64,000 bases of DNA from positions 1 to 64,000 of the forward strand of contig SUWB01000007.1 of the NCBI GenBank assembly GCA_015061745.1. The letters are read 5' to 3'. Below the pieces are notes generated by a model, which made no database searches, was not told where the DNA came from, and saw nothing but the letters and a program-made list of their open reading frames with translations. Below are positions 1-64,000 of the stretch, one piece after another. Position 1 is the stretch's first letter. Every line of letters starts with the position of its first letter. The DNA comes from Lentisphaerota bacterium (GTDB lineage Bacteria > Verrucomicrobiota > Lentisphaeria > Victivallales > Victivallaceae). The translations under genes and the position numbers were made by a program.

Positions 1-86
1 TTGTGTATATGCGGTTGGCGAACCTTGCATAACATAGCATGGAGTTTACTTTTTTAAAGACTTAAAGCTGAAGCTGTCCGGCTACA

Positions 87-111
87 TACCGGCTCTGCCG
101 GTAGTTTTTTT
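87..111 (+). terminator. Rho-independent terminator
   Basis: A 7-bp perfect stem (TACCGGC / GCCGGTA) with a TCT loop is followed by AG and seven T. It reads on the plus strand and would end a gene lying left of the window. Bases 1-86 show no coding region I can support. Confidence 0.7.
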
Positions 112-128
112 GCGCTGAAGCAATGAAG

Positions 129-163
129 AAAAAGCCCTGCTGCAAGAACTGTTGCAGCAGGGC
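129..163 (-). terminator. Rho-independent terminator of the lemA-M48-DUF4838 operon
   Basis: A perfect 12-bp stem (GCCCTGCTGCAA / TTGCAGCAGGGC) closes a 6-nt loop. Read on the minus strand it is followed by TTTTT, just after the stop of the DUF4838 gene. It faces the plus-strand terminator at 87-111, so the two transcripts converge here. Confidence 0.85.
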
Positions 164-187
164 GATGAGCAGGAAAAGGGAAGTGGC

Positions 188-2704
188 TCAGAATTGGATC
201 GTTCCCTGGCGGTCGTGAGTGTTCCGCCAAGTCACCTGATCGAAATTATGTTCCCAAATGGAATAGATCCTGCCATATTGGGGATTGGGATGAGTAAAGT
301 CGCAAACAGCATTAAAGAGCCATTTTTCACCGGAAGCGGGTCTTTTACCGACCTTGCTCCACGGAATGGTGAAAACTGCAGCGATCTCTCCCTTTTGCAG
401 TGTGATACCAGAGGCGGGAACAGTCACCTTGACTCCGTTCCCCTTGTTTTTCAGTACCATTCCCTGACCTTTGTTGGCTGCGTTGCTCTTTTCTACAATG
501 TACATTGCACTGGTTCCTGAACGGAACCGGGCGGAAAAGCGTTTCAGATTCTTGAGATCAGGACCGACCAGAACAGAAATACTGGTCTTGCGCATTTTCT
601 GGTAATCACTGTTGGCAAGGATGAAATACACATAAAGATTTTTGTCATCCTGTTTGCAGAAGATACGGCAGCTCTGATCCTTATAAGGAGCTGTCATAGA
701 GTTGAGGAAGTTCAGCGGAACCAGATAATGAGGTTTTCCATCGGTTTTGATGACCCGTCCGGCAGGAATGATCCCTTTTTCTTTGACCCATTTGAGATCC
801 CAGTTAAAAGGAGCATAAAGAGGTGCAGAAAGTCTGCCCCCCGCCAACAGCTGTTCGGGCATTGCGTAGGAAAACACCGGCAGACCATTCAAAAAGACCT
901 GACCTTTTTTGTTGACAGGGAACTTTTCAATGGTTTCCAGCCGTTTGAGAGCGAGTTTTTCAAAGGCCTTATAGTCGTCGGCCTTGAGGGTTTTGCGGAA
1001 CTTGGCAAATTGATTGACTGACCGGGTCGTCCATTTCATAAAATCAAACTCCAACCGGGCAAGTTTCAGCTGCCAGTTGCCGGGAGCTTTCTTTTCGGCA
1101 GCAGCAAGAATGGCATCCAGGCGGGCGATCACAGAATCGGGCCAACGCAGAGTAATAGTTCCGATATTGTTTCTTGAAGCGGGCATCGTTCCATTGAGCA
1201 GAGCGGGATCGTTCCAGTCGATCTCCTTATTGGTAAACTTGAGTTGAACTCTTTTGTCAATAAGGGTGTAGAACTCCTCCATATCCTTTGCGGCCGCCCC
1301 GAAGGTCTGCTTGCAGAAACGCTGAAGCAATGCCTTTACATCAGCATCAGGATCCTGGAGCAGCTTGAGCCAGATATAATAGGTGGGACCTTCAAGTCCG
1401 TGCAGTTCACCGAAGCCGCAGCAGTAAATACCGCGGACATTGGCTGCGTGAAACAGCTTGACCTGTTTTTTGCAGAAATCCCAGGATTGCTTGGGCATAA
1501 ATCCTTCAAGTTTATAAAATCCCCAGTTATAGAGATAGACCACAAAACCGCCGGGGACTTTGTGATTTTTCCAGGATTCCACGATTTCTTCAGAAAAAGG
1601 AGCAAGCTCCACAGTGACATTGGCAGGAAATTCCTTAAAACTTTTCGGCGGGATCTTTGTGGGACCGTAGGCGATGATGCAAACCCGTTTGCCGGGCCGG
1701 TCTTTCAAGAGACGTTGAGCAAACTTCCGGTGAAGGATCCAGAGCTTTTCTCCCCAGGCAGGATCGACCCGGTGCTTGCTGAAGTTTTTGGGGGAGGCGG
1801 TGACTTTAACGCCGAAAAGTTCCCGGCAGGGTTGACATTCGCAGGGAATGAAGCCGTCACTCTGAGCCAGCTGCACCATTTCATAACCTTTGTCAAGATG
1901 AGTGAGCAGTTCTTGGTAGATCAGTTCTTGAACATTTTTGTTTGAAAGACAGAGCTGATTCTGGCTGCCGGGATTGCGTTTGCCCCGCATAACAGCGAAA
2001 TATTCCGGATTGGACTTCCAATACTTCCGGGCGGGAACCGCAACGGGATGATTGTGTCCGCCGTAGTTGCCGTAATGGGGAGAAAAGAAAGCATTGTTGG
2101 CCACATCATATTCCAAATTCCGGCGGCCGGCACCGGTGGTGGTATACTGGATCCGGGGAATGTGACGGTATTTGTAATTGTCAGGAACTTTTATCTCTTT
2201 CAAAGCAGGAACAGCCTCTTTGGTATTGGGAGTCCCCGCAAACACCGCTCCGGCAAACTTTTCAAGAAAGGTAAGTGTTGCCTTGTAACTGCCAAGCACA
2301 TAGAAGGAGCGGAAAACACTTCTGGGGCTGGCTGTATTGCGGAAATCCATACCGTGCAAATAAATGTTGCCATCTTTTACATCAATACGGTGTTCCCAGA
2401 TCTGCCATTTCTCAGGAGTCAGACCGGCTTTTTGGGCGGCAGCGGTATTGCCGATGAAAATCGCTTTACGGTTGTTCTTAAAGGTACTTTCTCTGTAAAT
2501 GGGCAGTTTGACCTTGGTGGCGTGGAACAAAAGTCCTCTCAAGGTGTCGGCGGCAATGGCATTGTAATTCACTATGCCGGGAACAGAAGATTTGTCGGCA
2601 TAGACAACTGCATAAGCAGACTTGCCGTCCTTGATGACGGAAATATCCGCCCCGGAAAGAAGCAATGAAGCCAGCAATGCGGAAAAAATAAGAATTTTTT
2701 TCAT
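188..2704 (-). CDS. secreted DUF4838 glycosidase-like protein
   Basis: Probably a secreted enzyme acting on uronic-acid-containing or other complex glycans. The 838-residue product starts with a signal peptide (MKKILIFSALLASLLLSG). Residues about 30-150 resemble the N-terminal domain of alpha-glucuronidase-like enzymes. The central part carries the DUF4838 signature around NPEYFAVMRGKR, followed by a TIM-barrel-like stretch to about residue 560. The C-terminal 200 residues (from about YKDQSCRIFCKQDDKNLYVYF) look like a CBM9-type carbohydrate-binding beta-sandwich. It is last in an operon behind lemA and an M48 protease, 16 bp after the protease, with an AAAAGG ribosome site, and ends at a strong terminator. 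The family is known from Bacteroidetes, Planctomycetes and Lentisphaerae; the substrate is not established. Confidence 0.8.
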   Translation of the reverse strand: MKKILIFSALLASLLLSGADISVIKDGKSAYAVVYADKSSVPGIVNYNAIAADTLRGLLFHATKVKLPIYRESTFKNNRKAIFIGNTAAAQKAGLTPEKWQIWEHRIDVKDGNIYLHGMDFRNTASPRSVFRSFYVLGSYKATLTFLEKFAGAVFAGTPNTKEAVPALKEIKVPDNYKYRHIPRIQYTTTGAGRRNLEYDVANNAFFSPHYGNYGGHNHPVAVPARKYWKSNPEYFAVMRGKRNPGSQNQLCLSNKNVQELIYQELLTHLDKGYEMVQLAQSDGFIPCECQPCRELFGVKVTASPKNFSKHRVDPAWGEKLWILHRKFAQRLLKDRPGKRVCIIAYGPTKIPPKSFKEFPANVTVELAPFSEEIVESWKNHKVPGGFVVYLYNWGFYKLEGFMPKQSWDFCKKQVKLFHAANVRGIYCCGFGELHGLEGPTYYIWLKLLQDPDADVKALLQRFCKQTFGAAAKDMEEFYTLIDKRVQLKFTNKEIDWNDPALLNGTMPASRNNIGTITLRWPDSVIARLDAILAAAEKKAPGNWQLKLARLEFDFMKWTTRSVNQFAKFRKTLKADDYKAFEKLALKRLETIEKFPVNKKGQVFLNGLPVFSYAMPEQLLAGGRLSAPLYAPFNWDLKWVKEKGIIPAGRVIKTDGKPHYLVPLNFLNSMTAPYKDQSCRIFCKQDDKNLYVYFILANSDYQKMRKTSISVLVGPDLKNLKRFSARFRSGTSAMYIVEKSNAANKGQGMVLKNKGNGVKVTVPASGITLQKGEIAAVFTIPWSKVGKRPASGEKWLFNAVCDFTHPNPQYGRIYSIWEHNFDQVTWRNTHDRQGTIQF

Positions 2705-2720
2705 ACGTTTAACCTTTTTG

Positions 2721-3632
2721 TTAACTGTTAAGGGCGCGCAAACGTTTTATACGTTCCTCAATAGGCGGGTGCGTGCTGAATAAACCATCAACACCGTGCC
2801 GCAGATTCAATGCGGGACTCACAATGTACATAGACTCTGTCGTTTTACTGTATTCCATCGGAGTTGTATCCGAAGCAAGTTTTGCCAGAGCATTGGCAAG
2901 ACCGTTGGGATTGCGGGTAAACTCTACCGCTGATGCATCAGCAAGATATTCCCGCTGACGGCTCATCGCCATCTGGATGACTGCCGTCAGAACAGGAGAA
3001 AGTATGGCGAAAACAAGACCGATGATCATAAAGATGATCTGCATATTGTTGTCCCGGTCATCCCGTCGCCGGGAAGTGGCAAAAAAGCTCATACGCAAAA
3101 AGATTTCACTCAGCATAACGATTCCCCCTGCCAGCACTGCCATCAGCATAGAATAACGGATGTCAAAGTTGCGGATGTGTGCCATTTCGTGAGCAATGAC
3201 GCCTTGCAGTTCTTCACGGTTGAGTTTTTCATAAAGCCCTGTTGTGACAGCAACGGCCGCATTTTCAGGACTGGGACCGGTGGCAAAAGCATTGGGGCAA
3301 TCCGTATCAATGATATAAACCCGGGGCATAGGGACACCGGCGGCCAGGGACATTTCTTCAACGATATTAAAAAGTTTCGGACAATCTTCTTTGGTGATTT
3401 CTTCGGCACCATTCATACTCATAATGGCCGATTCCCCTTCTGCCCAGGCAATAAAAAGCAGAATAACAGCCACCACTCCGCCGATGACAATACCGACAGT
3501 AAAGTCATCCATTAATGCTTTGCCGAAAACAGCTCCGGCCCCAATCAGGAGCAGCAGCATAATTGCCATAAGAATAACACTGTTGCGGCAATTTGCAGCA
3601 ATAAGTGTTCGGAAAGTTTCTTTTTGAGCCAT
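2721..3632 (-). CDS. htpX: M48-family zinc metalloprotease (HtpX-like)
   Basis: Membrane-bound zinc protease that probably degrades damaged or misassembled membrane proteins. The 303-residue protein has two N-terminal membrane segments (about residues 18-38 and 42-62), the zinc motif HEMAH near residue 147 (VIAHEMAHIRN), two further membrane segments, and the downstream glutamate in LADASAVEFTR. Length and order match HtpX/M48B. It lies 11 bp downstream of lemA, a pairing seen in many bacteria, so membrane quality control is a reasonable inference. The start has no strong Shine-Dalgarno and may be translated by coupling to lemA. Confidence 0.9.
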   Translation of the reverse strand: MAQKETFRTLIAANCRNSVILMAIMLLLLIGAGAVFGKALMDDFTVGIVIGGVVAVILLFIAWAEGESAIMSMNGAEEITKEDCPKLFNIVEEMSLAAGVPMPRVYIIDTDCPNAFATGPSPENAAVAVTTGLYEKLNREELQGVIAHEMAHIRNFDIRYSMLMAVLAGGIVMLSEIFLRMSFFATSRRRDDRDNNMQIIFMIIGLVFAILSPVLTAVIQMAMSRQREYLADASAVEFTRNPNGLANALAKLASDTTPMEYSKTTESMYIVSPALNLRHGVDGLFSTHPPIEERIKRLRALNS

Positions 3633-3643
3633 AGGAAAATTTT

Positions 3644-4195
3644 TCAGAATTTAACTTTGGGAGCTTCCCGGTCTGCCGGATCTGTGATCTGCCAGAGGGC
3701 GGCATCCTTGAAGTTGAATATGGAAGCAAAAATGCAAGCAGGGAAAACCGCAATAGCCGTATTATAGTTGGTCGCCGTATCGTTGTAGTGCTGACGGGCG
3801 AAAGAAATACGGTTTTCAGTGGAAGTCAGTTCTTCCTGCAAAGCAAGGAAGTTCTGGTTCGCCTTCAAGTCGGGATAGGCTTCGACCTGGATCATCAGAC
3901 CTTTGAGGGCTCCTGAAAGCTGGGTTTCTGCAGCAATACGGTTTTCGGTATCAAGATTGGGACTCATAGCCGCACTGCGGGCCTTGGTGACCTTTTCAAG
4001 CAATCCCGATTCGTGGGCGGCGTATCCTTTAACAGTTTCCACCAGATTGGGAATAAGATCGCAACGGCGTTTCAGCTGCACATCGATCTGAGCCCAGCCG
4101 TTGTCCACTTCTTTGCGGCAGCGGACAAGATTGTTGTAAACAGCGACAGCCGCAATAATTAATACGGCAACGACGGCAAGAATGATCCAAGCCAT
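3644..4195 (-). CDS. lemA: LemA family protein
   Basis: Small membrane-anchored protein of the LemA family, whose biochemical role is unclear. The 183 residues start with one N-terminal membrane helix (about 3-20), then the family signature (VRCRKEVDNGWAQIDVQLKR and RCDLIPNLVETVKGYA) and a long helical region ending near residue 165. The start is fixed by AAGGAG 8 nt upstream. It is the first gene of the lemA-M48-DUF4838 operon and has a clear promoter at 4246-4274. Confidence 0.93.
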   Translation of the reverse strand: MAWIILAVVAVLIIAAVAVYNNLVRCRKEVDNGWAQIDVQLKRRCDLIPNLVETVKGYAAHESGLLEKVTKARSAAMSPNLDTENRIAAETQLSGALKGLMIQVEAYPDLKANQNFLALQEELTSTENRISFARQHYNDTATNYNTAIAVFPACIFASIFNFKDAALWQITDPADREAPKVKF

Positions 4196-4245
4196 TATTT
4201 TTTCTCCTTGTTTTGTTTAATAATGTAAGTTTGGGTAACTCAACT

Positions 4246-4274
4246 AATATACTCTCAAAAGCAGATTTTTTCAA
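4246..4274 (-). promoter_or_regulatory. lemA promoter (TTGAAA-N17-TATATT)
   Basis: On the minus strand a -35 TTGAAA and a -10 TATATT are separated by exactly 17 nt, about 50 nt before the lemA start. The same -10 hexamer precedes most transcription units here. Confidence 0.75.
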
Positions 4275-4282
4275 ATATTTTA

Positions 4283-6397
4283 TCAAATGATTTCACTGGG
4301 GTAGGGCAGGGATTCCAGAAACATTCTGCCGTAACTCCGGGTAATCATCCGGGGATCAAGAATGGTGATGAATCCCCGGTCTGTGCGGTTGCGGATAAGC
4401 CTGCCTGCGCCTTGGCGGAATTTCAGAACAGCCTCCGGCAGGGAGTAGCCCGAAAACGAATTACCGCCTTCCTGCTCTATTTTTCGCATACGGGCTGCAA
4501 TAAGAGGATGTGAAGGCACAGAAAAGGGGAGTTTTGTAATGATAACGTGACTGAGAGCCTCCCCCGGGACATCCACGCCGGTCCAGAAGCTGTCCGTTCC
4601 GAAAAGAACGGAATTGATATCGTCCTTGAAATCTTTTAACAGCTGAGACCTGCTGCGGGCACTTCCCTGAACCAGCAAAAGCCAGTTGTGATCCATAAAA
4701 TCATCCCGGAGATTTTCCTGGCAGTATCTCAAGAGTTCGTAACTGGTAAACAGAACAAACGCTTTGCCATCCGTCAGTTCCACAGCCGAAAATATTTCGT
4801 CAGCCAACGTGTCTTTGTATTCCTTGGATTTGGGGTCGGGCATATTCCGGACGATACGGATCTTTGCCTGATCCGGAGAAAATGGCGAATCCAATTGCAG
4901 TGTCTTCCCGGAAAAACCGGTCCGGCTGACAAAATAGTCAAAACGATTGCGGACTGTCAGTGTGGCACTGCACAGCATAACGGTGAAATCCTGATTGAAA
5001 AGCAGCTCAGCAAGTATTTCCGCAATATTGAGAGGGGTGACGTTGAGAGTAACTCCGCCCGGTTCATCTTCGGCATAGTAGACTGCTCCCGGCATCGTTC
5101 TGTGCATAAAAGTGTCAAGGCCGTCAACTGTTTCCCGGCAGCGTGAGATCATAGAATCGACTTCCGTTTTGAATGATGCATCGTCTTCATCTTCATCATC
5201 TGCGACTTTTTGCAATCCGGAAGCGAGACGCATCAGTTTCGGAGTCAGATTGTCAATGAAATTTTCAGGATGGTTGATTTCAAGAGCCGACTCATTCTGC
5301 CGGTCAAGCAGTTCTTCAAAAGCGGCAAAAAATCCGTAACTTTCATCCCTGGCTTCAGCCACACTTCCTCTGAGTTCAGGCGGAATTGTGTTTTTATGCA
5401 TCAAAAGCCCTTTGGCATTGTCAGGATTATATATGCGGTTGAGCATACTGATGACCAGCGGACGGGAAAGACGCACACCCAGGTGACTGGCTGCGGCATC
5501 TTCAAGCGTATGAGCTTCATCAAAAAGCACTGCGCCGTAGTTGGGCAGCAGGGCTCCGGCGGCACCTTCGGCACAACGCATTGCCAGATCTGTAAAAAAG
5601 AGGGCGTGATTGGCAACGATGATATCGGATTCTTCCCACTGCCTTTTGGCTTTGAAGTAACAGCAGTTTCTGAAATAAGGACATTTGTTTTTCATACAGT
5701 TGCCAGTTTCGCAGCAGAGCAGATTCCAAACATCTTTGTCCACGTGAAACGAAAATTCATCTTTTGAACCTCCGCCGCCTTTTTCAAGTATCTTACTCAA
5801 CCTTTCAATATCCAGTGCCAATGAGGGATTGGGTAAAAGCATATCCCGCTGTTCTCCTGTCAGCATCGCAAAACGGCGGCGGCAAAGATAATTGCGCCGT
5901 CCTTTGGCAATAGAGGCTTTGATGTCAATCCCCATTATTTTACTGAGAAAAGGAATATCTTTGCTGATAAGCTGCTCCTGGAGATTGATGGTCTCTGTAC
6001 TGATAACTGCCGGACGGCAGTGACGTTTGGCACGGCAGACCAGAGGCACAAGATAGGCAAAGCTTTTTCCCACGCCGGTGGGAGCTTCAATACAGAGATG
6101 TTCCCCAGAGCAGAGAGCTTCAGCAATGGCGTTTGCCATTGCGCGCTGCTGGGGACGGTGCTCACATTTCATATTGACGGCAGCTGCCTGTGTTTCAAGG
6201 ATACCGCCGGGAGCAAAAAAGGCATCACATTCATTGCGGAACTCGTCACGCAGCTCCTCATCGGGGGACATTTCGTATGCCGTTTCAAACTCGTCAAGAG
6301 AAAAAGAGGTCTCAAATTCATCTTCAACATTCCAATCGGATGATGGGATCTCTTTTTCAAAAGGGGCATCGAAAGAGGTGGAAACCGGTTTTATCAT
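4283..6397 (-). CDS. dinG: DinG/XPD-type ATP-dependent DNA helicase
   Basis: Superfamily 2 helicase probably unwinding DNA 5' to 3' during repair. With the start at 6397 (ATGA overlap with the upstream gene) it has 704 residues; the track's longer start is rejected because it runs into that gene. Visible motifs are Walker A (APTGVGKS, about residue 105-112), a four-cysteine iron-sulfur site in the region CCETGNCMKNKCPYFRNC, a DEAH box (FDEAHTLEDAA) and motif VI (RQGAGRLIR near the end). The acidic N-terminal 60 residues are not part of the usual domain. It ends the ruvB-zinc ribbon-AlbA_2 operon, which supports a DNA repair role. Confidence 0.88.
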   Translation of the reverse strand: MIKPVSTSFDAPFEKEIPSSDWNVEDEFETSFSLDEFETAYEMSPDEELRDEFRNECDAFFAPGGILETQAAAVNMKCEHRPQQRAMANAIAEALCSGEHLCIEAPTGVGKSFAYLVPLVCRAKRHCRPAVISTETINLQEQLISKDIPFLSKIMGIDIKASIAKGRRNYLCRRRFAMLTGEQRDMLLPNPSLALDIERLSKILEKGGGGSKDEFSFHVDKDVWNLLCCETGNCMKNKCPYFRNCCYFKAKRQWEESDIIVANHALFFTDLAMRCAEGAAGALLPNYGAVLFDEAHTLEDAAASHLGVRLSRPLVISMLNRIYNPDNAKGLLMHKNTIPPELRGSVAEARDESYGFFAAFEELLDRQNESALEINHPENFIDNLTPKLMRLASGLQKVADDEDEDDASFKTEVDSMISRCRETVDGLDTFMHRTMPGAVYYAEDEPGGVTLNVTPLNIAEILAELLFNQDFTVMLCSATLTVRNRFDYFVSRTGFSGKTLQLDSPFSPDQAKIRIVRNMPDPKSKEYKDTLADEIFSAVELTDGKAFVLFTSYELLRYCQENLRDDFMDHNWLLLVQGSARSRSQLLKDFKDDINSVLFGTDSFWTGVDVPGEALSHVIITKLPFSVPSHPLIAARMRKIEQEGGNSFSGYSLPEAVLKFRQGAGRLIRNRTDRGFITILDPRMITRSYGRMFLESLPYPSEII

Positions 6398-7638
6398 CGG
6401 CAGCAATTCTCCAGAAAACAAGGGGCTGTCAAAAGAGAAAGCTGATCGTCATCGAGGTTGAATCTTTCTCCGATTCCCCGGAGGATACGGGCCCCGTGAG
6501 CTGCGGAACCGGCAGAAAGATCCGCAGAGCTGCGGCAAAACTCAAATTGGATATCATTGATACGGCATACGCCGGGAGTGCCTTTGCCGCAGTCAAGTTT
6601 CATTCCTTCCACATTCAGCAATTCCACTCTGAAGCGCAGCTGTTCTTCCTGCCAACCGAGATTGGCATAAAAACGCCCGAGAAAACCGGCAATACAAAGA
6701 CACCAGGAGCGCAGAACTTCAGCATTGAGCGTGTCGCCGGGAGGAAATGCGCCGATACAGTGAAAAAGACCGCTTTTGAAAGCTTGCCACATCCAGTCTG
6801 CTTCAGTTGCCATAAAGCGCAGAGAAACATTGGTAATGTAGGCATTATCAATATTTTCGTGGTCAAAAAAATCAATCCCCGGCTGCCACCTCCAGGCTTC
6901 TTCAGCAGCTTTGCGCAGTTCCGTAAGGGCAAATTCTGCGGAATCACCAGCGTCAGGTATCGCCGAAAGCTGCAGAATACAGGCCTCTTTTCCGGGATTT
7001 TTACGATGCCTGAAATATTCGGCTGATGAATTGATAAGGTCATCAAAGCGGGCTTGGACATCGCTGTTTTTAGCAATGGTTCCTGATTCATACAGAAGTC
7101 CCCGGAGCATTTTTGCCAACTGTCCGCGCTGATTGCGCATAGCACGCTGGATCAGTTGATGCAGTTCAACAGCTCTTGCGGCCGGTCTGCTCGAAGCTTC
7201 GGGGGTGCGGATGTAAAACACGCCGGAAGCAAGTTCCGTATCAACACTGTTGCAGCAGACGTGAGGCAGCTGATTGAAAGGCTTGACTATGAATATGGCA
7301 AAACGTTTGCCGTCGATAACCGGTCTTTCAATGGTAAAGTCAATAGGCGGCTCCACGCAGCGGTTGACAAAAGTCCCTACGGCAGAAGGATCAAAGGAGG
7401 CTGATTCCTCATCGGTAAGCCCCGTATAAAGGGAAGGTTTCCCGGCGCGGTCTTCCCCGACGCCGATGACCAGAAAGCCGCCTTTTGTATTGGCAAGAGC
7501 AATCAGATGACGGACGATCTTACCCCTGCCTGTTCTGGTCAGAGCGTTCCAGGACTGAGCCGCCTTGTAGTCCAGTTCATCAGACTCGATGGCCCGGTAA
7601 ACGACCTCTTTCAAAAACTGTTCCGAATAATGTTCCAT
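6394..7638 (-). CDS. AlbA_2/Schlafen-like putative ATP-binding protein
   Basis: The first 140 residues match the AlbA_2 (Schlafen-AlbA_2, divergent AAA_4) domain: an E-x-DYK start, then HLIALANTKGGFLVIGVGED and the GLTDEE segment. The remaining 270 residues are mixed alpha/beta and I do not recognise them. Function of such proteins is mostly unknown; some are regulators or nucleic-acid-binding. The track starts at a TTG; I prefer the ATG 15 nt later because AAAAGG sits 5 nt upstream of it. It overlaps the dinG-like gene by 4 bp (ATGA), so the two are translationally coupled, and it follows ruvB and the zinc-ribbon gene. Confidence 0.72.
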   Translation of the reverse strand: MEHYSEQFLKEVVYRAIESDELDYKAAQSWNALTRTGRGKIVRHLIALANTKGGFLVIGVGEDRAGKPSLYTGLTDEESASFDPSAVGTFVNRCVEPPIDFTIERPVIDGKRFAIFIVKPFNQLPHVCCNSVDTELASGVFYIRTPEASSRPAARAVELHQLIQRAMRNQRGQLAKMLRGLLYESGTIAKNSDVQARFDDLINSSAEYFRHRKNPGKEACILQLSAIPDAGDSAEFALTELRKAAEEAWRWQPGIDFFDHENIDNAYITNVSLRFMATEADWMWQAFKSGLFHCIGAFPPGDTLNAEVLRSWCLCIAGFLGRFYANLGWQEEQLRFRVELLNVEGMKLDCGKGTPGVCRINDIQFEFCRSSADLSAGSAAHGARILRGIGERFNLDDDQLSLLTAPCFLENCCR

Positions 7639-7660
7639 CAGCACCTTTTCCAAACTTTAG

Positions 7661-8377
7661 TTACATAAGGGCTTCCGGATCGTAAAGCAAATGCTGACAA
7701 TTATCGCAATAGGCGATCTCTCCCCGCTTGATGGCGGTTGCCGTTTGCGGTGTGATCTTGAGACGGCAATGGCCGCAAACTTCATTATCTGCCGTAACAA
7801 GAGGGATCGAACGGTCTTTCCCGTTACGCAGAGCTTCATAGGCAGAAAGCAGAGGCGCGGGGATATCAGTGAGCAAAGCCGGCCGGGCTGCTTTTGCTTT
7901 GGCGATTTCTTCTTTGACCGTTTTTGAAAAACTGCAGAGCTCATCAAATTCAATCTTCAGATTTCTGATTTCTGCATCGTTGAGCTGTTTGAGTTTCATT
8001 CCTGCCTGACGGGACTGTTCCAGTTCGTCAGTTGCGATCAGGATACGTTCTTCTGCTTCGCCGATCTTTTTTTTGTTCATTTCGATGGCGTTGAGCATAG
8101 CCTGATACTCGTTGTTCTTCTTTACGAGCACGCTTTGCTGGAGCATTTTTTCATTGGCTGCTTCAAGTTCTGCAATCAGTTCTTCTTCCTGTTTGATCCT
8201 GGCTTTTATTGCTTTGTAAGCGGCCACAGCTGCCGCAGTACTGGCTGCGGTCTTATCTCTCTTTGCAATAATATTGTCCAACTCTTTAGGGAGCGTGGCC
8301 AAACGGGTTTCCATATCCCGCAATCTCATATCAGCTTCCTGAAGTTTCAGGAGTTTAAGCAATGCACTGCCTTCCAT
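7661..8377 (-). CDS. coiled-coil protein with C-terminal C4 zinc ribbon
   Basis: About 180 residues of predicted coiled coil (many E, K, A, L heptads) precede a zinc ribbon with two CxxC knuckles (VCGHCRLKI and YCDNCQHLLY). This is the PF02591-type architecture, whose chlamydial member CT398 is a coiled-coil hairpin with a zinc ribbon; proposed roles include scaffolding in secretion or RNA metabolism. The start is chosen at the ATG behind a full AGGAGG, giving 238 residues instead of 246. It sits between ruvB and the AlbA_2 gene. Confidence 0.85.
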   Translation of the reverse strand: MEGSALLKLLKLQEADMRLRDMETRLATLPKELDNIIAKRDKTAASTAAAVAAYKAIKARIKQEEELIAELEAANEKMLQQSVLVKKNNEYQAMLNAIEMNKKKIGEAEERILIATDELEQSRQAGMKLKQLNDAEIRNLKIEFDELCSFSKTVKEEIAKAKAARPALLTDIPAPLLSAYEALRNGKDRSIPLVTADNEVCGHCRLKITPQTATAIKRGEIAYCDNCQHLLYDPEALM

Positions 8378-8413
8378 AAAAATCCTCCTTGTTAAGTCCA
8401 AATTATTCAGATG

Positions 8414-9430
8414 TCAAAAAAGTTCTCCCTGGGAACCCGGAGATTTCAACCCCAGTTTCTGCCACGCCCGGGGAGTTGCGACCCGGCCTTTCGGAGTTCG
8501 GGTGAGGAGCCCTTTCTGAATGAGGAAAGGTTCATAAACTTCCTCAATAGAGTCTTCTTCCTCCCCGACAGAGACAGCGATATTTTTCAATCCCACAGGA
8601 CCGCCGCGGAAGTTGACAATAATGGTCTCAAGAATCCTGATATCCATTTCGTCCAGACCGTCAGTATCAATTTGCAGCAGCTCCAGAGCCGCTTCTGCCA
8701 CTTCTCCTGTTATAACAGAGTCGGCTTTGATTTGGGCGTAATCCCGTGCCCGGCGCAGCAGATTATTGGCAATACGGGGCGTTCCCCGGCAGCGGCCGGC
8801 GATTTCCCGGGCCCCCTCGGGTTCGATTTTGACCTTGAGAATGTCTGCTGAACGCTGCACGATGGTCTGCAAACTGTCTGTGTCGTAATAATCCAGCCGG
8901 ATATTGACTCCGAAACGGGCCCGGAGCGGTGCAGTGATCATTCCCTGTCTGGTGGTGGCTCCGATCAGCGTGAAACGGGGGACCGACAAGCGGACAGACC
9001 GGGCTCCTGCGCCCTGTTCAAGCATAATGTCGATGAAAAAATCCTCCATTGCACTGTAAAGATATTCCTCCACAGTGTTGCTCAGGCGGTGGATTTCATC
9101 AATAAAGAGGACATCGCCCGGTTCCAGAGCCGTAAGCAGTCCTGCCAGGTCTCCCGGTTTTTCAATGGCAGGCCCGCTGGAACTTTTGAGATTGGCTCCC
9201 AGTTCGTTGGCAACGATGTAGGCAAGAGTTGTCTTCCCCAGTCCCGGAGGACCGCATAAAAGAATATGGTCAAGAGCTTCTTCGCGCTCTTTTGCTGCCC
9301 TTACAAAAAGTTCCAGCTGTTCTTTTATCCGGTTCTGACCCGGAAAATCCGAAAAATGCCGGGGGCGTAAAGAGACCTCTTTTGCCTCTTCCCGGCGGTT
9401 TAAAGTCGATGTTATGAAACGTTCCGTCAT
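8414..9430 (-). CDS. ruvB: Holliday junction branch migration ATPase RuvB
   Basis: Hexameric motor that drives branch migration of Holliday junctions with RuvA. Visible features are Walker A (GPPGLGKTT), Walker B with DEIHR, the sensor segment TLIGATTR, and the C-terminal winged helix ([22 protein letters not shown]). Starting at the second methionine gives 338 residues, the usual size; the track start at 9460 would add ten residues and overlap the -35 box of the transketolase promoter. Neither start has a good ribosome site. ruvA and ruvC are not in the window. It heads a four-gene minus-strand operon. Confidence 0.95.
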
Positions 9431-9453
9431 TTTTTTAAGAAAAAAACTTGTTT

Positions 9454-9481
9454 TTGACATAAAAATGTGTTACTTTATAAA
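9454..9481 (+). promoter_or_regulatory. transketolase promoter (TTGACA-N16-TATAAA)
   Basis: A consensus -35 TTGACA lies 16 nt before TATAAA and about 60 nt before the tkt start, which has its own GAGG ribosome site. This is the only strong promoter here with a perfect -35 and without a TATATT -10. Confidence 0.7.
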
Positions 9482-9539
9482 AATAACATACAATCTTGGA
9501 TTTTTCCAGTGAAAAAACAAAAAAAAGCGAGGAAACACT

Positions 9540-11594
9540 ATGTACAATCCTGAATTGGCCCAAAAAAGTGCCAACACCATCCGTGTTCTGGCTGCCGAAG
9601 CGATCCAGAAAGCAAAATCCGGACACCCCGGAATGCCTCTCGGATGCGCAGACTATGCCTTCACTCTGTGGGACAAGTATCTGCGTCACAACCCCGCCGA
9701 TCCCAAATGGCTCGGACGTGACCGTTTTGTTCTGTCTGCCGGTCACGGTTCTATGCTGATCTACAGCTTGCTGCACCTTTTCAACTATGAAGGTATGACT
9801 ATGGAACAGCTCCAGCAGTTCCGTCAGTGGGGCAGCCTGACCCCCGGTCATCCTGAATTCGGTCATACTGCCGGTGTTGATGTGACCACCGGTCCCCTGG
9901 GCAGCGGATTTTCTTCTGCTGTGGGTATGGCTATTGCTCTGAAGCACTTTGGTGCCGAAACCGGTCTTGATAAAGCCGGTTTTGCCGATCAGAAAATCTA
10001 CGTCATCTCCGGTGACGGCTGTATGATGGAAGGCTGCACCAGCGAATCCGCTTCTCTGGCTGGCCACCTGAAACTTGACAATCTGGTTGTTTTCTATGAT
10101 GACAACACCATCACCATTGAAGGCTCCACCAATCTGGCTTTCAGCGAAGATGTTGAAGCCCGTTTCAAAGCTTACAACTGGCGTGTGCTCCGCATTGCCA
10201 ATGCCAACGATGCCGCTCAGTGCGACGCCGCTCTGGCTGAAGCCCAGAAGAGCGACGGCCGTCCCACTTTGATTATCGGTAAGACCTCCATCGGTTTCGG
10301 AGCTCCCAACAAGCAGGGCAAAGCCTGCGTCCACGGCGAACCCCTGGGCGACGAAGAACTTGCCGCCCTCAAAGCCAATGTGGGCCTGGAAGGCAGCTTT
10401 ACCGTTGCCGACGATGTGAGAGCCTACTGCGACAACCGCTGCAAGGAACTGGCCGCTGCTGCTGAAGCCTGGAATACCAAATTCAACGCTTTTGTCAACG
10501 CCGATGCTGAACTTGCCAAGAAAGTCAATGCTCTTGTCAACCGTGAAGTTCCCGCTGACATCACCGCTCAGCTGATGGCTGCGGCTCCCGTTGACAAACC
10601 TGTTGCCAGCCGTGCTTCTTCCGGAACCATTCTCCAGAAAGCTGCTGAACTGGTCCCCGCTCTCTTTGGCGGTGCTGCTGACCTTGCTCCTTCCACCAAG
10701 AGCAATCTCAAGGTCGGCGGCGATTTCAGTGCCGAAAACTATGCCGGACGCAACCTCCATTTCGGTATCCGTGAATTCGCTATGGGCCTTGCCGCCAACG
10801 GTATGGCTCTTACCGGTCTGAATATTCCCTATACCTCAACCTTCTTTGTCTTCTCTGACTATATGAAGCCCGCCATCCGTCTGGCTGCCATTCAGAAACT
10901 GCACCAGATCTACATCTTTACCCACGACTCCTTCTATGTGGGCGAAGACGGCCCCACCCACGAGCCCATCGAACAGATCGCTATGCTCCGCAGTATTCCC
11001 GGTGTCACCGTGCTGCGTCCTGCTGAAGCTCACGAAGTCGCCGGCGCCTGGGCTGAAGCCCTTAAGGCCGACGGTCCTGTGGCTCTGCTGATGACCCGTC
11101 AGGATCTGGCTCCCTTCAGTGCTGAACAGGCTGCCCGTGTGGATGTGTCCAAGGGTGCTTATGTCATCGACGAAGATGAAGACTTCCAGATCATTCTGCT
11201 TGCTACCGGTTCCGAAGTCAATCTGGCTCTCGGTGCTGCCAAGCTGCTCCGCGAAAAAGGTATCGGCGTCCGTGTGGTTTCTATGCCTTCTCAGGAACTC
11301 TTTGTCAAGCAGGATCCCGAATATCAGGAAGATGTGCTTCCCTGCCACGTTCCTGTTGTCTCCATCGAGGCTGCTTCCACCTTTGGCTGGAACCGTTTTG
11401 CCAATCTGGCCATCGGTCTGGACGACTTCGGTGCTTCCGCTCCCTACAAAGTGCTGGCTGAGAAGTTCGGTTTCACCCCCGAAGCCATCGTCGAGCAGAT
11501 TATGGATGCCTTTGATGACGAAGATGAATGCGGCTGCGGTTGCGGCGATGAATGCCACTGCGATGATGATTGCGATTGCAACTGCGACAAATAA
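9540..11594 (+). CDS. tkt: transketolase with Cys-rich acidic C-terminal tail
   Basis: ThDP-dependent enzyme that moves two-carbon units between sugar phosphates in the pentose phosphate pathway. The 684 residues contain the N-terminal KSGHPGMPLG region, the ThDP motif (GDGCMMEG with the DDN that follows), the pyrimidine domain (GIREFAMGLAANGMAL, SFYVGEDGPTHEP) and the C-terminal domain. Beyond the normal end near IVEQIMDAF is a tail of about 25 residues, DDEDECGCGCGDECHCDDDC and on, with nine Cys, one His and many Asp/Glu; it is not part of the family and resembles a metal-binding tail. Codon use is strongly biased, as expected of a highly expressed gene. Met codons never follow a C. It leads the operon with the hexomutase. 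Confidence 0.97.
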   Translation: MYNPELAQKSANTIRVLAAEAIQKAKSGHPGMPLGCADYAFTLWDKYLRHNPADPKWLGRDRFVLSAGHGSMLIYSLLHLFNYEGMTMEQLQQFRQWGSLTPGHPEFGHTAGVDVTTGPLGSGFSSAVGMAIALKHFGAETGLDKAGFADQKIYVISGDGCMMEGCTSESASLAGHLKLDNLVVFYDDNTITIEGSTNLAFSEDVEARFKAYNWRVLRIANANDAAQCDAALAEAQKSDGRPTLIIGKTSIGFGAPNKQGKACVHGEPLGDEELAALKANVGLEGSFTVADDVRAYCDNRCKELAAAAEAWNTKFNAFVNADAELAKKVNALVNREVPADITAQLMAAAPVDKPVASRASSGTILQKAAELVPALFGGAADLAPSTKSNLKVGGDFSAENYAGRNLHFGIREFAMGLAANGMALTGLNIPYTSTFFVFSDYMKPAIRLAAIQKLHQIYIFTHDSFYVGEDGPTHEPIEQIAMLRSIPGVTVLRPAEAHEVAGAWAEALKADGPVALLMTRQDLAPFSAEQAARVDVSKGAYVIDEDEDFQIILLATGSEVNLALGAAKLLREKGIGVRVVSMPSQELFVKQDPEYQEDVLPCHVPVVSIEAASTFGWNRFANLAIGLDDFGASAPYKVLAEKFGFTPEAIVEQIMDAFDDEDECGCGCGDECHCDDDCDCNCDK

Positions 11595-11631
11595 TCTGTT
11601 TTTCAAGTGATACGAAGTCAGGAGGTCTTTT

Positions 11632-12951
11632 ATGTCCGGAATTTTCAAAGCGTATGATATCCGCGGTATTTTTCCCGCAGAGATTAATGCCTCAATGGCC
11701 GAGAAGATCGGTCGTGCCTATGTGGAATTCACCGGGGCCAAAAGAGTCGTTGTCGGTCGGGATATGCGTCCTCATTCAGCGGATCTCTTTGAAGGTTTGT
11801 CCCGGGGCTTGACAGCTCAGGGGGCAGATGTGATAGACCTCGGACTTTGTTCAACTCCCCAGAGCTACTTTGCCAACGGAACATTGAAAGCAGATGGCTC
11901 TGTGATGATTACAGCCAGTCACAACCCGGGAGAGTGGAATGGCTTTAAGCTCTGTCTTGCTGATGCTGTTCCCATTTCCGGAGTGACCGGAATTATGGAT
12001 ATCCAAAAAATCGTTGAAAACGAAAGCTGGAAACCCTGTGCCGTTCCGGGCCGGGTTTCCACATACGACATCAAAGAGGAATATGCAAAGTTCCTGCGTT
12101 CTTTTGTGAAGTTCGACCGCAAGTTCAAAGTCGTCGTTGACTATGCCAATGCGATGGGACTTTATGAATTTGCCGGGATCGCTGACCTTTTTGATGTTAT
12201 CCCCCTTTACGACACACTGGATGGAACGTTCCCCAATCACGAAGCAAACCCGCTGAAACTTGACACCCTTGATGCCATTTGTGCCAAAGTCAAAGAAACT
12301 GGAGCCGATTTCGGAGCTGCCTTTGACGGCGATGCTGACCGCTGCGGCTTTATTGACGATGAGGGAAATGTTATTCCTATGGATCTCTTTACCGCTCTGA
12401 TCGCTCAGGATATTCTGAGTAACGGTCCTGCGACGATCCTTTACGATCTGCGGAGCAGCCGTGCTGTTCCCGAATGTATCAGGTCTCTGGGCGGAACGCC
12501 CATCCAATCCCGGGTCGGTCACGCCTTTATCAAAGCTCAAATGCGTGAAACGGGAGCCGTGTTTGCCGGAGAACTCTCCGGCCACTACTACTTCAAGCAG
12601 AATTGTACTGCCGAATCTCAGGGCCTTGCCGTTGTGATGCTGGCCAATCTTTTGGCAAAATCCGGCAAAAAGATCCACGAGCTTGTGGCTCCTTTGCGTA
12701 AATATTTTTCATCCGGTGAAGTCAATTCCAAAGTCAGCCGGGATACAAAAGAGATTCTTTCTGAGATCAAGGAATACTGCCGCGACGGACACGTCTTTGA
12801 GCTTGACGGAGTCTCTGCTGAATATGATAACTGGTGGTGCAATGTGCGTGCTTCCAATACTGAACCCCTGATCCGTCTGATCGTCGAAGCAGACACTCCG
12901 GAACTGATGACGGCCAAACGGGATGAACTTCTTGCCATTATCCGCAAATAA
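11632..12951 (+). CDS. phosphomannomutase/phosphoglucomutase
   Basis: Interconverts hexose 1- and 6-phosphates, feeding nucleotide-sugar and glycan synthesis. The 439 residues show all four alpha-D-phosphohexomutase motifs: the phosphoserine loop TASHNP (about residue 96), the metal loop DGDADR (about 238), the sugar loop GELSGHYYF, and the phosphate loop RASNTEP near the C-terminus. The start follows AGGAGG. It lies 37 bp after transketolase, in one carbohydrate-metabolism operon. Whether mannose or glucose phosphate is preferred cannot be read from the sequence. Confidence 0.93.
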   Translation: MSGIFKAYDIRGIFPAEINASMAEKIGRAYVEFTGAKRVVVGRDMRPHSADLFEGLSRGLTAQGADVIDLGLCSTPQSYFANGTLKADGSVMITASHNPGEWNGFKLCLADAVPISGVTGIMDIQKIVENESWKPCAVPGRVSTYDIKEEYAKFLRSFVKFDRKFKVVVDYANAMGLYEFAGIADLFDVIPLYDTLDGTFPNHEANPLKLDTLDAICAKVKETGADFGAAFDGDADRCGFIDDEGNVIPMDLFTALIAQDILSNGPATILYDLRSSRAVPECIRSLGGTPIQSRVGHAFIKAQMRETGAVFAGELSGHYYFKQNCTAESQGLAVVMLANLLAKSGKKIHELVAPLRKYFSSGEVNSKVSRDTKEILSEIKEYCRDGHVFELDGVSAEYDNWWCNVRASNTEPLIRLIVEADTPELMTAKRDELLAIIRK

Positions 12952-12958
12952 AAAAACT

Positions 12959-13456
12959 ATGAGCAGCGAACTTATTGATATCTACGACGCTCAAGGCCGT
13001 AAAATCGGTCTTGCGGAACGTTCAAAGGCCCACGGAGACAATACGTTGCTTCATCGGGCCGCTCACGTGCTGGTCTTTTCAACAGACGGCAGACTGCTGC
13101 TGCAGAAACGCAGTCTCACCAAACGTATCCAACCGGGGAAATGGGATGCCTCCGTGGGGGGACACCTGGCTGCCGGAGAAGATTATCTGACCGGTGCCCG
13201 GCGGGAGCTTGCTGAAGAATTGGGATTGCCTGAAAATACGCCTTTGGAACATCTTTTTGACGTGGAAATACGCAATGAGATCGAATCTGAAGATGCCCGG
13301 GTCTACAAGGCCGTTTCTGACGGTCCTTTTGACTTTCAGCGTGAAGAAATCGATGAAGTCCGGTTCTTTACCCGTGAGGAGCTTGAGTCTCCTCAGGTAC
13401 GTCAAACTTTGACTCCGTGCCTTATTGGCGAACTTGAGCGTTTGTATGGCAAGTGA
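12959..13456 (+). CDS. NUDIX hydrolase (YfcD/IDI-like)
   Basis: Probably hydrolyses a nucleoside diphosphate derivative or related phosphoanhydride. The 165 residues contain a full NUDIX box, GHLAAGEDYLTGARRELAEE followed by LG. The DIYDAQGRKIG start and PGKWDASVGGH segment fit the YfcD branch, which resembles type 1 isopentenyl-diphosphate isomerase but lacks clear proof of that activity. The start is placed at MSSEL, 7 bp after the hexomutase stop; the longer track start lies inside that gene. No strong Shine-Dalgarno is visible. It overlaps the next gene by 11 bp. Confidence 0.85.
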   Translation: MSSELIDIYDAQGRKIGLAERSKAHGDNTLLHRAAHVLVFSTDGRLLLQKRSLTKRIQPGKWDASVGGHLAAGEDYLTGARRELAEELGLPENTPLEHLFDVEIRNEIESEDARVYKAVSDGPFDFQREEIDEVRFFTREELESPQVRQTLTPCLIGELERLYGK

Positions 13457-14588
13457 TTCACTTTTTGCCATAGCTCTCAAACGTTTCTTCCGGGATCCAA
13501 TGGCGATCGCCGGAATCACAGGTGCTTTGCTGCTGCTGCTGCCCGCTCTTTATGCCCCCTTTATAGCCAACGGCAGACCTTTGCTTATGATCGACGGAAA
13601 CGGAGCGGTTCTGCTGCCTTTTCTTCACTCTTTTTTTGCTCCGGACAGCAGTGAGATTCTGATTGAAAGAGCTTTCAATTTTCTGGCTCTTTATATTCCT
13701 TTTTTCCTTTTGACCGGATTTCTGAAATACAGGAGTTTTTTCCGTATTGCCGGAGCGTTGCTTTTATTGATTCCCTTTTTGGTGATACAGCCCCGGATCG
13801 ACAAAGTCGATTACCGCAAAAGAGCTCAGACAGCCAGATGTGTGCTCTTTGCGCCCATACCTTACGGCCCTTTTGAGATGACAGCCCCTCCCTTTGAAGG
13901 GCCGTCAAAACGTCATATTCTCGGAGTGGATGATGTAGGGCGTTCCGTGGCTTCCCGGATGATTTACGGGGCACGGGCTTCTCTTGCTGTGGGGATCATT
14001 GCCACTTTGATTGCTATGGTGATCGGCTCTGCCGTAGGATTGATAGCGGGCTTTTACCGCAACACAGTAGATCTGGCTCTTATGCGTCTGGTGGAAATAT
14101 TGATGTGCTTTCCCACCTTTCTGCTTTTGCTTATACTGATGTCCATTCTTGGTGACAGACAGTTTGAACAATCCATATTGATTGTGATTGCTGTGATCGG
14201 CCTTACAGGGTGGATCGGCGTAGCGTTCCTGGTACGCGGAGAAACTTTGAAACAGCGTTCATTGCCTTATGTGAAGAGTTGTGAAGTTTCCGGGATCCCT
14301 GCTGTAAAGATTATGTTCCGTCATTTGCTGCCTAATATTACCGGACCGGTCCTGATCAGTTTTACATTTGGTGTTGCCGGAGCGATTCTTGCTGAAAGCG
14401 GCTTGAGTTTTCTGGGGTTCGGCGTTCAGCCTCCCACAGCAAGCTGGGGAGGACTGCTCCGTCAGGCTTTTGACAATCCGCTGGATTATTGGCATTTGAA
14501 CTTCTTTCCCGGCGTTGCCCTCTTTCTGGCAGTCATTTCCTGCAATTTTCTGGGGGAGGGGATGCGCCGGGCTCTGGATGTGAAGTGA
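13446..14588 (+). CDS. OppC/YejE-like ABC transporter permease, orphan
   Basis: Inner-membrane subunit of a dipeptide/oligopeptide-type ABC importer. The 380 residues begin with a segment ending in a membrane helix (FFRDPMAIAGITGALLLLLP), then two more hydrophobic segments and a longer-than-usual periplasmic part before the permease domain (from HILGVDDVGRSVASRMIYGA). The EAA loop EVSGIPAVKIMFRHLLPN and a C-terminal GGLLRQAF are typical. The start ATG lies inside the NUDIX gene (11-bp overlap). No binding protein, OppB or ATPase gene is adjacent, which is unusual; they may be elsewhere. Confidence 0.85.
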   Translation: MASDSLFAIALKRFFRDPMAIAGITGALLLLLPALYAPFIANGRPLLMIDGNGAVLLPFLHSFFAPDSSEILIERAFNFLALYIPFFLLTGFLKYRSFFRIAGALLLLIPFLVIQPRIDKVDYRKRAQTARCVLFAPIPYGPFEMTAPPFEGPSKRHILGVDDVGRSVASRMIYGARASLAVGIIATLIAMVIGSAVGLIAGFYRNTVDLALMRLVEILMCFPTFLLLLILMSILGDRQFEQSILIVIAVIGLTGWIGVAFLVRGETLKQRSLPYVKSCEVSGIPAVKIMFRHLLPNITGPVLISFTFGVAGAILAESGLSFLGFGVQPPTASWGGLLRQAFDNPLDYWHLNFFPGVALFLAVISCNFLGEGMRRALDVK

Positions 14589-14596
14589 GATGATTT

Positions 14597-15523
14597 TCAA
14601 TCCCTGACCTGGTCGAAGACACGGACGTGATCGACTTCAAAATAGTCAGGCAGAACTGCTTCTTTCAAGATTGCGGCAGGGGTCCCTGCGGGATGACCTA
14701 CTTTGGCACTCCCGAATCCGGGACCGCGATAGCCGTGGCACTCCGTGGAAACAAGAATGAATTGTTCCACTTCTGAAACAGGCCCGATGTCAACACTGCC
14801 CGGCTGGAGACCGCGAACAGGATCGGGGATGAGATTTTTTTCGGCAGCTCTTTCCGGCGGAAGTACCTTGCCGATCTCTTCGCCGTCAGCATAGAAAACA
14901 TATCCTTCCGGCGACCAATCAACACCGTAATAGTGCCAGCCGTCGGGCGTTTCTTTGTAGTCCCAGGCGAAGTGTCCGCCGCCGTTGGATCCGTTTCCGC
15001 CGTAACCGCCCCAGATGTTTCCGGCAATGATTTTGCCGTCAGTGTACTGGCGGTAGTTTTCCATAATATCACACTCGACCCCTGCGAAGCGGGCGTCAGG
15101 ATGGGAACCGATACCCGGAGCCTGAAGCCAGAAAGCTGCGTGCCACCCCCGGTTTTTCGGCAGACGGCAGCGAATCTCATAGTAGCCGTAACGGTGCATA
15201 AATTTGGGTTCCTCACGTTTTCCGAAAGGCCAGATGCCGTCTGTATCCTTGGGAATATCGTAGGTCAGTGATCCGGTCTGCAGATGGGGGGAATAATAAT
15301 CCTCTCCTTTTTTGAGCAGGTGCAGCCGCAAATGGCTGTTGCCGTCAAGTTCCACGCCTTCAGTGGTGAAGGTCTTGAGCCTTTTTCCCCAGAAGTTCAA
15401 ACGGAATCCCCATTTGGAGCGGTCAAGTTCCGTTCCATCGAACTCATCGTGCCAGACCAGAGTCCATTTTTTGTTTTCGGGCAGAAAACTGTCGGCGTGA
15501 TCTTCAAGTACAAATCGTTTCAT
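14597..15523 (-). CDS. GH16-family glycoside hydrolase
   Basis: Probably cleaves beta-1,3/1,4-glucans, agars or similar polysaccharides. The 308 residues start with WTLVWHDEFDGTELD and carry the catalytic motif ExDxxE as ECDIME near residue 151-156, with the WYYGVDW-like segment WHYYGVDWSPEGYVFYADGE typical of the family. No signal peptide is visible, so it may act in the cell or leave by another route. The second of two adjacent ATGs is used, 7 nt behind GGGAG. It is divergent from an AraC-type regulator, and the two promoters interleave, so that regulator probably controls it. Confidence 0.88.
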   Translation of the reverse strand: MKRFVLEDHADSFLPENKKWTLVWHDEFDGTELDRSKWGFRLNFWGKRLKTFTTEGVELDGNSHLRLHLLKKGEDYYSPHLQTGSLTYDIPKDTDGIWPFGKREEPKFMHRYGYYEIRCRLPKNRGWHAAFWLQAPGIGSHPDARFAGVECDIMENYRQYTDGKIIAGNIWGGYGGNGSNGGGHFAWDYKETPDGWHYYGVDWSPEGYVFYADGEEIGKVLPPERAAEKNLIPDPVRGLQPGSVDIGPVSEVEQFILVSTECHGYRGPGFGSAKVGHPAGTPAAILKEAVLPDYFEVDHVRVFDQVRD

Positions 15524-15557
15524 CATAATTCTCCCTGTTTTGTATGGATGTGGTGAT

Positions 15558-15585
15558 AATATAGCTCTTATATTTGAAAAAACAA
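15558..15585 (-). promoter_or_regulatory. GH16 gene promoter (TTGTTT-N16-TATATT)
   Basis: Minus-strand -35 TTGTTT and -10 TATATT with 16 nt between. Its -35 lies inside the spacer of the opposing araC promoter. Confidence 0.6.
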
Positions 15586-15602
15586 TGTATTAAAGTTATA
15601 TT
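15574..15602 (+). promoter_or_regulatory. araC-type gene promoter (TTGAAA-N17-TATATT)
   Basis: Plus-strand -35 TTGAAA and -10 TATATT with 17 nt between, about 38 nt before the regulator's start codon. Confidence 0.72.
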
Positions 15603-15639
15603 ATTATAAGGAAAATAAACAAAAATATGAGGATTTTTA

Positions 15640-16560
15640 ATGAATATTTGTTCAGAAAATATTTTTTCAAATCTTCCCGATCTCTCTTTGATCAAAGAAG
15701 CAGGTGTTTGTCGTATTTATGAAACAGGCAGCATAAAAAGCAGTAAAAGAGTCCGTACTTCCGGTGAAGGGTATTTGTCGTGCCTTTTTCTCAGTCACAG
15801 TTACCTTGAAAAAAGACTTTTCTGCCAGCTGCGGCAGGAGCAGAACTTTGATTCTTTTGAATACATTGTTTCCGGAAGCTTTTTTTTCAGAAGCGGCAAT
15901 CAGATGCTCCAAGCAGAAAAAGGGGATCTGGTCTTTCTGCCCCGCGGGACAAACAATACTCTGCTGTATTTGCCGGAATATGGTCCCTGTGAAAAATATG
16001 GTCTTATTCCCGGCGGCAGTATGTACTCCAGTTTGAGAAAACTTTTCGATTTTGATTCCTTCAGATGTCTTTCCTTTGACAACAGCCGTTTCATAGAAAG
16101 AGTGATGGAACAGCTGCGTGAAAAGATGATTCGCCTTAACGGCACTGTGAGACCGGAAGAACTGGGAGGCTTGCTCTATGAATTTTTGCAGAGTGCCGCC
16201 AGGATTTCCGGGAGGGGCGGGGAGCCTTCGACCCTGTGCCGGATCCGCCATTATCTTGAGGAAAATCTTGATGAGGAAATCAAAATAGCCTCTCTGGCAG
16301 AAAAATTCTCCCTGCCACCGCAGAAACTTCTGGCTCTTTTCAGGGATAATATGAAAATGACTCCAATTGAGTATCTGATCCACCGCCGTATGGTGCGTGC
16401 TGCCGTCCTGTTGGGGGACAGCAGCTTACGCATCAAGGAGATCGCTTTTGCAACGGGCTATAAAGATCCTCTTTATTTTTCCACGGAGTTCCGCCGTTTT
16501 TACGGCGTTTCACCAAAAAAGTACAGGGAAGATCCGGACAGAAATGGCAATTTTCTGTGA
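15640..16560 (+). CDS. AraC-family transcriptional regulator
   Basis: DNA-binding regulator, 306 residues. The N-terminal 150 residues form a cupin-like sensing domain (FEYIVSGSFFFRSGNQMLQAEKGDLVFLP is the beta-barrel core), and the last 100 residues hold the paired helix-turn-helix: EIKIASLAEKFSLPPQKLLALF and IKEIAFATGYKDPLYFSTEFRR followed by FYGVSPKKYR. The ATG follows GAGG by 8 nt. It is divergent from the GH16 gene with interleaved promoters, which points to local carbohydrate control. A strong terminator follows at 16626. Confidence 0.92.
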   Translation: MNICSENIFSNLPDLSLIKEAGVCRIYETGSIKSSKRVRTSGEGYLSCLFLSHSYLEKRLFCQLRQEQNFDSFEYIVSGSFFFRSGNQMLQAEKGDLVFLPRGTNNTLLYLPEYGPCEKYGLIPGGSMYSSLRKLFDFDSFRCLSFDNSRFIERVMEQLREKMIRLNGTVRPEELGGLLYEFLQSAARISGRGGEPSTLCRIRHYLEENLDEEIKIASLAEKFSLPPQKLLALFRDNMKMTPIEYLIHRRMVRAAVLLGDSSLRIKEIAFATGYKDPLYFSTEFRRFYGVSPKKYREDPDRNGNFL

Positions 16561-16625
16561 GATGCCCAAAGATTTTTTTAATATTTTCGCATAGCGATGA
16601 TGGACATAATGCGTAATAGGGGAAA

Positions 16626-16655
16626 GGGGAGAACACCCGTTCCCCCAATTTTTTT
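16626..16655 (+). terminator. Rho-independent terminator of the araC-type gene
   Basis: GGGG-A-GAAC, loop ACCC, GTTC-CCCC (one bulged A), then AA and seven T on the plus strand. Confidence 0.8.
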
Positions 16656-16794
16656 ATTCTCCGCAGTACGCTTTTATGACCTGACAGAAACGCTCATCAT
16701 AAATGTTGCTCTTGTTGAAAAGCATTGCTCCGGGGAGGTTAGCATTTTTAAGCATTTGAAGTCTTTCAGCCACAGCTTCGGGAGAGTTTCCCCC
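16654..16794 (-). pseudogene. orphan C-terminal coding remnant, 46 codons
   Basis: On the minus strand the frame from 16794 to the TAA at 16654 reads GGNSPEAVAERLQMLKNANL and continues PGAMLFNKSNIYDERFCQVI to a stop. It looks like real protein: balanced composition, amphipathic, a natural C-terminus resembling the end of a TIM-barrel enzyme. There is no start or ribosome site, and the frame is closed upstream by TAG right at a run of six G. I read it as the tail of a lost gene, though a short real peptide from an internal ATG cannot be excluded. This and two terminators fill the otherwise empty 16561-16871 gap. Confidence 0.4.
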
Positions 16795-16822
16795 CTATGG
16801 AACAAAGTGTAAAAATCTCTGC

Positions 16823-16853
16823 AAAAAAAATCCCCTTTCCTGTGGGAAAGAGG
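16823..16853 (-). terminator. Rho-independent terminator after the 263-residue unknown gene
   Basis: Read on the minus strand: CTTTCC, loop CACA, GGAAAG, then GGGA and eight T. It lies 19 bp after the stop of the gene at 16872. Confidence 0.7.
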
Positions 16854-16871
16854 ATGAACACCGTACTGTGC

Positions 16872-17663
16872 TCAGAGAGAATTGATGTGTGCCCGCATTG
16901 CCTGGGTGGAACAGCAGCTGTAGCGGGGAAAACAGGGCAAGTGCCCTGTTTCTCTTACCTTTGCGGCCGCTTTGGCGTTGAATGTTCCTCTTGAAGTAAT
17001 GAATTGTCCCCAGAAACCGTAATGCCAAGAGACTTCTGTATTGGGAGGATTCATATTTTTGTGCCACTCTTCGGGAAAGAGGGCCAGCCATTTAGGGTGA
17101 TTGTTGAGCCAGGTACCGGTTCCGATCTTGGAGACTCCGAATTTTTCTTCTGCGATGTCAAGAAGTTTGTTGAAACACTCTTTGACATATTCCATATCAT
17201 CAAAGAATGAATAGGGCTGCCGGTTGTTGGCGATATGAAATCCCAGCACATCGGGCCGCTCCGGGGTAAGAAGCAGGTTATGACGGAGAAATCCGCACTG
17301 ATAACCTGCCAGTCTTGACTGATCGAGATAATCTCTTTCGCAGCGGTTGTCAATATGAGGACGCACCAGATCGAAGCCCCATTCCTCAAAGCACTTTTCA
17401 TCACCATTGACCAGCGCGTAAATTTCTTCAAGACGTTTTTCAAAGGCCAGCCACCGGGGATCGTCAAAATAAAATCCTTCCGGATTGAGCCCTTCCGGAT
17501 TGAAATCGGTTTTTCGGAAAATATCCACTCTGTTGCGTAAAACAGCAGAAAATTCTTCTTCCGGATGTTCTTTAAGCCACCGGGCCATAAAAAAGAATTT
17601 CAAGCGGCAGATATCATAAAGATAAGAACGGTGTTCCTCAAGTGTTTTCGGTGTGAGAGACAT
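16872..17663 (-). CDS. conserved-looking protein of unknown function
   Basis: I do not recognise this 263-residue protein. It is soluble, rich in aromatic residues (many W, F, Y), and has no signal peptide. Striking segments are GTGTWLNNHPKWLALFPEEW, SWHYGFWGQF and a Cys-containing end, CFPRYSCCSTQAMRAHI. Composition and codon use are like the neighbours. It lies 115 bp after thyX; a 10-bp stem-loop (17677-17699) sits directly before its AGGAAA ribosome site, which could regulate translation. It ends at a clear terminator. Confidence 0.7.
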   Translation of the reverse strand: MSLTPKTLEEHRSYLYDICRLKFFFMARWLKEHPEEEFSAVLRNRVDIFRKTDFNPEGLNPEGFYFDDPRWLAFEKRLEEIYALVNGDEKCFEEWGFDLVRPHIDNRCERDYLDQSRLAGYQCGFLRHNLLLTPERPDVLGFHIANNRQPYSFFDDMEYVKECFNKLLDIAEEKFGVSKIGTGTWLNNHPKWLALFPEEWHKNMNPPNTEVSWHYGFWGQFITSRGTFNAKAAAKVRETGHLPCFPRYSCCSTQAMRAHINSL

Positions 17664-17676
17664 TGGCTGTTATTTC

Positions 17677-17699
17677 CTGTTTTTGAGTTCTCAAAACAG
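17677..17699 (-). promoter_or_regulatory. stem-loop in front of the 263-residue gene
   Basis: CTGTTTTTGAG and CTCAAAACAG pair over 10 bp with a 2-nt loop and one bulged T. On the minus strand the 3' arm runs straight into the AGGAAA ribosome site. With no T-tract it is not a normal terminator. The rest of 17664-17778 holds only a palindrome-like AGTGCTG-CAGCACT. Confidence 0.4.
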
Positions 17700-17778
17700 C
17701 ACCCGCCGACACCAGAACTTTGCAGTCAAGGCCCCGGCAGTGCTGCACAGCACTTCTGATACGACTCCCGTCAGATCA

Positions 17779-18474
17779 TTACCACGCTTGACCTTTTTTC
17801 TCAAAGTAGGCAGCAACATTGGGAATGTAAGGTTTGATCAATTTTTTGATGGCGATCGCATATTCCCGGATCTCCCACTGAGCGTGTTCACTGTCGCGGA
17901 GTTCAAGGAAGTGGAGCAGATTGGAAAGATCCACCGTTCCCCAGAATGTGACCATCATATTCTGAGGCAGCACACTGCGGGCCTGTTCACGGCAGACACC
18001 GGAAGCCAGCAGTTTTTCATACAAGGCCATACAGTTTTTGTTATGGGCGTCGATTTCTGCAACCAGAGCACTGCTGTCAAAGTCGGGATCGGCCACAGAA
18101 GCCTGACGGTTGGATTCTGCCTGACGGCGAAGCTGCTGAGGCGTATAGAACTCCATATCGATTTCAGTATATCTGCGTGAGATTTCGTTGTAACTCCAGG
18201 TGCGGTGACGGTGCCACTGGCCCCGGACAAAAAGAGGACAGTGAATGCTGAAGGTGAAAACAATGTGTTCCAGAGGACTGGTATGGCGGTGTTCGATCAG
18301 ATACTCCAACAGTTTGACATCCCGTTCATCCATATCGGATTTCAGTTTACCGAAAGAAACCCGGGCTGCATTAACAATAGTTGATTCAGTTCCCAGATGA
18401 TCAATAAGACCGACCCAGCCCTGGCCGTCCAGGACTTTAACGTGATTTGCCGGAGGCACATTCAAATGTTCCAT
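17779..18474 (-). CDS. thyX: flavin-dependent thymidylate synthase ThyX
   Basis: Makes dTMP from dUMP using methylene-tetrahydrofolate, FAD and NADPH. The 231 residues carry the ThyX signature RHRTWSYNEISRRY (RHRxxSxxExSxR) near residue 84-97, the preceding HTSPLEH and the active-site region SGVCREQARSVLPQ with the conserved serine/arginine pair. Length is normal. It lies 16 bp after a gene of unknown function in the operon started by the alpha/beta hydrolase. Presence of ThyX suggests that classical ThyA may be absent from this organism. Confidence 0.96.
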   Translation of the reverse strand: MEHLNVPPANHVKVLDGQGWVGLIDHLGTESTIVNAARVSFGKLKSDMDERDVKLLEYLIEHRHTSPLEHIVFTFSIHCPLFVRGQWHRHRTWSYNEISRRYTEIDMEFYTPQQLRRQAESNRQASVADPDFDSSALVAEIDAHNKNCMALYEKLLASGVCREQARSVLPQNMMVTFWGTVDLSNLLHFLELRDSEHAQWEIREYAIAIKKLIKPYIPNVAAYFEKKGQAW

Positions 18475-18489
18475 AAAAAAACTCCCCTT

Positions 18490-19011
18490 TTAACGGTTTT
18501 GTTGTTCAAGATATTCCCAAAAGATGTGAAAAGAGATCCGGTAGCACCACTTTAACGCTTCAAAGAGAGAGAAAAAGGGATTTTCAAACTCCGGCTCCTG
18601 CGAAAGCTCCACAAAACGCGCCATACAGATATCCGGGAAATCAAGTTCCGCTCCGTAAGAATTGAGCAGTTCTCCCGCTGCGATGGGCACATTGACAGAA
18701 AGCATTCCCTCAGTGTCAAGTTCAATATTGGTTACGCCTTCGTAAATTTGAGCAGCCGTTTCGGCGGCTTTGGCAAAAACAAAGGTAAAAAGAGCAGACA
18801 TCTGAATTCCGGAAAGAGTGCAGTCTGCGATCTTCTCATTGGCACGCAATTCCGCAAACATTTTCAAAAAAAGCTGCTTTTCAATTTCACCCAATTCAGG
18901 AGCCGTCGCAAGCTGCCCGTCGATAAATCCCCGCTCACGGGCAAGCAGAACAATAGCTCTTGCGACTTTTTGAGCCTGAAGCGAGGTGGTAAAAGTGTGT
19001 TCTTCACTCAT
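18490..19011 (-). CDS. hypothetical protein between hydrolase and thyX
   Basis: I do not recognise this 173-residue acidic protein. It looks helical, without signal peptide or clear membrane segment, though MSALFTFVFAKAAETAAQIY is moderately hydrophobic. The track's longer start reaches into the upstream hydrolase gene; MSEEH, 5 bp after that gene's stop, is preferred, with translation probably coupled. It lies 16 bp before thyX. A role linked to thymidylate or folate is only suggested by position. Confidence 0.68.
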   Translation of the reverse strand: MSEEHTFTTSLQAQKVARAIVLLARERGFIDGQLATAPELGEIEKQLFLKMFAELRANEKIADCTLSGIQMSALFTFVFAKAAETAAQIYEGVTNIELDTEGMLSVNVPIAAGELLNSYGAELDFPDICMARFVELSQEPEFENPFFSLFEALKWCYRISFHIFWEYLEQQNR

Positions 19012-19015
19012 AGTT

Positions 19016-19765
19016 TCAATACCGTACAGTTTGCAATATATAGTCAATAAGGGGCGTGGGATCATCAAGTCCGTGAGGATGATGTCCCCCCGGATGACGG
19101 AAAACTTTGATGGAGCCGCCAAGGGCTGTATAACGTTTTTCAACGATATCGGTGTTTTCCGCAATGGGAACAACTTTGTCTTCAGTTCGGGCAGCGTGGA
19201 TCAGAGGAACATCGTGTCTGGCCAGAATTTCCAGATTATCAATGGGATTTCCTTTATATTCAAGAGCCTCCTGCTCTGAACTGAAATTATAGTCTCTGAT
19301 AAGTTTTTCCCAGTTGCTCTGAGATTTTTCGCCGTTCCCCCGGCCTGCCGGCCACGATTTGAAGTCACAGACAGGATTATCGGCATAAAGACAGGCCACT
19401 TTTTCAGGATTTCTGACGGCAAAGTTGTAAATATAAAGACCTCCGCGGCTCAGCCCCAGCATAATGGGACGGCGGGAAAATCCCCAGCTTGTCATCTGAT
19501 CATAGAATTTATCAAAGTGATCTATGGCAGAAGGACAGCCGAAAGTATTTCCCACTGACATAAAAGCCAGATAAAAGCCCCGCTTGACCATTTCAAGTTC
19601 AAATGCAGGAAAGGCAGTAAAAAATTCAGCTTTCCATACCCAGGGTTTCCCGGGCAGCGGTTCAGGAGGAACAACAATCTTGCAAGGACAGCCGTCACAA
19701 GCAAAATCGTGGACTTCAAAGGAAAAATATTCCTCCACGCAGTCCACTCCGGTCAGATTTTCCAT
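19016..19765 (-). CDS. alpha/beta hydrolase
   Basis: Probably a serine esterase or peptidase-like hydrolase. The 249 residues have the nucleophile elbow GLSRGG (about residue 108), an acid candidate in ARTEDKVVP and the catalytic histidine in HPGGHHPHG. The N-terminal region VHDFACDGCPCKIVVPPEPL with three Cys before the fold is unusual. The start is placed at MENLT behind GAGGTG; the longer track start would cross the promoter at 19808-19836. It heads the operon with the 173-residue unknown and thyX. Confidence 0.83.
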   Translation of the reverse strand: MENLTGVDCVEEYFSFEVHDFACDGCPCKIVVPPEPLPGKPWVWKAEFFTAFPAFELEMVKRGFYLAFMSVGNTFGCPSAIDHFDKFYDQMTSWGFSRRPIMLGLSRGGLYIYNFAVRNPEKVACLYADNPVCDFKSWPAGRGNGEKSQSNWEKLIRDYNFSSEQEALEYKGNPIDNLEILARHDVPLIHAARTEDKVVPIAENTDIVEKRYTALGGSIKVFRHPGGHHPHGLDDPTPLIDYILQTVRY

Positions 19766-19807
19766 ACAAATACACCTCTTTATATTCGGAACAACATTAT
19801 TCGACAA

Positions 19808-19836
19808 AATATAACACTCTTTTGTCCATTTATCAA
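19808..19836 (-). promoter_or_regulatory. promoter of the alpha/beta hydrolase-thyX operon (TTGATA-N17-TATATT)
   Basis: Minus-strand -35 TTGATA and -10 TATATT separated by 17 nt, about 43 nt before the chosen start. Confidence 0.72.
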
Positions 19837-19942
19837 GGGAATGTGAAAGATTTGTTTTGAGAAAATACCAAACTGCATATCCTTCAGGGTGTTTTTCAGA
19901 CATTTCTTATAGCGTTCTTTGAGTTTTCGCCACGTGGTTGTC

Positions 19943-19971
19943 TTGATTTTTTTCAGAAAAGGTTATATATT
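19943..19971 (+). promoter_or_regulatory. promoter of the lipoprotein-yicC-cysE operon (TTGATT-N17-TATATT)
   Basis: Plus-strand -35 TTGATT and -10 TATATT with a 17-nt spacer, about 77 nt before the start codon. The 19837-19942 stretch shows nothing else I can identify. Confidence 0.7.
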
Positions 19972-20048
19972 ATGGCAGGTTCTTTCAAAGTTTTTTATTC
20001 ATCCTTTGAAAAAACTGCATAACAGAAAAAGCTTGAGGAGATTATGCA

Positions 20049-20969
20049 ATGAACAAGTACCATTTATTGCTGCCTGCGGCAATTGTGGCTCTGAGCGGAT
20101 GTTATTCCAATCTGCACTATCAGGAACAGGCGGTGGAATCTGCACGGAAATATATTTTTGAAAATGCCCGTGAATTGACTCCCGAACAGTACGCCTTTGT
20201 AAAGATGACACCTCCGGTTTTCTTTACCGGAAGAATCTTGAACAGAAACGGCAGCAGCGTTGCAGAAGGTTCCGTAGCCAGCGGCGGCAGGCTGCAAGTC
20301 TGCATCGCCTGGCGGATACCCGAACAGAAAAAGGATTATCTTGTCTTCGGTGTTACCGATGCGGCAATGAATAATTGGTACCCGGCACGATTGATCCGGC
20401 GTCCCATAGCAGCTCTCGACAGTCAGGCCTTTGCAGCACTTGCCGCAGCACGCCGCTATGCTCTGACCTCTTTGAATGAACAGATGTCTGCCGCTGAGCT
20501 GAACCGTATCCGTTTTTCCTATCCCGAACTGATCCGGAGCAAGTTTGATCTCGGGACTCCTGTTGTTCCCGAAAAAAATCCGGTTCCTGCTGCGAAAGAG
20601 GAAGAAGAAGAAAAATCCCCCCGCCCCTGGAAAAAATACCCCCTCCCGACAGTTTCTGATGAGAATGTGCAGCTTTCTCTGCTTTGGAAACTTGAAAACG
20701 ACCGCTATGCCGTTTTTTGCGGTGTCGGAAAAACAGATATGTCGGACTGGCAGATCTCTATGGCTGGAATTTTCGGGGAAGATGAAGTCAAAAAAGCACG
20801 CCTTGAAATCATAAAGACTCCGGAAAAGTATCTTTTCCCCCTGGAAACGAAGTCTGAGCTTCAAAAGGAAAAAACAAAGAATACCGCAGAAAGTTCTGTT
20901 TCAGCCAAAGAAAATTCAGCGGACAATACCGTAAAAAAAGCAGACAGTACAGCCAAAGGAGAAAAATAA
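20049..20969 (+). CDS. lipoprotein of unknown function
   Basis: A 306-residue lipoprotein: the signal ends in a lipobox, VALSGC, with the acylated Cys near residue 18. Two similar folded stretches are visible, each with a short beta-rich piece ending in a MxxW segment (TDAAMNNWYPARL and KTDMSDWQISMAG), suggesting a duplicated domain. Between them is a charged linker (AAKEEEEEKSPRPWKKYP), and the last 40 residues are a low-complexity K/E/S/A tail. No family recognised. It is first in an operon with yicC, 1 bp before that gene. Confidence 0.75.
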   Translation: MNKYHLLLPAAIVALSGCYSNLHYQEQAVESARKYIFENARELTPEQYAFVKMTPPVFFTGRILNRNGSSVAEGSVASGGRLQVCIAWRIPEQKKDYLVFGVTDAAMNNWYPARLIRRPIAALDSQAFAALAAARRYALTSLNEQMSAAELNRIRFSYPELIRSKFDLGTPVVPEKNPVPAAKEEEEEKSPRPWKKYPLPTVSDENVQLSLLWKLENDRYAVFCGVGKTDMSDWQISMAGIFGEDEVKKARLEIIKTPEKYLFPLETKSELQKEKTKNTAESSVSAKENSADNTVKKADSTAKGEK

Positions 20970-20970
20970 T

Positions 20971-21843
20971 ATGCGCAGTATGACTGGCTTTGGAAAAGCC
21001 GATGGACAATATGCTGATCAAATCTACTTTTCCGTTGAAATTTCAAGTGTAAACAGAAAACAACTTGAACTGCGCTGTTCACTTCCTGCCGAGTTGAGCG
21101 GCCTTGAAAGTATCATCCGGCAGAAAATAAGCTCTTTTATCAGCCGGGGCTCAGTCAACGTCAAGGTCCTTTTGCGTAAAAACGGAGCTGTCAATCAAAC
21201 TATAGATACTGAATATCTGAACCAGTTGACTGCCATTGCCAAAGAGGTTCGGCAATCTCAGAACTTGAGTGCCGAAGTCAACGTGGAACAGTTGATGGCA
21301 TTGCCTAATGTTATTGTTTCAGCAGGTGAAAACATTGATATCTCTGAAATGACTGAAGCCTTTACCGCAGCTCTGGATGCTGCCGGAGAGGAGTTTACCG
21401 CAATGCGGCGCAGAGAAGGGGAGGCATTGAAAGCAGATTTGAGCAGCCGTGCCGCTTTCCTTGAAGAACTTTTGCGGCAAATTGAACCTTTGGCTGCCAA
21501 AGTTCCGGAAATCGCAAGAAAGCGTCTTTACTGCAAACTTGCCGCCGAAAAGCTCCCTGTTGAGCCTAATGACGAATTGTTTGCCAGGGAAATGCTTTTT
21601 TATCTGGATAAATCCGATGTCTCAGAAGAAATCACCCGCCTGAAAAGCCATTTCGGACAGTTGCGCAACTTCTTTGAACTTGAAGAACCTGCCGGCAGAG
21701 GTATGGACTTTTTGCTTCAGGAGTTTTTCAGAGAGATCACAACTTTGGGCAACAAAGCCCCCTCTCCGGAACTTTCTGCTTTGGTGGTCAAATTCAAAAC
21801 TGAATTGGAAAAACTGCGTGAGCAGGTTCAGAATGTGGAGTGA
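20971..21843 (+). CDS. yicC: YicC family endoribonuclease
   Basis: YicC-type RNase; family members degrade small RNAs and some mRNAs. The 290 residues start with the hallmark MRSMTGFGKADG, then SVEISSVNRKQLELRCSLP, and end with the C-terminal DUF1732-like block (GRGMDFLLQEFFREITTLGNK). Length matches the family. In many bacteria it precedes gmk; here it is followed by serine acetyltransferase with a 4-bp overlap. Confidence 0.94.
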   Translation: MRSMTGFGKADGQYADQIYFSVEISSVNRKQLELRCSLPAELSGLESIIRQKISSFISRGSVNVKVLLRKNGAVNQTIDTEYLNQLTAIAKEVRQSQNLSAEVNVEQLMALPNVIVSAGENIDISEMTEAFTAALDAAGEEFTAMRRREGEALKADLSSRAAFLEELLRQIEPLAAKVPEIARKRLYCKLAAEKLPVEPNDELFAREMLFYLDKSDVSEEITRLKSHFGQLRNFFELEEPAGRGMDFLLQEFFREITTLGNKAPSPELSALVVKFKTELEKLREQVQNVE

Positions 21844-22757
21844 AAATATTTATGCTGTGCAGTAAAACAACTCAAAAACTTTCACTTATCACCGAAAGTC
21901 TTTCCCGTTCCTACGATGACCGTTTCGGTGTGAATTATACCAACAAGGACAATCTGCCGCGCCGGTCTGAGATCGTCAGCGTGACAGAAAAACTTTTGGA
22001 ACTGCTCTTTCCCGGATTCGATCAGCGATTCCGGGGCGAAGTCGATACAGAGGAAATCGTTGAACTTTGTTTTTCGGAATTGACCAGCCAGATTTGTCGG
22101 GCACTGCACCGTTACGGCAGCGCAGAACACGTTTGCGAGTGCGGTGAGTCTGCCAGATGCGAAGAAGCAGCCTTTACGTTACTGAGCAAACTGCCGCAAG
22201 TCCGTGAAATGCTCAAAGCTGATGTCCAGGCAGCCTATATCGGTGACCCTGCCGCTGCCAGCTGTGACGAAGTCATCTTGAGTTATCCCGGGCTCAAAGC
22301 TGTTGCCATTCAGCGGTTGGCGCATATATTGTATGAAGAAAAGATTCCGTTGATTCCCCGGATGATGACTGAATATGCTCACTCTGCTACCGGAATTGAT
22401 ATCCATCCCGGAGCCCGGATCGGTAAAGGATTTTTTATAGATCACGGTACCGGCGTGGTGATCGGAGAAACTGCTGTTCTGGGAGAAAAGGTCCGGATTT
22501 ATCAGGGCGTTACACTGGGGGCTGTCAGTTTCCCCAAAGATGCTTGCGGTGCTTTGATCAAAGGACAGAAGCGTCATCCCACGATTGGCAACAACGTCAC
22601 CATTTATTCAGGAGCTTCTGTGTTGGGAGATATCACCATCGGTGATAACTCCGTCATCGGAGGCAACGTCTGGTTGACAGAAAGTCTGCCCGCCGGAACA
22701 AAGATCACGGCTGCAATGCCCGAAAACCGTAAGAAATTCAATGGACAATCAAAATGA
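21840..22757 (+). CDS. cysE: serine O-acetyltransferase (EpsC/CysE type)
   Basis: Makes O-acetylserine from serine and acetyl-CoA, the first step of cysteine synthesis. The 305 residues have an extended N-terminal helical domain of about 170 residues and a left-handed beta-helix of hexapeptide repeats (DIHPGARIGKGFFIDHGTGV and IGNNVTIYSGASVLGDITIG), as in the EpsC type. The GTG at 21840 overlaps the yicC stop as GTGA; an ATG at 21852, 11 nt behind GGAG, is a good alternative. No cysK is in the window. Confidence 0.93.
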   Translation: MKIFMLCSKTTQKLSLITESLSRSYDDRFGVNYTNKDNLPRRSEIVSVTEKLLELLFPGFDQRFRGEVDTEEIVELCFSELTSQICRALHRYGSAEHVCECGESARCEEAAFTLLSKLPQVREMLKADVQAAYIGDPAAASCDEVILSYPGLKAVAIQRLAHILYEEKIPLIPRMMTEYAHSATGIDIHPGARIGKGFFIDHGTGVVIGETAVLGEKVRIYQGVTLGAVSFPKDACGALIKGQKRHPTIGNNVTIYSGASVLGDITIGDNSVIGGNVWLTESLPAGTKITAAMPENRKKFNGQSK

Positions 22758-23416
22758 GTTGTACTGAAAATTACTTTGCTCTGCAAAAAGAACTTGCCGA
22801 ACTTGCTCCTGACGGCAGTGTAAAACTGCTTCCCGTTTCAAAGACGGTGTCAGCAGATGTCATCCGGGAACTTTACGATGCCGGAGTCAGGGAGTTTGCC
22901 GAAAACCGTATTGAGGTACTCAATCCCAAGTCGGAAATCCTGCCTGAAGATATTGTCTGGCACTTTATCGGCAGACTGCAAAGCAACAAAGTCAGAAAAA
23001 TCCTCAAAGTGGCAAAAGTTATTCACTCTGTCGATTCTGTTGAACTTGTTGAACGTATCAGCCGGATCGCCGGAGAAGAAAAATGCACTCCTGAAATTTA
23101 CCTTGAAATCAGTGTTTCAGGCGAAGAATGCAAAGGGGGATTCCCCGTTGATCGTGCCATTGAACTGGCCAGAGCTGCGGTCAATGCCCCCAATATCAAA
23201 CTGACAGGTCTTATGACGATGGCTCCCCTTGAGGCCGATGCTGCTGAATGCCGCAAAGTTTTCTCAGGATTACGGGAGTGCCGGGACAAAATCGAAGCTG
23301 AACTGAATGTAAAACTTCCCGGGCTTTCTATGGGAATGAGCAATGACTGGCGTGAAGCAGTCGCTTGCGGTTCAACTTTGATCCGCGTGGGAAGTTCGAT
23401 TTTTCATAAAGAATGA
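22754..23416 (+). CDS. yggS: YggS/PLPBP-type PLP homeostasis protein
   Basis: PLP-binding single-domain protein that helps balance vitamin B6 and amino/keto acid pools. The 220 residues have the PLP lysine in LLPVSKTVSADVI, FAENRIEVLNPK, WHFIGRLQSNKVRKIL, and the phosphate-binding end LSMGMSNDWREAVACGSTLIR. It overlaps the acetyltransferase by 4 bp. A pdxST system lies 6 kb away, so de novo B6 synthesis is also present. Confidence 0.95.
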   Translation: MSCTENYFALQKELAELAPDGSVKLLPVSKTVSADVIRELYDAGVREFAENRIEVLNPKSEILPEDIVWHFIGRLQSNKVRKILKVAKVIHSVDSVELVERISRIAGEEKCTPEIYLEISVSGEECKGGFPVDRAIELARAAVNAPNIKLTGLMTMAPLEADAAECRKVFSGLRECRDKIEAELNVKLPGLSMGMSNDWREAVACGSTLIRVGSSIFHKE

Positions 23417-24204
23417 AAAAATACCGTAAATATCTGTTTGCTTTTATTGTTTTGGCAGGAGTGCTTATGTTGATTACTTTATGTGCCGGCTGTATGGCAG
23501 ACAAAATCATTTTTCAGCCCCGTCCAGACCTTTATCCGAAACTTGAGGGTGTGGAAATGCTGGCTCTGAAAAATTCCGGCAATATCGCATTAAAGTATAC
23601 TCCGCCGGCTCAAGAGGAGGGGCTGATTTTTCTTCACTGCCACGGCAATGCGGAAAATTTGCGGACGATCCAATGGCGGCAAGAACTGTTTGCTTTAAAA
23701 GGGTACGGCTTTTGTGCCTTTGATTACGAAGGATACGGCCGCAGCAGCGGTAAACCTTCTGAGGCGGGAGTCCGCAGGGATGTTTTGCGGGTATGGCGTT
23801 ACCTGACTGAAGAAAAGAAGATTCCCCCGGAAAGAATCGTCATCCACGGCTTTTCTCTGGGAACCGGAGCAGCAGTCTTTCTGGCTTCTCAAATTACCAA
23901 TGCAAAGGCTCTGATTCTTGAAGCTCCTTTTACCAGCACCTACGGTGTCGTCGGTTTGGCCTGGGTGCCTGGAAACCGATTCGTCAGTATCGACAGAATC
24001 CCTCAAGTCAAGATGCCGGTAATGATTATGCACGGCGACCGTGACCGGATCATTCCTTTCAGACACGGCAAAAAACTTTTTGCCAAAGCTCCTGACCCCA
24101 AACGCTTCTTTCATATCCGCGGGGCAGGGCACAACAACATTATTGCAACAGCCGGTGACACCTACTGGCAGCAGATAAATGAGTTTTTGCAAATAAAAAA
24201 ATAA
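23413..24204 (+). CDS. alpha/beta hydrolase lipoprotein (BEM46-like)
   Basis: Membrane-anchored serine hydrolase of the ABHD13/BEM46-like group; substrate unknown. The 263 residues begin with a signal ending in the lipobox-like TLCAGC, then the oxyanion region HCHGNAENL, FDYEGYGRSSGKPSE, the nucleophile elbow GFSLGTG (about residue 155), the acid in HGDRDRIIP and the histidine in GAGHNN. It overlaps yggS by 4 bp and ends the tight four-gene overlap block. Confidence 0.87.
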   Translation: MKKYRKYLFAFIVLAGVLMLITLCAGCMADKIIFQPRPDLYPKLEGVEMLALKNSGNIALKYTPPAQEEGLIFLHCHGNAENLRTIQWRQELFALKGYGFCAFDYEGYGRSSGKPSEAGVRRDVLRVWRYLTEEKKIPPERIVIHGFSLGTGAAVFLASQITNAKALILEAPFTSTYGVVGLAWVPGNRFVSIDRIPQVKMPVMIMHGDRDRIIPFRHGKKLFAKAPDPKRFFHIRGAGHNNIIATAGDTYWQQINEFLQIKK

Positions 24205-24222
24205 TCAAAAGAAAGGCAAAAA

Positions 24223-25029
24223 ATGAAAACAACTTTTACAGTATTGCTCCTTGCTGCGGCAATGATCTTCCAGCTGGCAGCAGCTGAACCTGCCAAAAAA
24301 GCTCCGGCTTCCAAAGATGCCGCTCCCAAAACCAAAGCTGCGGCAAAAAAGAAAAAGCCCGCAAAAAAACTGACTTTGGCAGAGGAAATCAAAATTGCTA
24401 CCACTCCTGTGCAATTCAAACGGCACATCAAACGGCACGAAGCTAAAAAGGCTTATGCCCTTAAAGACAAAGATAAGATCAAGATTCTGATGCTGGGAGA
24501 CTCCATTACCCACCAGTGGGAATACCCCAAAGCCGCTGAAGTTTACAAGAAATATATGGCCCCTTACAATGTTCTCAACCTCGGCTGTAACGGGGATCGT
24601 ACATACCACACTCTCTGGCTGATTGAAAAAAGCGGTATCCTTGATCTGATCAAACCTCAGCTTGTTACCATTATGATCGGAACCAACAACCGGGGCAATT
24701 ATAAAGCCACTGCGGCCGGTATCAAAGCCATTGTTGAAAAGGTCAGCAAACGCTATCCCGATGCCAAGATCCTGCTCTACGCCATCTTCCCCCGCGGTGC
24801 TGACAACAAAAACGCCCGCCGGATCGAAAACGAAAAGGTCAATAGGGAAATCGTTAAATTCTGCGACAATAAAAAGATCATCTGGGTCGATATCCGTAAA
24901 AACTTCCTGACTCCGGAAGGAATCCTGGAACGCAGTGTGATGCCCGATCTGCTCCACCCCCGGGGTACCAAAGGGTATACCATCTGGGGCGAATCCCTGC
25001 GGCCCTATTTTGAAAAATACGGCAAATAA
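24223..25029 (+). CDS. secreted SGNH/GDSL hydrolase
   Basis: Secreted esterase, probably removing acyl groups from glycans. The 268 residues start with a signal peptide, then a 50-residue Lys/Ala/Pro-rich linker (AKKAPASKDAAPKTKAAAKK) and the SGNH fold: block I GDSIT, block II Gly in LGCNGDRT, block III GTNN, block V DLLHP. The fold resembles platelet-activating-factor acetylhydrolase-like esterases. A good terminator follows. Confidence 0.88.
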   Translation: MKTTFTVLLLAAAMIFQLAAAEPAKKAPASKDAAPKTKAAAKKKKPAKKLTLAEEIKIATTPVQFKRHIKRHEAKKAYALKDKDKIKILMLGDSITHQWEYPKAAEVYKKYMAPYNVLNLGCNGDRTYHTLWLIEKSGILDLIKPQLVTIMIGTNNRGNYKATAAGIKAIVEKVSKRYPDAKILLYAIFPRGADNKNARRIENEKVNREIVKFCDNKKIIWVDIRKNFLTPEGILERSVMPDLLHPRGTKGYTIWGESLRPYFEKYGK

Positions 25030-25050
25030 AAGTTTCGTCAGCGTTATATT

Positions 25051-25079
25051 CCGGTATCTGAACGGTACCGGATTTTTTT
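25051..25079 (+). terminator. Rho-independent terminator of the yicC-SGNH operon
   Basis: CCGGTA and TACCGG form a 6-bp stem around a 9-nt loop, followed by A and seven T. Confidence 0.72.
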
Positions 25080-25099
25080 ATGATTTTTTTCTGCGGCAG

Positions 25100-25128
25100 T
25101 TGTAAAATCTCCGCAATAGAGGTATATT
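25100..25128 (+). promoter_or_regulatory. promoter of the YARHG-sialidase pair (TTGTAA-N17-TATATT)
   Basis: -35 TTGTAA and -10 TATATT with 17 nt between, immediately after the preceding terminator and 32 nt before the start codon. Confidence 0.72.
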
Positions 25129-25160
25129 AACTTCAAAGGTTGTCCCAAAAGAGGTAAGAA

Positions 25161-26423
25161 ATGAAAATAATATTGATTTTTTTATTCCTGTTTTCTGTGT
25201 TATCTTATTCCTTCGGCAATGCAGGTATCTTCCGGGGCCAAGGGCAAACGCCGGTATTGGAAAAAAATTCCCAAATCCAAATGGTCTCAGAGGAAATCGA
25301 GATGATTCCCCGGCCGGGAAAAAGACCGGTTGACCTTTCCTTACGCAATATGGATAAAATGGATTTTCGCTGCCGTTTTGTGTTTCGTAATCTGACTGAA
25401 AAAAGTGTAACGCTTCCTGTGGGATTCCCGCTGGGAGGTGCATATATATATAGCCCCAAAGGAAAATATGATCAAAAAGAGCTGATTGAACGATTTGCTT
25501 TTTCTGCTTCGGTCAATGGACAAAAGCTCCCTGTCCGTTTTGTCCCTTATGATAAGAAACGTAAATTCAGCCAGCTTTTCTTATGGGAAATGACTTTCCC
25601 ACCCAATCAGCAGTTGGAACTTCTGGTCAATTATACAATGGAAGGGGGAATGGGGCTGGGAACAACCAGACGTCAGCACAACTACTTTGACCAATGGATC
25701 AAATACAAGTGTGACTGCTTGAATATGGAAATGTTTACCATAAATATGATACAGATGCAAATGTATATCACAGAAACAGGTTCCAGTTGGGCCGGAGTCA
25801 TTGAAAAAGCAGTTTTTCGCTATTACCCTTATGAGTTTGAAAAATATCTTGCCAAAAGAGGGGCCTGGGAAGAAAGTGCTGCTCAACGCAAAAAACGGTT
25901 GGAAGAACGGAAAAAAAAGCCCGGTATCCTCTTTTCTCCTGAGATGCCTATGCGCAGAATGTGGAATCCTGCTTTTGAAAAGTGGCATTACAACAAAGAT
26001 AAAAACTGTCTGGAACTGGTATTTCACTCCTGGAAACCTCAGAAAAAGGATAATATCCAAATCTCTTACAGCTTTTACCCGATCCCTTGCAATGAGGAAG
26101 AATTTGAACTTGTCTGCAAGGCCGTTCGATCCAGTCTGGAGCAGGAACGTAACCTTAAAGAACGCTATAAAAAAGAAAATCCCAAACTTTATAAAAAATA
26201 TTGGGCTTCACGCACTATCCCTGAGTTTGGGCCTGCCGTGCGGAAAAATCTGGCTGATTGGGTCCTGGAATTCCACGGGATCCCACGCAACAACCCCGAT
26301 CTTGCCGATTATCTGGCAGATCAGCAATGGTATCCCGTTAAAAAACAGTATGCTATCAGTAGCAAATATAAACAAATGCTGCTGAATATTTCAGCGTATA
26401 AGGATCAAAAATCAAATGAATAA
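25161..26423 (+). CDS. secreted protein with a YARHG-like C-terminal domain
   Basis: A 420-residue secreted protein with a signal peptide (about residues 1-19). Residues 40-330 are rich in beta strands and resemble DUF4424-like secreted proteins (VFRNLTEKSVTLPVGFPLGG; LWEMTFPPNQQLELLVNYTM), with a Lys/Arg-rich insertion near 240-255. The last 60 residues match the YARHG pattern: a helix ending VLEFHGIPRNNPDLADYLAD, then QQWY. YARHG domains are extracellular and of uncertain, perhaps peptidoglycan-binding, function. It overlaps the sialidase-like gene by 8 bp. Confidence 0.72.
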   Translation: MKIILIFLFLFSVLSYSFGNAGIFRGQGQTPVLEKNSQIQMVSEEIEMIPRPGKRPVDLSLRNMDKMDFRCRFVFRNLTEKSVTLPVGFPLGGAYIYSPKGKYDQKELIERFAFSASVNGQKLPVRFVPYDKKRKFSQLFLWEMTFPPNQQLELLVNYTMEGGMGLGTTRRQHNYFDQWIKYKCDCLNMEMFTINMIQMQMYITETGSSWAGVIEKAVFRYYPYEFEKYLAKRGAWEESAAQRKKRLEERKKKPGILFSPEMPMRRMWNPAFEKWHYNKDKNCLELVFHSWKPQKKDNIQISYSFYPIPCNEEEFELVCKAVRSSLEQERNLKERYKKENPKLYKKYWASRTIPEFGPAVRKNLADWVLEFHGIPRNNPDLADYLADQQWYPVKKQYAISSKYKQMLLNISAYKDQKSNE

Positions 26424-27597
26424 TAAGAGTTTCAAAGTACTCCGGAATCCCGGAAAAGAATATCAGACCAGCTCCCGCTGGTGGCAGGGATGCCCCACCA
26501 TTCTCCGCACTCCCAAGGGCAGGCTTTTTGCAGGGTGGTATTCCGGTGGAGTTATGGAACCGGATCCGGAAAATTACAATCTCCTTGTAAGAAGTGATGA
26601 TGAGGGGTGGAGTTGGTCTGCCCCGGAACTGGTCATTCCCGGCGATCCGCAGGAAAATATATTGAACATCGATATCCAGCTCTGGCTTGATCCCTTGCAG
26701 CGGATGTGGCTCTTTATCACCCGCCGCCGTTACGGGGCAGGGCGGCTTCTGACTGACGACGATCATCTGGAAGTATGGGCAATTGTATGTGATGATCCTG
26801 ATGCGGATGAACTGCAATGGAGTTTGCCGCGTAAAATCACTCAAGGCTTTTTACGGACTCAGCCCACGGTGCTTTCAAATGGCGATTGGCTTCTGTGTGC
26901 CTACGACTGGAGTTCACCTTATTACCGTTATTCCCGGAGCAAAGATATGGGAATAAGTTGGGAACGGTGTGAAGCCGGAAAAAGGATCACACCCTATGTG
27001 AATAAAACTTTATCCAATTTTGATGAGGGGATGATCCTTGAACGCAAAGATCACTCTCTTTTATTCTTTGCCCGTACCCAATATCCGCTTATTGCACGAT
27101 GCGTTTCACCTGACCTTGAGGGAAGTGTTTGGAGCGAAGGCACATTGACCAATGTATTTAATGCAAGTTCCCGTTTTTTTCTGCGCAGACTCAACTCAGG
27201 AAGAGTCTTGCTGATCCACAATAATTCTGCAAACGGCAGACTTGATTTGCAAGCCGCTCTCTCTGAAGATGACGGGGAAAGCTGGAAATATTCTCTGATG
27301 CTCGATACGGGCGGTGCAGAGACCAGGAATGTTTCTTATCCCGATGCCGTTGAAGCTCCTGACGGACGGATCTTTATTATATATGACTGCGGCAGAACGA
27401 CGGTCAAAGAGATCCGTATGGCTCAAATCACAGAAAAAGATATCATACAAGGCTCTCTTTGCTGCAATGACTCTTACCTGAACCGGATCATCAACAAAGC
27501 TCCCGGCACTGTGTGCGATCAGGAGCAATTTCAGCGTGCAAAGCAGCAAAGCAGCTTATGGCTGAAAGAGGTTTATTTCAAACTTCACGACCTTTGA
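26416..27597 (+). CDS. sialidase/BNR-repeat family protein
   Basis: Six-bladed beta-propeller glycosidase-like protein of 393 residues. Asp-box repeats (SxDxGxxW) appear three times: SDDEGWSWS, SKDMGISWE and SEDDGESWK. RTPKGRLFAGWYSGG near the N-terminus and PDAVEAPDGRIFIIYDCGR near the end fit exo-alpha-sialidase-like proteins. No signal peptide is visible, so it may be cytoplasmic. Members of this group also act on non-sialic substrates. Its 3' end overlaps the convergent regulator gene by 13 bp. Confidence 0.83.
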   Translation: MNNKSFKVLRNPGKEYQTSSRWWQGCPTILRTPKGRLFAGWYSGGVMEPDPENYNLLVRSDDEGWSWSAPELVIPGDPQENILNIDIQLWLDPLQRMWLFITRRRYGAGRLLTDDDHLEVWAIVCDDPDADELQWSLPRKITQGFLRTQPTVLSNGDWLLCAYDWSSPYYRYSRSKDMGISWERCEAGKRITPYVNKTLSNFDEGMILERKDHSLLFFARTQYPLIARCVSPDLEGSVWSEGTLTNVFNASSRFFLRRLNSGRVLLIHNNSANGRLDLQAALSEDDGESWKYSLMLDTGGAETRNVSYPDAVEAPDGRIFIIYDCGRTTVKEIRMAQITEKDIIQGSLCCNDSYLNRIINKAPGTVCDQEQFQRAKQQSSLWLKEVYFKLHDL

Positions 27598-29009
27598 GGA
27601 ACTTCAGTCAAATTGTCTGTAATAAAGGATTTGACGATATTTAATCCTCTTTGAAGTTCGTCAATACTCCCCGGCGACGATATGGCAAGACGCATAAAAC
27701 GCCGGGTGGGACGTGCAACTGTAAATCGTCCGGAACAGTGAACGTTGACCCCCTGCAGCTGCAAGCGGCGTTCGATTTCCATATCGTCCACAGACCAGAA
27801 AGGCAAAGGCAGCCACCGGAAAAAGGCCGCAGGGGTTCCCGGAGTAACCGCTTCAGGAAAAATCCTGTCAACGACAGCATTGCGTTCACGGGCCAAAAGA
27901 GCTTTTTCTTCAAGAAGTTTTGCAGCTTTTCCGCTCAAGATCAATTCTGTCATAATTTCCGCATCAAGAGAAGATGTTTTGATATTCAAATAAAAGAGAG
28001 CATTCAGAAGCGGGGTACGGAACTGTTCCGGAAAGGCGGCAAAAGTAACACGCAGACCATTGCACAAGGTCATCGTTGAGTTGCAAATGTAAATGGTCTG
28101 TTCCGGCAGCCGGGAAAAGAAAGAAGAGTAATTTCCTGCCTCAAGGAGCTGGATCCCCGTATTGTCATCCTCGATCGTGATCAATTTATGACGGGCACAA
28201 ACCTGAGCCAGCTCATCTTTACGGGATTCCGGAATGGAACAGGTCGTGGGATTGGCACAATTGGGCATAAGAAAAATTCCCCTGAGCCCCTCTGTACGGC
28301 AGAGATGTTCCAGTTCTTCAGGGATCATTCCCTTGTCATCTCCTTTTACAGGAATCAAACGGATATGTGAAAGCCGTGCTGTTCCGATGAGATTTGAATA
28401 AGTAAATTCATCCACAGCCATTTTATCTCCGATACGGAAAAGTGACAGCAGGGCGGCACTCAGGCAGTTTTGAGCACCTGAAAAGATCGCCGTATGTTCG
28501 CTGTCTGTCTGGACATCCATCTGTTTCATCCAATGTGCTCCGGCAGCCCGCTGATGCAGATGTCCCGCAGGTTCTGTATAGGAATAAAGTTCCTCAATGT
28601 ACCCTTTTTGCAACACATTCCGGCTTGCTTCGATGATCGGGGCTTTTATATGGTCAAATCCTTTGACGACTCCCAGTTCGATAAGACCTTTGCTGCCGGT
28701 ACTCCGGGGCAAACTCTTACCGGGAAGAGGGGAAACAAATGTGCCTTTTCCGGTAACTCCATAAATCAGATTTTTTTCACGGCAGAGATTATAGGCTTGG
28801 GTCACAGTTGTGAAATTCAGCTCCAGATAGTCTGCAAGCTCCCGCTGGGGAGGCAATTTTGTGCCGCTTGAAAGTTTCCCGGAAACGATATCGGCTTCAA
28901 GAGCATTGGCCAAAGTCAGATAAAAGGGGCGTTTCAATAGACTTTTATCCGGTATCCAGCTCAGATAGAAATGATCGAAAGAATTTATTGGCATTTTATT
29001 GTAATCCAT
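27585..29009 (-). CDS. pdxR: MocR/PdxR-type regulator (GntR-HTH fused to aminotransferase fold)
   Basis: Transcription factor that probably senses pyridoxal phosphate and controls pdxST. The 474 residues have an N-terminal winged helix (SGTKLPPQRELADYLELNFT) and a fold-type I aminotransferase domain from about residue 115 with PNCANPTTCSIPESRK and TIEDDNTG. The usual PLP lysine is not obvious: the segment IYICNSTMTLCNGLRVTFA, where S-x-x-K would be expected, has no Lys, so covalent PLP binding may be lost. It is divergent from pdxS with interlocked promoters, the classical pdxR arrangement. No good ribosome site precedes either ATG (29009 or 28994), and the 5' leader would be about 17 nt. Confidence 0.85.
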   Translation of the reverse strand: MDYNKMPINSFDHFYLSWIPDKSLLKRPFYLTLANALEADIVSGKLSSGTKLPPQRELADYLELNFTTVTQAYNLCREKNLIYGVTGKGTFVSPLPGKSLPRSTGSKGLIELGVVKGFDHIKAPIIEASRNVLQKGYIEELYSYTEPAGHLHQRAAGAHWMKQMDVQTDSEHTAIFSGAQNCLSAALLSLFRIGDKMAVDEFTYSNLIGTARLSHIRLIPVKGDDKGMIPEELEHLCRTEGLRGIFLMPNCANPTTCSIPESRKDELAQVCARHKLITIEDDNTGIQLLEAGNYSSFFSRLPEQTIYICNSTMTLCNGLRVTFAAFPEQFRTPLLNALFYLNIKTSSLDAEIMTELILSGKAAKLLEEKALLARERNAVVDRIFPEAVTPGTPAAFFRWLPLPFWSVDDMEIERRLQLQGVNVHCSGRFTVARPTRRFMRLAISSPGSIDELQRGLNIVKSFITDNLTEVPQRS

Positions 29010-29028
29010 ACAATTTTATTATTTGTAT
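29008..29028. promoter_or_regulatory. candidate PdxR operator, inverted repeat ATACAA-N9-TTGTAT
   Basis: A perfect 6-bp inverted repeat with 9-nt spacer. The right half is exactly the -35 of pdxS and the left half covers the first bases of the regulator's start codon, so occupancy could affect both genes. Confidence 0.45.
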
Positions 29029-29051
29029 TGAATATAGCACTGGATTATATT
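29023..29051 (+). promoter_or_regulatory. pdxS promoter (TTGTAT-N17-TATATT)
   Basis: -35 TTGTAT and -10 TATATT with 17 nt between, about 38 nt before the pdxS start. It overlaps the opposing regulator promoter over almost its full length. Confidence 0.72.
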
Positions 29052-29059
29052 AAATTCAA
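29031..29059 (-). promoter_or_regulatory. pdxR promoter (TTGAAT-N17-TATATT)
   Basis: Minus-strand -35 TTGAAT and -10 TATATT with 17 nt between, about 22 nt before the regulator's first ATG. Confidence 0.68.
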
Positions 29060-29088
29060 GTCAAAAACATCAAAACAGGAGAGAAAAA

Positions 29089-29964
29089 ATGAACAACGAA
29101 CAATATCAATTGAATTGCGACCTCGCCAAGATGCTCAAGGGAGGCGTCATTATGGACGTTACCACTCCCGAACAGGCAAAAATCGCAGAAGATGCCGGTG
29201 CCTGTGCCGTTATGGCTCTGGAACGTATCCCTGCTGACATCCGTGCCGCAGGCGGCGTTTCCCGTATGAGCGATCCCGGTATGATCCGGGGTATCCAGCA
29301 GGCCGTATCCATTCCGGTTATGGCAAAGTGCCGTATCGGACACATTGCTGAAGCACGGATCCTTGAAGCTATCGAAATCGACTATATCGACGAAAGTGAA
29401 GTTTTGAGCCCCGCCGACGATATTTATCACGTTGATAAAAGAGCTTTCAAAGTGCCTTTTGTCTGCGGTGCCCGGGATCTGGGAGAAGCTCTGCGCCGGA
29501 TCAATGAAGGTGCGGCTATGATCCGCACCAAAGGTGAGCCCGGAACCGGTGATGTGGTTCAGGCTGTCCGCCATATGCGTAAAATGACTCAGGAAATCCG
29601 CCGGGTCGCCAATATGGCAGAAGATGAACTCTATCAGGCCGCAAAAGAGCTGCAGGTGCCCTTTGACCTTCTCAAATATGTCCACGAAAATGGCAAACTT
29701 CCTGTGGTGAATTTTGCTGCCGGCGGCGTGGCGACTCCTGCCGATGCCGCGTTGATGATGCTTCTGGGAGCTGAAGGCGTTTTTGTGGGATCCGGTATTT
29801 TCAAATCCGGCGATCCTGCCAAACGTGCTGCCGCCATTGTCAAGGCTGTGACCAACTATGAAGATTTTGCTCTGATCGCTGAACTTTCAAGCGGTCTCGG
29901 TGAAGCAATGGTCGGTATCAATCCCGCTGAGATCAAAGTCATTATGGAAGAACGGGGGATCTGA
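29089..29964 (+). CDS. pdxS: pyridoxal 5'-phosphate synthase, synthase subunit PdxS
   Basis: Builds PLP from ribose 5-phosphate, glyceraldehyde 3-phosphate and ammonia delivered by PdxT. The 291 residues form the expected (beta/alpha)8 barrel: [20 protein letters not shown] near the start, [20 protein letters not shown], the catalytic lysine region [18 protein letters not shown] and [15 protein letters not shown]. Length and sequence are highly conserved. It ends one base into pdxT (TGATG). Confidence 0.98.
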
Positions 29965-30527
29965 TGCACATTGCGGTTTTGGCATTACAGGGGGACTTTG
30001 CTGAACACGAACAGGTCTTCAAAGCCCTCGGACATACAACATATCAGCTGCGGCAGAAAAAAGATCTTGACATTCCTTTTGATGCCTTGATCCTGCCCGG
30101 CGGAGAAAGTACGGTCCAGGGAAAACTTCTCAGGGAACTGGATATGTTTGACACAATCCGGAAACGTATTGAAGAAGGACTCCCTGTTATGTCAACCTGT
30201 GCCGGAACGATCCTGCTTGCACGGCAGCTTCTTGATGACCCGACGGTACATCTGGGAACTTTGGGCATTTCTGTCAGACGGAATGCCTACGGCCGGCAGC
30301 TGAGCAGTTTTCACACCAGCGGCACTTTTGCCGGAATGAAGGATATTTCAATGAGTTTCATCCGGGCTCCGCAGATCGAATACTGTCAGCCGGGAGTTGA
30401 AGTCCTGGCTGAACATCAGGGCAGGATCACTGCCGTCAGACAGGGAAATCAACTGGCAATGACATTTCATCCGGAGCTTGATACGGATTACCGGGTCGCA
30501 GAATATTTCATAAAAGAAATGTGTTGA
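29964..30527 (+). CDS. pdxT: pyridoxal 5'-phosphate synthase, glutaminase subunit PdxT
   Basis: Class I glutaminase feeding ammonia to PdxS. The 187 residues carry LPGGESTVQGKLL, the nucleophile cysteine in STCAGTILLA (about residue 80) and the histidine/glutamate end AMTFHPELDTD. The start overlaps the pdxS stop by 1 bp. No clear terminator follows; the 30528-30582 stretch has only a weak TTGAAAA/TTTTCAA pairing. Confidence 0.96.
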   Translation: MHIAVLALQGDFAEHEQVFKALGHTTYQLRQKKDLDIPFDALILPGGESTVQGKLLRELDMFDTIRKRIEEGLPVMSTCAGTILLARQLLDDPTVHLGTLGISVRRNAYGRQLSSFHTSGTFAGMKDISMSFIRAPQIEYCQPGVEVLAEHQGRITAVRQGNQLAMTFHPELDTDYRVAEYFIKEMC

Positions 30528-30582
30528 AATTCCTTTCTTTGCCGTAAAAAGTTGAAAAGAGCATAAAATTTTCAATGCCTGC

Positions 30583-30611
30583 TTGAAAGTCATCACTTTA
30601 TGATGTATATT
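30583..30611 (+). promoter_or_regulatory. capA-like gene promoter (TTGAAA-N17-TATATT)
   Basis: -35 TTGAAA and -10 TATATT with 17 nt between, 33 nt before the start codon. Confidence 0.74.
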
Positions 30612-30643
30612 GAACTGAAAATCTTTCAAGAAAGGATTGTTTT

Positions 30644-31885
30644 ATGAAATTTGTCGATCGCTGTTGTAATTGGCGCGAAAAAGGTGCCGAAAACTATTCA
30701 ATTCTCTTTGCCGGAGATATTTGCCCCCGGGCAACCGGACTGGATGCCATTATGGAAGGCAAGGTCGCTGAGGTCTTCAAAGAGGTCAAACCTGTCTTTG
30801 ATGCCGCCGATTTGCGTGTTGTCCAGTGGGAAACGACTATCACCGAGTCAGAAACTCCCATTGACAAAACCGGTCCCAACCTCAAAGTGCCCTACAAGTG
30901 TGCAGAGATCATCTCTCACCTTAAAGCCGATGTGGCTTTGCTTGCCAATAATCATATCGGCGACTTCGGCCCCGATGCAGCTCTTGAGACCATTGAACGG
31001 GTACAGGCTGCCGGAGCCAAAGCTGTCGGTGCCGGGAAAAATATTGAAGATGCTGCGAAACCTCTGATCCTTACTTGCGGCAATATCACCATTTCTCTGC
31101 TGAACTACGGCGAAAATGAATATGGTGCTGCCCGGGAAAACCGTGCCGGTGTGGCAACTTTGGCTATTTTCAAGATACTTGATCAGATCAGAGCAGAAAA
31201 AGCCAAAGGAAATCTTGTCTTTATCGCCATTCACGGCGGACACGAGACCAATCCTTTCCCCTCTCCCCGTATGGTGGAAACCTATCGGGCATTCATTGAC
31301 GCGGGAGCTGATCTGCTTTGGAACTGTCATACCCACTGTCCGGAAGGAATCGAATTGTGGAACGGTAAACCCATTGTTTACTGTCCCGGCAACTTTTTCT
31401 TCCCCGCAGGGAATCCGGAATGGTCTTTGCCCACCTGGTTCGGCGGCTACCTTGTGACTTTCAAATTTGACGCTCAGGGCGTTTACGGTATGGAAGTCAC
31501 CCCCTACCAGCAGATCCAGACCTCAATCGAACTCTTTGACGCTGAACGTGAAAAGAAGTTCTTTGATTATCTTGATGTTTTGAGTTCCCCCCTGAGCGAT
31601 CCGGCAGCGTTGCAGCACTGGTTTGATATCTGGTGTTCCGGTTCCGGATTGTACCACGTCCGCAGTTTGGGTGCCGTGGATCAGGAAAACTGGGAGCCCG
31701 ACTGGCGCAACAGAGATGTGGTCAAACGCCACCTGGGAGTACGCAATATCAATACTTGTGAGTCACATCACGATATGGTGCGCAGAACTTTGCTTCTCAT
31801 CGAAAGATACGAAATCACCGCTCTTAAAGATGAGAAGTACAAAGTTCAGGAATTACAGAAGCCTGATTGGATCAGGCCTCTCTGA
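30644..31885 (+). CDS. CapA/PgsA-family metallophosphatase-like protein
   Basis: A 413-residue protein with the calcineurin-like fold of the CapA family, linked in other bacteria to poly-gamma-glutamate capsule. Motifs: FAGDICPRAT (metal ligand Asp), VVQWETTIT, LANNHIGDFG, FIAIHGGHETN and LLWNCHTHCPEGIE with CPGNFFFP. There is no signal peptide or membrane helix, unlike classical CapA, and no capB/capC is near, so its substrate may be different. It stands alone with its own promoter; its terminator lies within the opposite gene. Confidence 0.82.
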   Translation: MKFVDRCCNWREKGAENYSILFAGDICPRATGLDAIMEGKVAEVFKEVKPVFDAADLRVVQWETTITESETPIDKTGPNLKVPYKCAEIISHLKADVALLANNHIGDFGPDAALETIERVQAAGAKAVGAGKNIEDAAKPLILTCGNITISLLNYGENEYGAARENRAGVATLAIFKILDQIRAEKAKGNLVFIAIHGGHETNPFPSPRMVETYRAFIDAGADLLWNCHTHCPEGIELWNGKPIVYCPGNFFFPAGNPEWSLPTWFGGYLVTFKFDAQGVYGMEVTPYQQIQTSIELFDAEREKKFFDYLDVLSSPLSDPAALQHWFDIWCSGSGLYHVRSLGAVDQENWEPDWRNRDVVKRHLGVRNINTCESHHDMVRRTLLLIERYEITALKDEKYKVQELQKPDWIRPL

Positions 31886-31892
31886 AAAAACA

Positions 31893-34115
31893 TCAAACTC
31901 GTTTGATTGCATCCGGGAAATTCACTGTGAGTTTCCCGGATTTTTGTATGGCTTCAATATTGCCATAGGGAGTCGGCTGAATGCAGTGGAAATCCCCTTT
32001 GTAAAGAGGGTGACATTCAAAAGTTTTAAATCCCGGTTCAACCGGCCGGATCCCTGCCATTACACGTCTGCAATACCACATAGGTGCCGCCGAAAAGGCG
32101 TGGCAGCAGCTGTTGGCCGTATTGGAATCAGGGCGGGGACCGAACTTTGACAGTTCCCAGACCGTGGGGGAATCACTGTTGACCATTTCAGCCCAGATTT
32201 GCCGGATTTCCTGTTCACATTTATCGGTTTGTCCGGTTTTCAAAGCTGCTTCAACAGAGAAACGCTGATAATAGGGTTCAGGCTGAAGCACTCCGGGAGC
32301 GTAAAGCTGTTTGCTCAAATCTTCAAACAGCTCAGGCATAAGATCATAACAAAGCAATATGGCTGCCGGATGAGCACTGCGAAGTTCAAAGCCGTGGTTC
32401 GCGACATCGCTGTCACGGAACATCCGGTCTGACTCATCCCACAGATATTTTTTCATAGCAGAACAAATTTTCTGTGCCTTTTCCTCTGCTTCCTGATTAT
32501 TTCCCATACGGGCAACACAACGCCAGGCAGCGGCAATAAGGGCGTTGAGAACAGCGGTATGGCCCTGCAAGTCGGACTTGGCATTGACATAGGCAAGGTC
32601 GATGAAGTTCCACCAGCTGGGATGTTCAGGGACGAGGGAGCTCTCATCGGTAAATTGAGCGTAGTCATTGAGTACTTCAACGGCTTTGGGAAGCATTTTT
32701 TCCACAAATTCTTTATTTCCGGTATGCAGATAGCAATCGTAAAGGATCAGCACCCAAATGGCCGGAATTGACAGGAAAGGCATCGAATCCCCGGCAGGAT
32801 AAACTGCCGGCAGCCAGTTGTATTTCTTCCGCCCGTCCAAAGCAACCTGTAAAACGTGTTCCAGAATGGCCGGATCAGAGCCGAGAAGCAGATAATATCT
32901 GCCTGAAACTTCCACATCGTTTACCCAGAAAGCCTGTTCCCGCCAGGGACAATCCACAAAGGTATCTGCCACACAATGACGGACAGTATGTGCACACATC
33001 TCATCAAGACGGTTGAAAAAAGGATCATCACAAGCAAAATGCGACGCTTGAACCGGATAAATCCGGTCAATGGCGGTGATTTTTGTTACTTTTACAGCTT
33101 TTGTGTGATTGCGAATGGCTATTTCAACAAAACGTCCTCCCCGATCAGCAAAACTCACAGAGATGAGATTTTTTCCGGGGAGAGTGATTCGGCGGTCTGC
33201 AAAGCGGTAGGAATCTCCTGCGTGACGTGCTTTGGGGATCCATTTGCCAAACGCATAACGGGCCTTTACACGCGAAAAGGTCAGAACTTCATCGTAGGCC
33301 CGGTCAATAATAAGTGATTCATCGGATTCTATTTCAATTTCAACATTGCCGTAAAACTCTTTTCCCAGATCAAGAATGGCAAACGTTCCATAATATCCGC
33401 AGGGGGGAGGGGCAAATTCGCTGCCGTTAAAAGCTGCTGCATCAGGAGTCAGCACCTCATTGGCGAGACGTTCGGCAAAATCATCGTCATCAGGAGAAAA
33501 TTCAGGCAGAAAACCGCAACGGACAATTTTTTCAAACGGGATCTCGTCATTGGTCAGAGCCGGGATCGGCCGGGGACATATTTCGACACCATTGGGATTG
33601 AGAGCAACGGTTGCAGGAGCAAAGGAAAAGTTATTTTTCCGGTCATCTCTGTTTTCGCATTTTCCAAGCTGAAAGGTATATTCAAAAGCCTTTTGATGTC
33701 TGCAATCCAGAGCCCACTCCCACGGAGCATCTGCCGCCCCTGTTATTTGAACCCATAAAGCCGGGACACAGGCAGGGATCGTCCTGTAACTGCTCCCCGG
33801 ATAATGGAGCTCAACTTCGATACGGTTGATTCCCGGAGTGAGAATTTCTGTCAGATCATAGGAATCATAAAAAATCCGGGAGTCAGTGCTTCTGACAGGA
33901 CCAATACCGTAAAAACCGTTGATATTAAAAGAGTAGTGGCCGCAGGAGGCAATAAAAAAAGTGATTTTCCCTTTTGATTCAACAATGATTTCCCGGCGAA
34001 ACAGGACGTGTACATTGTCACTTGATTCATCAATTCCGGGAATTACAAGAAATTCGGGATTTTCAACAGAACAATTTGTTGAAGCCGGGTATTGGGGGGA
34101 AAGAAGTTGTCTCAT
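31893..34115 (-). CDS. GH78-like alpha-L-rhamnosidase family protein
   Basis: Probably removes rhamnose or a related deoxysugar. The 740 residues have an N-terminal beta-sandwich region (FRREIIVESKGKITFFIASC) and a C-terminal (alpha/alpha)6 barrel from about residue 365, with DTFVDCPWREQAFWVNDVEV corresponding to the DCPxRE region of GH78. The next acidic motifs are less standard, so activity needs proof. No signal peptide. It overlaps the upstream GT39/TPR gene by 4 bp and is last in the SGNH-HPr operon; its last 50 bp contain a plus-strand terminator. Confidence 0.82.
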   Translation of the reverse strand: MRQLLSPQYPASTNCSVENPEFLVIPGIDESSDNVHVLFRREIIVESKGKITFFIASCGHYSFNINGFYGIGPVRSTDSRIFYDSYDLTEILTPGINRIEVELHYPGSSYRTIPACVPALWVQITGAADAPWEWALDCRHQKAFEYTFQLGKCENRDDRKNNFSFAPATVALNPNGVEICPRPIPALTNDEIPFEKIVRCGFLPEFSPDDDDFAERLANEVLTPDAAAFNGSEFAPPPCGYYGTFAILDLGKEFYGNVEIEIESDESLIIDRAYDEVLTFSRVKARYAFGKWIPKARHAGDSYRFADRRITLPGKNLISVSFADRGGRFVEIAIRNHTKAVKVTKITAIDRIYPVQASHFACDDPFFNRLDEMCAHTVRHCVADTFVDCPWREQAFWVNDVEVSGRYYLLLGSDPAILEHVLQVALDGRKKYNWLPAVYPAGDSMPFLSIPAIWVLILYDCYLHTGNKEFVEKMLPKAVEVLNDYAQFTDESSLVPEHPSWWNFIDLAYVNAKSDLQGHTAVLNALIAAAWRCVARMGNNQEAEEKAQKICSAMKKYLWDESDRMFRDSDVANHGFELRSAHPAAILLCYDLMPELFEDLSKQLYAPGVLQPEPYYQRFSVEAALKTGQTDKCEQEIRQIWAEMVNSDSPTVWELSKFGPRPDSNTANSCCHAFSAAPMWYCRRVMAGIRPVEPGFKTFECHPLYKGDFHCIQPTPYGNIEAIQKSGKLTVNFPDAIKRV
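31911..31945 (+). terminator. capA terminator embedded in the opposing GH78 gene
   Basis: ATCCGGGAAA and TTTCCCGGAT form a perfect 10-bp stem around an 11-nt loop, with five T at the end on the plus strand. It lies entirely inside the convergent coding region. Confidence 0.7.
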
Positions 34116-36091
34116 TTGAGTTTTTTCCTGTATTGTAATTGCTGATATTTTTTTATTGCTTTTTCTTCAAGGGAACGATTCCCTGCCAAACGGGCAGTGA
34201 TAATCGTGTTTTTCCAATATCCTTCTTCCCGGGGAGCTGCTGTGGCGGCTTTGTAGAAAAAGGCAGCCGCCCGGGCAAAATCCTTTTGGTTGGCAGCAAT
34301 GAGCCCGCTTAAATTCAGTGCCGGAATATGATTGGGCTCAATAGCAAATGTTTTTTCCAAAAATTTGAGTGCTTCATCATAACGCTTTAAGGCATAAAGG
34401 AATCTTGCATAGTTGAATGTCAAATCCGCTCCGGGGGAGGGGGCGGCTGCTTTCAGAGCACGACGGAAAAAACGATCTGCCTGTTCAGGGGAGGAAGTCA
34501 CATTGGCTAAGTTCATCCATCCTTCCGGCATAAAAGGCTCATTGCGTGTCACATCGGTATAATATTGTCTTGCAAGAGGGATATTTCCCTCTTTTTCAGC
34601 AATATTTCCCAACATATTGCCGATCCGGGAGGAATCACGGAAACGTTTGTTTGCAAAAAGCAGCAATTCTTTGGCGTGTTCATAATTGCCTTTTATAAAG
34701 TGTGCCTGCCCGAGCAAGGCTGTTCCTTCGGCTTTATCAAAGCCGATAAAATTGTAGGTTTGCCAGACGCAAAGTAAAAAAACAACTCCGGCGGCCACTT
34801 TCCACCTGTTCCAATTGAGATAAACGGCCCCTATTGCTGCCAAATAAATGACTCCGGGAAACATCAAAAATCTGTAACGGCCAGATGTAACAGTCAATAA
34901 TTGCATAAGAAAAAGTGAAACGCTCAGAATAAGGGCAGGGGACCAAAGGTATTCTTTCTTTTTCCATAAGTACCATATTCCGGCAAAGGAAAGCAAAAAT
35001 ACAGGAAAAGTAAAAAAACGCAGTAAATTCATAGAATCCGTCCGGCAGAAAAGAAAACCGCCATCAGCTCCGGCAATATATTCTTTGCTGCTGAAAATAA
35101 GAGGGATTTTTTTCAAATATAATCCCACAGCCTTAAAAGGTGTTTTCTGCCAGAAGGTCAATGTTTTTTCCATCCAGTAACGGTTTGTGGAAATCTGACG
35201 CTCCCTGGAACGGGCTTCAGCCCGGAAATGTGCTGCCCGCCAAAAATTTCCGGGACGCATATAACACAGACCGTTGGCCCGGGGATTATTCCCCAAAAAG
35301 ATGTTGAAAGCAGTGTTTCCTTGAACTCCTGTCAATTGCCCGTAATGCAGAGTTTTTGCTGCAAGAAAAGGAGTTACAACTAAAATAATACCTGCAGTAA
35401 AAGCAAGTGCAGTAAAATACTTTTTTCTCCAGAGCAGATAAAAGGTTTCCAAAACAAGAAATCCGGAAAGCATACCGTGGGTCAAAAAAGCCGCTCCGGC
35501 AAATATGCCTGATGGAACAGCAAAAAGAACTTTTCTCCGGCACGGATGATTTTCTGCAAGGTAAAAAAAGAAAAATGTCAAACTCAAAAACGGCAGCAAT
35601 ATGGACTCTGATACCAGTTCTGCCGGATGAAAAACCAACGGGGCAAGAAACATTGAAATGCCCAAAAAAACAAAGCAGATTTTTTTCGGGACATTGTTCT
35701 TGAGAAGCAAAAAGAAAAGCCCAAGCCAGGAAAAATAGTTGAGTAGTGTTTGAAAAATGCGGATTCCCGGCACTTCAAGGCCGATTTTTTGCATCCCGGC
35801 AAGAAAAAAACTGTAAAAAGGAGCGTGTATTTCAGGAGCAGCAGGAAAAATAGTACCTTTCAGTATCTCCTGAGAACGTGCCCAATATTCTCCCACATCA
35901 GCCCCTATAGCCAAACTGAAGTTGACAAAGTGACTGTATTCAAATAAATACAGCCCCCGCAAGAACAATCCTGAGAGGGCCAGTAAGAAAAAAATCAAAA
36001 GATCACTTTGACGGGAAGTCAAATTCGTATTCAAAAAGATCACCGATACGTTTGATTGCTTTTTCTTCGTCAATACCTTCGACCTGAACAA
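34112..36091 (-). CDS. GT39-like membrane glycosyltransferase with TPR tail
   Basis: Multi-pass membrane protein (about ten hydrophobic segments, residues 30-450) followed by roughly 200 residues of tetratricopeptide-like repeats (GNYEHAKELLLFANKRF, EGNIPLARQYYTDVTRNEPF, KRYDEALKFLEKTFAIEPNH). The first loop has ADVGEYWARSQEI and HAPFYSFFLAGMQKIG, as in GT39/PMT_2-type transferases that use lipid-linked sugars. The track start overlaps the HPr gene by 89 bp; a TTG at 36022 or 35998 would fit better, but no ribosome site decides it. The TPR fusion and 4-bp overlap with the GH78-like gene suggest a surface-glycan role. Confidence 0.78.
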   Translation of the reverse strand: MFRSKVLTKKKQSNVSVIFLNTNLTSRQSDLLIFFLLALSGLFLRGLYLFEYSHFVNFSLAIGADVGEYWARSQEILKGTIFPAAPEIHAPFYSFFLAGMQKIGLEVPGIRIFQTLLNYFSWLGLFFLLLKNNVPKKICFVFLGISMFLAPLVFHPAELVSESILLPFLSLTFFFFYLAENHPCRRKVLFAVPSGIFAGAAFLTHGMLSGFLVLETFYLLWRKKYFTALAFTAGIILVVTPFLAAKTLHYGQLTGVQGNTAFNIFLGNNPRANGLCYMRPGNFWRAAHFRAEARSRERQISTNRYWMEKTLTFWQKTPFKAVGLYLKKIPLIFSSKEYIAGADGGFLFCRTDSMNLLRFFTFPVFLLSFAGIWYLWKKKEYLWSPALILSVSLFLMQLLTVTSGRYRFLMFPGVIYLAAIGAVYLNWNRWKVAAGVVFLLCVWQTYNFIGFDKAEGTALLGQAHFIKGNYEHAKELLLFANKRFRDSSRIGNMLGNIAEKEGNIPLARQYYTDVTRNEPFMPEGWMNLANVTSSPEQADRFFRRALKAAAPSPGADLTFNYARFLYALKRYDEALKFLEKTFAIEPNHIPALNLSGLIAANQKDFARAAAFFYKAATAAPREEGYWKNTIITARLAGNRSLEEKAIKKYQQLQYRKKLK

Positions 36092-36281
36092 CGGCCTGGG
36101 TTCCGCAGCTCAAACCGAGCGAAATCAAAGCAAGAATACTGTTCAGTTCTGTAGCAACTCCGTCCTGAATTACCTCAAAACGATGGTCGGGAAACTCCTG
36201 ATTGATGGTATTCAAGATAACACTGGAAGGTCGGCAGTGAATTCCTGCCTTATTACGGATCGTAACCAGACGTTCCTGCAT
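36003..36281 (-). CDS. ptsH: HPr-family phosphocarrier protein
   Basis: Small phosphocarrier, 92 residues. The phosphorylated histidine is present in NKAGIHCRPSS (residue 15) and a regulatory serine in TELNSILALISLGL (about 48), so both the EI site and an HPr-kinase site look intact. AGGAG precedes the start by 8 nt. No PTS enzyme I, EII or HPr kinase is in the window; it sits between a secreted SGNH lipoprotein and a membrane glycosyltransferase. It may serve in regulation rather than sugar uptake. Confidence 0.92.
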   Translation of the reverse strand: MQERLVTIRNKAGIHCRPSSVILNTINQEFPDHRFEVIQDGVATELNSILALISLGLSCGTQAVVQVEGIDEEKAIKRIGDLFEYEFDFPSK

Positions 36282-36284
36282 TTT

Positions 36285-38861
36285 TTATTCTCCTGTTGCG
36301 GTAAAAATACCTGTTCCGGAAAAAACTGCTCCCTGGGGAGCTACGGACTTGACTTTCAGCGAACCAAAAGTATTGACAACAGGAACAGCTTTGAAGGCAG
36401 GCTCGAATTTGTACTCGCCGTCACAAGCGAAATCCTGAATGATACGCTGCGACCGGGTATTAGCCCGGGTATCGTAACTGTAAACACCCATAAGAGTTAC
36501 AGGAGCTTTCACAGCCTTGAGAGTTACAGTGTGGACACCGAAAGGAATTCCCTCAATACCTTTACGGTTTTCCATAAAGATTTTCTCTTTATTGAGAAGG
36601 ACATAGGGAACATAGGAGGGCTGTTCAAAGACCTTTTTGCCGTCGATTTCAGCCTGCAGGATACCGCCTTCGGGGGTGTCCACCCAAGCCACAGCAAATG
36701 CATTGCCGATCAGTTTTACCTGACAGCTCTCTCCGGGCTGCAGGACAGTCACGAAGCGGCCATAGGGGAATCCGGTCTTGGAGTTGAAAGCAGTTACCTT
36801 TTTGACACCGCTGAAAAGTTTTGACTCAACACCGACATAGCGGCGATTGGGGGAAAGTTTGGTGTCCATTGCATTGAAGGCATAAGGAGCCGAGACTTCA
36901 ACAACGTAACGATCTCCCAGGGCAAGATCTCCGTGACGATAGTAAGAGTTACGGAGATTGTAATAGATCGGGCTTCTGCCGGTGCCTTTTTCAACACCGT
37001 TGACATAAACCTTCCCCTTGGGAGCCTTCTGGCCTCTGGGAAGTTTGTATGTCAAATTTGCCCAGCAGTTGAAAGCACTGTCATCAATAATAAAGGCATT
37101 GGGACGGAAGAAACGGGGATCTTTGGCCCGGTAGAGCTTCATTTCACCTTCCCAGTTGTAAGATCTGGGCATAACTCTTTCAGGCAGATGAAGCTGCGGG
37201 AATCCGGCAACAACAGGCCCGGTGCACTCAAAAGCACGTTCCAGCTGTTTGAACCAAACGTAATGGATCGCTGCCTGAGGATGGCCGTCACTGTTGCCGA
37301 TGGCGTTGGGATTGATTAACCGGGTCAAACGGTCGTTGACAAGGCCGAAGTCAATAAAGGGGATCTGATAACGCATTGCAATAGCCTGCATATCGGAACC
37401 ATTGGGCGTATAACCGCCACGGTTCTGATAGATACAGCCGACAAATTCAACGCCGGGATAGTTACGCTGGATATAGCGGATAGCACCCTCAAAAACAGCA
37501 CATTCGTTGGGCGTATCTGTTTTTTCATTGGCTCCGCTGCCGTAGATCACCAAGTCGGGACGGGGACCTTCCGGACGGCTGAAAAGACCGGGATAAAGCT
37601 GCTTCCAGGTGAAACCTGCTTTATGGGCATTGACTCCGCCCGCAGGAGGAAGCAGAAGTTCACAATATTGTTTCAAACCGGAGTGGGCCTCGCCGACACA
37701 GGAGCCGTCGGCTGCCATAAAGTTCATAAGTATTTTATCCCCAGTAAGATTAAACTTCTTCATCAATTCAACTTTGAGGCGGCCGGCATAGCTGAAATAG
37801 TGGTTGGACCAGTCAAAATAAGGCTCCAGATCAGGACGGCCTACAAGTTTTGTGGAAAATCCGGTATGACTGTCGCTCAAAGGCTGTTTATATTGGGGGG
37901 ACTTGGGATTTTCATCATAAGGATACAAAGGAGGATTGGCACTGCCGCGGTCAATACTTGAACCCATTACCAGAATGTGTACCGGTTCCCCTTTCCACAA
38001 TTTCTGCATAGTCCGGGGAATGTGGCGGTAGTATTCAGGGATCGTCCGGTAAGTTCCAACGGCACGCAGTGCTTTGGCTCCGCGGACAAGGCTGGGGGCA
38101 AAAATCCAGACACTCTTTTTAGAGGTATTGGTAAAGCGGACCTCAAGTCCTACTGTGTTGTTATCTTTGGAGTACGATTTTTTACCGGGCGTGCAGTTGC
38201 CGGGAATCGTAAATTTATCAACTTTGAACTCCACTGTCTTTTTAACAGTTTGGGAAACGGCAGCAGCTGAGGCGGCAACAACAAGTTCACCCCGGGACAT
38301 CTTGGCAAAAGTTCTTGCATCTCTCAATTTAAAATCTTTTTTGGGAGACCAGGTGCCGTCTGCACTCTCAATTTTCATCGCCCGGATCTCGCCTTTCAAA
38401 GCTCCGGGGGATTCCTGATAACCGTAAAAACTCAAACTGACGGTATCGCCGTAAAGCAAATTTGCTTCAGGCAAGGTGAAAAACTGATGAAAGCTCTGTC
38501 CGGGACGCAATTCCACTCCGCAGGGCACTCCGAAAGGAGGCAGGATATTGGAGGCAATATGGGAATCGCGAATCACTTTCAGAGAGGTGGCGGTGTCGGC
38601 ATTCCAGAAAGGAACGTAATCGGCAGCGTAACTGATAGCTCTGCCGTTGCGGTGGGGCATAAAGGGATGAAACTCAAAACTGGAATTGACAAGCAGATTC
38701 CGGGCATCAGTCAACTGGGGCTCCGGACGGCAAACCGTTCGGGGGGCAACTGCTTTTTGAGTAAGCTGGGGTTCGGGGGCCGTCACACTCTTTCCGGAGT
38801 GCATACATCCGGCTGCGGTCAGAAGTGTCAAGCCTAAAGCAACAAGAGCACTAAACTTCAT
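36285..38861 (-). CDS. large SGNH-hydrolase lipoprotein
   Basis: An 858-residue lipoprotein; the signal ends in LTAAGC (Cys near residue 19). Residues 50-260 look like a carbohydrate-binding beta-sandwich (ARNLLVNSSFEF). The SGNH domain spans about 285-545: block I VMGSSIDRG, a DLVIYGSGANE segment, and the Asp-His pair in NSDGHPQAAIHY. The C-terminal 300 residues are beta-rich. Likely a surface esterase on polysaccharides. The ATG at 38861 follows GGAG; the track start is an upstream GTG. It heads the operon with HPr, the GT39/TPR protein and the GH78-like enzyme. Confidence 0.82.
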   Translation of the reverse strand: MKFSALVALGLTLLTAAGCMHSGKSVTAPEPQLTQKAVAPRTVCRPEPQLTDARNLLVNSSFEFHPFMPHRNGRAISYAADYVPFWNADTATSLKVIRDSHIASNILPPFGVPCGVELRPGQSFHQFFTLPEANLLYGDTVSLSFYGYQESPGALKGEIRAMKIESADGTWSPKKDFKLRDARTFAKMSRGELVVAASAAAVSQTVKKTVEFKVDKFTIPGNCTPGKKSYSKDNNTVGLEVRFTNTSKKSVWIFAPSLVRGAKALRAVGTYRTIPEYYRHIPRTMQKLWKGEPVHILVMGSSIDRGSANPPLYPYDENPKSPQYKQPLSDSHTGFSTKLVGRPDLEPYFDWSNHYFSYAGRLKVELMKKFNLTGDKILMNFMAADGSCVGEAHSGLKQYCELLLPPAGGVNAHKAGFTWKQLYPGLFSRPEGPRPDLVIYGSGANEKTDTPNECAVFEGAIRYIQRNYPGVEFVGCIYQNRGGYTPNGSDMQAIAMRYQIPFIDFGLVNDRLTRLINPNAIGNSDGHPQAAIHYVWFKQLERAFECTGPVVAGFPQLHLPERVMPRSYNWEGEMKLYRAKDPRFFRPNAFIIDDSAFNCWANLTYKLPRGQKAPKGKVYVNGVEKGTGRSPIYYNLRNSYYRHGDLALGDRYVVEVSAPYAFNAMDTKLSPNRRYVGVESKLFSGVKKVTAFNSKTGFPYGRFVTVLQPGESCQVKLIGNAFAVAWVDTPEGGILQAEIDGKKVFEQPSYVPYVLLNKEKIFMENRKGIEGIPFGVHTVTLKAVKAPVTLMGVYSYDTRANTRSQRIIQDFACDGEYKFEPAFKAVPVVNTFGSLKVKSVAPQGAVFSGTGIFTATGE

Positions 38862-38908
38862 CTTAATTTTCTCCAATGGCACATAATTTCAGAATATGTT
38901 TTCGGTTT

Positions 38909-38936
38909 AATATATCCCTCATTTTGCAAAATGCAA
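38909..38936 (-). promoter_or_regulatory. promoter of the SGNH lipoprotein-HPr operon (TTGCAT-N16-TATATT)
   Basis: Minus-strand -35 TTGCAT and -10 TATATT with 16 nt between, about 48 nt before the start. Confidence 0.65.
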
Positions 38937-38999
38937 ATACTTTTGACATTTTTTTTGGATTTTACTTCAACAAAGGAGTGTTCTTGAGGCTTACTGCCA

Positions 39000-39028
39000 T
39001 TGCATTTTTACTCCATACAGTGTATATT
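39000..39028 (+). promoter_or_regulatory. promoter of the Gfo/Idh-SGNH-prmA operon (TTGCAT-N17-TATATT)
   Basis: -35 TTGCAT and -10 TATATT with 17 nt between, about 99 nt before the oxidoreductase start. The divergent gap 38862-39126 holds both promoters and nothing else I can name. Confidence 0.7.
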
Positions 39029-39126
39029 AACTGTCGAAGAACAGTTTTTTTCTTTAACATCAACTCTTGCCGGACGGAATTTTCCGTTCCCGGACTCTGA
39101 GTAAGTGCACAAGGAGCGTAATTATT

Positions 39127-40371
39127 ATGAAGAAAGTCGGTATCGGCATTATCGGACTCGGTCCCAGGGCAGAAACTTTGCTGGCATCCCTTGCCGCAAT
39201 GAAAGAGGAAATCAACATTACCGCAATTTGCGATTTGCGGGACGATAAAATCGCTCTTTTGGAACGCAAGATCCTTGAAGCGGGATTCGCTATGCCCTCC
39301 AAATATCACGACTATCGCCAACTGATTGCCGATGCGACCGTAGATGCCGTTCTGATCCCAACATCCTGGAACTCCCACCTCCAGATTGCCGAGGAGTGTA
39401 TGGCAAAGGGCAAATATGCCGGTATCGAAGTCGGCGGAGCAGCTTCTCTTGATGAACTGTGGCACCTGGTTCACGCTGCCGAAAGTACCGGCGTTTCCTG
39501 TATGATGCTGGAAAACTGCTGTTACGGCAGAAATGAACTGCTGGCTCTCAATCTGGCAAGAAAAGGTCTCTTTGGCGAACTGATCCATTGTGAGTGCGGC
39601 TATGAGCACGATCTTTCCTATATGTCCTGGAAAGAACCTGATAAGGAAAGGGCTGTTCACAACCGCTTCCGGAACTGTGATCTGTATCCCACTCACGGCC
39701 TCGGGCCTATGGCCAAGATCCTCAAGATCAACCGGGGCAACCGTTTTATGACGATTTCCTCAACAGCTTCCAAGGCCAGAGGCTTTGCTGCTGCTGCCAA
39801 AGCTCACGGTATGGATGTGGTCTACAACGAAGGGGATATGATCATTTCTGTGATCCGCTGTGCCAATGGCGAAACGATTATGCTGCGTCACTGCATCTCT
39901 CTGCCCCGGCCCTATTCCCGGGACTGCCGGGTGCAGGGGACCAAAGGGCTCTGGCTGGAAGATACCCGGGGAATATTTATTGACGGCATCAGCAAAACAG
40001 AAGAATTGATCGACCCTGCCGGCAATCCCTATTCAGAGCACCACTGGTCTAAAGTCGAGGAGTTTTACGAGGAATACGATCACCCCATCTGGAAAAGTTT
40101 CCGCAAAAAGCAGCTTGGCGGACACGGCGGAATGGACTATCTGGTGCTTTCCGCGTTCGTTGAAGCTGTCCGGGAACGCAAGCCCACCCCCATTGACGTT
40201 TATGACGTTGCCGCCTGGATGAGTGTGACAGCTCTTTCTGAACAATCCATCGCTATGGGCGGTGCTGTGGTGCCTTTCCCTGACTTCACCAACGGCAAGT
40301 GGATCTCAAGAGAACCTGAAGCTCCCTCAAGATGGGCTCTTGATGAGGTTTTTGAGGATCAGTGGCAATGA
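39127..40371 (+). CDS. Gfo/Idh/MocA-family oxidoreductase
   Basis: NAD(P)-dependent sugar or inositol oxidoreductase, 414 residues. The Rossmann start is VGIGIIGLGPRAETLLASLA, followed by AICDLRDDKI, VDAVLIPTSWNSH in place of the usual TPxxxH, and the EVGGAASLDELW stretch matching the EKP region, here with G-G instead of K-P. The lost lysine suggests altered chemistry. The C-terminal domain has the DLYPTHGLGPMAKIL motif. GGAG lies 10 nt before MKKVG; the track start upstream is rejected. It overlaps the first SGNH gene by 4 bp. Confidence 0.87.
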   Translation: MKKVGIGIIGLGPRAETLLASLAAMKEEINITAICDLRDDKIALLERKILEAGFAMPSKYHDYRQLIADATVDAVLIPTSWNSHLQIAEECMAKGKYAGIEVGGAASLDELWHLVHAAESTGVSCMMLENCCYGRNELLALNLARKGLFGELIHCECGYEHDLSYMSWKEPDKERAVHNRFRNCDLYPTHGLGPMAKILKINRGNRFMTISSTASKARGFAAAAKAHGMDVVYNEGDMIISVIRCANGETIMLRHCISLPRPYSRDCRVQGTKGLWLEDTRGIFIDGISKTEELIDPAGNPYSEHHWSKVEEFYEEYDHPIWKSFRKKQLGGHGGMDYLVLSAFVEAVRERKPTPIDVYDVAAWMSVTALSEQSIAMGGAVVPFPDFTNGKWISREPEAPSRWALDEVFEDQWQ

Positions 40372-41420
40372 ACGATTCTGTAAAATGGTATTCTCCTGAC
40401 TCCCCCAGTTTCAGAGTGTCGGGATTTTATTTTCGGCAGCAGGAGATGCCCTTTCGTCGTTTTGAGGAAAATGTATCTCTGCCTCCCCGAGTTGACAGCC
40501 TTGCCTGGCACACCCCGGGGGGACAGGTGGCTTTTATGACGGATTCGTCGTTTATACGACTGAAATATTCTCTTTTGCAGGAATCCCGTTTAGGGGTCAA
40601 TACACGCATTTCTTCCGGCGGATTTGACCTGTATATGGGGACGCCCGGCGGCAAACAGTATTTTTGCGGTGTCACACGAATGAATCTTGCGGATTCTGAA
40701 TTCTGTGTTGACCTGATAAAAGAGCTGCCTCCCGGAATGAAGGCTTTTACCATTTATTTCCCCCTTTACGGTGGGGTCGAACACCTTGAGATCGGTCTTG
40801 AAAAGCAATCTACCGTAAAAAGTCCCGTCCCCTGGCAACAGGAGAACCCGGTCGTCTTTTACGGGACCTCTATCATTCACGGCGGTTGTGCCAACCGGCC
40901 CGGTATGGCCCTGACAAATATATTGACCCGCCGTTTTAACCAGCCTTTTCTCAACTTTGGATTTTCCGGAAATGGCAAAGGGGAACCTGAAGTTTTTGAG
41001 CAGCTGGCGAGGATCAAAGAGCCGCAACTCTACATTCTTGACTATGGCCCCAATGTCGATTCTGAAGCGATGGCGGCCACATTGCCCGGCGGAATCGACA
41101 TATTGCGCAGCAAACACAGAAACACGCCCATTCTGGTGACGGGGAAACTTCACTACGTTTCTGAATATGTACAAACGAATTCTCTTACAGAACGGGTCGT
41201 TGATGTCAAAAAAATGACCGGATTCCAGAAAGCGGAAGTCCTCCGCCGCAGGAAAAAAGGTGATAAAAATATACATTTTGTATCAGGTGACTGGGGCCGT
41301 ACGCCTGATTGGACGGAATTTACCATAGATGGCGTTCACCCCACTGATCTCGGATTTTATATGCACGCCCGATACTGGGAAAAGTGCCTGAAAAAATATT
41401 TGAATGTACAGGAGTTTTGA
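40368..41420 (+). CDS. SGNH/GDSL hydrolase, paralog 1
   Basis: Two-domain esterase of 350 residues: an N-terminal beta-sandwich (about 1-165) and an SGNH domain with block I FYGTSIIHGGCANRPGMA, block II LNFGFSGNGKGE, LYILDYGPNVDSE in the block III position, and VHPTD as the catalytic Asp/His. No signal peptide. The start ATG overlaps the oxidoreductase stop (ATGA). It is about half identical to the next gene, clearly a tandem duplication. Such proteins deacetylate plant or host glycans in other bacteria. Confidence 0.86.
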   Translation: MNDSVKWYSPDSPSFRVSGFYFRQQEMPFRRFEENVSLPPRVDSLAWHTPGGQVAFMTDSSFIRLKYSLLQESRLGVNTRISSGGFDLYMGTPGGKQYFCGVTRMNLADSEFCVDLIKELPPGMKAFTIYFPLYGGVEHLEIGLEKQSTVKSPVPWQQENPVVFYGTSIIHGGCANRPGMALTNILTRRFNQPFLNFGFSGNGKGEPEVFEQLARIKEPQLYILDYGPNVDSEAMAATLPGGIDILRSKHRNTPILVTGKLHYVSEYVQTNSLTERVVDVKKMTGFQKAEVLRRRKKGDKNIHFVSGDWGRTPDWTEFTIDGVHPTDLGFYMHARYWEKCLKKYLNVQEF

Positions 41421-41423
41421 AAA

Positions 41424-42530
41424 ATGAGCAATGACAAAAAACTGGCCGTGGAAAAGTTTGACAGCAATATGGCTGTCAACGAGGTCAAAGAAGAAAAGAT
41501 ACAATGGCTGACTGCCGATGATACCCCCCTGCGGCTTACCGGTTTTTATTTCCGTAAAAAAGGCGACGTGTTCCGGCGATTTCCCCTGGATGACAAGCTG
41601 CCGCCCTCGGTAAACGGTCTTTCCTGGCATACTGCAGGCGGACAGCTTTCCTTTATCAGCAACACCAAGGTCGTCCGGATCAAAGTCGTTTTGGGGCACG
41701 AATCTTTGATGGATCACTGCACAAAGATCGGTTCTTCCGGATTCGATATCTATATGGGCAAACCCGGCGGTCCTCAATATTTCTGCGGTTCAAGCCGCAT
41801 CAAGGTCAACTGTGATTCTTATGAAGTGGATCTTTTCAAAGTTGGACACGCTGAAATGCGGGAATTTACCATCAACTTCCCCCTCTATTGCGGCGTGGAC
41901 TCTTTTGAAATCGGTTTCACCGAAGGTGCTGAAATCAAAGCTCCGACCCCCTGGAAAGATGCGGCTCCCGTGGTTGTTTACGGTACCTCTATCACTCAGG
42001 GCGGATGTGCCAACCGTCCCGGGATGGCTTACACCAATATTATGAGCCGCCGTTTGAACCGCCCCTTCCTCAACTTCGGTTTTTCCGGCAGCGGCAGAGG
42101 TGAAACTTATGTTTTTGAACAACTTGCCAGCATTGAAAATCCGGCAATGTATATTCTTGACTATGAAGCCAATGCCCATAAAGAGGGCATCTTTGCCACC
42201 CTGAGCAATGGTATCGATATCATCAGAGCAAAACATCCTGAAACCCCCATTATGGTCGTTTCGCAGTTCCACTTCAACAGAGAATATATCCAAACCGGAA
42301 GTGTTACTGCCAGAGCCAAGGATGCAGAAGATACCTGGCGTTTTGAAAGGGCTGAGGTCAACCGCCGCCGCAGGGCAGGGGATAAGAATATTTCCTTTGT
42401 TTACGGCGGTTGGAAAAACGAGGAAGATTGGACTGAATTCACTGTTGACGGTGTCCACGCCACTGACCTCGGATTCTATATGTTTGCAAAAATGCTCACA
42501 CCCAAAGTTGCAAAGGTTCTTGATAAATGA
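41424..42530 (+). CDS. SGNH/GDSL hydrolase, paralog 2
   Basis: A 368-residue paralog of the preceding gene with the same domain order: YGTSITQGGCANRPGMAYTN, LNFGFSGSGRGE, MYILDYEANAHKEG and VHATD. It has a 20-residue charged N-terminal extension the first copy lacks. Differences in the N-terminal sandwich, such as KVVRIKVVLGHESLMDHCTK against the copy-1 equivalent, suggest divergent substrate preference. It overlaps prmA by 4 bp. Confidence 0.86.
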   Translation: MSNDKKLAVEKFDSNMAVNEVKEEKIQWLTADDTPLRLTGFYFRKKGDVFRRFPLDDKLPPSVNGLSWHTAGGQLSFISNTKVVRIKVVLGHESLMDHCTKIGSSGFDIYMGKPGGPQYFCGSSRIKVNCDSYEVDLFKVGHAEMREFTINFPLYCGVDSFEIGFTEGAEIKAPTPWKDAAPVVVYGTSITQGGCANRPGMAYTNIMSRRLNRPFLNFGFSGSGRGETYVFEQLASIENPAMYILDYEANAHKEGIFATLSNGIDIIRAKHPETPIMVVSQFHFNREYIQTGSVTARAKDAEDTWRFERAEVNRRRRAGDKNISFVYGGWKNEEDWTEFTVDGVHATDLGFYMFAKMLTPKVAKVLDK

Positions 42531-43414
42531 CAAAGGTTCCTGAAACCCTCTATTGTGTCTCTTTTGAAGACTTTTCCACAGACGGTTCTCTGGCAGCAGA
42601 AATGCTTTCTGCCCTTGAAGTTGAATTCAGCACCTGGATCGACAGAGAGAACTGCCGGGTGATTCACACGGTTTACTCCCTCGATCTTGCCGGTGCTGAT
42701 GAAGCTGAAGCTCTCATCAGGGAACAGATGCCTTTCTGGAACGAAATCGGTATTGAGGCTGATAACATTCAACGTTCTGTGCTTTCCGGTATCGACTGGA
42801 GTGAAGCCTGGAAAAAATATTTCCACCCCATTGAAATTTCTGATAGACTGCTGATCCTGCCCAGCTGGCTGGAAAATCCCTGTAAACCCAATCAGAAAGT
42901 CTTGACCATTGATCCCGGTATGAGCTTTGGCACAGGACAGCACGCAACAACCTATTTTTGCCTGAAAGTCATTGACAAGCTGGGAGCTGAAAACAAAGGC
43001 CTCAGTTTGCTGGATGCCGGATGCGGTTCCGGGATCCTCGCTATCGCAGGTGAACTTTGCGGCTATGCTCCTATTGATGCGTTTGACTTTGATCCGGATG
43101 CCGTTATGGTGGCAAAAGAGAATATGGCTCTTAATAAAGTTAGCGGATTTGAACCTGTGACTGCTGATGCGGCAGACTATCAGGGACGCCCTGAAAAGTA
43201 TGATCTTGTTTGTGCCAATATTCTTGCCCATTTGCTCAAGAGTTTCAAAAACAATATATCTTCCTGGGTAAAGGAAGGGGGATACCTTGCTTTGGCAGGA
43301 ATTCTTGAAGAAGAATTTGACTCCGTCGTCCAGGCTTATGAGGCACTCGGTTTTGAACTCCTTGAGGCTGAAACGATCAAAGAATGGCGCAGCGGGCTCT
43401 TCCGGAAGAAATAA
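42527..43414 (+). CDS. prmA: ribosomal protein L11 methyltransferase-like PrmA
   Basis: SAM-dependent methyltransferase, 295 residues. Typical PrmA features: an N-terminal domain of about 90 residues, the linker IDWSEAWKKYFHPIEIS, then FGTGQHATT, the SAM loop LLDAGCGSGILAIA and VCANILAHLL (NPPY-like NIL motif). Family members trimethylate ribosomal protein L11. The gene starts inside the second SGNH paralog's stop (4-bp overlap), an odd partner, so this may be simply operon packing. Confidence 0.93.
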   Translation: MTKVPETLYCVSFEDFSTDGSLAAEMLSALEVEFSTWIDRENCRVIHTVYSLDLAGADEAEALIREQMPFWNEIGIEADNIQRSVLSGIDWSEAWKKYFHPIEISDRLLILPSWLENPCKPNQKVLTIDPGMSFGTGQHATTYFCLKVIDKLGAENKGLSLLDAGCGSGILAIAGELCGYAPIDAFDFDPDAVMVAKENMALNKVSGFEPVTADAADYQGRPEKYDLVCANILAHLLKSFKNNISSWVKEGGYLALAGILEEEFDSVVQAYEALGFELLEAETIKEWRSGLFRKK

Positions 43415-43417
43415 ATT

Positions 43418-44982
<1,565 letters not shown>

Positions 44983-45006
44983 TTATAGTGTTCCGTTATG
45001 CAAAAA

Positions 45007-45552
45007 TCAGAGTTGAACGAACATTCCTCTGTAAAGTTCATCTACTTTAGAACCAAGGCCTGCCGCTTCAGCGATCTTGGCGGCAAAGGCAAAAACAGCT
45101 CCCGGGCCTTTACCGGTGACAACATTGCCTTCCCGTTCAGCCAAAGCATCGGTGTAGTGCAAGTTGCCGAGGTAACTGTCAAAGCCGGGGTACATCGTAA
45201 ATCTGTTGTCGGTCAGGACTCCTGCTTTGGCAAGAACAATGGGCGCAGCACAAATGGCTGCAGTTATCTTGCCGTTGATATGCATATCTTTGATCCAGCG
45301 GATGACCAGATCGGACTCAAGCAAATTGGTGGAACCGGGCAAACCGCCGGGCAGAATGACTCCGTCATAATCAGAAACAGACAAATCTGCAAGTTTGTGA
45401 TGAGCCGCAATGGTAAAGCTATGGGAGCCTGTCGTTTTGATGGAATCAAGTCCGGCAAATGTGACAGTTATCCCGAGCCGGGCAAGGACATCAGCAGTAC
45501 CGATGGCTTCAAGTTCTTCAAAACCGGGGGCAAGGATCATAACAAGATTCAT
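45007..45552 (-). CDS. DJ-1/PfpI-family protein
   Basis: A 181-residue flavodoxin-like protein. The nucleophile cysteine lies in the elbow AAICAAPIVLAKAG (about residue 100) and the supporting glutamate in LAPGFEELEAIG (about 15), as in DJ-1/YajL/ThiJ. It may act in protection from reactive carbonyls or as a small hydrolase. AAGGAG precedes the start. It lies 27 bp after the fumarase beta gene and before tgt. Confidence 0.9.
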   Translation of the reverse strand: MNLVMILAPGFEELEAIGTADVLARLGITVTFAGLDSIKTTGSHSFTIAAHHKLADLSVSDYDGVILPGGLPGSTNLLESDLVIRWIKDMHINGKITAAICAAPIVLAKAGVLTDNRFTMYPGFDSYLGNLHYTDALAEREGNVVTGKGPGAVFAFAAKIAEAAGLGSKVDELYRGMFVQL

Positions 45553-45578
45553 AATGAAAGCTCCTTTTGGTTACAATG

Positions 45579-46106
45579 TCACTCGTAAAGGGAATTTCCT
45601 TCGGCATCAATAGCGACGACGAGGGGGAAATCTTCAACGTAAAGTTTGTGGATCGCCTCAGTTCCCAATTCAGGAAACGCAATAACTTCGCAAGATTTGA
45701 TTTTTCTGGCGATCAAAGCTCCGGCACCGCCCGTAGCTCCGAAATAAACGGCACCAAAACGCTTCATTGCATCGACGACAGCAGCGGAACGCCCCCCTTT
45801 GCCGATCATACCGGTAAGACCGCACTTTTCAATGAGGATCGGGGAATAGGCATCCATACGTCCGCTGGTGGTGGGACCGGCACTGCCGATGGGACGGCCG
45901 GGAGGCGCAGGACAGGGCCCTACAAAATAGATGATCTGATCTTTCAGCTCCACAGGGAGCTCTTTTCCTGCTTCAAGAAGTGCCACAAGTTTTTTATGTG
46001 CGGCATCCCGACCGGTCCAGATAATGCCGGTAAGCCGGACTTCATCACCGGCCTTCAGGGTACGGGCATCTGCGGCAGTCAACGGGGTCGTAAGCTCTTT
46101 TATCAT
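45579..46106 (-). CDS. fumB: class I fumarate hydratase, beta subunit
   Basis: C-terminal half of a two-subunit class I fumarase (or L-tartrate dehydratase-type hydro-lyase), 175 residues. Visible: LTAADARTLKAGDEVRLTGI, VGPCPAPPGRPIGSAGPTTS (substrate loop), GRMDAY and GKGGRS. It interconverts fumarate and malate in the TCA or reductive branch. It overlaps the alpha subunit by 4 bp, fixing a 1:1 pair. Fumarase is more likely than tartrate dehydratase, but the sequence alone does not exclude the latter. Confidence 0.9.
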   Translation of the reverse strand: MIKELTTPLTAADARTLKAGDEVRLTGIIWTGRDAAHKKLVALLEAGKELPVELKDQIIYFVGPCPAPPGRPIGSAGPTTSGRMDAYSPILIEKCGLTGMIGKGGRSAAVVDAMKRFGAVYFGATGGAGALIARKIKSCEVIAFPELGTEAIHKLYVEDFPLVVAIDAEGNSLYE

Positions 46107-46951
46107 AAGGTCACCTCAGCGTGTCTTGCCGCATGGCAGTTGAGATTCACTGAAACAGGCAGTGAAGCAATGTGGCAGGGGAAATATTCAATGTGAACGG
46201 CAAGAGCGGTGATGTCACCGCCAAGCCCCTGAGAACCGACGCCGGTTGCATTGATCTTTTCAAGGATCTCCGCTTCAAGTTCAGCGTAACGGGGATCCGG
46301 ATTGGGGGTTCCGACTTTACGCAGCAACGCTTTTTTGGCGATCTGGGCACATTTTTCAAAAGTACCGCCGATACCGACACCGACAATAACAGGCGGGCAG
46401 GGATTGCCGCCGGCGTTTTTGACACTGTTGACCACAAAATCTACCACAGCGGCTCTGCCGTCAGAGGGCTTCATCATCTTGAGGGCACTCATATTTTCAG
46501 ATCCGCCTCCTTTGGGAGCGAGAACGATTCTGACAGAATCCCCGGGGACAGGAGTGAAATGAATGACGGCAGGCGTGTTATCTTTGGTGTTTTTACGTTC
46601 AAAGAGAGGTTCTTCCACAATGGATTTACGCAAATAATATCTTGCATAGCCCTCTCTGACACCGGCATTAATCGCCGCAGTGATCCCTTCGCCGTCCACC
46701 TGAACATTTTCACCGTATTCAACAAAGAACACGGCAAAACCGGTATCCTGACAAAGGGGCATATTTTCAGTAACGGCTATTTCCGCATTTTCCAGATATT
46801 GATTGAAAAAACTTTTTGCCAGAGGCCGGGTTTCCTTTGCTGCACAACTGCGCAGAGACTCCAACACATCTGCCGGCAGTTTCACTGCTGCTTCGCCGCA
46901 AAGGCGGCTCACAGCATCGACGACCTCCTGAAATGGAATGATTCTTTTCAT
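46103..46951 (-). CDS. fumA: class I fumarate hydratase, alpha subunit
   Basis: N-terminal, iron-sulfur half of the two-subunit enzyme, 282 residues. The three [4Fe-4S] cysteines are likely those in MPLCQDTGFAVFF, NAGGNPCPPVIVGVGIGG and an N-terminal or distal Cys; the GGGSENMS loop and GLGGDITALAVHIEYFPCHI are typical. Such oxygen-sensitive fumarases suit an anaerobe. One of the three CATG sites in the window lies near its C-terminus (Cys-His-Ala). It follows the Na/Pi gene by 16 bp. Confidence 0.92.
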   Translation of the reverse strand: MKRIIPFQEVVDAVSRLCGEAAVKLPADVLESLRSCAAKETRPLAKSFFNQYLENAEIAVTENMPLCQDTGFAVFFVEYGENVQVDGEGITAAINAGVREGYARYYLRKSIVEEPLFERKNTKDNTPAVIHFTPVPGDSVRIVLAPKGGGSENMSALKMMKPSDGRAAVVDFVVNSVKNAGGNPCPPVIVGVGIGGTFEKCAQIAKKALLRKVGTPNPDPRYAELEAEILEKINATGVGSQGLGGDITALAVHIEYFPCHIASLPVSVNLNCHAARHAEVTL

Positions 46952-46967
46952 TCAGAGTTCCTTTGTA

Positions 46968-49385
46968 TTACAAATTGACATAATGTTTTCTGATTTCCGG
47001 TGAACGCTCTGCAATATTGGCCAAACGGTCGGCGATCTTGACGATCTCACCCAGCAGCTCAATGAAAATGACACCGCAGGCTGCCGTACAGGAACCTTTG
47101 CGGAGACGTTCAATGTGTTCTGCCTCAAATTCGTCAGCCAAAGCGTGGATCTTATTGAGACGCTGTTCCAGTATAACTGAAGATATCTGATCTTTTCCGG
47201 CAAGTCCTGCGACTACCTGTTCAGAGAGTTCTTCCACGTGTTTCCAGAGTTTTTTGACCTCTTTTCTGGCGGTTTCAGAAAGTTTTTTATCCTGTTTGAC
47301 CATTCTGTCGTTAAGCTGCAGTATGATTTCACAGTGGTCGGCGATCCTTTCGGCGTCATTGGTACAGTGCATCAGCAGAGGGATCATCTGGGCCTGAGGC
47401 TCCACCAGACGTTTTCTGGTCAGCTGCACCAGATAAGCTGTCACATCGGACTGCATCTGGTCGATATGGCTTTCTTCTTCAGCAAGCTGCTCATACTTTT
47501 TTTCATCCACATCCGCAGAAAGAAAGTGGTCATTAACGGCCCGGTTCACCATACTCCAGGCACCACCGACCATTTCTTCAAGGGCTTTGGAAGTAAGTTT
47601 CAAAGCGACAGAAGGCGTGTTCAGCAAAGCCGGTTCCAGCAGGGTCGTTCTCACTTCATCCCGAAGGGGGATCAGCCAGGTACAGAGAGAAGCAAACTGC
47701 TTGGCCAAAGGCAGCAAAAGCAACGCAACGGCAATGTTGAAGATCGTGTGAAACATTGCAATGTGCCGTTCCAGATTCTGAGGAACTTCGGCAAATGCAT
47801 TACCGGGAGTAAAAGAATTGACAAGATAAAGGAAAGAAGGATATCCTTTGTAAGGAATGTAACAAATTGCAACAACGATAACGGCTCCAAGCACATTAAA
47901 AAGCGTATGTGCAAGAGCAGCCTGCTTGGCAACCCGGTTGGCATTGAGAGCTCCCAATTGAGCGGTAACAGTTGTTCCGATATTGGAACCGATCAGCAGC
48001 GGAACTGCAGTGTAAAAGTTCACCAGCTGTCCCGCCGCAAGAGCGAGGACGATTCCTGTAAATGCGGAGCTGGACTGCAATATCATCGTCATAACAATTC
48101 CTATGATCGCAGCACCAATAACTGATCCCAAAGGCATCAGAGAACTGCCATTGACGGGAGCACAATCAAAGAGACTGAAAAACATTCTGAAAGAGGACAT
48201 TTCACCCAGCAATTTCAGTTCACTGCTCATCATCTGCATACCAAAGAAAAGCAAACCGAACCCCAGCAATACAGTTCCCCAGGCATTGACGGTACGTTTC
48301 TTACTCAATGTCAGAAAGAATCCCACTGCAATACAGGGCAACGCCAGTCCGGAAAGATTGAAAGAGATGATCTGGGCCGTGATCGTCGTACCGATGTTGG
48401 CTCCGAAAATGATTCCCATTGACTGAACAAGGGTCAAAAGTCCGGCATTGATAAAACCGATGACCATAACAGTGGTCGCAGAGCTGGACTGAATAATTGC
48501 GGTAACGACCGTTCCGGCAAGCAAGGCGGAAACACGGTTGCTGGTGAAATAGGAAAGTATTTTACGCATATTTTCACCGGCAGCCAACCTGATCCCGTCA
48601 CTCATCATACACATACCCAGCAGAAAGAATGCAAGACCGCCCGTTACACAAAGAATGACTGACCACAAGTCAATAGCCTGAAGCTCAATCTTGATGTCAG
48701 AAAACCTGATTTCATCTGCGGCATTCCCTGCCGAAACAAGAATATTATAGCACCCTGTTTTTTTCCCCATCTTAACAAAGGTGGAGGCAATACCTTTGCT
48801 GTCTGTAACTGCTTGAGGAGTCATTATCTGGGCAGTGGGCTCCACACCTTCAACCGTATTGGCAAAACGGAACCGGACGGGGATGCCAGGGACACCTTTA
48901 CCGTGACGGGTGATCTTGACAACAAGGGGGGCATCAGAGGTGCTGCCGGTAAAATATTCAGCATTGGCCCCACTTATTTCAAGACCTGAAAACACTCTGG
49001 TCGTCAATTTGTGCTCCTCTGCCCCCAGAGGGACGATTTCGATCAGCTGCTCACCGATCGTTTCAGGAAATGTCAATTTGGCTTCGGCCATACCGCCTGC
49101 ATCAGCAACCGCAGTTACGGGAGTGATCTTGATTTTTGCGCTGTCTGGACTCTTGAAAAGGACTTTTGTCCCGGGAACAGGCAGCAAAGAGGATTTTCCA
49201 AAGAGATTCCGGGGGCTTTGTCCTGTTATGTGCACCCGCAATGGAACTGACATCTTGCCGTCCGGCTGAAGACATTGCTCATTGCCGCCGACGATTTTGA
49301 CCTGAGAGATCTTGTCTGCACTGTTTTTGCCGCATCCTGATACGAATATCAGCAACATCAGCAGGAGAAAATAGAAATAACGCAT
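46968..49385 (-). CDS. lipoprotein-Ig-Na/Pi cotransporter-PhoU fusion
   Basis: An 805-residue fusion. It starts with a lipoprotein signal (LIFVSGC, Cys about 18), followed by about 210 residues of two invasin-type Ig-like domains (ADAGGMAEAKLTFPETIGEQ; TDSKGIASTFVKMGKKTGCY). Residues 235-570 are a Na/Pi cotransporter core with the paired QSSSATT and QSSSAFTG repeats. The end (about 600-790) is a PhoU-like helical bundle. Cores with PhoU tails (NptA/YjbB type) are known; Ig domains in front with a lipobox are not usual. If lipidated, the N-terminus would be periplasmic. Likely exports or imports phosphate. GAGG precedes the start. Confidence 0.88.
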   Translation of the reverse strand: MRYFYFLLLMLLIFVSGCGKNSADKISQVKIVGGNEQCLQPDGKMSVPLRVHITGQSPRNLFGKSSLLPVPGTKVLFKSPDSAKIKITPVTAVADAGGMAEAKLTFPETIGEQLIEIVPLGAEEHKLTTRVFSGLEISGANAEYFTGSTSDAPLVVKITRHGKGVPGIPVRFRFANTVEGVEPTAQIMTPQAVTDSKGIASTFVKMGKKTGCYNILVSAGNAADEIRFSDIKIELQAIDLWSVILCVTGGLAFFLLGMCMMSDGIRLAAGENMRKILSYFTSNRVSALLAGTVVTAIIQSSSATTVMVIGFINAGLLTLVQSMGIIFGANIGTTITAQIISFNLSGLALPCIAVGFFLTLSKKRTVNAWGTVLLGFGLLFFGMQMMSSELKLLGEMSSFRMFFSLFDCAPVNGSSLMPLGSVIGAAIIGIVMTMILQSSSAFTGIVLALAAGQLVNFYTAVPLLIGSNIGTTVTAQLGALNANRVAKQAALAHTLFNVLGAVIVVAICYIPYKGYPSFLYLVNSFTPGNAFAEVPQNLERHIAMFHTIFNIAVALLLLPLAKQFASLCTWLIPLRDEVRTTLLEPALLNTPSVALKLTSKALEEMVGGAWSMVNRAVNDHFLSADVDEKKYEQLAEEESHIDQMQSDVTAYLVQLTRKRLVEPQAQMIPLLMHCTNDAERIADHCEIILQLNDRMVKQDKKLSETARKEVKKLWKHVEELSEQVVAGLAGKDQISSVILEQRLNKIHALADEFEAEHIERLRKGSCTAACGVIFIELLGEIVKIADRLANIAERSPEIRKHYVNL

Positions 49386-49471
49386 AACGCCTCAGAGTTT
49401 AAGAATTGACACTTGCTTTTTACTGACTCCCCCGGCATGCCGGAAAGTTTTACAGAAAAATTCCTGTGCTT

Positions 49472-49500
49472 AATATAGCACAGATTTCCGCTTTTTTCAA
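49472..49500 (-). promoter_or_regulatory. promoter of the Na/Pi-fumarase-tgt operon (TTGAAA-N17-TATATT)
   Basis: Minus-strand -35 TTGAAA, which overlaps the stop codon of the ROK gene, and -10 TATATT with 17 nt between. The leader of about 80 nt contains CCGGCATGCCGG, a 12-bp palindrome and one of only three CATG sites. Confidence 0.72.
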
Positions 49501-50465
49501 TGCTCTTTCAGGTAATTGAGTGCAGCTGCAATACCGGCATAGGCTCCAATATTACGCTTGAGTTCACTGGAAACGATCTGACAGGCTTCACGGGGTTCAT
49601 CCCAGCAGAAGCGGGGCAGATATTTGAGGATCGGATCTGTGTAAAGCTCCCCGATAGCCCAGGCCATAGTGCCGAGGATCAGTTTTTCAGGATTGAAGGC
49701 GTTGATAAAAAGTCCGAATGCCTGAGCATTGCGCAAAGACATTTCATCCCACAGAGCCAGAGCATAAGCATCTCCGGCACGGACGGCCTTTTCAAGAACG
49801 ATCATATCGATTTTTTCGACTTCGCCGTTGACGATCTGCATAATCATACTGTCAGGCTTGTCTTTGAGTTCTTCCTGCATCCGGAGTGCCAGTGCACGGC
49901 CGCCGCAGTAGGCTTCGTAACATCCCTTCTGACCGCAGCCGCACTGACGGCCGTCAAGCTGCACACAGATATGGCCCAATTCTCCGGCACTGAGAGCCTT
50001 GCCGCCCCGGACAAGATTGTTGGAACAAACCAGACCGCCGCCGATACCGGTACTCATTGTCAGATAGATAAAATCACGGCAGTTGCGTCCGGCTCCGAAA
50101 AACCACTCTGCCAGAGCTCCGCAATTGGCATCATTTTCAAAACATCCGGGGATGCCGAGCTGGCTCTGCAAGTAACTCAACACCGGAACATTACGCCATT
50201 TGGGGTTGTTGGGAGGGGCGATCATAATTCCTCTGAGTGCATCAGCAGGGAAGGGCGCAGAAATGCCGAATGCCGGACAATCTGAAACCTTGACTCCGTT
50301 TTCGGCACACAGCCTTTGGGCTTCAGAAACCATCAGAGGCAGAATATCATTGGGATCGGTATTGACATTGTCGATTTTTGCCATTCCGAGAATAGTTCCT
50401 TTTTCATCTCCCAAACCGATTCCGATCTTGGTTCCGCCGATATCAAAGCCGATTACTGTTGTCAT
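49497..50465 (-). CDS. ROK-family sugar kinase
   Basis: Probably phosphorylates glucose, an N-acetylated amino sugar or a similar hexose. The 322 residues have the ATP loop GFDIGGTKIGIGLGD, the substrate Asp in FENDANCGALAEW, and the zinc motif GHICVQLDGRQCGCGQKGCYEAY. No helix-turn-helix is present, so it is a kinase rather than a repressor. It is divergent from exbB, and promoters overlap in the 161-bp gap. Confidence 0.92.
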   Translation of the reverse strand: MTTVIGFDIGGTKIGIGLGDEKGTILGMAKIDNVNTDPNDILPLMVSEAQRLCAENGVKVSDCPAFGISAPFPADALRGIMIAPPNNPKWRNVPVLSYLQSQLGIPGCFENDANCGALAEWFFGAGRNCRDFIYLTMSTGIGGGLVCSNNLVRGGKALSAGELGHICVQLDGRQCGCGQKGCYEAYCGGRALALRMQEELKDKPDSMIMQIVNGEVEKIDMIVLEKAVRAGDAYALALWDEMSLRNAQAFGLFINAFNPEKLILGTMAWAIGELYTDPILKYLPRFCWDEPREACQIVSSELKRNIGAYAGIAAALNYLKEH

Positions 50466-50500
50466 AAATAAAAAATCTCCATTTTTTTTACATATTGCAC

Positions 50501-50528
50501 TTGCAGAATATAATACCGGAACTATATT
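50501..50528 (+). promoter_or_regulatory. exbB-exbD-tonB promoter (TTGCAG-N16-TATATT)
   Basis: -35 TTGCAG and -10 TATATT with 16 nt between, leaving a leader of about 92 nt before the AAGGAGG-preceded start. Confidence 0.6.
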
Positions 50529-50535
50529 TTATAAA
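50507..50535 (-). promoter_or_regulatory. possible ROK gene promoter (TTTATA-N17-TATATT)
   Basis: Minus-strand TATATT with a weak -35 TTTATA at 17 nt, overlapping the exbB promoter head-on. The weak -35 lowers confidence. Confidence 0.4.
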
Positions 50536-50626
50536 GTGCAAATCGTGTTTTTTTTCATTTTTTTTTCCGAAAAAAATATTTTTATCTCAATAACGAGCCG
50601 TTTTTTATTCAAGGAGGATCGGATTT

Positions 50627-51373
50627 ATGAATTTTTTACTGCCCCTTGCCGCCGCAACACCCGGAGTCTATTATGCTTTCCAGCACAGTGATTCTGTGGG
50701 AAAAGGTATTGTGCTGCTGCTGCTGATCAGTTCCAGTATCACTTGGACTGTAATGGTTGATAAAGGTCTTGTTTTACGCAGAGCCAAGATGCTTTCCCGC
50801 CGTTTTCTTTACAAATTCCGTGCTCATCAGGGAGCCATTGCATCTGCGACCTTGAGCAGAGAAAAAAACAACAGCCCCATAGGAGAACTTTACGCAGCCG
50901 GAGTTGACAAGCTCAACGAATTTTATGAACAGAGTTCCTTTAACTGTGACCCCAGATTGCGGGGAACGGTCAAACTTTCAGAAGCTCAGCTCAGTGCCAT
51001 TGAGGCCGTACTGGAAAGGGAAGTGTCCCACCAGATCGAACAGCTTGAAACCCGCATCGGGATGCTGGGAACGATGGTGAGTTTGAGTCCCTTCCTCGGT
51101 CTTTTCGGTACCGTCTGGGGAGTTATGATGGCTTTCTGCGGCATTGCCCTTGCCGGAAAACCTGACTTTTTTGCCCTTGCCCCCGGTGTGGCCGGTGCTT
51201 TGCTGACCACTGTTGCCGGATTGGTCGTCGCTATTCCCTCTCTGGTCGGATACAATATGCTCAACGGAACGATTCGCCACTTGACCAATATGATGGATAA
51301 CTTCACTGAGGAGTTTATGGTCCGGCTTAAACTTGAACAGCTTGAACTTGAGCAATCAAATCAGGAGCAATAA
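50627..51373 (+). CDS. exbB: MotA/TolQ/ExbB proton channel family protein
   Basis: Inner-membrane proton channel subunit energising TonB or TolA. The 248 residues have an N-terminal membrane helix (about 23-43), a cytoplasmic part, and two more helices around TMVSLSPFLGLFGTVWGVMM and GVAGALLTTVAGLVVAIPSL, which hold the conserved TolQ/ExbB signature. AAGGAGG precedes the start. It is the first gene of a three-gene set with exbD and tonB. Confidence 0.93.
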   Translation: MNFLLPLAAATPGVYYAFQHSDSVGKGIVLLLLISSSITWTVMVDKGLVLRRAKMLSRRFLYKFRAHQGAIASATLSREKNNSPIGELYAAGVDKLNEFYEQSSFNCDPRLRGTVKLSEAQLSAIEAVLEREVSHQIEQLETRIGMLGTMVSLSPFLGLFGTVWGVMMAFCGIALAGKPDFFALAPGVAGALLTTVAGLVVAIPSLVGYNMLNGTIRHLTNMMDNFTEEFMVRLKLEQLELEQSNQEQ

Positions 51374-51376
51374 ATT

Positions 51377-51787
51377 ATGCGCCGCCGACGTGACCGTACG
51401 CGGGATTCCATTGACGAGATCAATGTGACTCCTTTGCTGGACCTGACTTTTCTGCTGCTCATTGCCTTTATGATCACAATGCCCCTGATGGAATATGGCA
51501 CTCAGGTAACGCCTCCTGAAATGAACAGTGCAGAACTTCCCGACAATAATTTCAAAAGTGTTTCTCTGACTGGAAAGGGAACGATCCTCATTGACAATGA
51601 ACCCGTTACTCCGGAAGAACTCCTCAGCAAACTCAAAAATTTGAAACAGGACAATCCGAAACTTCAATTGCTGCTCCGGGCCGACGGCAGCTGTTCCTAT
51701 AAAGATGTCATCGGCCTTATGGCCAAGATCCGTAATGGCGGCTTTACAGACATTACTCTGGTGACTCAGGGGGAAAGTTCTAAATGA
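51377..51787 (+). CDS. exbD: ExbD/TolR family protein
   Basis: Partner of ExbB, 136 residues. It has a short basic start (MRRRRDRTRD), the conserved INVTPLLDLTFLLLIAFMI membrane helix containing the channel Asp (PLLDLTF), and a periplasmic domain ending in GFTDITLVTQ. It lies 3 bp after exbB and overlaps tonB by 4 bp. Confidence 0.94.
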   Translation: MRRRRDRTRDSIDEINVTPLLDLTFLLLIAFMITMPLMEYGTQVTPPEMNSAELPDNNFKSVSLTGKGTILIDNEPVTPEELLSKLKNLKQDNPKLQLLLRADGSCSYKDVIGLMAKIRNGGFTDITLVTQGESSK

Positions 51788-52704
51788 AACACCGTTCTTC
51801 GGGGGCAGTATCTTCAGCATCAAGGCGGGGCGTGACCTTTTTTCTGGTTGCACTTCTGCATTTGTGTGCCGTTTTCGGCCCGCTGATGTTCTGGGATATG
51901 TTGAACAAGAGAACCCCCAAAGAAAATGCTTTCAGAGTCAAGATCGGTGCTGCCGAACTTTCCAAAGGACCGGATGTCGGAATGCCGGAACGGAAATTGC
52001 CGCAACCGCCCCCTCCGGAACCGCTGCTCCCGCCTGCGCCCCAAACGCCAAAACAGGTTGCGGAACCCAAGCTCCCAGTGGTAAAACCCAAACCCCAACC
52101 GAAACCCAAAACCAAACCTAAGCCGAAATCAAAGCCTGCCCCCAAAGCCAAACCAAAGCCCAAAGTCACAAAAAAGAAAACGCCTCCGAAAAAGAAAATT
52201 TCAGAACCAAAACTCGTAAAACGCCCGGTAAAGCCGCCGAAAAAAACGGTAAAACCGGTTCCCAAAAAGAAAACGCCCCAAAAGCGGAAAAACAATATGG
52301 ATGATGTTTTTCAGGATAATACTCCTGTGAATATCAATCCCAGAGTGCCGGTTGGAAATCGTAACCGCAGCCAGAAATATGCGCCGAAACAGGATAATAA
52401 GACTCCCGGCGGCGGCAGAAAAGTTGACGAAGCGGCATTCCAGCGTTATGGAAAAAATGTTGAAAATTACATTTATTCCCGTTGGGCTGAGCCCCCCAGA
52501 GCATTGCTCCGTGGGGAATTTCCGGAAACTGTGATCGAAATAACCATTGCCGCCAACGGCCGGGTCCAGTCTGCAAAAGTCATCCGTGCCAGCGGCAACC
52601 GGGCAATGGAAGATTCTGTACAGGCTCTACTTTCGCAGCTTGATCTGCTGCCCCGTCCGCCTGACGGCAGGATCACGTTTCAAATCACCTTGAAAACCCG
52701 CTGA
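51784..52704 (+). CDS. tonB: TonB/TolA-like energy transducer
   Basis: Spans the periplasm to energise outer-membrane receptors. The 306 residues have one N-terminal helix (about 18-36), then a Pro/Lys-rich stretch of about 125 residues (KPKPQPKPKTKPKPKSKPAP is typical) and a C-terminal TonB-like domain from about 220 (YSRWAEPPRALLRGEFPETV, then a GRVQSAKVIRASGNRAMEDS block). TolA is an alternative name, but the proline-rich linker favours TonB. No outer-membrane receptor gene is in the window. Confidence 0.88.
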   Translation: MKHRSSGAVSSASRRGVTFFLVALLHLCAVFGPLMFWDMLNKRTPKENAFRVKIGAAELSKGPDVGMPERKLPQPPPPEPLLPPAPQTPKQVAEPKLPVVKPKPQPKPKTKPKPKSKPAPKAKPKPKVTKKKTPPKKKISEPKLVKRPVKPPKKTVKPVPKKKTPQKRKNNMDDVFQDNTPVNINPRVPVGNRNRSQKYAPKQDNKTPGGGRKVDEAAFQRYGKNVENYIYSRWAEPPRALLRGEFPETVIEITIAANGRVQSAKVIRASGNRAMEDSVQALLSQLDLLPRPPDGRITFQITLKTR

Positions 52705-52728
52705 TAAACCTCCTTTCAGTCGGGTTTT
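52693..52728 (+). terminator. terminator at the end of tonB
   Basis: AAAACCCG-CTGA pairs with TCAG-(T)-CGGGTTTT over 12 bp with one bulge; the tonB stop codon lies in the stem. The T-run is only four, so strength is uncertain. Confidence 0.5.
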
Positions 52729-52731
52729 GTG

Positions 52732-52760
52732 TTGAATTAAACCCTTTGTGAGTGTATATT
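52732..52760 (+). promoter_or_regulatory. promoter of the ymdB-ribBA-RNB operon (TTGAAT-N17-TATATT)
   Basis: -35 TTGAAT and -10 TATATT with 17 nt between, 53 nt before the start. Confidence 0.74.
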
Positions 52761-52813
52761 ATACAAGTGTCCGCAGCAGCGGACCATTTTCAACCAATGC
52801 GGAAAAGTGTAAT

Positions 52814-53602
52814 ATGAATTTGATTTTTTTGGGAGACGTGGTCGGAAAAGGCGGCAGAAATGCCGTTACACGAATACTGCCTGAACTGAAACGGGAATTC
52901 AATGCCCAGTTTGCCGTGGTCAACGGCGAAAACTCTGCCGCCGGAGCCGGATTGAGTGCTTCGTGCGTCAAAGAGCTTCTGACTGTTGCGGAAGTCGTCA
53001 CCGGCGGAGATCATACCTGGGATCAAAAAGAGTTTCCCAGAGAAATCGTTGCTCTTGACCGGATGGTGAGACCGGCAAATTTTTCCGTCCGGCATCCGGG
53101 AAAGGGAATGGGGATTTTTCAACATCCCGGCAGCGGAGAAGTCGCTGTTATTTCTCTTGTAGGCAAAGTTTTTATGAAAGATTCTGCCTACTGTCCCTTT
53201 GAAACCGTTGAAAAACTGCTGGCACAGGTCCCTTCAAGAGTCAAAACGATCGTTGTTGATTTCCACGCGGAAGCGACCAGCGAAAAACTTGCGATGGGAC
53301 ACTTCCTCGATGGAAAAGTGACCGCTGTTTTCGGCACCCATACCCACGTTCAAACAGCCGATGCAAAAGTTTTGCCCGGTGGAACAGCCTATATCACAGA
53401 CGCAGGAATGTGCGGCGCAGATGCAAGTGTATTAGGCAGGGAGATACCCGCTGTTTTGGAAAAGTTCACCATCGGCCTGCCCAACAGGCTGCCGGTGGTC
53501 GAAAAAGGCACTTTCCGGGTCGACGGTGCCGCTGTTTCTTATGACCATTTAACCGGAAAAGCTTTGAAGATCACTCCCTTTTCCCGGCTGATTGAAATTT
53601 AA
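52814..53602 (+). CDS. ymdB: YmdB-type metallophosphoesterase (TIGR00282)
   Basis: Binuclear phosphodiesterase, 262 residues; homologs hydrolyse cyclic nucleotides. Motifs: FLGDVVGKGGR, VVNGENSAAGAGLS, TGGDHTWDQKE (GNH/D box), DFHAEATSEK and FGTHTHVQTAD. The start is placed at MNLIF, since the track's longer start would cross the promoter. It leads the operon with ribBA and the RNB-type nuclease. Confidence 0.93.
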   Translation: MNLIFLGDVVGKGGRNAVTRILPELKREFNAQFAVVNGENSAAGAGLSASCVKELLTVAEVVTGGDHTWDQKEFPREIVALDRMVRPANFSVRHPGKGMGIFQHPGSGEVAVISLVGKVFMKDSAYCPFETVEKLLAQVPSRVKTIVVDFHAEATSEKLAMGHFLDGKVTAVFGTHTHVQTADAKVLPGGTAYITDAGMCGADASVLGREIPAVLEKFTIGLPNRLPVVEKGTFRVDGAAVSYDHLTGKALKITPFSRLIEI

Positions 53603-53624
53603 TTCTTTGTGAAGGAGTTTTTTT

Positions 53625-54824
53625 ATGAGTGAGTTCCAGTTCAACACACCGGAAGAGCTGATTGCTGATATCAAAGCAGGCAAACTGGTGGTTATTGCAG
53701 ATGACGAAAACAGAGAAAATGAAGGCGACCTTGTCGGTGCCGCTGAGTTGATTACCCCCGCCCAGATCGCCTTTATGGCAACTCAAGGGTGCGGGTTGAT
53801 CTGCGTTCCCATTACAGCGGAACGGGCAGCAAAACTCAATCTGGTGACTCCTGCCAATCTGGGAGACCGGTTCGGAACTGCCTTTACTCAAAGCGTTGAT
53901 GCCCGGGAGGGCGTGACCACCGGAATCAGTGCCTTTGACCGTCACGCTGCTGTTCAGGCCCTTATCAATGAAAACAGCACGCCCGACTCTCTGGTATCCC
54001 CCGGACATTCTTTCCCGCTGATCGCCCGCCCCGGCGGTGTGCTGCGCCGTGCCGGGCATACGGAAGCCGCTGTCGATCTGCCCCGACTTGCAGGTCTGAA
54101 ACCCGCAGGCGTCATTTGCGAAATTATGAATCCCGACGGCACAATGGCCCGTATGCCTCAACTTGATGAATTCCGTAAAAAACACGGCCTCAAATGGGGG
54201 ACCGTGGCAGATCTTATCTCTTACCGCCGTCACCACGAACAGCTTATTATCCGTGGAGAAAGTGCCAGACTCCCCACTCCCTATGGGGATTTCACCATTA
54301 CAGCCTACCGTACCAAAGTGGATACCGAGGAGCATTTGGCTCTGACCTACGGAAATGTGGACGGCAAAGAAAAAGTCCTCGTCCGGGTTCACAGTGAATG
54401 TCTCACCGGCGATGTTTTCGGTTCCTGCCGCTGCGATTGCGGCGATCAGCTGCACGCTGCGATGCGGCAAATCGCTGAAGCGGGGGCCGGAATTCTCGTT
54501 TATTTGCGCCAGGAAGGCAGAGGAATCGGTATTTTTAACAAGGTTCACGCTTACAAACTCCAGGACGAAGGATGTGATACCATTGAAGCCAACGAAAGAT
54601 TGGGATTCCCCGCTGATTTGCGGGAGTACGGTATCGGTGTGCAAATCCTCCTGGATCAGGGCGTCAAAAGCATCCGGCTGCTGACCAACAACCCCTGCAA
54701 GCTGGTGGGCATTTCAGGCTATGGCCTGGAAATTGTAGAGAGAGTCCCCATTGTAATTGAACCCGGTGCTGATAATGCCTACTACCTGCAGACCAAAAAA
54801 GAACGTATGGGGCATATGATCTGA
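53625..54824 (+). CDS. ribBA: bifunctional DHBP synthase/GTP cyclohydrolase II
   Basis: Catalyses both entry steps of riboflavin synthesis. Residues 1-205 are the RibB half (IADDENRENEGDLVGAAELI; GHSFPLIARPGGVLRRAGHT) and 206-399 the RibA half, with zinc ligands in SECLTGDVFGSCRCDCGDQL and YLRQEGRGIGIFNK. All active-site motifs look intact. No FMN riboswitch is possible in the 22-bp gap to ymdB. Other rib genes are absent from the window. Its stop overlaps the next start by 1 bp (TGATG). Confidence 0.97.
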   Translation: MSEFQFNTPEELIADIKAGKLVVIADDENRENEGDLVGAAELITPAQIAFMATQGCGLICVPITAERAAKLNLVTPANLGDRFGTAFTQSVDAREGVTTGISAFDRHAAVQALINENSTPDSLVSPGHSFPLIARPGGVLRRAGHTEAAVDLPRLAGLKPAGVICEIMNPDGTMARMPQLDEFRKKHGLKWGTVADLISYRRHHEQLIIRGESARLPTPYGDFTITAYRTKVDTEEHLALTYGNVDGKEKVLVRVHSECLTGDVFGSCRCDCGDQLHAAMRQIAEAGAGILVYLRQEGRGIGIFNKVHAYKLQDEGCDTIEANERLGFPADLREYGIGVQILLDQGVKSIRLLTNNPCKLVGISGYGLEIVERVPIVIEPGADNAYYLQTKKERMGHMI

Positions 54825-56659
54825 TGAACAGCGGAAGTTTGGTGATCTACAAGGGCAAAGCCGCTCTTATCTCTGCTGTCAGCAAAGATAAAATCGAAAT
54901 CCGTACACAAGACGGGGAAAATCGTTCTGTGCGGATGAAAGATGTGGAACTGCTGCATCCCGGTCCGGTAACAGCATTGAACTTTCCGGAAATGCCGAAC
55001 GTTGAGTGGCAGGAACTTCAAGAGTTGGCTGACGGCTGCAGTTTTTCCTTTGCAGAATTTACTGAACTTGCCTTTGGAAATACCTCCCCGGCAGCTGCCT
55101 GGTGGACGTGGAATATCCTCAAAGAGGGACTCTATTTCACAGGTTCCGTTGAAAGCGGTGTCACATTGCAGGATCCGGAAAAAACAGCAGAAATGCTCAA
55201 GAAAAACCAGGAAAAAGAAAACAAAAAGAAGTTACGCGATGAACTGATCGCCAGAATAAAAAATAACAGTGTCACCCCTGATGATTTCAAGTTTCTGAGG
55301 GAAATTGAAGCTGTTGGCAACGGCGAAAGTGAAAGCAGTTCTCTGATGAAAGAACTGGGCATTGAAGCTGCCCCCAATAAAGCCCATACTCTGCTTTGCC
55401 GTCTGGGGGTATGGCAGGAACTTTACGATCCCTGGCCGGCACGGCTCGGCGTAGATATTGAAATGCCTCAAGCACAGCTTGCTGAGCTTCCCGGAGAAGA
55501 ACGTGAAGATCTCACCTCTGAGACGGCCTATGCAATTGATGATGCTTCAAGCAACGATCCTGATGATGCAATCGCATTCAAAAATGGCTTGCTTTATGTT
55601 CACGTTGCCGATCCTTCAGCAGTCGTTATTCCCGGCAGCGAAGCCGATGATGAGGCGTCCTGGCGGGGCGAAAGCAGTTATCTGCCTGAAATAGAATCGC
55701 CGATGCTTCCCCCTGCTGCTGTGGAACGTTTCGGACTTGGATTAAAGAGCACCTCGCCGGCAATGACATTTGTTATCAGAATAGATGATAATGGAACTCC
55801 TCAATTGGAAAAAATGTTCCTGTCCACGGTTCACGTGGAACGTCATTCCTACGAAAGTGCTGCTGAGCAGCTGATGGATACTCCGGAATTCACAGCAATG
55901 CGTAATGCCCTCGATCGGTTCAAACAAATGCGTACTGAAAACGGCGCATTATTCATAAAGCTTCCAGAAGTCAAAACAAGTATGCAGAATGATGAGATCA
56001 TTATCAAACCGTGTCCGGTCACCCCGGAAAGAGAACTGGTTGCCAATGCAATGCTCTGTGCAGGTGCCGCTGTGGCCGCTTTTATGGACAAAGAAGGGAT
56101 CCCGTTTCCCTATGTCACTCAGGCTGCCCCTGATATTGATCTCAGTACACTGAGCGACAGTTTGGCTGATATGTTTGAATTGCGGCGCAATTGTGCCGCC
56201 GGTATCACAGGAGTCGTCGCAGGTAAACATTCCGGGCTTGGACTGATTCCCTATTCAAGAGTTACCAGTCCATTACGCCGCTATGCCGATCTGCTGGCTC
56301 ATCAGCAAATCCGGCGTTACCTCAAAGGCGAACCTCTTTTAGAGCTTGAATACATTGCAAAACGTCTGACCCGGGCTGATGAAGCAGGTTCCTTGCGGCA
56401 CAAACTGGAAAAATACGCCAATGAATATTTCCTGCTTCACTATCTGAAGCGGCATCCGGAGTGGCAGGGCCGCGGAACCGTCGTAGAAAAACAGGGAGAC
56501 AGACTTACTGTATTGATCCCCGAATTTGCTTATTGCAGCAAGAGCCGTTTCAATGGGCATTTGAACCGGGGAGATGAAGTCGAACTTCTATACAACGACT
56601 CAGATCCTGTTGAGCTGAAACTGCATTTACAGGTCAAAAAACTCCAGGAAAACGCCTGA
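54824..56659 (+). CDS. RNase II/R-family (RNB) exoribonuclease
   Basis: 3'-5' exoribonuclease-like protein of 611 residues. The RNB domain starts near residue 225 with the metal-binding AYAIDDASSNDPDDAIAF; later LPEIESPMLPPAAVERFGLG and the YSRVTSPLRRYADLLAHQQI end motif are conserved. The N-terminal 200 residues carry no classical cold-shock domains and resemble the shorter plastid/cyanobacterial RNB proteins. A small beta-rich end (about 550-611) may replace S1. Coupled by a 1-bp overlap to ribBA. Confidence 0.88.
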   Translation: MNSGSLVIYKGKAALISAVSKDKIEIRTQDGENRSVRMKDVELLHPGPVTALNFPEMPNVEWQELQELADGCSFSFAEFTELAFGNTSPAAAWWTWNILKEGLYFTGSVESGVTLQDPEKTAEMLKKNQEKENKKKLRDELIARIKNNSVTPDDFKFLREIEAVGNGESESSSLMKELGIEAAPNKAHTLLCRLGVWQELYDPWPARLGVDIEMPQAQLAELPGEEREDLTSETAYAIDDASSNDPDDAIAFKNGLLYVHVADPSAVVIPGSEADDEASWRGESSYLPEIESPMLPPAAVERFGLGLKSTSPAMTFVIRIDDNGTPQLEKMFLSTVHVERHSYESAAEQLMDTPEFTAMRNALDRFKQMRTENGALFIKLPEVKTSMQNDEIIIKPCPVTPERELVANAMLCAGAAVAAFMDKEGIPFPYVTQAAPDIDLSTLSDSLADMFELRRNCAAGITGVVAGKHSGLGLIPYSRVTSPLRRYADLLAHQQIRRYLKGEPLLELEYIAKRLTRADEAGSLRHKLEKYANEYFLLHYLKRHPEWQGRGTVVEKQGDRLTVLIPEFAYCSKSRFNGHLNRGDEVELLYNDSDPVELKLHLQVKKLQENA

Positions 56660-56787
56660 GTCCCGCAATGAATGCAAGGGGCAGGGAAGAAGAAAGAAAA
56701 TTCCCCGGAAGGCGCACTTGTTCCAAGCTGACGTCAATCAAAGGATTTGTGCGTGAGCCGCACATAAAGTTCAGCAGAGGAAAAATC

Positions 56788-57597
56788 TCAATTGTTTGTT
56801 CCGTTCCCGGAAGCTTTTTTGCGTTCAGGATACTTTCCGATCAAGGCATCTGAAGCAATTTTTTTGACTTCTTCCGGAAAATCACTGCGCATAATCCACC
56901 GCAGAAAACCGGGTTCATTTTGAGCGATATCTTTCAGCTGACGTCCGGCAAACTTACCGAAATTGATAACAACATCATCGCCCATCCAACGGAAACGACG
57001 GGTACGATCCACCATATCAGGATCGCTTTGTTCGCAAAAGGCCGCCAAACCGGCACTATCCCGGGGAAGCTCCGGAAATTTCTCAAGCTCTCCTTGCAGA
57101 ACTTCCCAAGTTGCAGCAGTATCTGCGGCCGCACCGTGAGCCCCCTCAAGATCCTTGCCGCAAAAGAATTTGTAAGCCCCGGTAAGCGTCCGGGGAAACA
57201 TTCGGCAAAAAATATTGTAGGCATCAATAACTCTGCGGTTTTCAACAGAGAAATCATACCCCGCACGCTTGAATTCTGCAGTCAGCATAGGTACATCAAA
57301 AGTGGTCAGATTATATCCTGCCAGATCGCATCCGTCAAGATAATTAAAAAGCTTCTCTGCAATATCTGCAAAGGAAGGACAATCCGCCACGTCTGCATCA
57401 TAAATCCCGTGAACCGCTGAGGCAGCAGCCGGAATGGGGATCCCGGGATTAAGCCGCCGTACAGTTGAACGGCTCTCTCCCCCGGGAATGATTTTCAACA
57501 CAGCAATTTCCACTATTCGGTCACTTGCAGGATTGATTCCGGTACTTTCGATATCAAAGACCGCTATCGGACGGTCGAGCTGCAGCAAAGGTTCCAT
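56788..57597 (-). CDS. DEDD-family 3'-5' exonuclease (exoX-like)
   Basis: Exonuclease of the DnaQ superfamily, 269 residues. The first acidic motif is AVFDIESTGIN, the second LAGYNLTTFDVPML, the third AHGAAADTAATWEV, so DEDDh residues are present. The last 60 residues (VINFGKFAGRQLKDIAQNEP and GFLRWIMRSDFPEEV) match the C-terminal domain of ExoX-like nucleases. The start is ATG at 57597, 20 bp after the synthetase stop; the track uses an upstream TTG inside the synthetase gene. The 128-bp convergent gap 56660-56787 shows no clear element. Confidence 0.9.
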   Translation of the reverse strand: MEPLLQLDRPIAVFDIESTGINPASDRIVEIAVLKIIPGGESRSTVRRLNPGIPIPAAASAVHGIYDADVADCPSFADIAEKLFNYLDGCDLAGYNLTTFDVPMLTAEFKRAGYDFSVENRRVIDAYNIFCRMFPRTLTGAYKFFCGKDLEGAHGAAADTAATWEVLQGELEKFPELPRDSAGLAAFCEQSDPDMVDRTRRFRWMGDDVVINFGKFAGRQLKDIAQNEPGFLRWIMRSDFPEEVKKIASDALIGKYPERKKASGNGTNN

Positions 57598-57616
57598 AAT
57601 CTGATTTTTTCTCAAA

Positions 57617-59290
57617 TTAATCAATTACAAGCACGCCGCCATTTTCGGCGTGTTTACGCAATATTTCACGTTTGACTTTCCCGGAAAAGGACTTGGGAAG
57701 AGCCTGAACAAACTCGATCAAACGGGGATACTTGTAAGGAGCCGTTTCAACTCTGACGAAACGCTGAATATCTTTGATCAGATCCTCAGAACCTTCGTAG
57801 CCCTTTTTCAGCACGATATAAGCCTTGATAACAACACCGCGAAGGGCATCAGGAGCACCGACAACAGCGACTTCCTGTACACATTCGTGACGCATAATGA
57901 CTTCTTCGACTTCGAGGGGGCCGATACGATAACCGGAACTCTTGATGATGTCATCATTACGTCCGCAGAACCAATAGTAACCGTCTTCGTCAAGCTTCGC
58001 TTTGTCGCCGGTATAATAGTAACCGTTGATAAAGTAACTGGCATTATCATCATCAGCTCCGGCGTACTGATCAAGCAGTCCCACAGGACGCAAGCCGTCA
58101 GAAATCTTAACAGCGATCCGGCCGATTTCCCCTTGAGGAACTTCAACACCGTCGTCGTCGTGAAGTTCGATATGCCAGTTGGGAGCAGCTTTTCCCATAG
58201 AACCGATCTTTTGGGGGGTATCAGCAAAAGTAGCAATCAGAGAAGCTGTCTCAGTCTGACCGTATCCTTCACGAATGGTAATGCCGGTTCCTTCACGCCA
58301 GATACGGCAGGTTTCCGCGTGGAGCGGCTCTCCGGCGGCGGTACAGCTGCGCAGTTTCTTGAAGTTGTATTTACTCAAATCATTGAGCACCAGCATACGG
58401 TAAATGGTGGGAGGTGCACAGAATGAAGTAATTTCATATTTCTCAAGGAGCGGGAAAAGTTCTTCAGGATGAAACTTGCCGCGGATATCGTAAATAAAAA
58501 GAGTGGCTCCCATCATCCACTGACCGAAGTAGTTGCTCCACACATTCTTTCCCCAGCCGGTATCAGACACGGCAAAGTGCAGATCCCCGGGACGGAGACC
58601 GTGCCACAGACCACCGGTGACCAAATGGCCGTAAGGGTAATCAAAAGTATGCTGAACCAGTTTGGGATTTTTACTGGTTCCGGAAGTAAAGATAAGCAGC
58701 ATAGGCTCTTTTGCCTTGGTCGCAACTTTGCCGCAGCTCAGTTCTGTTTCTGAATAAGCTCCAGCTTTAATTTCTGCATAATAGTCGATCCAGCCCTCTC
58801 TTGCGCCTTCGACCATAATCAGTTTTTCAAGCTGAGGACACTGATTTTTGACTTCATCGACCTTTTCAGCTCCGCCCAAATCAGCAATAACAGCTTTGAA
58901 TTTGCCGTAGTTGATACGGAACTGAATGTCGTGAGGCATAAGCAAGGTGGGGGCAGGGCAGGAGATGGCTCCGAGCTTCATAAGAGCCGCTGAAAAAATC
59001 CACCATTCAGGGATACGTGGAAGCAGCAGAAAAACTCTGTCGCCCTTTTTGATTCCCTGAGCAAGCAGCATATTGGCCGCCTGATTTGAAAGCCGTGAAA
59101 AATCCGCAAAGGTAAAGCGTTTTTCATCGCCTTTCTGATTGACCCAGATCATAGCCAACTTTTCAGGGGTTTCCTGAGCATAACGATCAATTACATCATA
59201 CGCACAGTTGCAATATTCCGGGATATTCAAACTCCAACCGCCGATCGTTAATTCGGGTGCGGCCTTGCGGCAACAGCAGTCGTCACTCAT
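57617..59290 (-). CDS. AMP-forming acyl-CoA synthetase
   Basis: Activates a carboxylic acid (acetyl or medium-chain acyl) with ATP and CoA. The 557 residues have the P-loop MLLIFTSGTSKNPKLV, IREGYGQTE, the hinge YYTGDKAKLDEDGYYWFCGR and the catalytic Lys in PKSFSGKVKRE. The family includes medium-chain and EutE-like acyl-CoA synthetases. The N-terminal DDCCCRK is an odd cluster of three Cys. The start is one of two adjacent ATGs after TTGGAG; the second has the better 6-nt spacing. The exonuclease gene follows. Confidence 0.88.
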   Translation of the reverse strand: MSDDCCCRKAAPELTIGGWSLNIPEYCNCAYDVIDRYAQETPEKLAMIWVNQKGDEKRFTFADFSRLSNQAANMLLAQGIKKGDRVFLLLPRIPEWWIFSAALMKLGAISCPAPTLLMPHDIQFRINYGKFKAVIADLGGAEKVDEVKNQCPQLEKLIMVEGAREGWIDYYAEIKAGAYSETELSCGKVATKAKEPMLLIFTSGTSKNPKLVQHTFDYPYGHLVTGGLWHGLRPGDLHFAVSDTGWGKNVWSNYFGQWMMGATLFIYDIRGKFHPEELFPLLEKYEITSFCAPPTIYRMLVLNDLSKYNFKKLRSCTAAGEPLHAETCRIWREGTGITIREGYGQTETASLIATFADTPQKIGSMGKAAPNWHIELHDDDGVEVPQGEIGRIAVKISDGLRPVGLLDQYAGADDDNASYFINGYYYTGDKAKLDEDGYYWFCGRNDDIIKSSGYRIGPLEVEEVIMRHECVQEVAVVGAPDALRGVVIKAYIVLKKGYEGSEDLIKDIQRFVRVETAPYKYPRLIEFVQALPKSFSGKVKREILRKHAENGGVLVID

Positions 59291-59334
59291 CATCAACTCC
59301 AAGTAAATAGATTATAAATTATACAAATCATTCT

Positions 59335-59363
59335 AATATACACCATAAAGCGTGATTTTTCAA
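59335..59363 (-). promoter_or_regulatory. acyl-CoA synthetase promoter (TTGAAA-N17-TATATT)
   Basis: Minus-strand -35 TTGAAA and -10 TATATT separated by 17 nt, about 45 nt before the start. Confidence 0.74.
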
Positions 59364-59387
59364 CCTGTTCCGGCAAAAAAATGGCAT

Positions 59388-59425
59388 AAAAAGAGGGGCT
59401 GACAGAAAAAAATATTGTCTTCCCC
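59388..59425 (-). terminator. Rho-independent terminator of ilvB-aroA
   Basis: On the minus strand GGGG-AA-GACA pairs with TGTC-AG-CCCC around an 11-nt loop, followed by TCTTTTT. It lies 22 bp after the aroA stop. Confidence 0.62.
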
Positions 59426-59447
59426 TTTTTTTGTTGTTGAAGTATGA

Positions 59448-60722
59448 TTATTCTGAAAGAGAAAAATCTGCTCCCAACGCTGAAAATGTTTCAAAAAATC
59501 CGGGATAAGTCACCCCCGCACATTCCGCATCTCTGATAGCACTTTCTCCCTCAGCAGCCAAAGCGGCAACTGCAAGAGACATAACGATCCGGTGGTCACC
59601 GTAACTTTCCAGTTCAAGAGAACCTTTCACTTTTCCGGTTCCGTGAATAACAAGTCCGTCGGGCAGTTCTTCAAGATCGACTCCCATCTTTGTCAATTCC
59701 CGTGCCATAACGGCAATGCGGTCTGTTTCCTTGATCCGTGCCTGAGGCGCATTGATAAGACGGGTCTCTCCCTCGGCAAATGCCGCAGCAACGGCCATAA
59801 TGGGTAAAGCGTCCGGCGTGGCATTGAGGTCAAAAATGCCGCCTTTGAGTTTTTCACCCCCTCTGACAGTCAACACATCACCATATTCCAACTGTGCCCC
59901 CATTTCTTTGAAGTGGTCAAAAACCACTTTATCGCCCTGGCAATCTGAAAAATCAAGATTAGTGATCTTCAATTCTTCGCCGGCAAGGACTCCGGCCGCC
60001 AGAGGGAATGCTGCTGTGGAAAAGTCCGCAGGAATTGCCCGGGTAAAGGCGGAAATCTTTTGATTGCCTTTTATATGCCAATGAAGCCAATCCGGAGAAA
60101 CTTCATATTTGATCCCCAGAAAATCCAGCCAGGAAAGAGTTATGCCAACGTAAGGCTTTTCATTGAGAAAAGGCAAATCAAGATCAAACTCTCCGTCTGC
60201 AAAGGGCAGGGCAAAAAGAAGAGAACTTAAAAACTGGGAACTTTCCCCGTCCACCACTGCTCTGCCGCTCCGGACTGGACCGCAAACAGAAACAGGACAT
60301 TTACCATTGTTTGAAGTACAGCAGCAGCCGAGAGATTCGAGCGTTTCTATCAAAGTCGCCATTTTCCGGCTTCTCAAAGAAGCATCCCCGTCAAAGGAGA
60401 CCGGGAAATCTTCTCTCGCAGCGGCAGAAAAAAAGAGCCGCAGCGAAGTTCCCGAATTGAGCATATCAATTGTTTTGCCGGGATTTCTGAATTTTCCGCC
60501 GCATCCGTAAATCTTCCAGTAATCAGCAAATTGCTCCACATCCGCCCCCAAGGCCCGCGCCGCTCCGATAGCAGCTTTGGTATCATCGGACTCCAGGGGA
60601 TAAGCAAGAGTACTCACGCCATCAGCAAGAATACCGCAAATAACGCCGCGGATCGTATGAGATTTTGATCCGGGAACACCAATAACCCCTTTGATTCGGG
60701 ATGGCTTTATTGAGAGAATCAT
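59448..60722 (-). CDS. aroA: EPSP synthase (3-phosphoshikimate 1-carboxyvinyltransferase)
   Basis: Sixth step of the shikimate pathway. The 424 residues show the N-terminal PGSKSHTIRGVICGIL, LNSGTSLRLFFSAAA (PEP-binding), SSQFLSSLLFALPF, DFSTAAFPLAAG, the RIKETDRIAVMARELTKMG motif and the end GDHRIVMSLAVAAL. LNSGTS instead of LGNAGT is typical of class II variants. It starts 2 bp after the ilvB stop, so branched-chain and aromatic synthesis share an operon. Confidence 0.96.
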   Translation of the reverse strand: MILSIKPSRIKGVIGVPGSKSHTIRGVICGILADGVSTLAYPLESDDTKAAIGAARALGADVEQFADYWKIYGCGGKFRNPGKTIDMLNSGTSLRLFFSAAAREDFPVSFDGDASLRSRKMATLIETLESLGCCCTSNNGKCPVSVCGPVRSGRAVVDGESSQFLSSLLFALPFADGEFDLDLPFLNEKPYVGITLSWLDFLGIKYEVSPDWLHWHIKGNQKISAFTRAIPADFSTAAFPLAAGVLAGEELKITNLDFSDCQGDKVVFDHFKEMGAQLEYGDVLTVRGGEKLKGGIFDLNATPDALPIMAVAAAFAEGETRLINAPQARIKETDRIAVMARELTKMGVDLEELPDGLVIHGTGKVKGSLELESYGDHRIVMSLAVAALAAEGESAIRDAECAGVTYPGFFETFSALGADFSLSE

Positions 60723-60724
60723 CT

Positions 60725-62482
60725 TTACTCCGCTGTAATAATTTGCGTATAATCACCGCCCGGAGGAATAATGGGCAGAACGGCACATTCATAAGGTGTA
60801 TGCACATCAAGAATAAAGGGACCCGGAGTATTGAGCATTTCGTTGACAGCCTCTTCAAGTTCTTCTTTTTTCCAAACGTGACGTCCGGGGATCCCATAGC
60901 CGGAGGCGATGGTCACAAAGTCAGGATAGGCAGAACTGCACGCTGTTCCGTCACACTCTCCGCACTGCTGCTGCCGGGCAGGGCAGCCTCCTTTGGCTCT
61001 GCCGAGAACCGTATTGCCCCTGCGGTGATTATAGAACAAATCTTCCCACTGAGCTACCATTCCCAGGTGCATATTGTTGATGACCACCATTTTCACATCC
61101 AGTTCTTCAACAACCAATGTTCCCAGTTCCTGAATATTCATCTGAAAACTGCCGTCACCGTCAATATTGATAACGGTTTTTCCGGGCAGGGCCGCTTTTG
61201 CCCCCATTGCTGCGGGAAGTCCGAACCCCATAGCTCCAAGACCGCCTGAAGTCAATAACTGCCTGGGATATTGAAAATCGTAAAATTGGGCACTCCACAT
61301 CTGATGCTGTCCGACACCGGGAACGATAACGGCATTACCGCCGGTCATTTCAGACAGAGTTTTTATAACATACTGGGCGTGAAGACGTCCGGGAACTTCC
61401 TTGTAAGAGAAGGGGTGATCTTTTTTCCATATTCTGATTTTTTCAAACCACTCCTTGCGTTCCTTGAATTCAGGAGCACTGTTCATCTCTTTGAGAACCT
61501 CTTTGACATCTGCCAGGATCCCCAAATCAGCCACTTTGTTTTTATTGATCTCAGAATCATCGATATCAACGTGAATGATCTTGGAATTGCGAGCAAATTT
61601 TTCTGCATTTCCAGTCACCCGGTCATCAAAGCGGGCTCCCAGAGAAATAAAAAGATCACTTTCATTGGCAGCATAATTAGCTCCTACCGTTCCGTGCATT
61701 CCCAACCACTGAAGCGAAAGGGGGTGATCGTCCGGTATGGCTCCGATTCCCATAAGAGTGGTAACAACAGGCAGATTGAACTTTTCTGCAAATTCAACAG
61801 CTTCCGCTGCAGCTCCGGAGCTGATCACGCCACCGCCGAGACAGAGACAGGGGCGTTCCGACTGAGCAAGCATTTTTCTGAAAGCTGCAATATCATTTGC
61901 CTGAGGCGCAAGAGGAGCGGCCGTACGGAAATACACGCTTTCCGGATCAAAATCCCAAACGCTCTGCTGAATATTCTTGGGGATATCCACCACCACCGGC
62001 CCCGGACGGCCGGACGCAGCGATTTCAAAGGCCCTGGTCATAATATCTGCAAGTTCACTGATGTCAAGGACAAGGAAACTGTGCTTGACGATGGGCCGGG
62101 TAACGCCGATGATATCTGTTTCCTGAAACACGTTTTTACCGATAAAACGGGTGGAAACCTGTCCGGTGATAAAAACAGTCGGAACGGAGTCCATATAAGC
62201 ATCCGCAATGCCGCTGACCAGATTGGTGGCTCCGGGACCGCTGGTAGCCATTGCCACCCCGACTTTGCCGCTGGCACGGGCGTATCCTACGGCGGCAAAA
62301 GCACCGCCCTGTTCGTGCCGGGGCAGGATGACCCGGATTTTTGATGAACGGCTCAAGGCCTGATGCAGTTCAATTGCCTGACCGCCCGGATAAGCAAACA
62401 CAGTATCCACGCCAAGCTGTTCAAGACAGCGGATAGTGATCTCGCTGCCTTTGAGACCTTTTTCCAACATTCCCACAATCAC
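60725..62482 (-). CDS. ilvB: acetolactate synthase large subunit with Cys-rich insertion
   Basis: ThDP/FAD enzyme making acetolactate for valine, leucine and isoleucine. The 585 residues have the catalytic Glu in AYPGGQAIELHQAL, GPGATNLVSGIADAYMDSVP, and the ThDP motif NIDGDGSFQMNIQEL with NNMHLGMVAQWEDLFY. After NTVLGRAKGG lies an extra Cys-rich loop, CPARQQQCGECDGTAC (about residues 498-514), absent from usual enzymes. GTG at 62482 is 3 nt behind GGAG; the GTG at 62476, 9 nt behind, may be the true start. No ilvN (regulatory subunit) is adjacent. Confidence 0.95.
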   Translation of the reverse strand: MIVGMLEKGLKGSEITIRCLEQLGVDTVFAYPGGQAIELHQALSRSSKIRVILPRHEQGGAFAAVGYARASGKVGVAMATSGPGATNLVSGIADAYMDSVPTVFITGQVSTRFIGKNVFQETDIIGVTRPIVKHSFLVLDISELADIMTRAFEIAASGRPGPVVVDIPKNIQQSVWDFDPESVYFRTAAPLAPQANDIAAFRKMLAQSERPCLCLGGGVISSGAAAEAVEFAEKFNLPVVTTLMGIGAIPDDHPLSLQWLGMHGTVGANYAANESDLFISLGARFDDRVTGNAEKFARNSKIIHVDIDDSEINKNKVADLGILADVKEVLKEMNSAPEFKERKEWFEKIRIWKKDHPFSYKEVPGRLHAQYVIKTLSEMTGGNAVIVPGVGQHQMWSAQFYDFQYPRQLLTSGGLGAMGFGLPAAMGAKAALPGKTVINIDGDGSFQMNIQELGTLVVEELDVKMVVINNMHLGMVAQWEDLFYNHRRGNTVLGRAKGGCPARQQQCGECDGTACSSAYPDFVTIASGYGIPGRHVWKKEELEEAVNEMLNTPGPFILDVHTPYECAVLPIIPPGGDYTQIITAE

Positions 62483-62508
62483 TTTCTCCTGAAATTATTG
62501 CAGCTCTT

Positions 62509-62545
62509 AAAAAAAACGGTCTGCCGGAGAGTTTTCCGGAGACCG
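62509..62545 (-). terminator. Rho-independent terminator of pnp, or ilvB leader hairpin
   Basis: On the minus strand CGGTCT-CCGGA pairs with TCCGG-(C)-AGACCG with a 6-nt loop, followed by eight T. It lies 29 bp after the pnp stop and 27 bp before ilvB, so it may also act as an attenuator. Confidence 0.8.
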
Positions 62546-62556
62546 CCTTTGTTTTT

Positions 62557-62585
62557 TGTATCACTGACGATCAATTATTCGTCAA
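62557..62585 (-). promoter_or_regulatory. possible ilvB promoter inside the end of pnp (TTGACG-N17-GATACA)
   Basis: A minus-strand -35 TTGACG in the last pnp codons and GATACA at 17 nt. Transcription would begin just before the 62545-62517 hairpin. The -10 does not match the TATATT consensus seen elsewhere, so confidence is low. Confidence 0.32.
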
Positions 62586-64000
62586 TTTCTTTCAAAGCAG
62601 CCTTGCGGCTGAGTTTGATCTTTCCGGAAGCAGGGTCGATGTCAATAACCTTTACAGTAACCAACTGACCTTCAGAACAAATATCGGTAACTTTGTTGAC
62701 CCGGTAATCAGCCATTTCAGAAATATGAAGCAAGCCTTCAACTCCGGGGATAATTTCGACAAAAGCACCGAAATCTTTGACCGTAACAACTTTACCGCGA
62801 TAGATCTTGCCGACTTCAGCTTCGGCAGTGGAGCCGAGGACGCGTTCAACAGCGGCAGCAAGCTGCTCAGCATTGGCCGCCATAATTTTCACGCTGCCGT
62901 CATCGTCAATATCAATAGAAGTACCGGTTTCTTCAGTGATGGCACGGATATTCTTTCCGCCGGGACCGATAAGAGCACCGATCTTGTCGGGGTTGATCTT
63001 GATGACTTCAAGTCTGGGAGCACGGGGGCTGATATCGGCACGGGGAGCAGGAATGCAGGCTTCGATCACATCGAGGATCTTCATACGGGCAATCCGGTTG
63101 CGTTCCATACCTTCGCAGAGCAGATCAATGGGAATACCGGGCAACTTGAGGTCGAGCTGGAATCCGGTAATACCGTCACGGGTACCGCAAACCTTGAAGT
63201 CCATATCACCGAAATGGTCTTCAGCACCGAGAATGTCGGTCAGCAGCAGACGTTCGCCGTTATCACCGGTCACAAGACCGCAGGAAATACCTGCAACAGG
63301 AGCGGTGATAGGCACACCGGCATCCATCAGAGAGAGGGTGGCACCGCAAACGGAAGCCATAGAGGTGGAACCGTTGGAGCTCATAATCTCAGACACGCAG
63401 CGGACAACATAGGGGAAGTCCTTGGGCATAACCTTGGCAACAGAACGTTCTGCAAGGTTGCCGTGTCCGATTTCACGACGTCCGGGACCGGCGATACGGC
63501 CGACTTCGCCAACGCTGAAGTTGGGGAAGTTGTAGTGCAGATAGAAACGCTTGAATCCGACGCCGGTGGCACTGGAAAGATCGTCAAATTCCTGAGCATC
63601 CTTTTCATTACCCAGAGTGGTGATGACCATAGCCTGAGTTTCACCGCGTGAGAAAAGCGCACTGCCGTGAACCACAGGCAGCACAGCCACTTCAGCAGAA
63701 AGGGGACGGATGTCAGTAATTGTACGGCCATCGGGACGGTACTGTTTTTCAAGGATCAAACGACGGGTCACATCGCGGACGTGATCGTCAAAGCCCTTGG
63801 CAGTTTCGATTCTGAAGTCTTCGTCGCTCATATCGGCAAAGTCGGCACGCAGAGCTTCACGGGCATCAGAGAGCAAGCCGTCGAGAGCGTTGATACGGTC
63901 TTCTTTGCCGGGGACAGTGCAGACGCTTTCAATGCGGTCGGCACAGAATTTCTCAAGAGCAGCCTGCAGAGCTTCAGGAACGAGATAGTAGTGATATTCT
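62575..64000 (-). CDS. pnp: polyribonucleotide nucleotidyltransferase, N-terminus off window
   Basis: Phosphorolytic 3'-5' exoribonuclease of the RNA degradosome. The reading frame stays open to base 64000, so the first part is missing (the track's start at 63876 is a TTG inside the gene). Visible: the second RNase PH domain with HGSALFSRGETQAMV, SDGSTSMASVCG-type region SSNGSTSMASVCGATLSLMD, ILGAEDHFGDMDFKV with catalytic Asp, a KH domain (GALIGPGGKNIRAI) and an S1 domain (GKVVTVKDFGAFVEIIPGVE) to the end. A terminator follows. Confidence 0.97.
   Translation of the reverse strand, partial: EYHYYLVPEALQAALEKFCADRIESVCTVPGKEDRINALDGLLSDAREALRADFADMSDEDFRIETAKGFDDHVRDVTRRLILEKQYRPDGRTITDIRPLSAEVAVLPVVHGSALFSRGETQAMVITTLGNEKDAQEFDDLSSATGVGFKRFYLHYNFPNFSVGEVGRIAGPGRREIGHGNLAERSVAKVMPKDFPYVVRCVSEIMSSNGSTSMASVCGATLSLMDAGVPITAPVAGISCGLVTGDNGERLLLTDILGAEDHFGDMDFKVCGTRDGITGFQLDLKLPGIPIDLLCEGMERNRIARMKILDVIEACIPAPRADISPRAPRLEVIKINPDKIGALIGPGGKNIRAITEETGTSIDIDDDGSVKIMAANAEQLAAAVERVLGSTAEAEVGKIYRGKVVTVKDFGAFVEIIPGVEGLLHISEMADYRVNKVTDICSEGQLVTVKVIDIDPASGKIKLSRKAALKEIDE

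Follow-up and report, generated by a model that had tools for sequence, protein, structure and literature searches.

Staphylococcus aureus NptA imports phosphate (Pi), and its PhoU domain affects both import and PhoPR activity (PMC13170248), while in expression tests the Salmonella counterpart of E. coli YjbB behaves as an exporter of Pi (PMC11389368). In the animal NaPi-II proteins, the N and C termini are both cytoplasmic, and the elevator model puts TM1b in the presumed static oligomerization interface (PMC6325988). Here, we analyzed a gene from a 64,000-nucleotide stretch of the draft genome of a gut bacterium of the Lentisphaerota (contig SUWB01000007.1, positions 1 to 64,000, hereafter the window), for which the original prediction, made from the sequence alone, was a fusion of a lipobox and two Ig-like domains to a Na/Pi cotransporter core with a PhoU-like tail. 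A search of the literature retrieved no description of such an Ig-NptA-PhoU architecture.

Domain layout, topology, and gene neighborhood

The gene is a single intact open reading frame (window 46968 to 49385, minus strand) of 805 amino acids without internal stops, with an ATG start and a GAGG motif four bases upstream. It encodes, from the N terminus and all on the minus strand, a lipoprotein signal peptide (residues 1 to 18, 49332 to 49385), two tandem Ig-like domains (residues 28 to 134 and 135 to 238, 48672 to 49304), an NptA-type Na/Pi cotransporter core (residues 243 to 573, 47667 to 48659), and a PhoU tail with two PhoU repeats (residues ca. 596 to 794, 47004 to 47600). The protein matched Na_Pi_cotrans (PF02690, 2e-61) in two stretches, TIGR00704 with 233.3 bits (cutoff of 210.1), and NF037997 with 199.1 bits (cutoff of 50), and both QSSS motifs are intact, one in each inverted repeat (residues 299 to 302 and 436 to 439). 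PhoU (PF01895) was also found in two stretches (4.9e-12, 46.5 bits against a cutoff of 23.5), TIGR02135 gave a partial match on the tail, and the family profile of this tail matched solved PhoU proteins. The AlphaFold model of the whole protein, built from a 19-sequence alignment (mean pLDDT of 82), contained two beta-sandwich domains (ca. 28 to 238), a helical core, and a PhoU bundle, and the layout originally read from the sequence was borne out in all four of its parts.

The lipobox reads ...LIFVSGC(18)GKNS, with VSGC as the motif and Cys18 as the putative lipidated residue. Of 46 two-Ig sequences, 44 have this Cys in register, and one of the remaining two is displaced in the alignment but likewise ends in GC, i.e., the residue is kept in all but one of the two-Ig homologs examined. 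A two-Ig form (locus L018) has lost the lipobox Cys and apparently has a plain membrane anchor instead.

When the Ig part was modeled alone, pLDDT rose to 91, and a Foldseek search of the PDB retrieved tandem Ig stalks, among them intimin, invasin, and FdeC (E value of 1.4e-8 for intimin D0-D1). The Big_1 profile (PF02369) was matched in 19 of 19 homologs tested; in the window protein, it remained below its curated cutoff of 34.9 bits (1.2e-4, 22.6 bits with the whole protein and 31.3 bits with the Ig segment), so we refer to these domains as Big_1-like rather than Big_1. In the AlphaFold model, the last strand of the second Ig domain (226 to 238) leads directly into a helix (240 to 282) without a flexible linker, and the spacing between this domain and TM1 is identical in 32 of the 46 sequences. 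A disulfide between Cys38 of the Ig part and Cys408 in a loop was considered and discarded, since Cys408 also appears in 16 short forms devoid of Ig domains and in 10 two-Ig forms that have no Cys38.

Taking the helices from the AlphaFold model and combining them with loop charges, the core is predicted to consist of seven membrane-spanning helices and two re-entrant QSSS hairpins. If the N terminus is assumed to be outside, the inside loops of 46 sequences carry 6.4 K+R versus 0.9 D+E, and the outside loops ca. 4.4 K+R versus 4.7 D+E. In addition, three short relatives have signal-peptide-like N termini immediately before TM1. These two observations and the conservation of the lipobox agree with the extracytoplasmic placement of the Ig pair that had been proposed, and an outside N terminus followed by seven spans would leave PhoU in the cytoplasm. 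For bacterial NptA-type proteins such as the window protein, the N terminus is predicted to be outside, whereas an inside N terminus is reported for animal SLC34/NaPi-II (PDB 9z60); nonetheless, the first repeat of one aligns in line with that of the other.

A terminator-like hairpin (49463 to 49484, minus strand), recognized solely as a pattern match, separates the transporter gene from the ROK kinase gene upstream. Directly downstream, after a gap of 16 bp, come the class I fumarase alpha and beta genes (45579 to 46951), and then a DJ-1 family gene and tgt (43864 to 45552), all on the same strand. It is thus plausible from the gene order that the transporter gene heads an operon, as had been suggested, although beyond the closest relative only the fumarase part of this arrangement is kept: the alpha and beta genes adjoin the transporter in the window and at seven related loci, while the link to DJ-1 and tgt appeared, among loci long enough to show it, in the closest relative alone. 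Fumarase was the only recurring link, and there was no phosphate gene among the transporter neighbors tested. Elsewhere in the window, two adjacent and similar open reading frames (40362 to 41420 and 41424 to 42530, plus strand) have stretches such as GGCANRPGMA.TNI in common and are apparent tandem duplicates.

Distribution and history of the Ig pair

Matches to the protein were found in 36 of 40 related genomes, with full-length two-Ig copies at 40 to 78% identity; the value of 78% corresponds to two genomes of the same genus, and many more orthologs fall at 40 to 52%. The same fusion, open through the junction, is present in dozens of independent genomes, which excludes the possibility that a sequence or assembly error had joined a lipoprotein gene to a transporter gene. 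Using the Ig part as the sole query, we found matches in 88 of the 388 genomes of the phylum, and nearly all the strong ones were located inside open frames of ca. 800 to 900 amino acids, in frame with the transporter, so the ectodomain rarely occurs apart from it. The exceptions were mostly shorter frames, several of them cut by contig ends, together with a few weak matches in giant repeat proteins. A contig search recovered the Ig part in records of Kiritimatiellota, Planctomycetota, Hydrogenedentota, and Wallbacteria as well. The fusion is therefore largely common within the Lentisphaeria and reaches four other phyla, and a common architecture had been named along with the original prediction as evidence against it.

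Some variants were seen at the edges of this distribution. One Hydrogenedentota locus harbors two two-Ig transporter genes. In Fermentibacterota/Aegiribacteria (three loci) and some Bacteroidales (two loci), the N terminus is shorter, apparently with a single Ig-like domain and no lipobox, and possibly represents a separate acquisition.

On an unrooted tree built from the core only (97 sequences, by a quick method), 2 changes were enough to account for the two-Ig label, against a mean of 32.5 after shuffling, and again 2 when S. aureus NptA and YjbB were added. Nested inside the two-Ig forms were 16 short forms without Ig domains, from Lentisphaerota and Verrucomicrobiota records, i.e., a whole clade that retains the transporter. 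The simplest reading would be one gain of the Ig pair before its spread over these groups and one clean loss, although the count on an unrooted tree cannot by itself tell gain from loss. The ectodomain has apparently been gained and lost as a unit, and the presence of long and short forms in one genus provides a natural comparison for the role of the outer part. Genomes with the short form often have two copies in tandem (loci L068 and L076; genomes G001, G008, G011, and G014), and one copy in G001 (C96:8492-10168) has two in-frame TAA stops.

Between close orthologs, dN/dS was 0.14 to 0.28 for the Ig domains, 0.03 to 0.05 for the core, and 0.05 to 0.08 for PhoU, which are rough figures because most of the comparisons approach saturation at synonymous sites. 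By these estimates, the Ig part appears to be under purifying selection, yet evolves faster than the core.

Phosphate supply and the role of the Ig pair

The window protein is closer to S. aureus NptA (30.9% identity over residues 233 to 792, 239 bits) than to E. coli YjbB (23% identity, 122 bits), and in the alignment the QSSS motifs are intact in NptA and degenerate in YjbB (QSSN and YSSL). Profile searches of the host draft genome for PHO4/Pit, PhoU, Na_Pi_cotrans, PstC, and PstB detected no PHO4/Pit and, apart from the transporter gene, nothing with PhoU or Na_Pi_cotrans. The draft is 91.55% complete and could conceal a missed Pst or Pit, and Pi may have other routes, such as organophosphate antiporters or divergent carriers; the best match to PstC had 31 bits against a cutoff of 196, and that to PstB had 246 against 343. 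Across 24 genomes of the genus, including the host, 23 carry the transporter in its long or short form (the exception, G004, is 54% complete), PstC passed the cutoff only in G023, and PHO4 was found in none. Since the host has no recognizable Pst, Pit, or stand-alone PhoU and the transporter is present in 23 of the 24 genomes, the two-Ig NptA-PhoU protein is probably its main Pi importer. The genus thus seems to manage with neither Pst nor Pit and may rely on a single NptA-PhoU protein to obtain phosphate. In several relatives (e.g., G029, G032, and G036), the two-Ig form occurs alongside Pst or Pit and is not always the sole importer. A PhoB/PhoR-like response regulator and kinase pair was located on contig 25 (G000:C25:21878-24124), with scores below the curated cutoffs.

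The core family and the PhoU-like tail are also common to YjbB, and YjbB expression gives Pi export in Salmonella (PMC11389368), which would fit an exporter or overflow valve carrying the Ig part as a passive addition. We regard this as unlikely, given the distance from YjbB in sequence, the degeneration of its QSSS motifs, and the failure to find another Pi importer in most of the genus. The greater proximity to NptA and the lack of detectable Pst or Pit in the host and most of its genus make import the likelier direction, even if the drafts are incomplete.

On balance, we consider it probable that this protein is an NptA-type Na+-driven Pi importer with a cytoplasmic PhoU tail, in which the lipid-anchored Ig pair acts as a periplasmic scaffold or dock. 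In an ancestor, an NptA-type importer that already had the usual PhoU tail would have acquired a lipoprotein signal together with two Ig domains of the Big_1-like kind. The N terminus would be exported, cleaved, and lipidated, and the Ig pair, with one end fixed by the lipid and the other by TM1, would stay on the periplasmic side of the inner membrane. An elevator-type movement of the core would bring Na+ and Pi into the cell, and PhoU, by analogy with S. aureus NptA, would restrain the core when cytoplasmic Pi is high. Because it is joined to TM1, located on the presumed oligomerization side in the NaPi-II model, the Ig pair would sit on the transporter's static part as a rigid scaffold or dock, contributing to stability, oligomerization, or interactions within the envelope with other proteins. 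We found neither a partner nor an oligomer nor a docking target for it.

The original prediction had instead suggested that the Ig part could bind cell wall or glycan, or sense phosphate and gate transport, an idea for which we found no positive support. In this view, the pair would be a ligand-binding or sensing module for Pi, a glycan, or a wall component that alters transport activity, which would suit its predicted periplasmic position, the fact that almost every genome keeps it strictly in frame with the transporter, the apparent purifying selection, and the conservation of charge at a few sites (position 130, basic in a fraction of 0.89; positions 95, 112, and 143, acidic in 0.89 to 0.93). 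However, the conserved positions are mostly Gly, Pro, Val, Phe, and hydrophobic residues of the Big_1 fold, with D95 and D195 belonging to a common TD..G motif, and look structural; besides, the structural matches are repeat stalk domains, TM1, where the pair is attached, is presumed to belong to the part of an elevator transporter that stays static, and the pair has been lost once with the transporter kept, so a ligand-binding or sensing role appears improbable. The clean loss in one clade and the fast evolution relative to the core would also be expected if the N-terminal part were a neutral remnant, derived from a secreted Ig module of a generic kind that was acquired a single time and retained because it is harmless; its retention, together with an intact lipobox, in records from five phyla and the dN/dS of 0.14 to 0.28 make this less likely still. 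With moderate confidence, we prefer a role as scaffold or dock to one in Pi sensing or gating on account of the fold-type conserved residues, the rigid join to TM1 on the static side, and the persistence of the transporter where the Ig pair was lost. A more ambitious proposal, which we find doubtful, is that, in a genus of gut bacteria, the lipid-anchored ectodomain serves the main Pi importer as a module for control or docking in the periplasm; if true, one polypeptide would combine the transporter with inner PhoU control and with an input or tether on the outside.

Comparison with known transporters and Ig stalks

Among described proteins, S. aureus NptA shares the two Na_Pi_cotrans repeats, the intact QSSS motifs, and the C-terminal PhoU domain (PMC13170248) but begins at TM1, without signal peptide, lipobox, or Ig domains. 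The animal SLC34/NaPi-II proteins (solved as SLC34A2a, 9z60) have homologous repeats and QSSS motifs but lack PhoU and Ig domains, and both of their termini are cytoplasmic (PMC6325988), whereas the N terminus is predicted to be outside here. E. coli YjbB, a putative Pi exporter, is similar in having a core and a PhoU-like tail overall and differs in its low identity (23%), degenerate QSSS motifs, and lack of an ectodomain. The Ig domains of the invasin-intimin type share the fold and the Big_1 sequence motif with the window protein; there, they form adhesin stalks at the outer surface, while here the pair sits between a putative lipid anchor and a polytopic transporter. A lipobox ahead of a multi-span membrane protein is known from polytopic lipoproteins, e.g., Gram-positive YidC/SpoIIIJ and CyoA, which belong to families unrelated to NptA. 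In the window protein, a bacterial transporter of the SLC34 type carries an ectodomain that is conserved: the NptA-PhoU kind of transporter is known, and what is new is the added, putatively lipid-anchored ectodomain.
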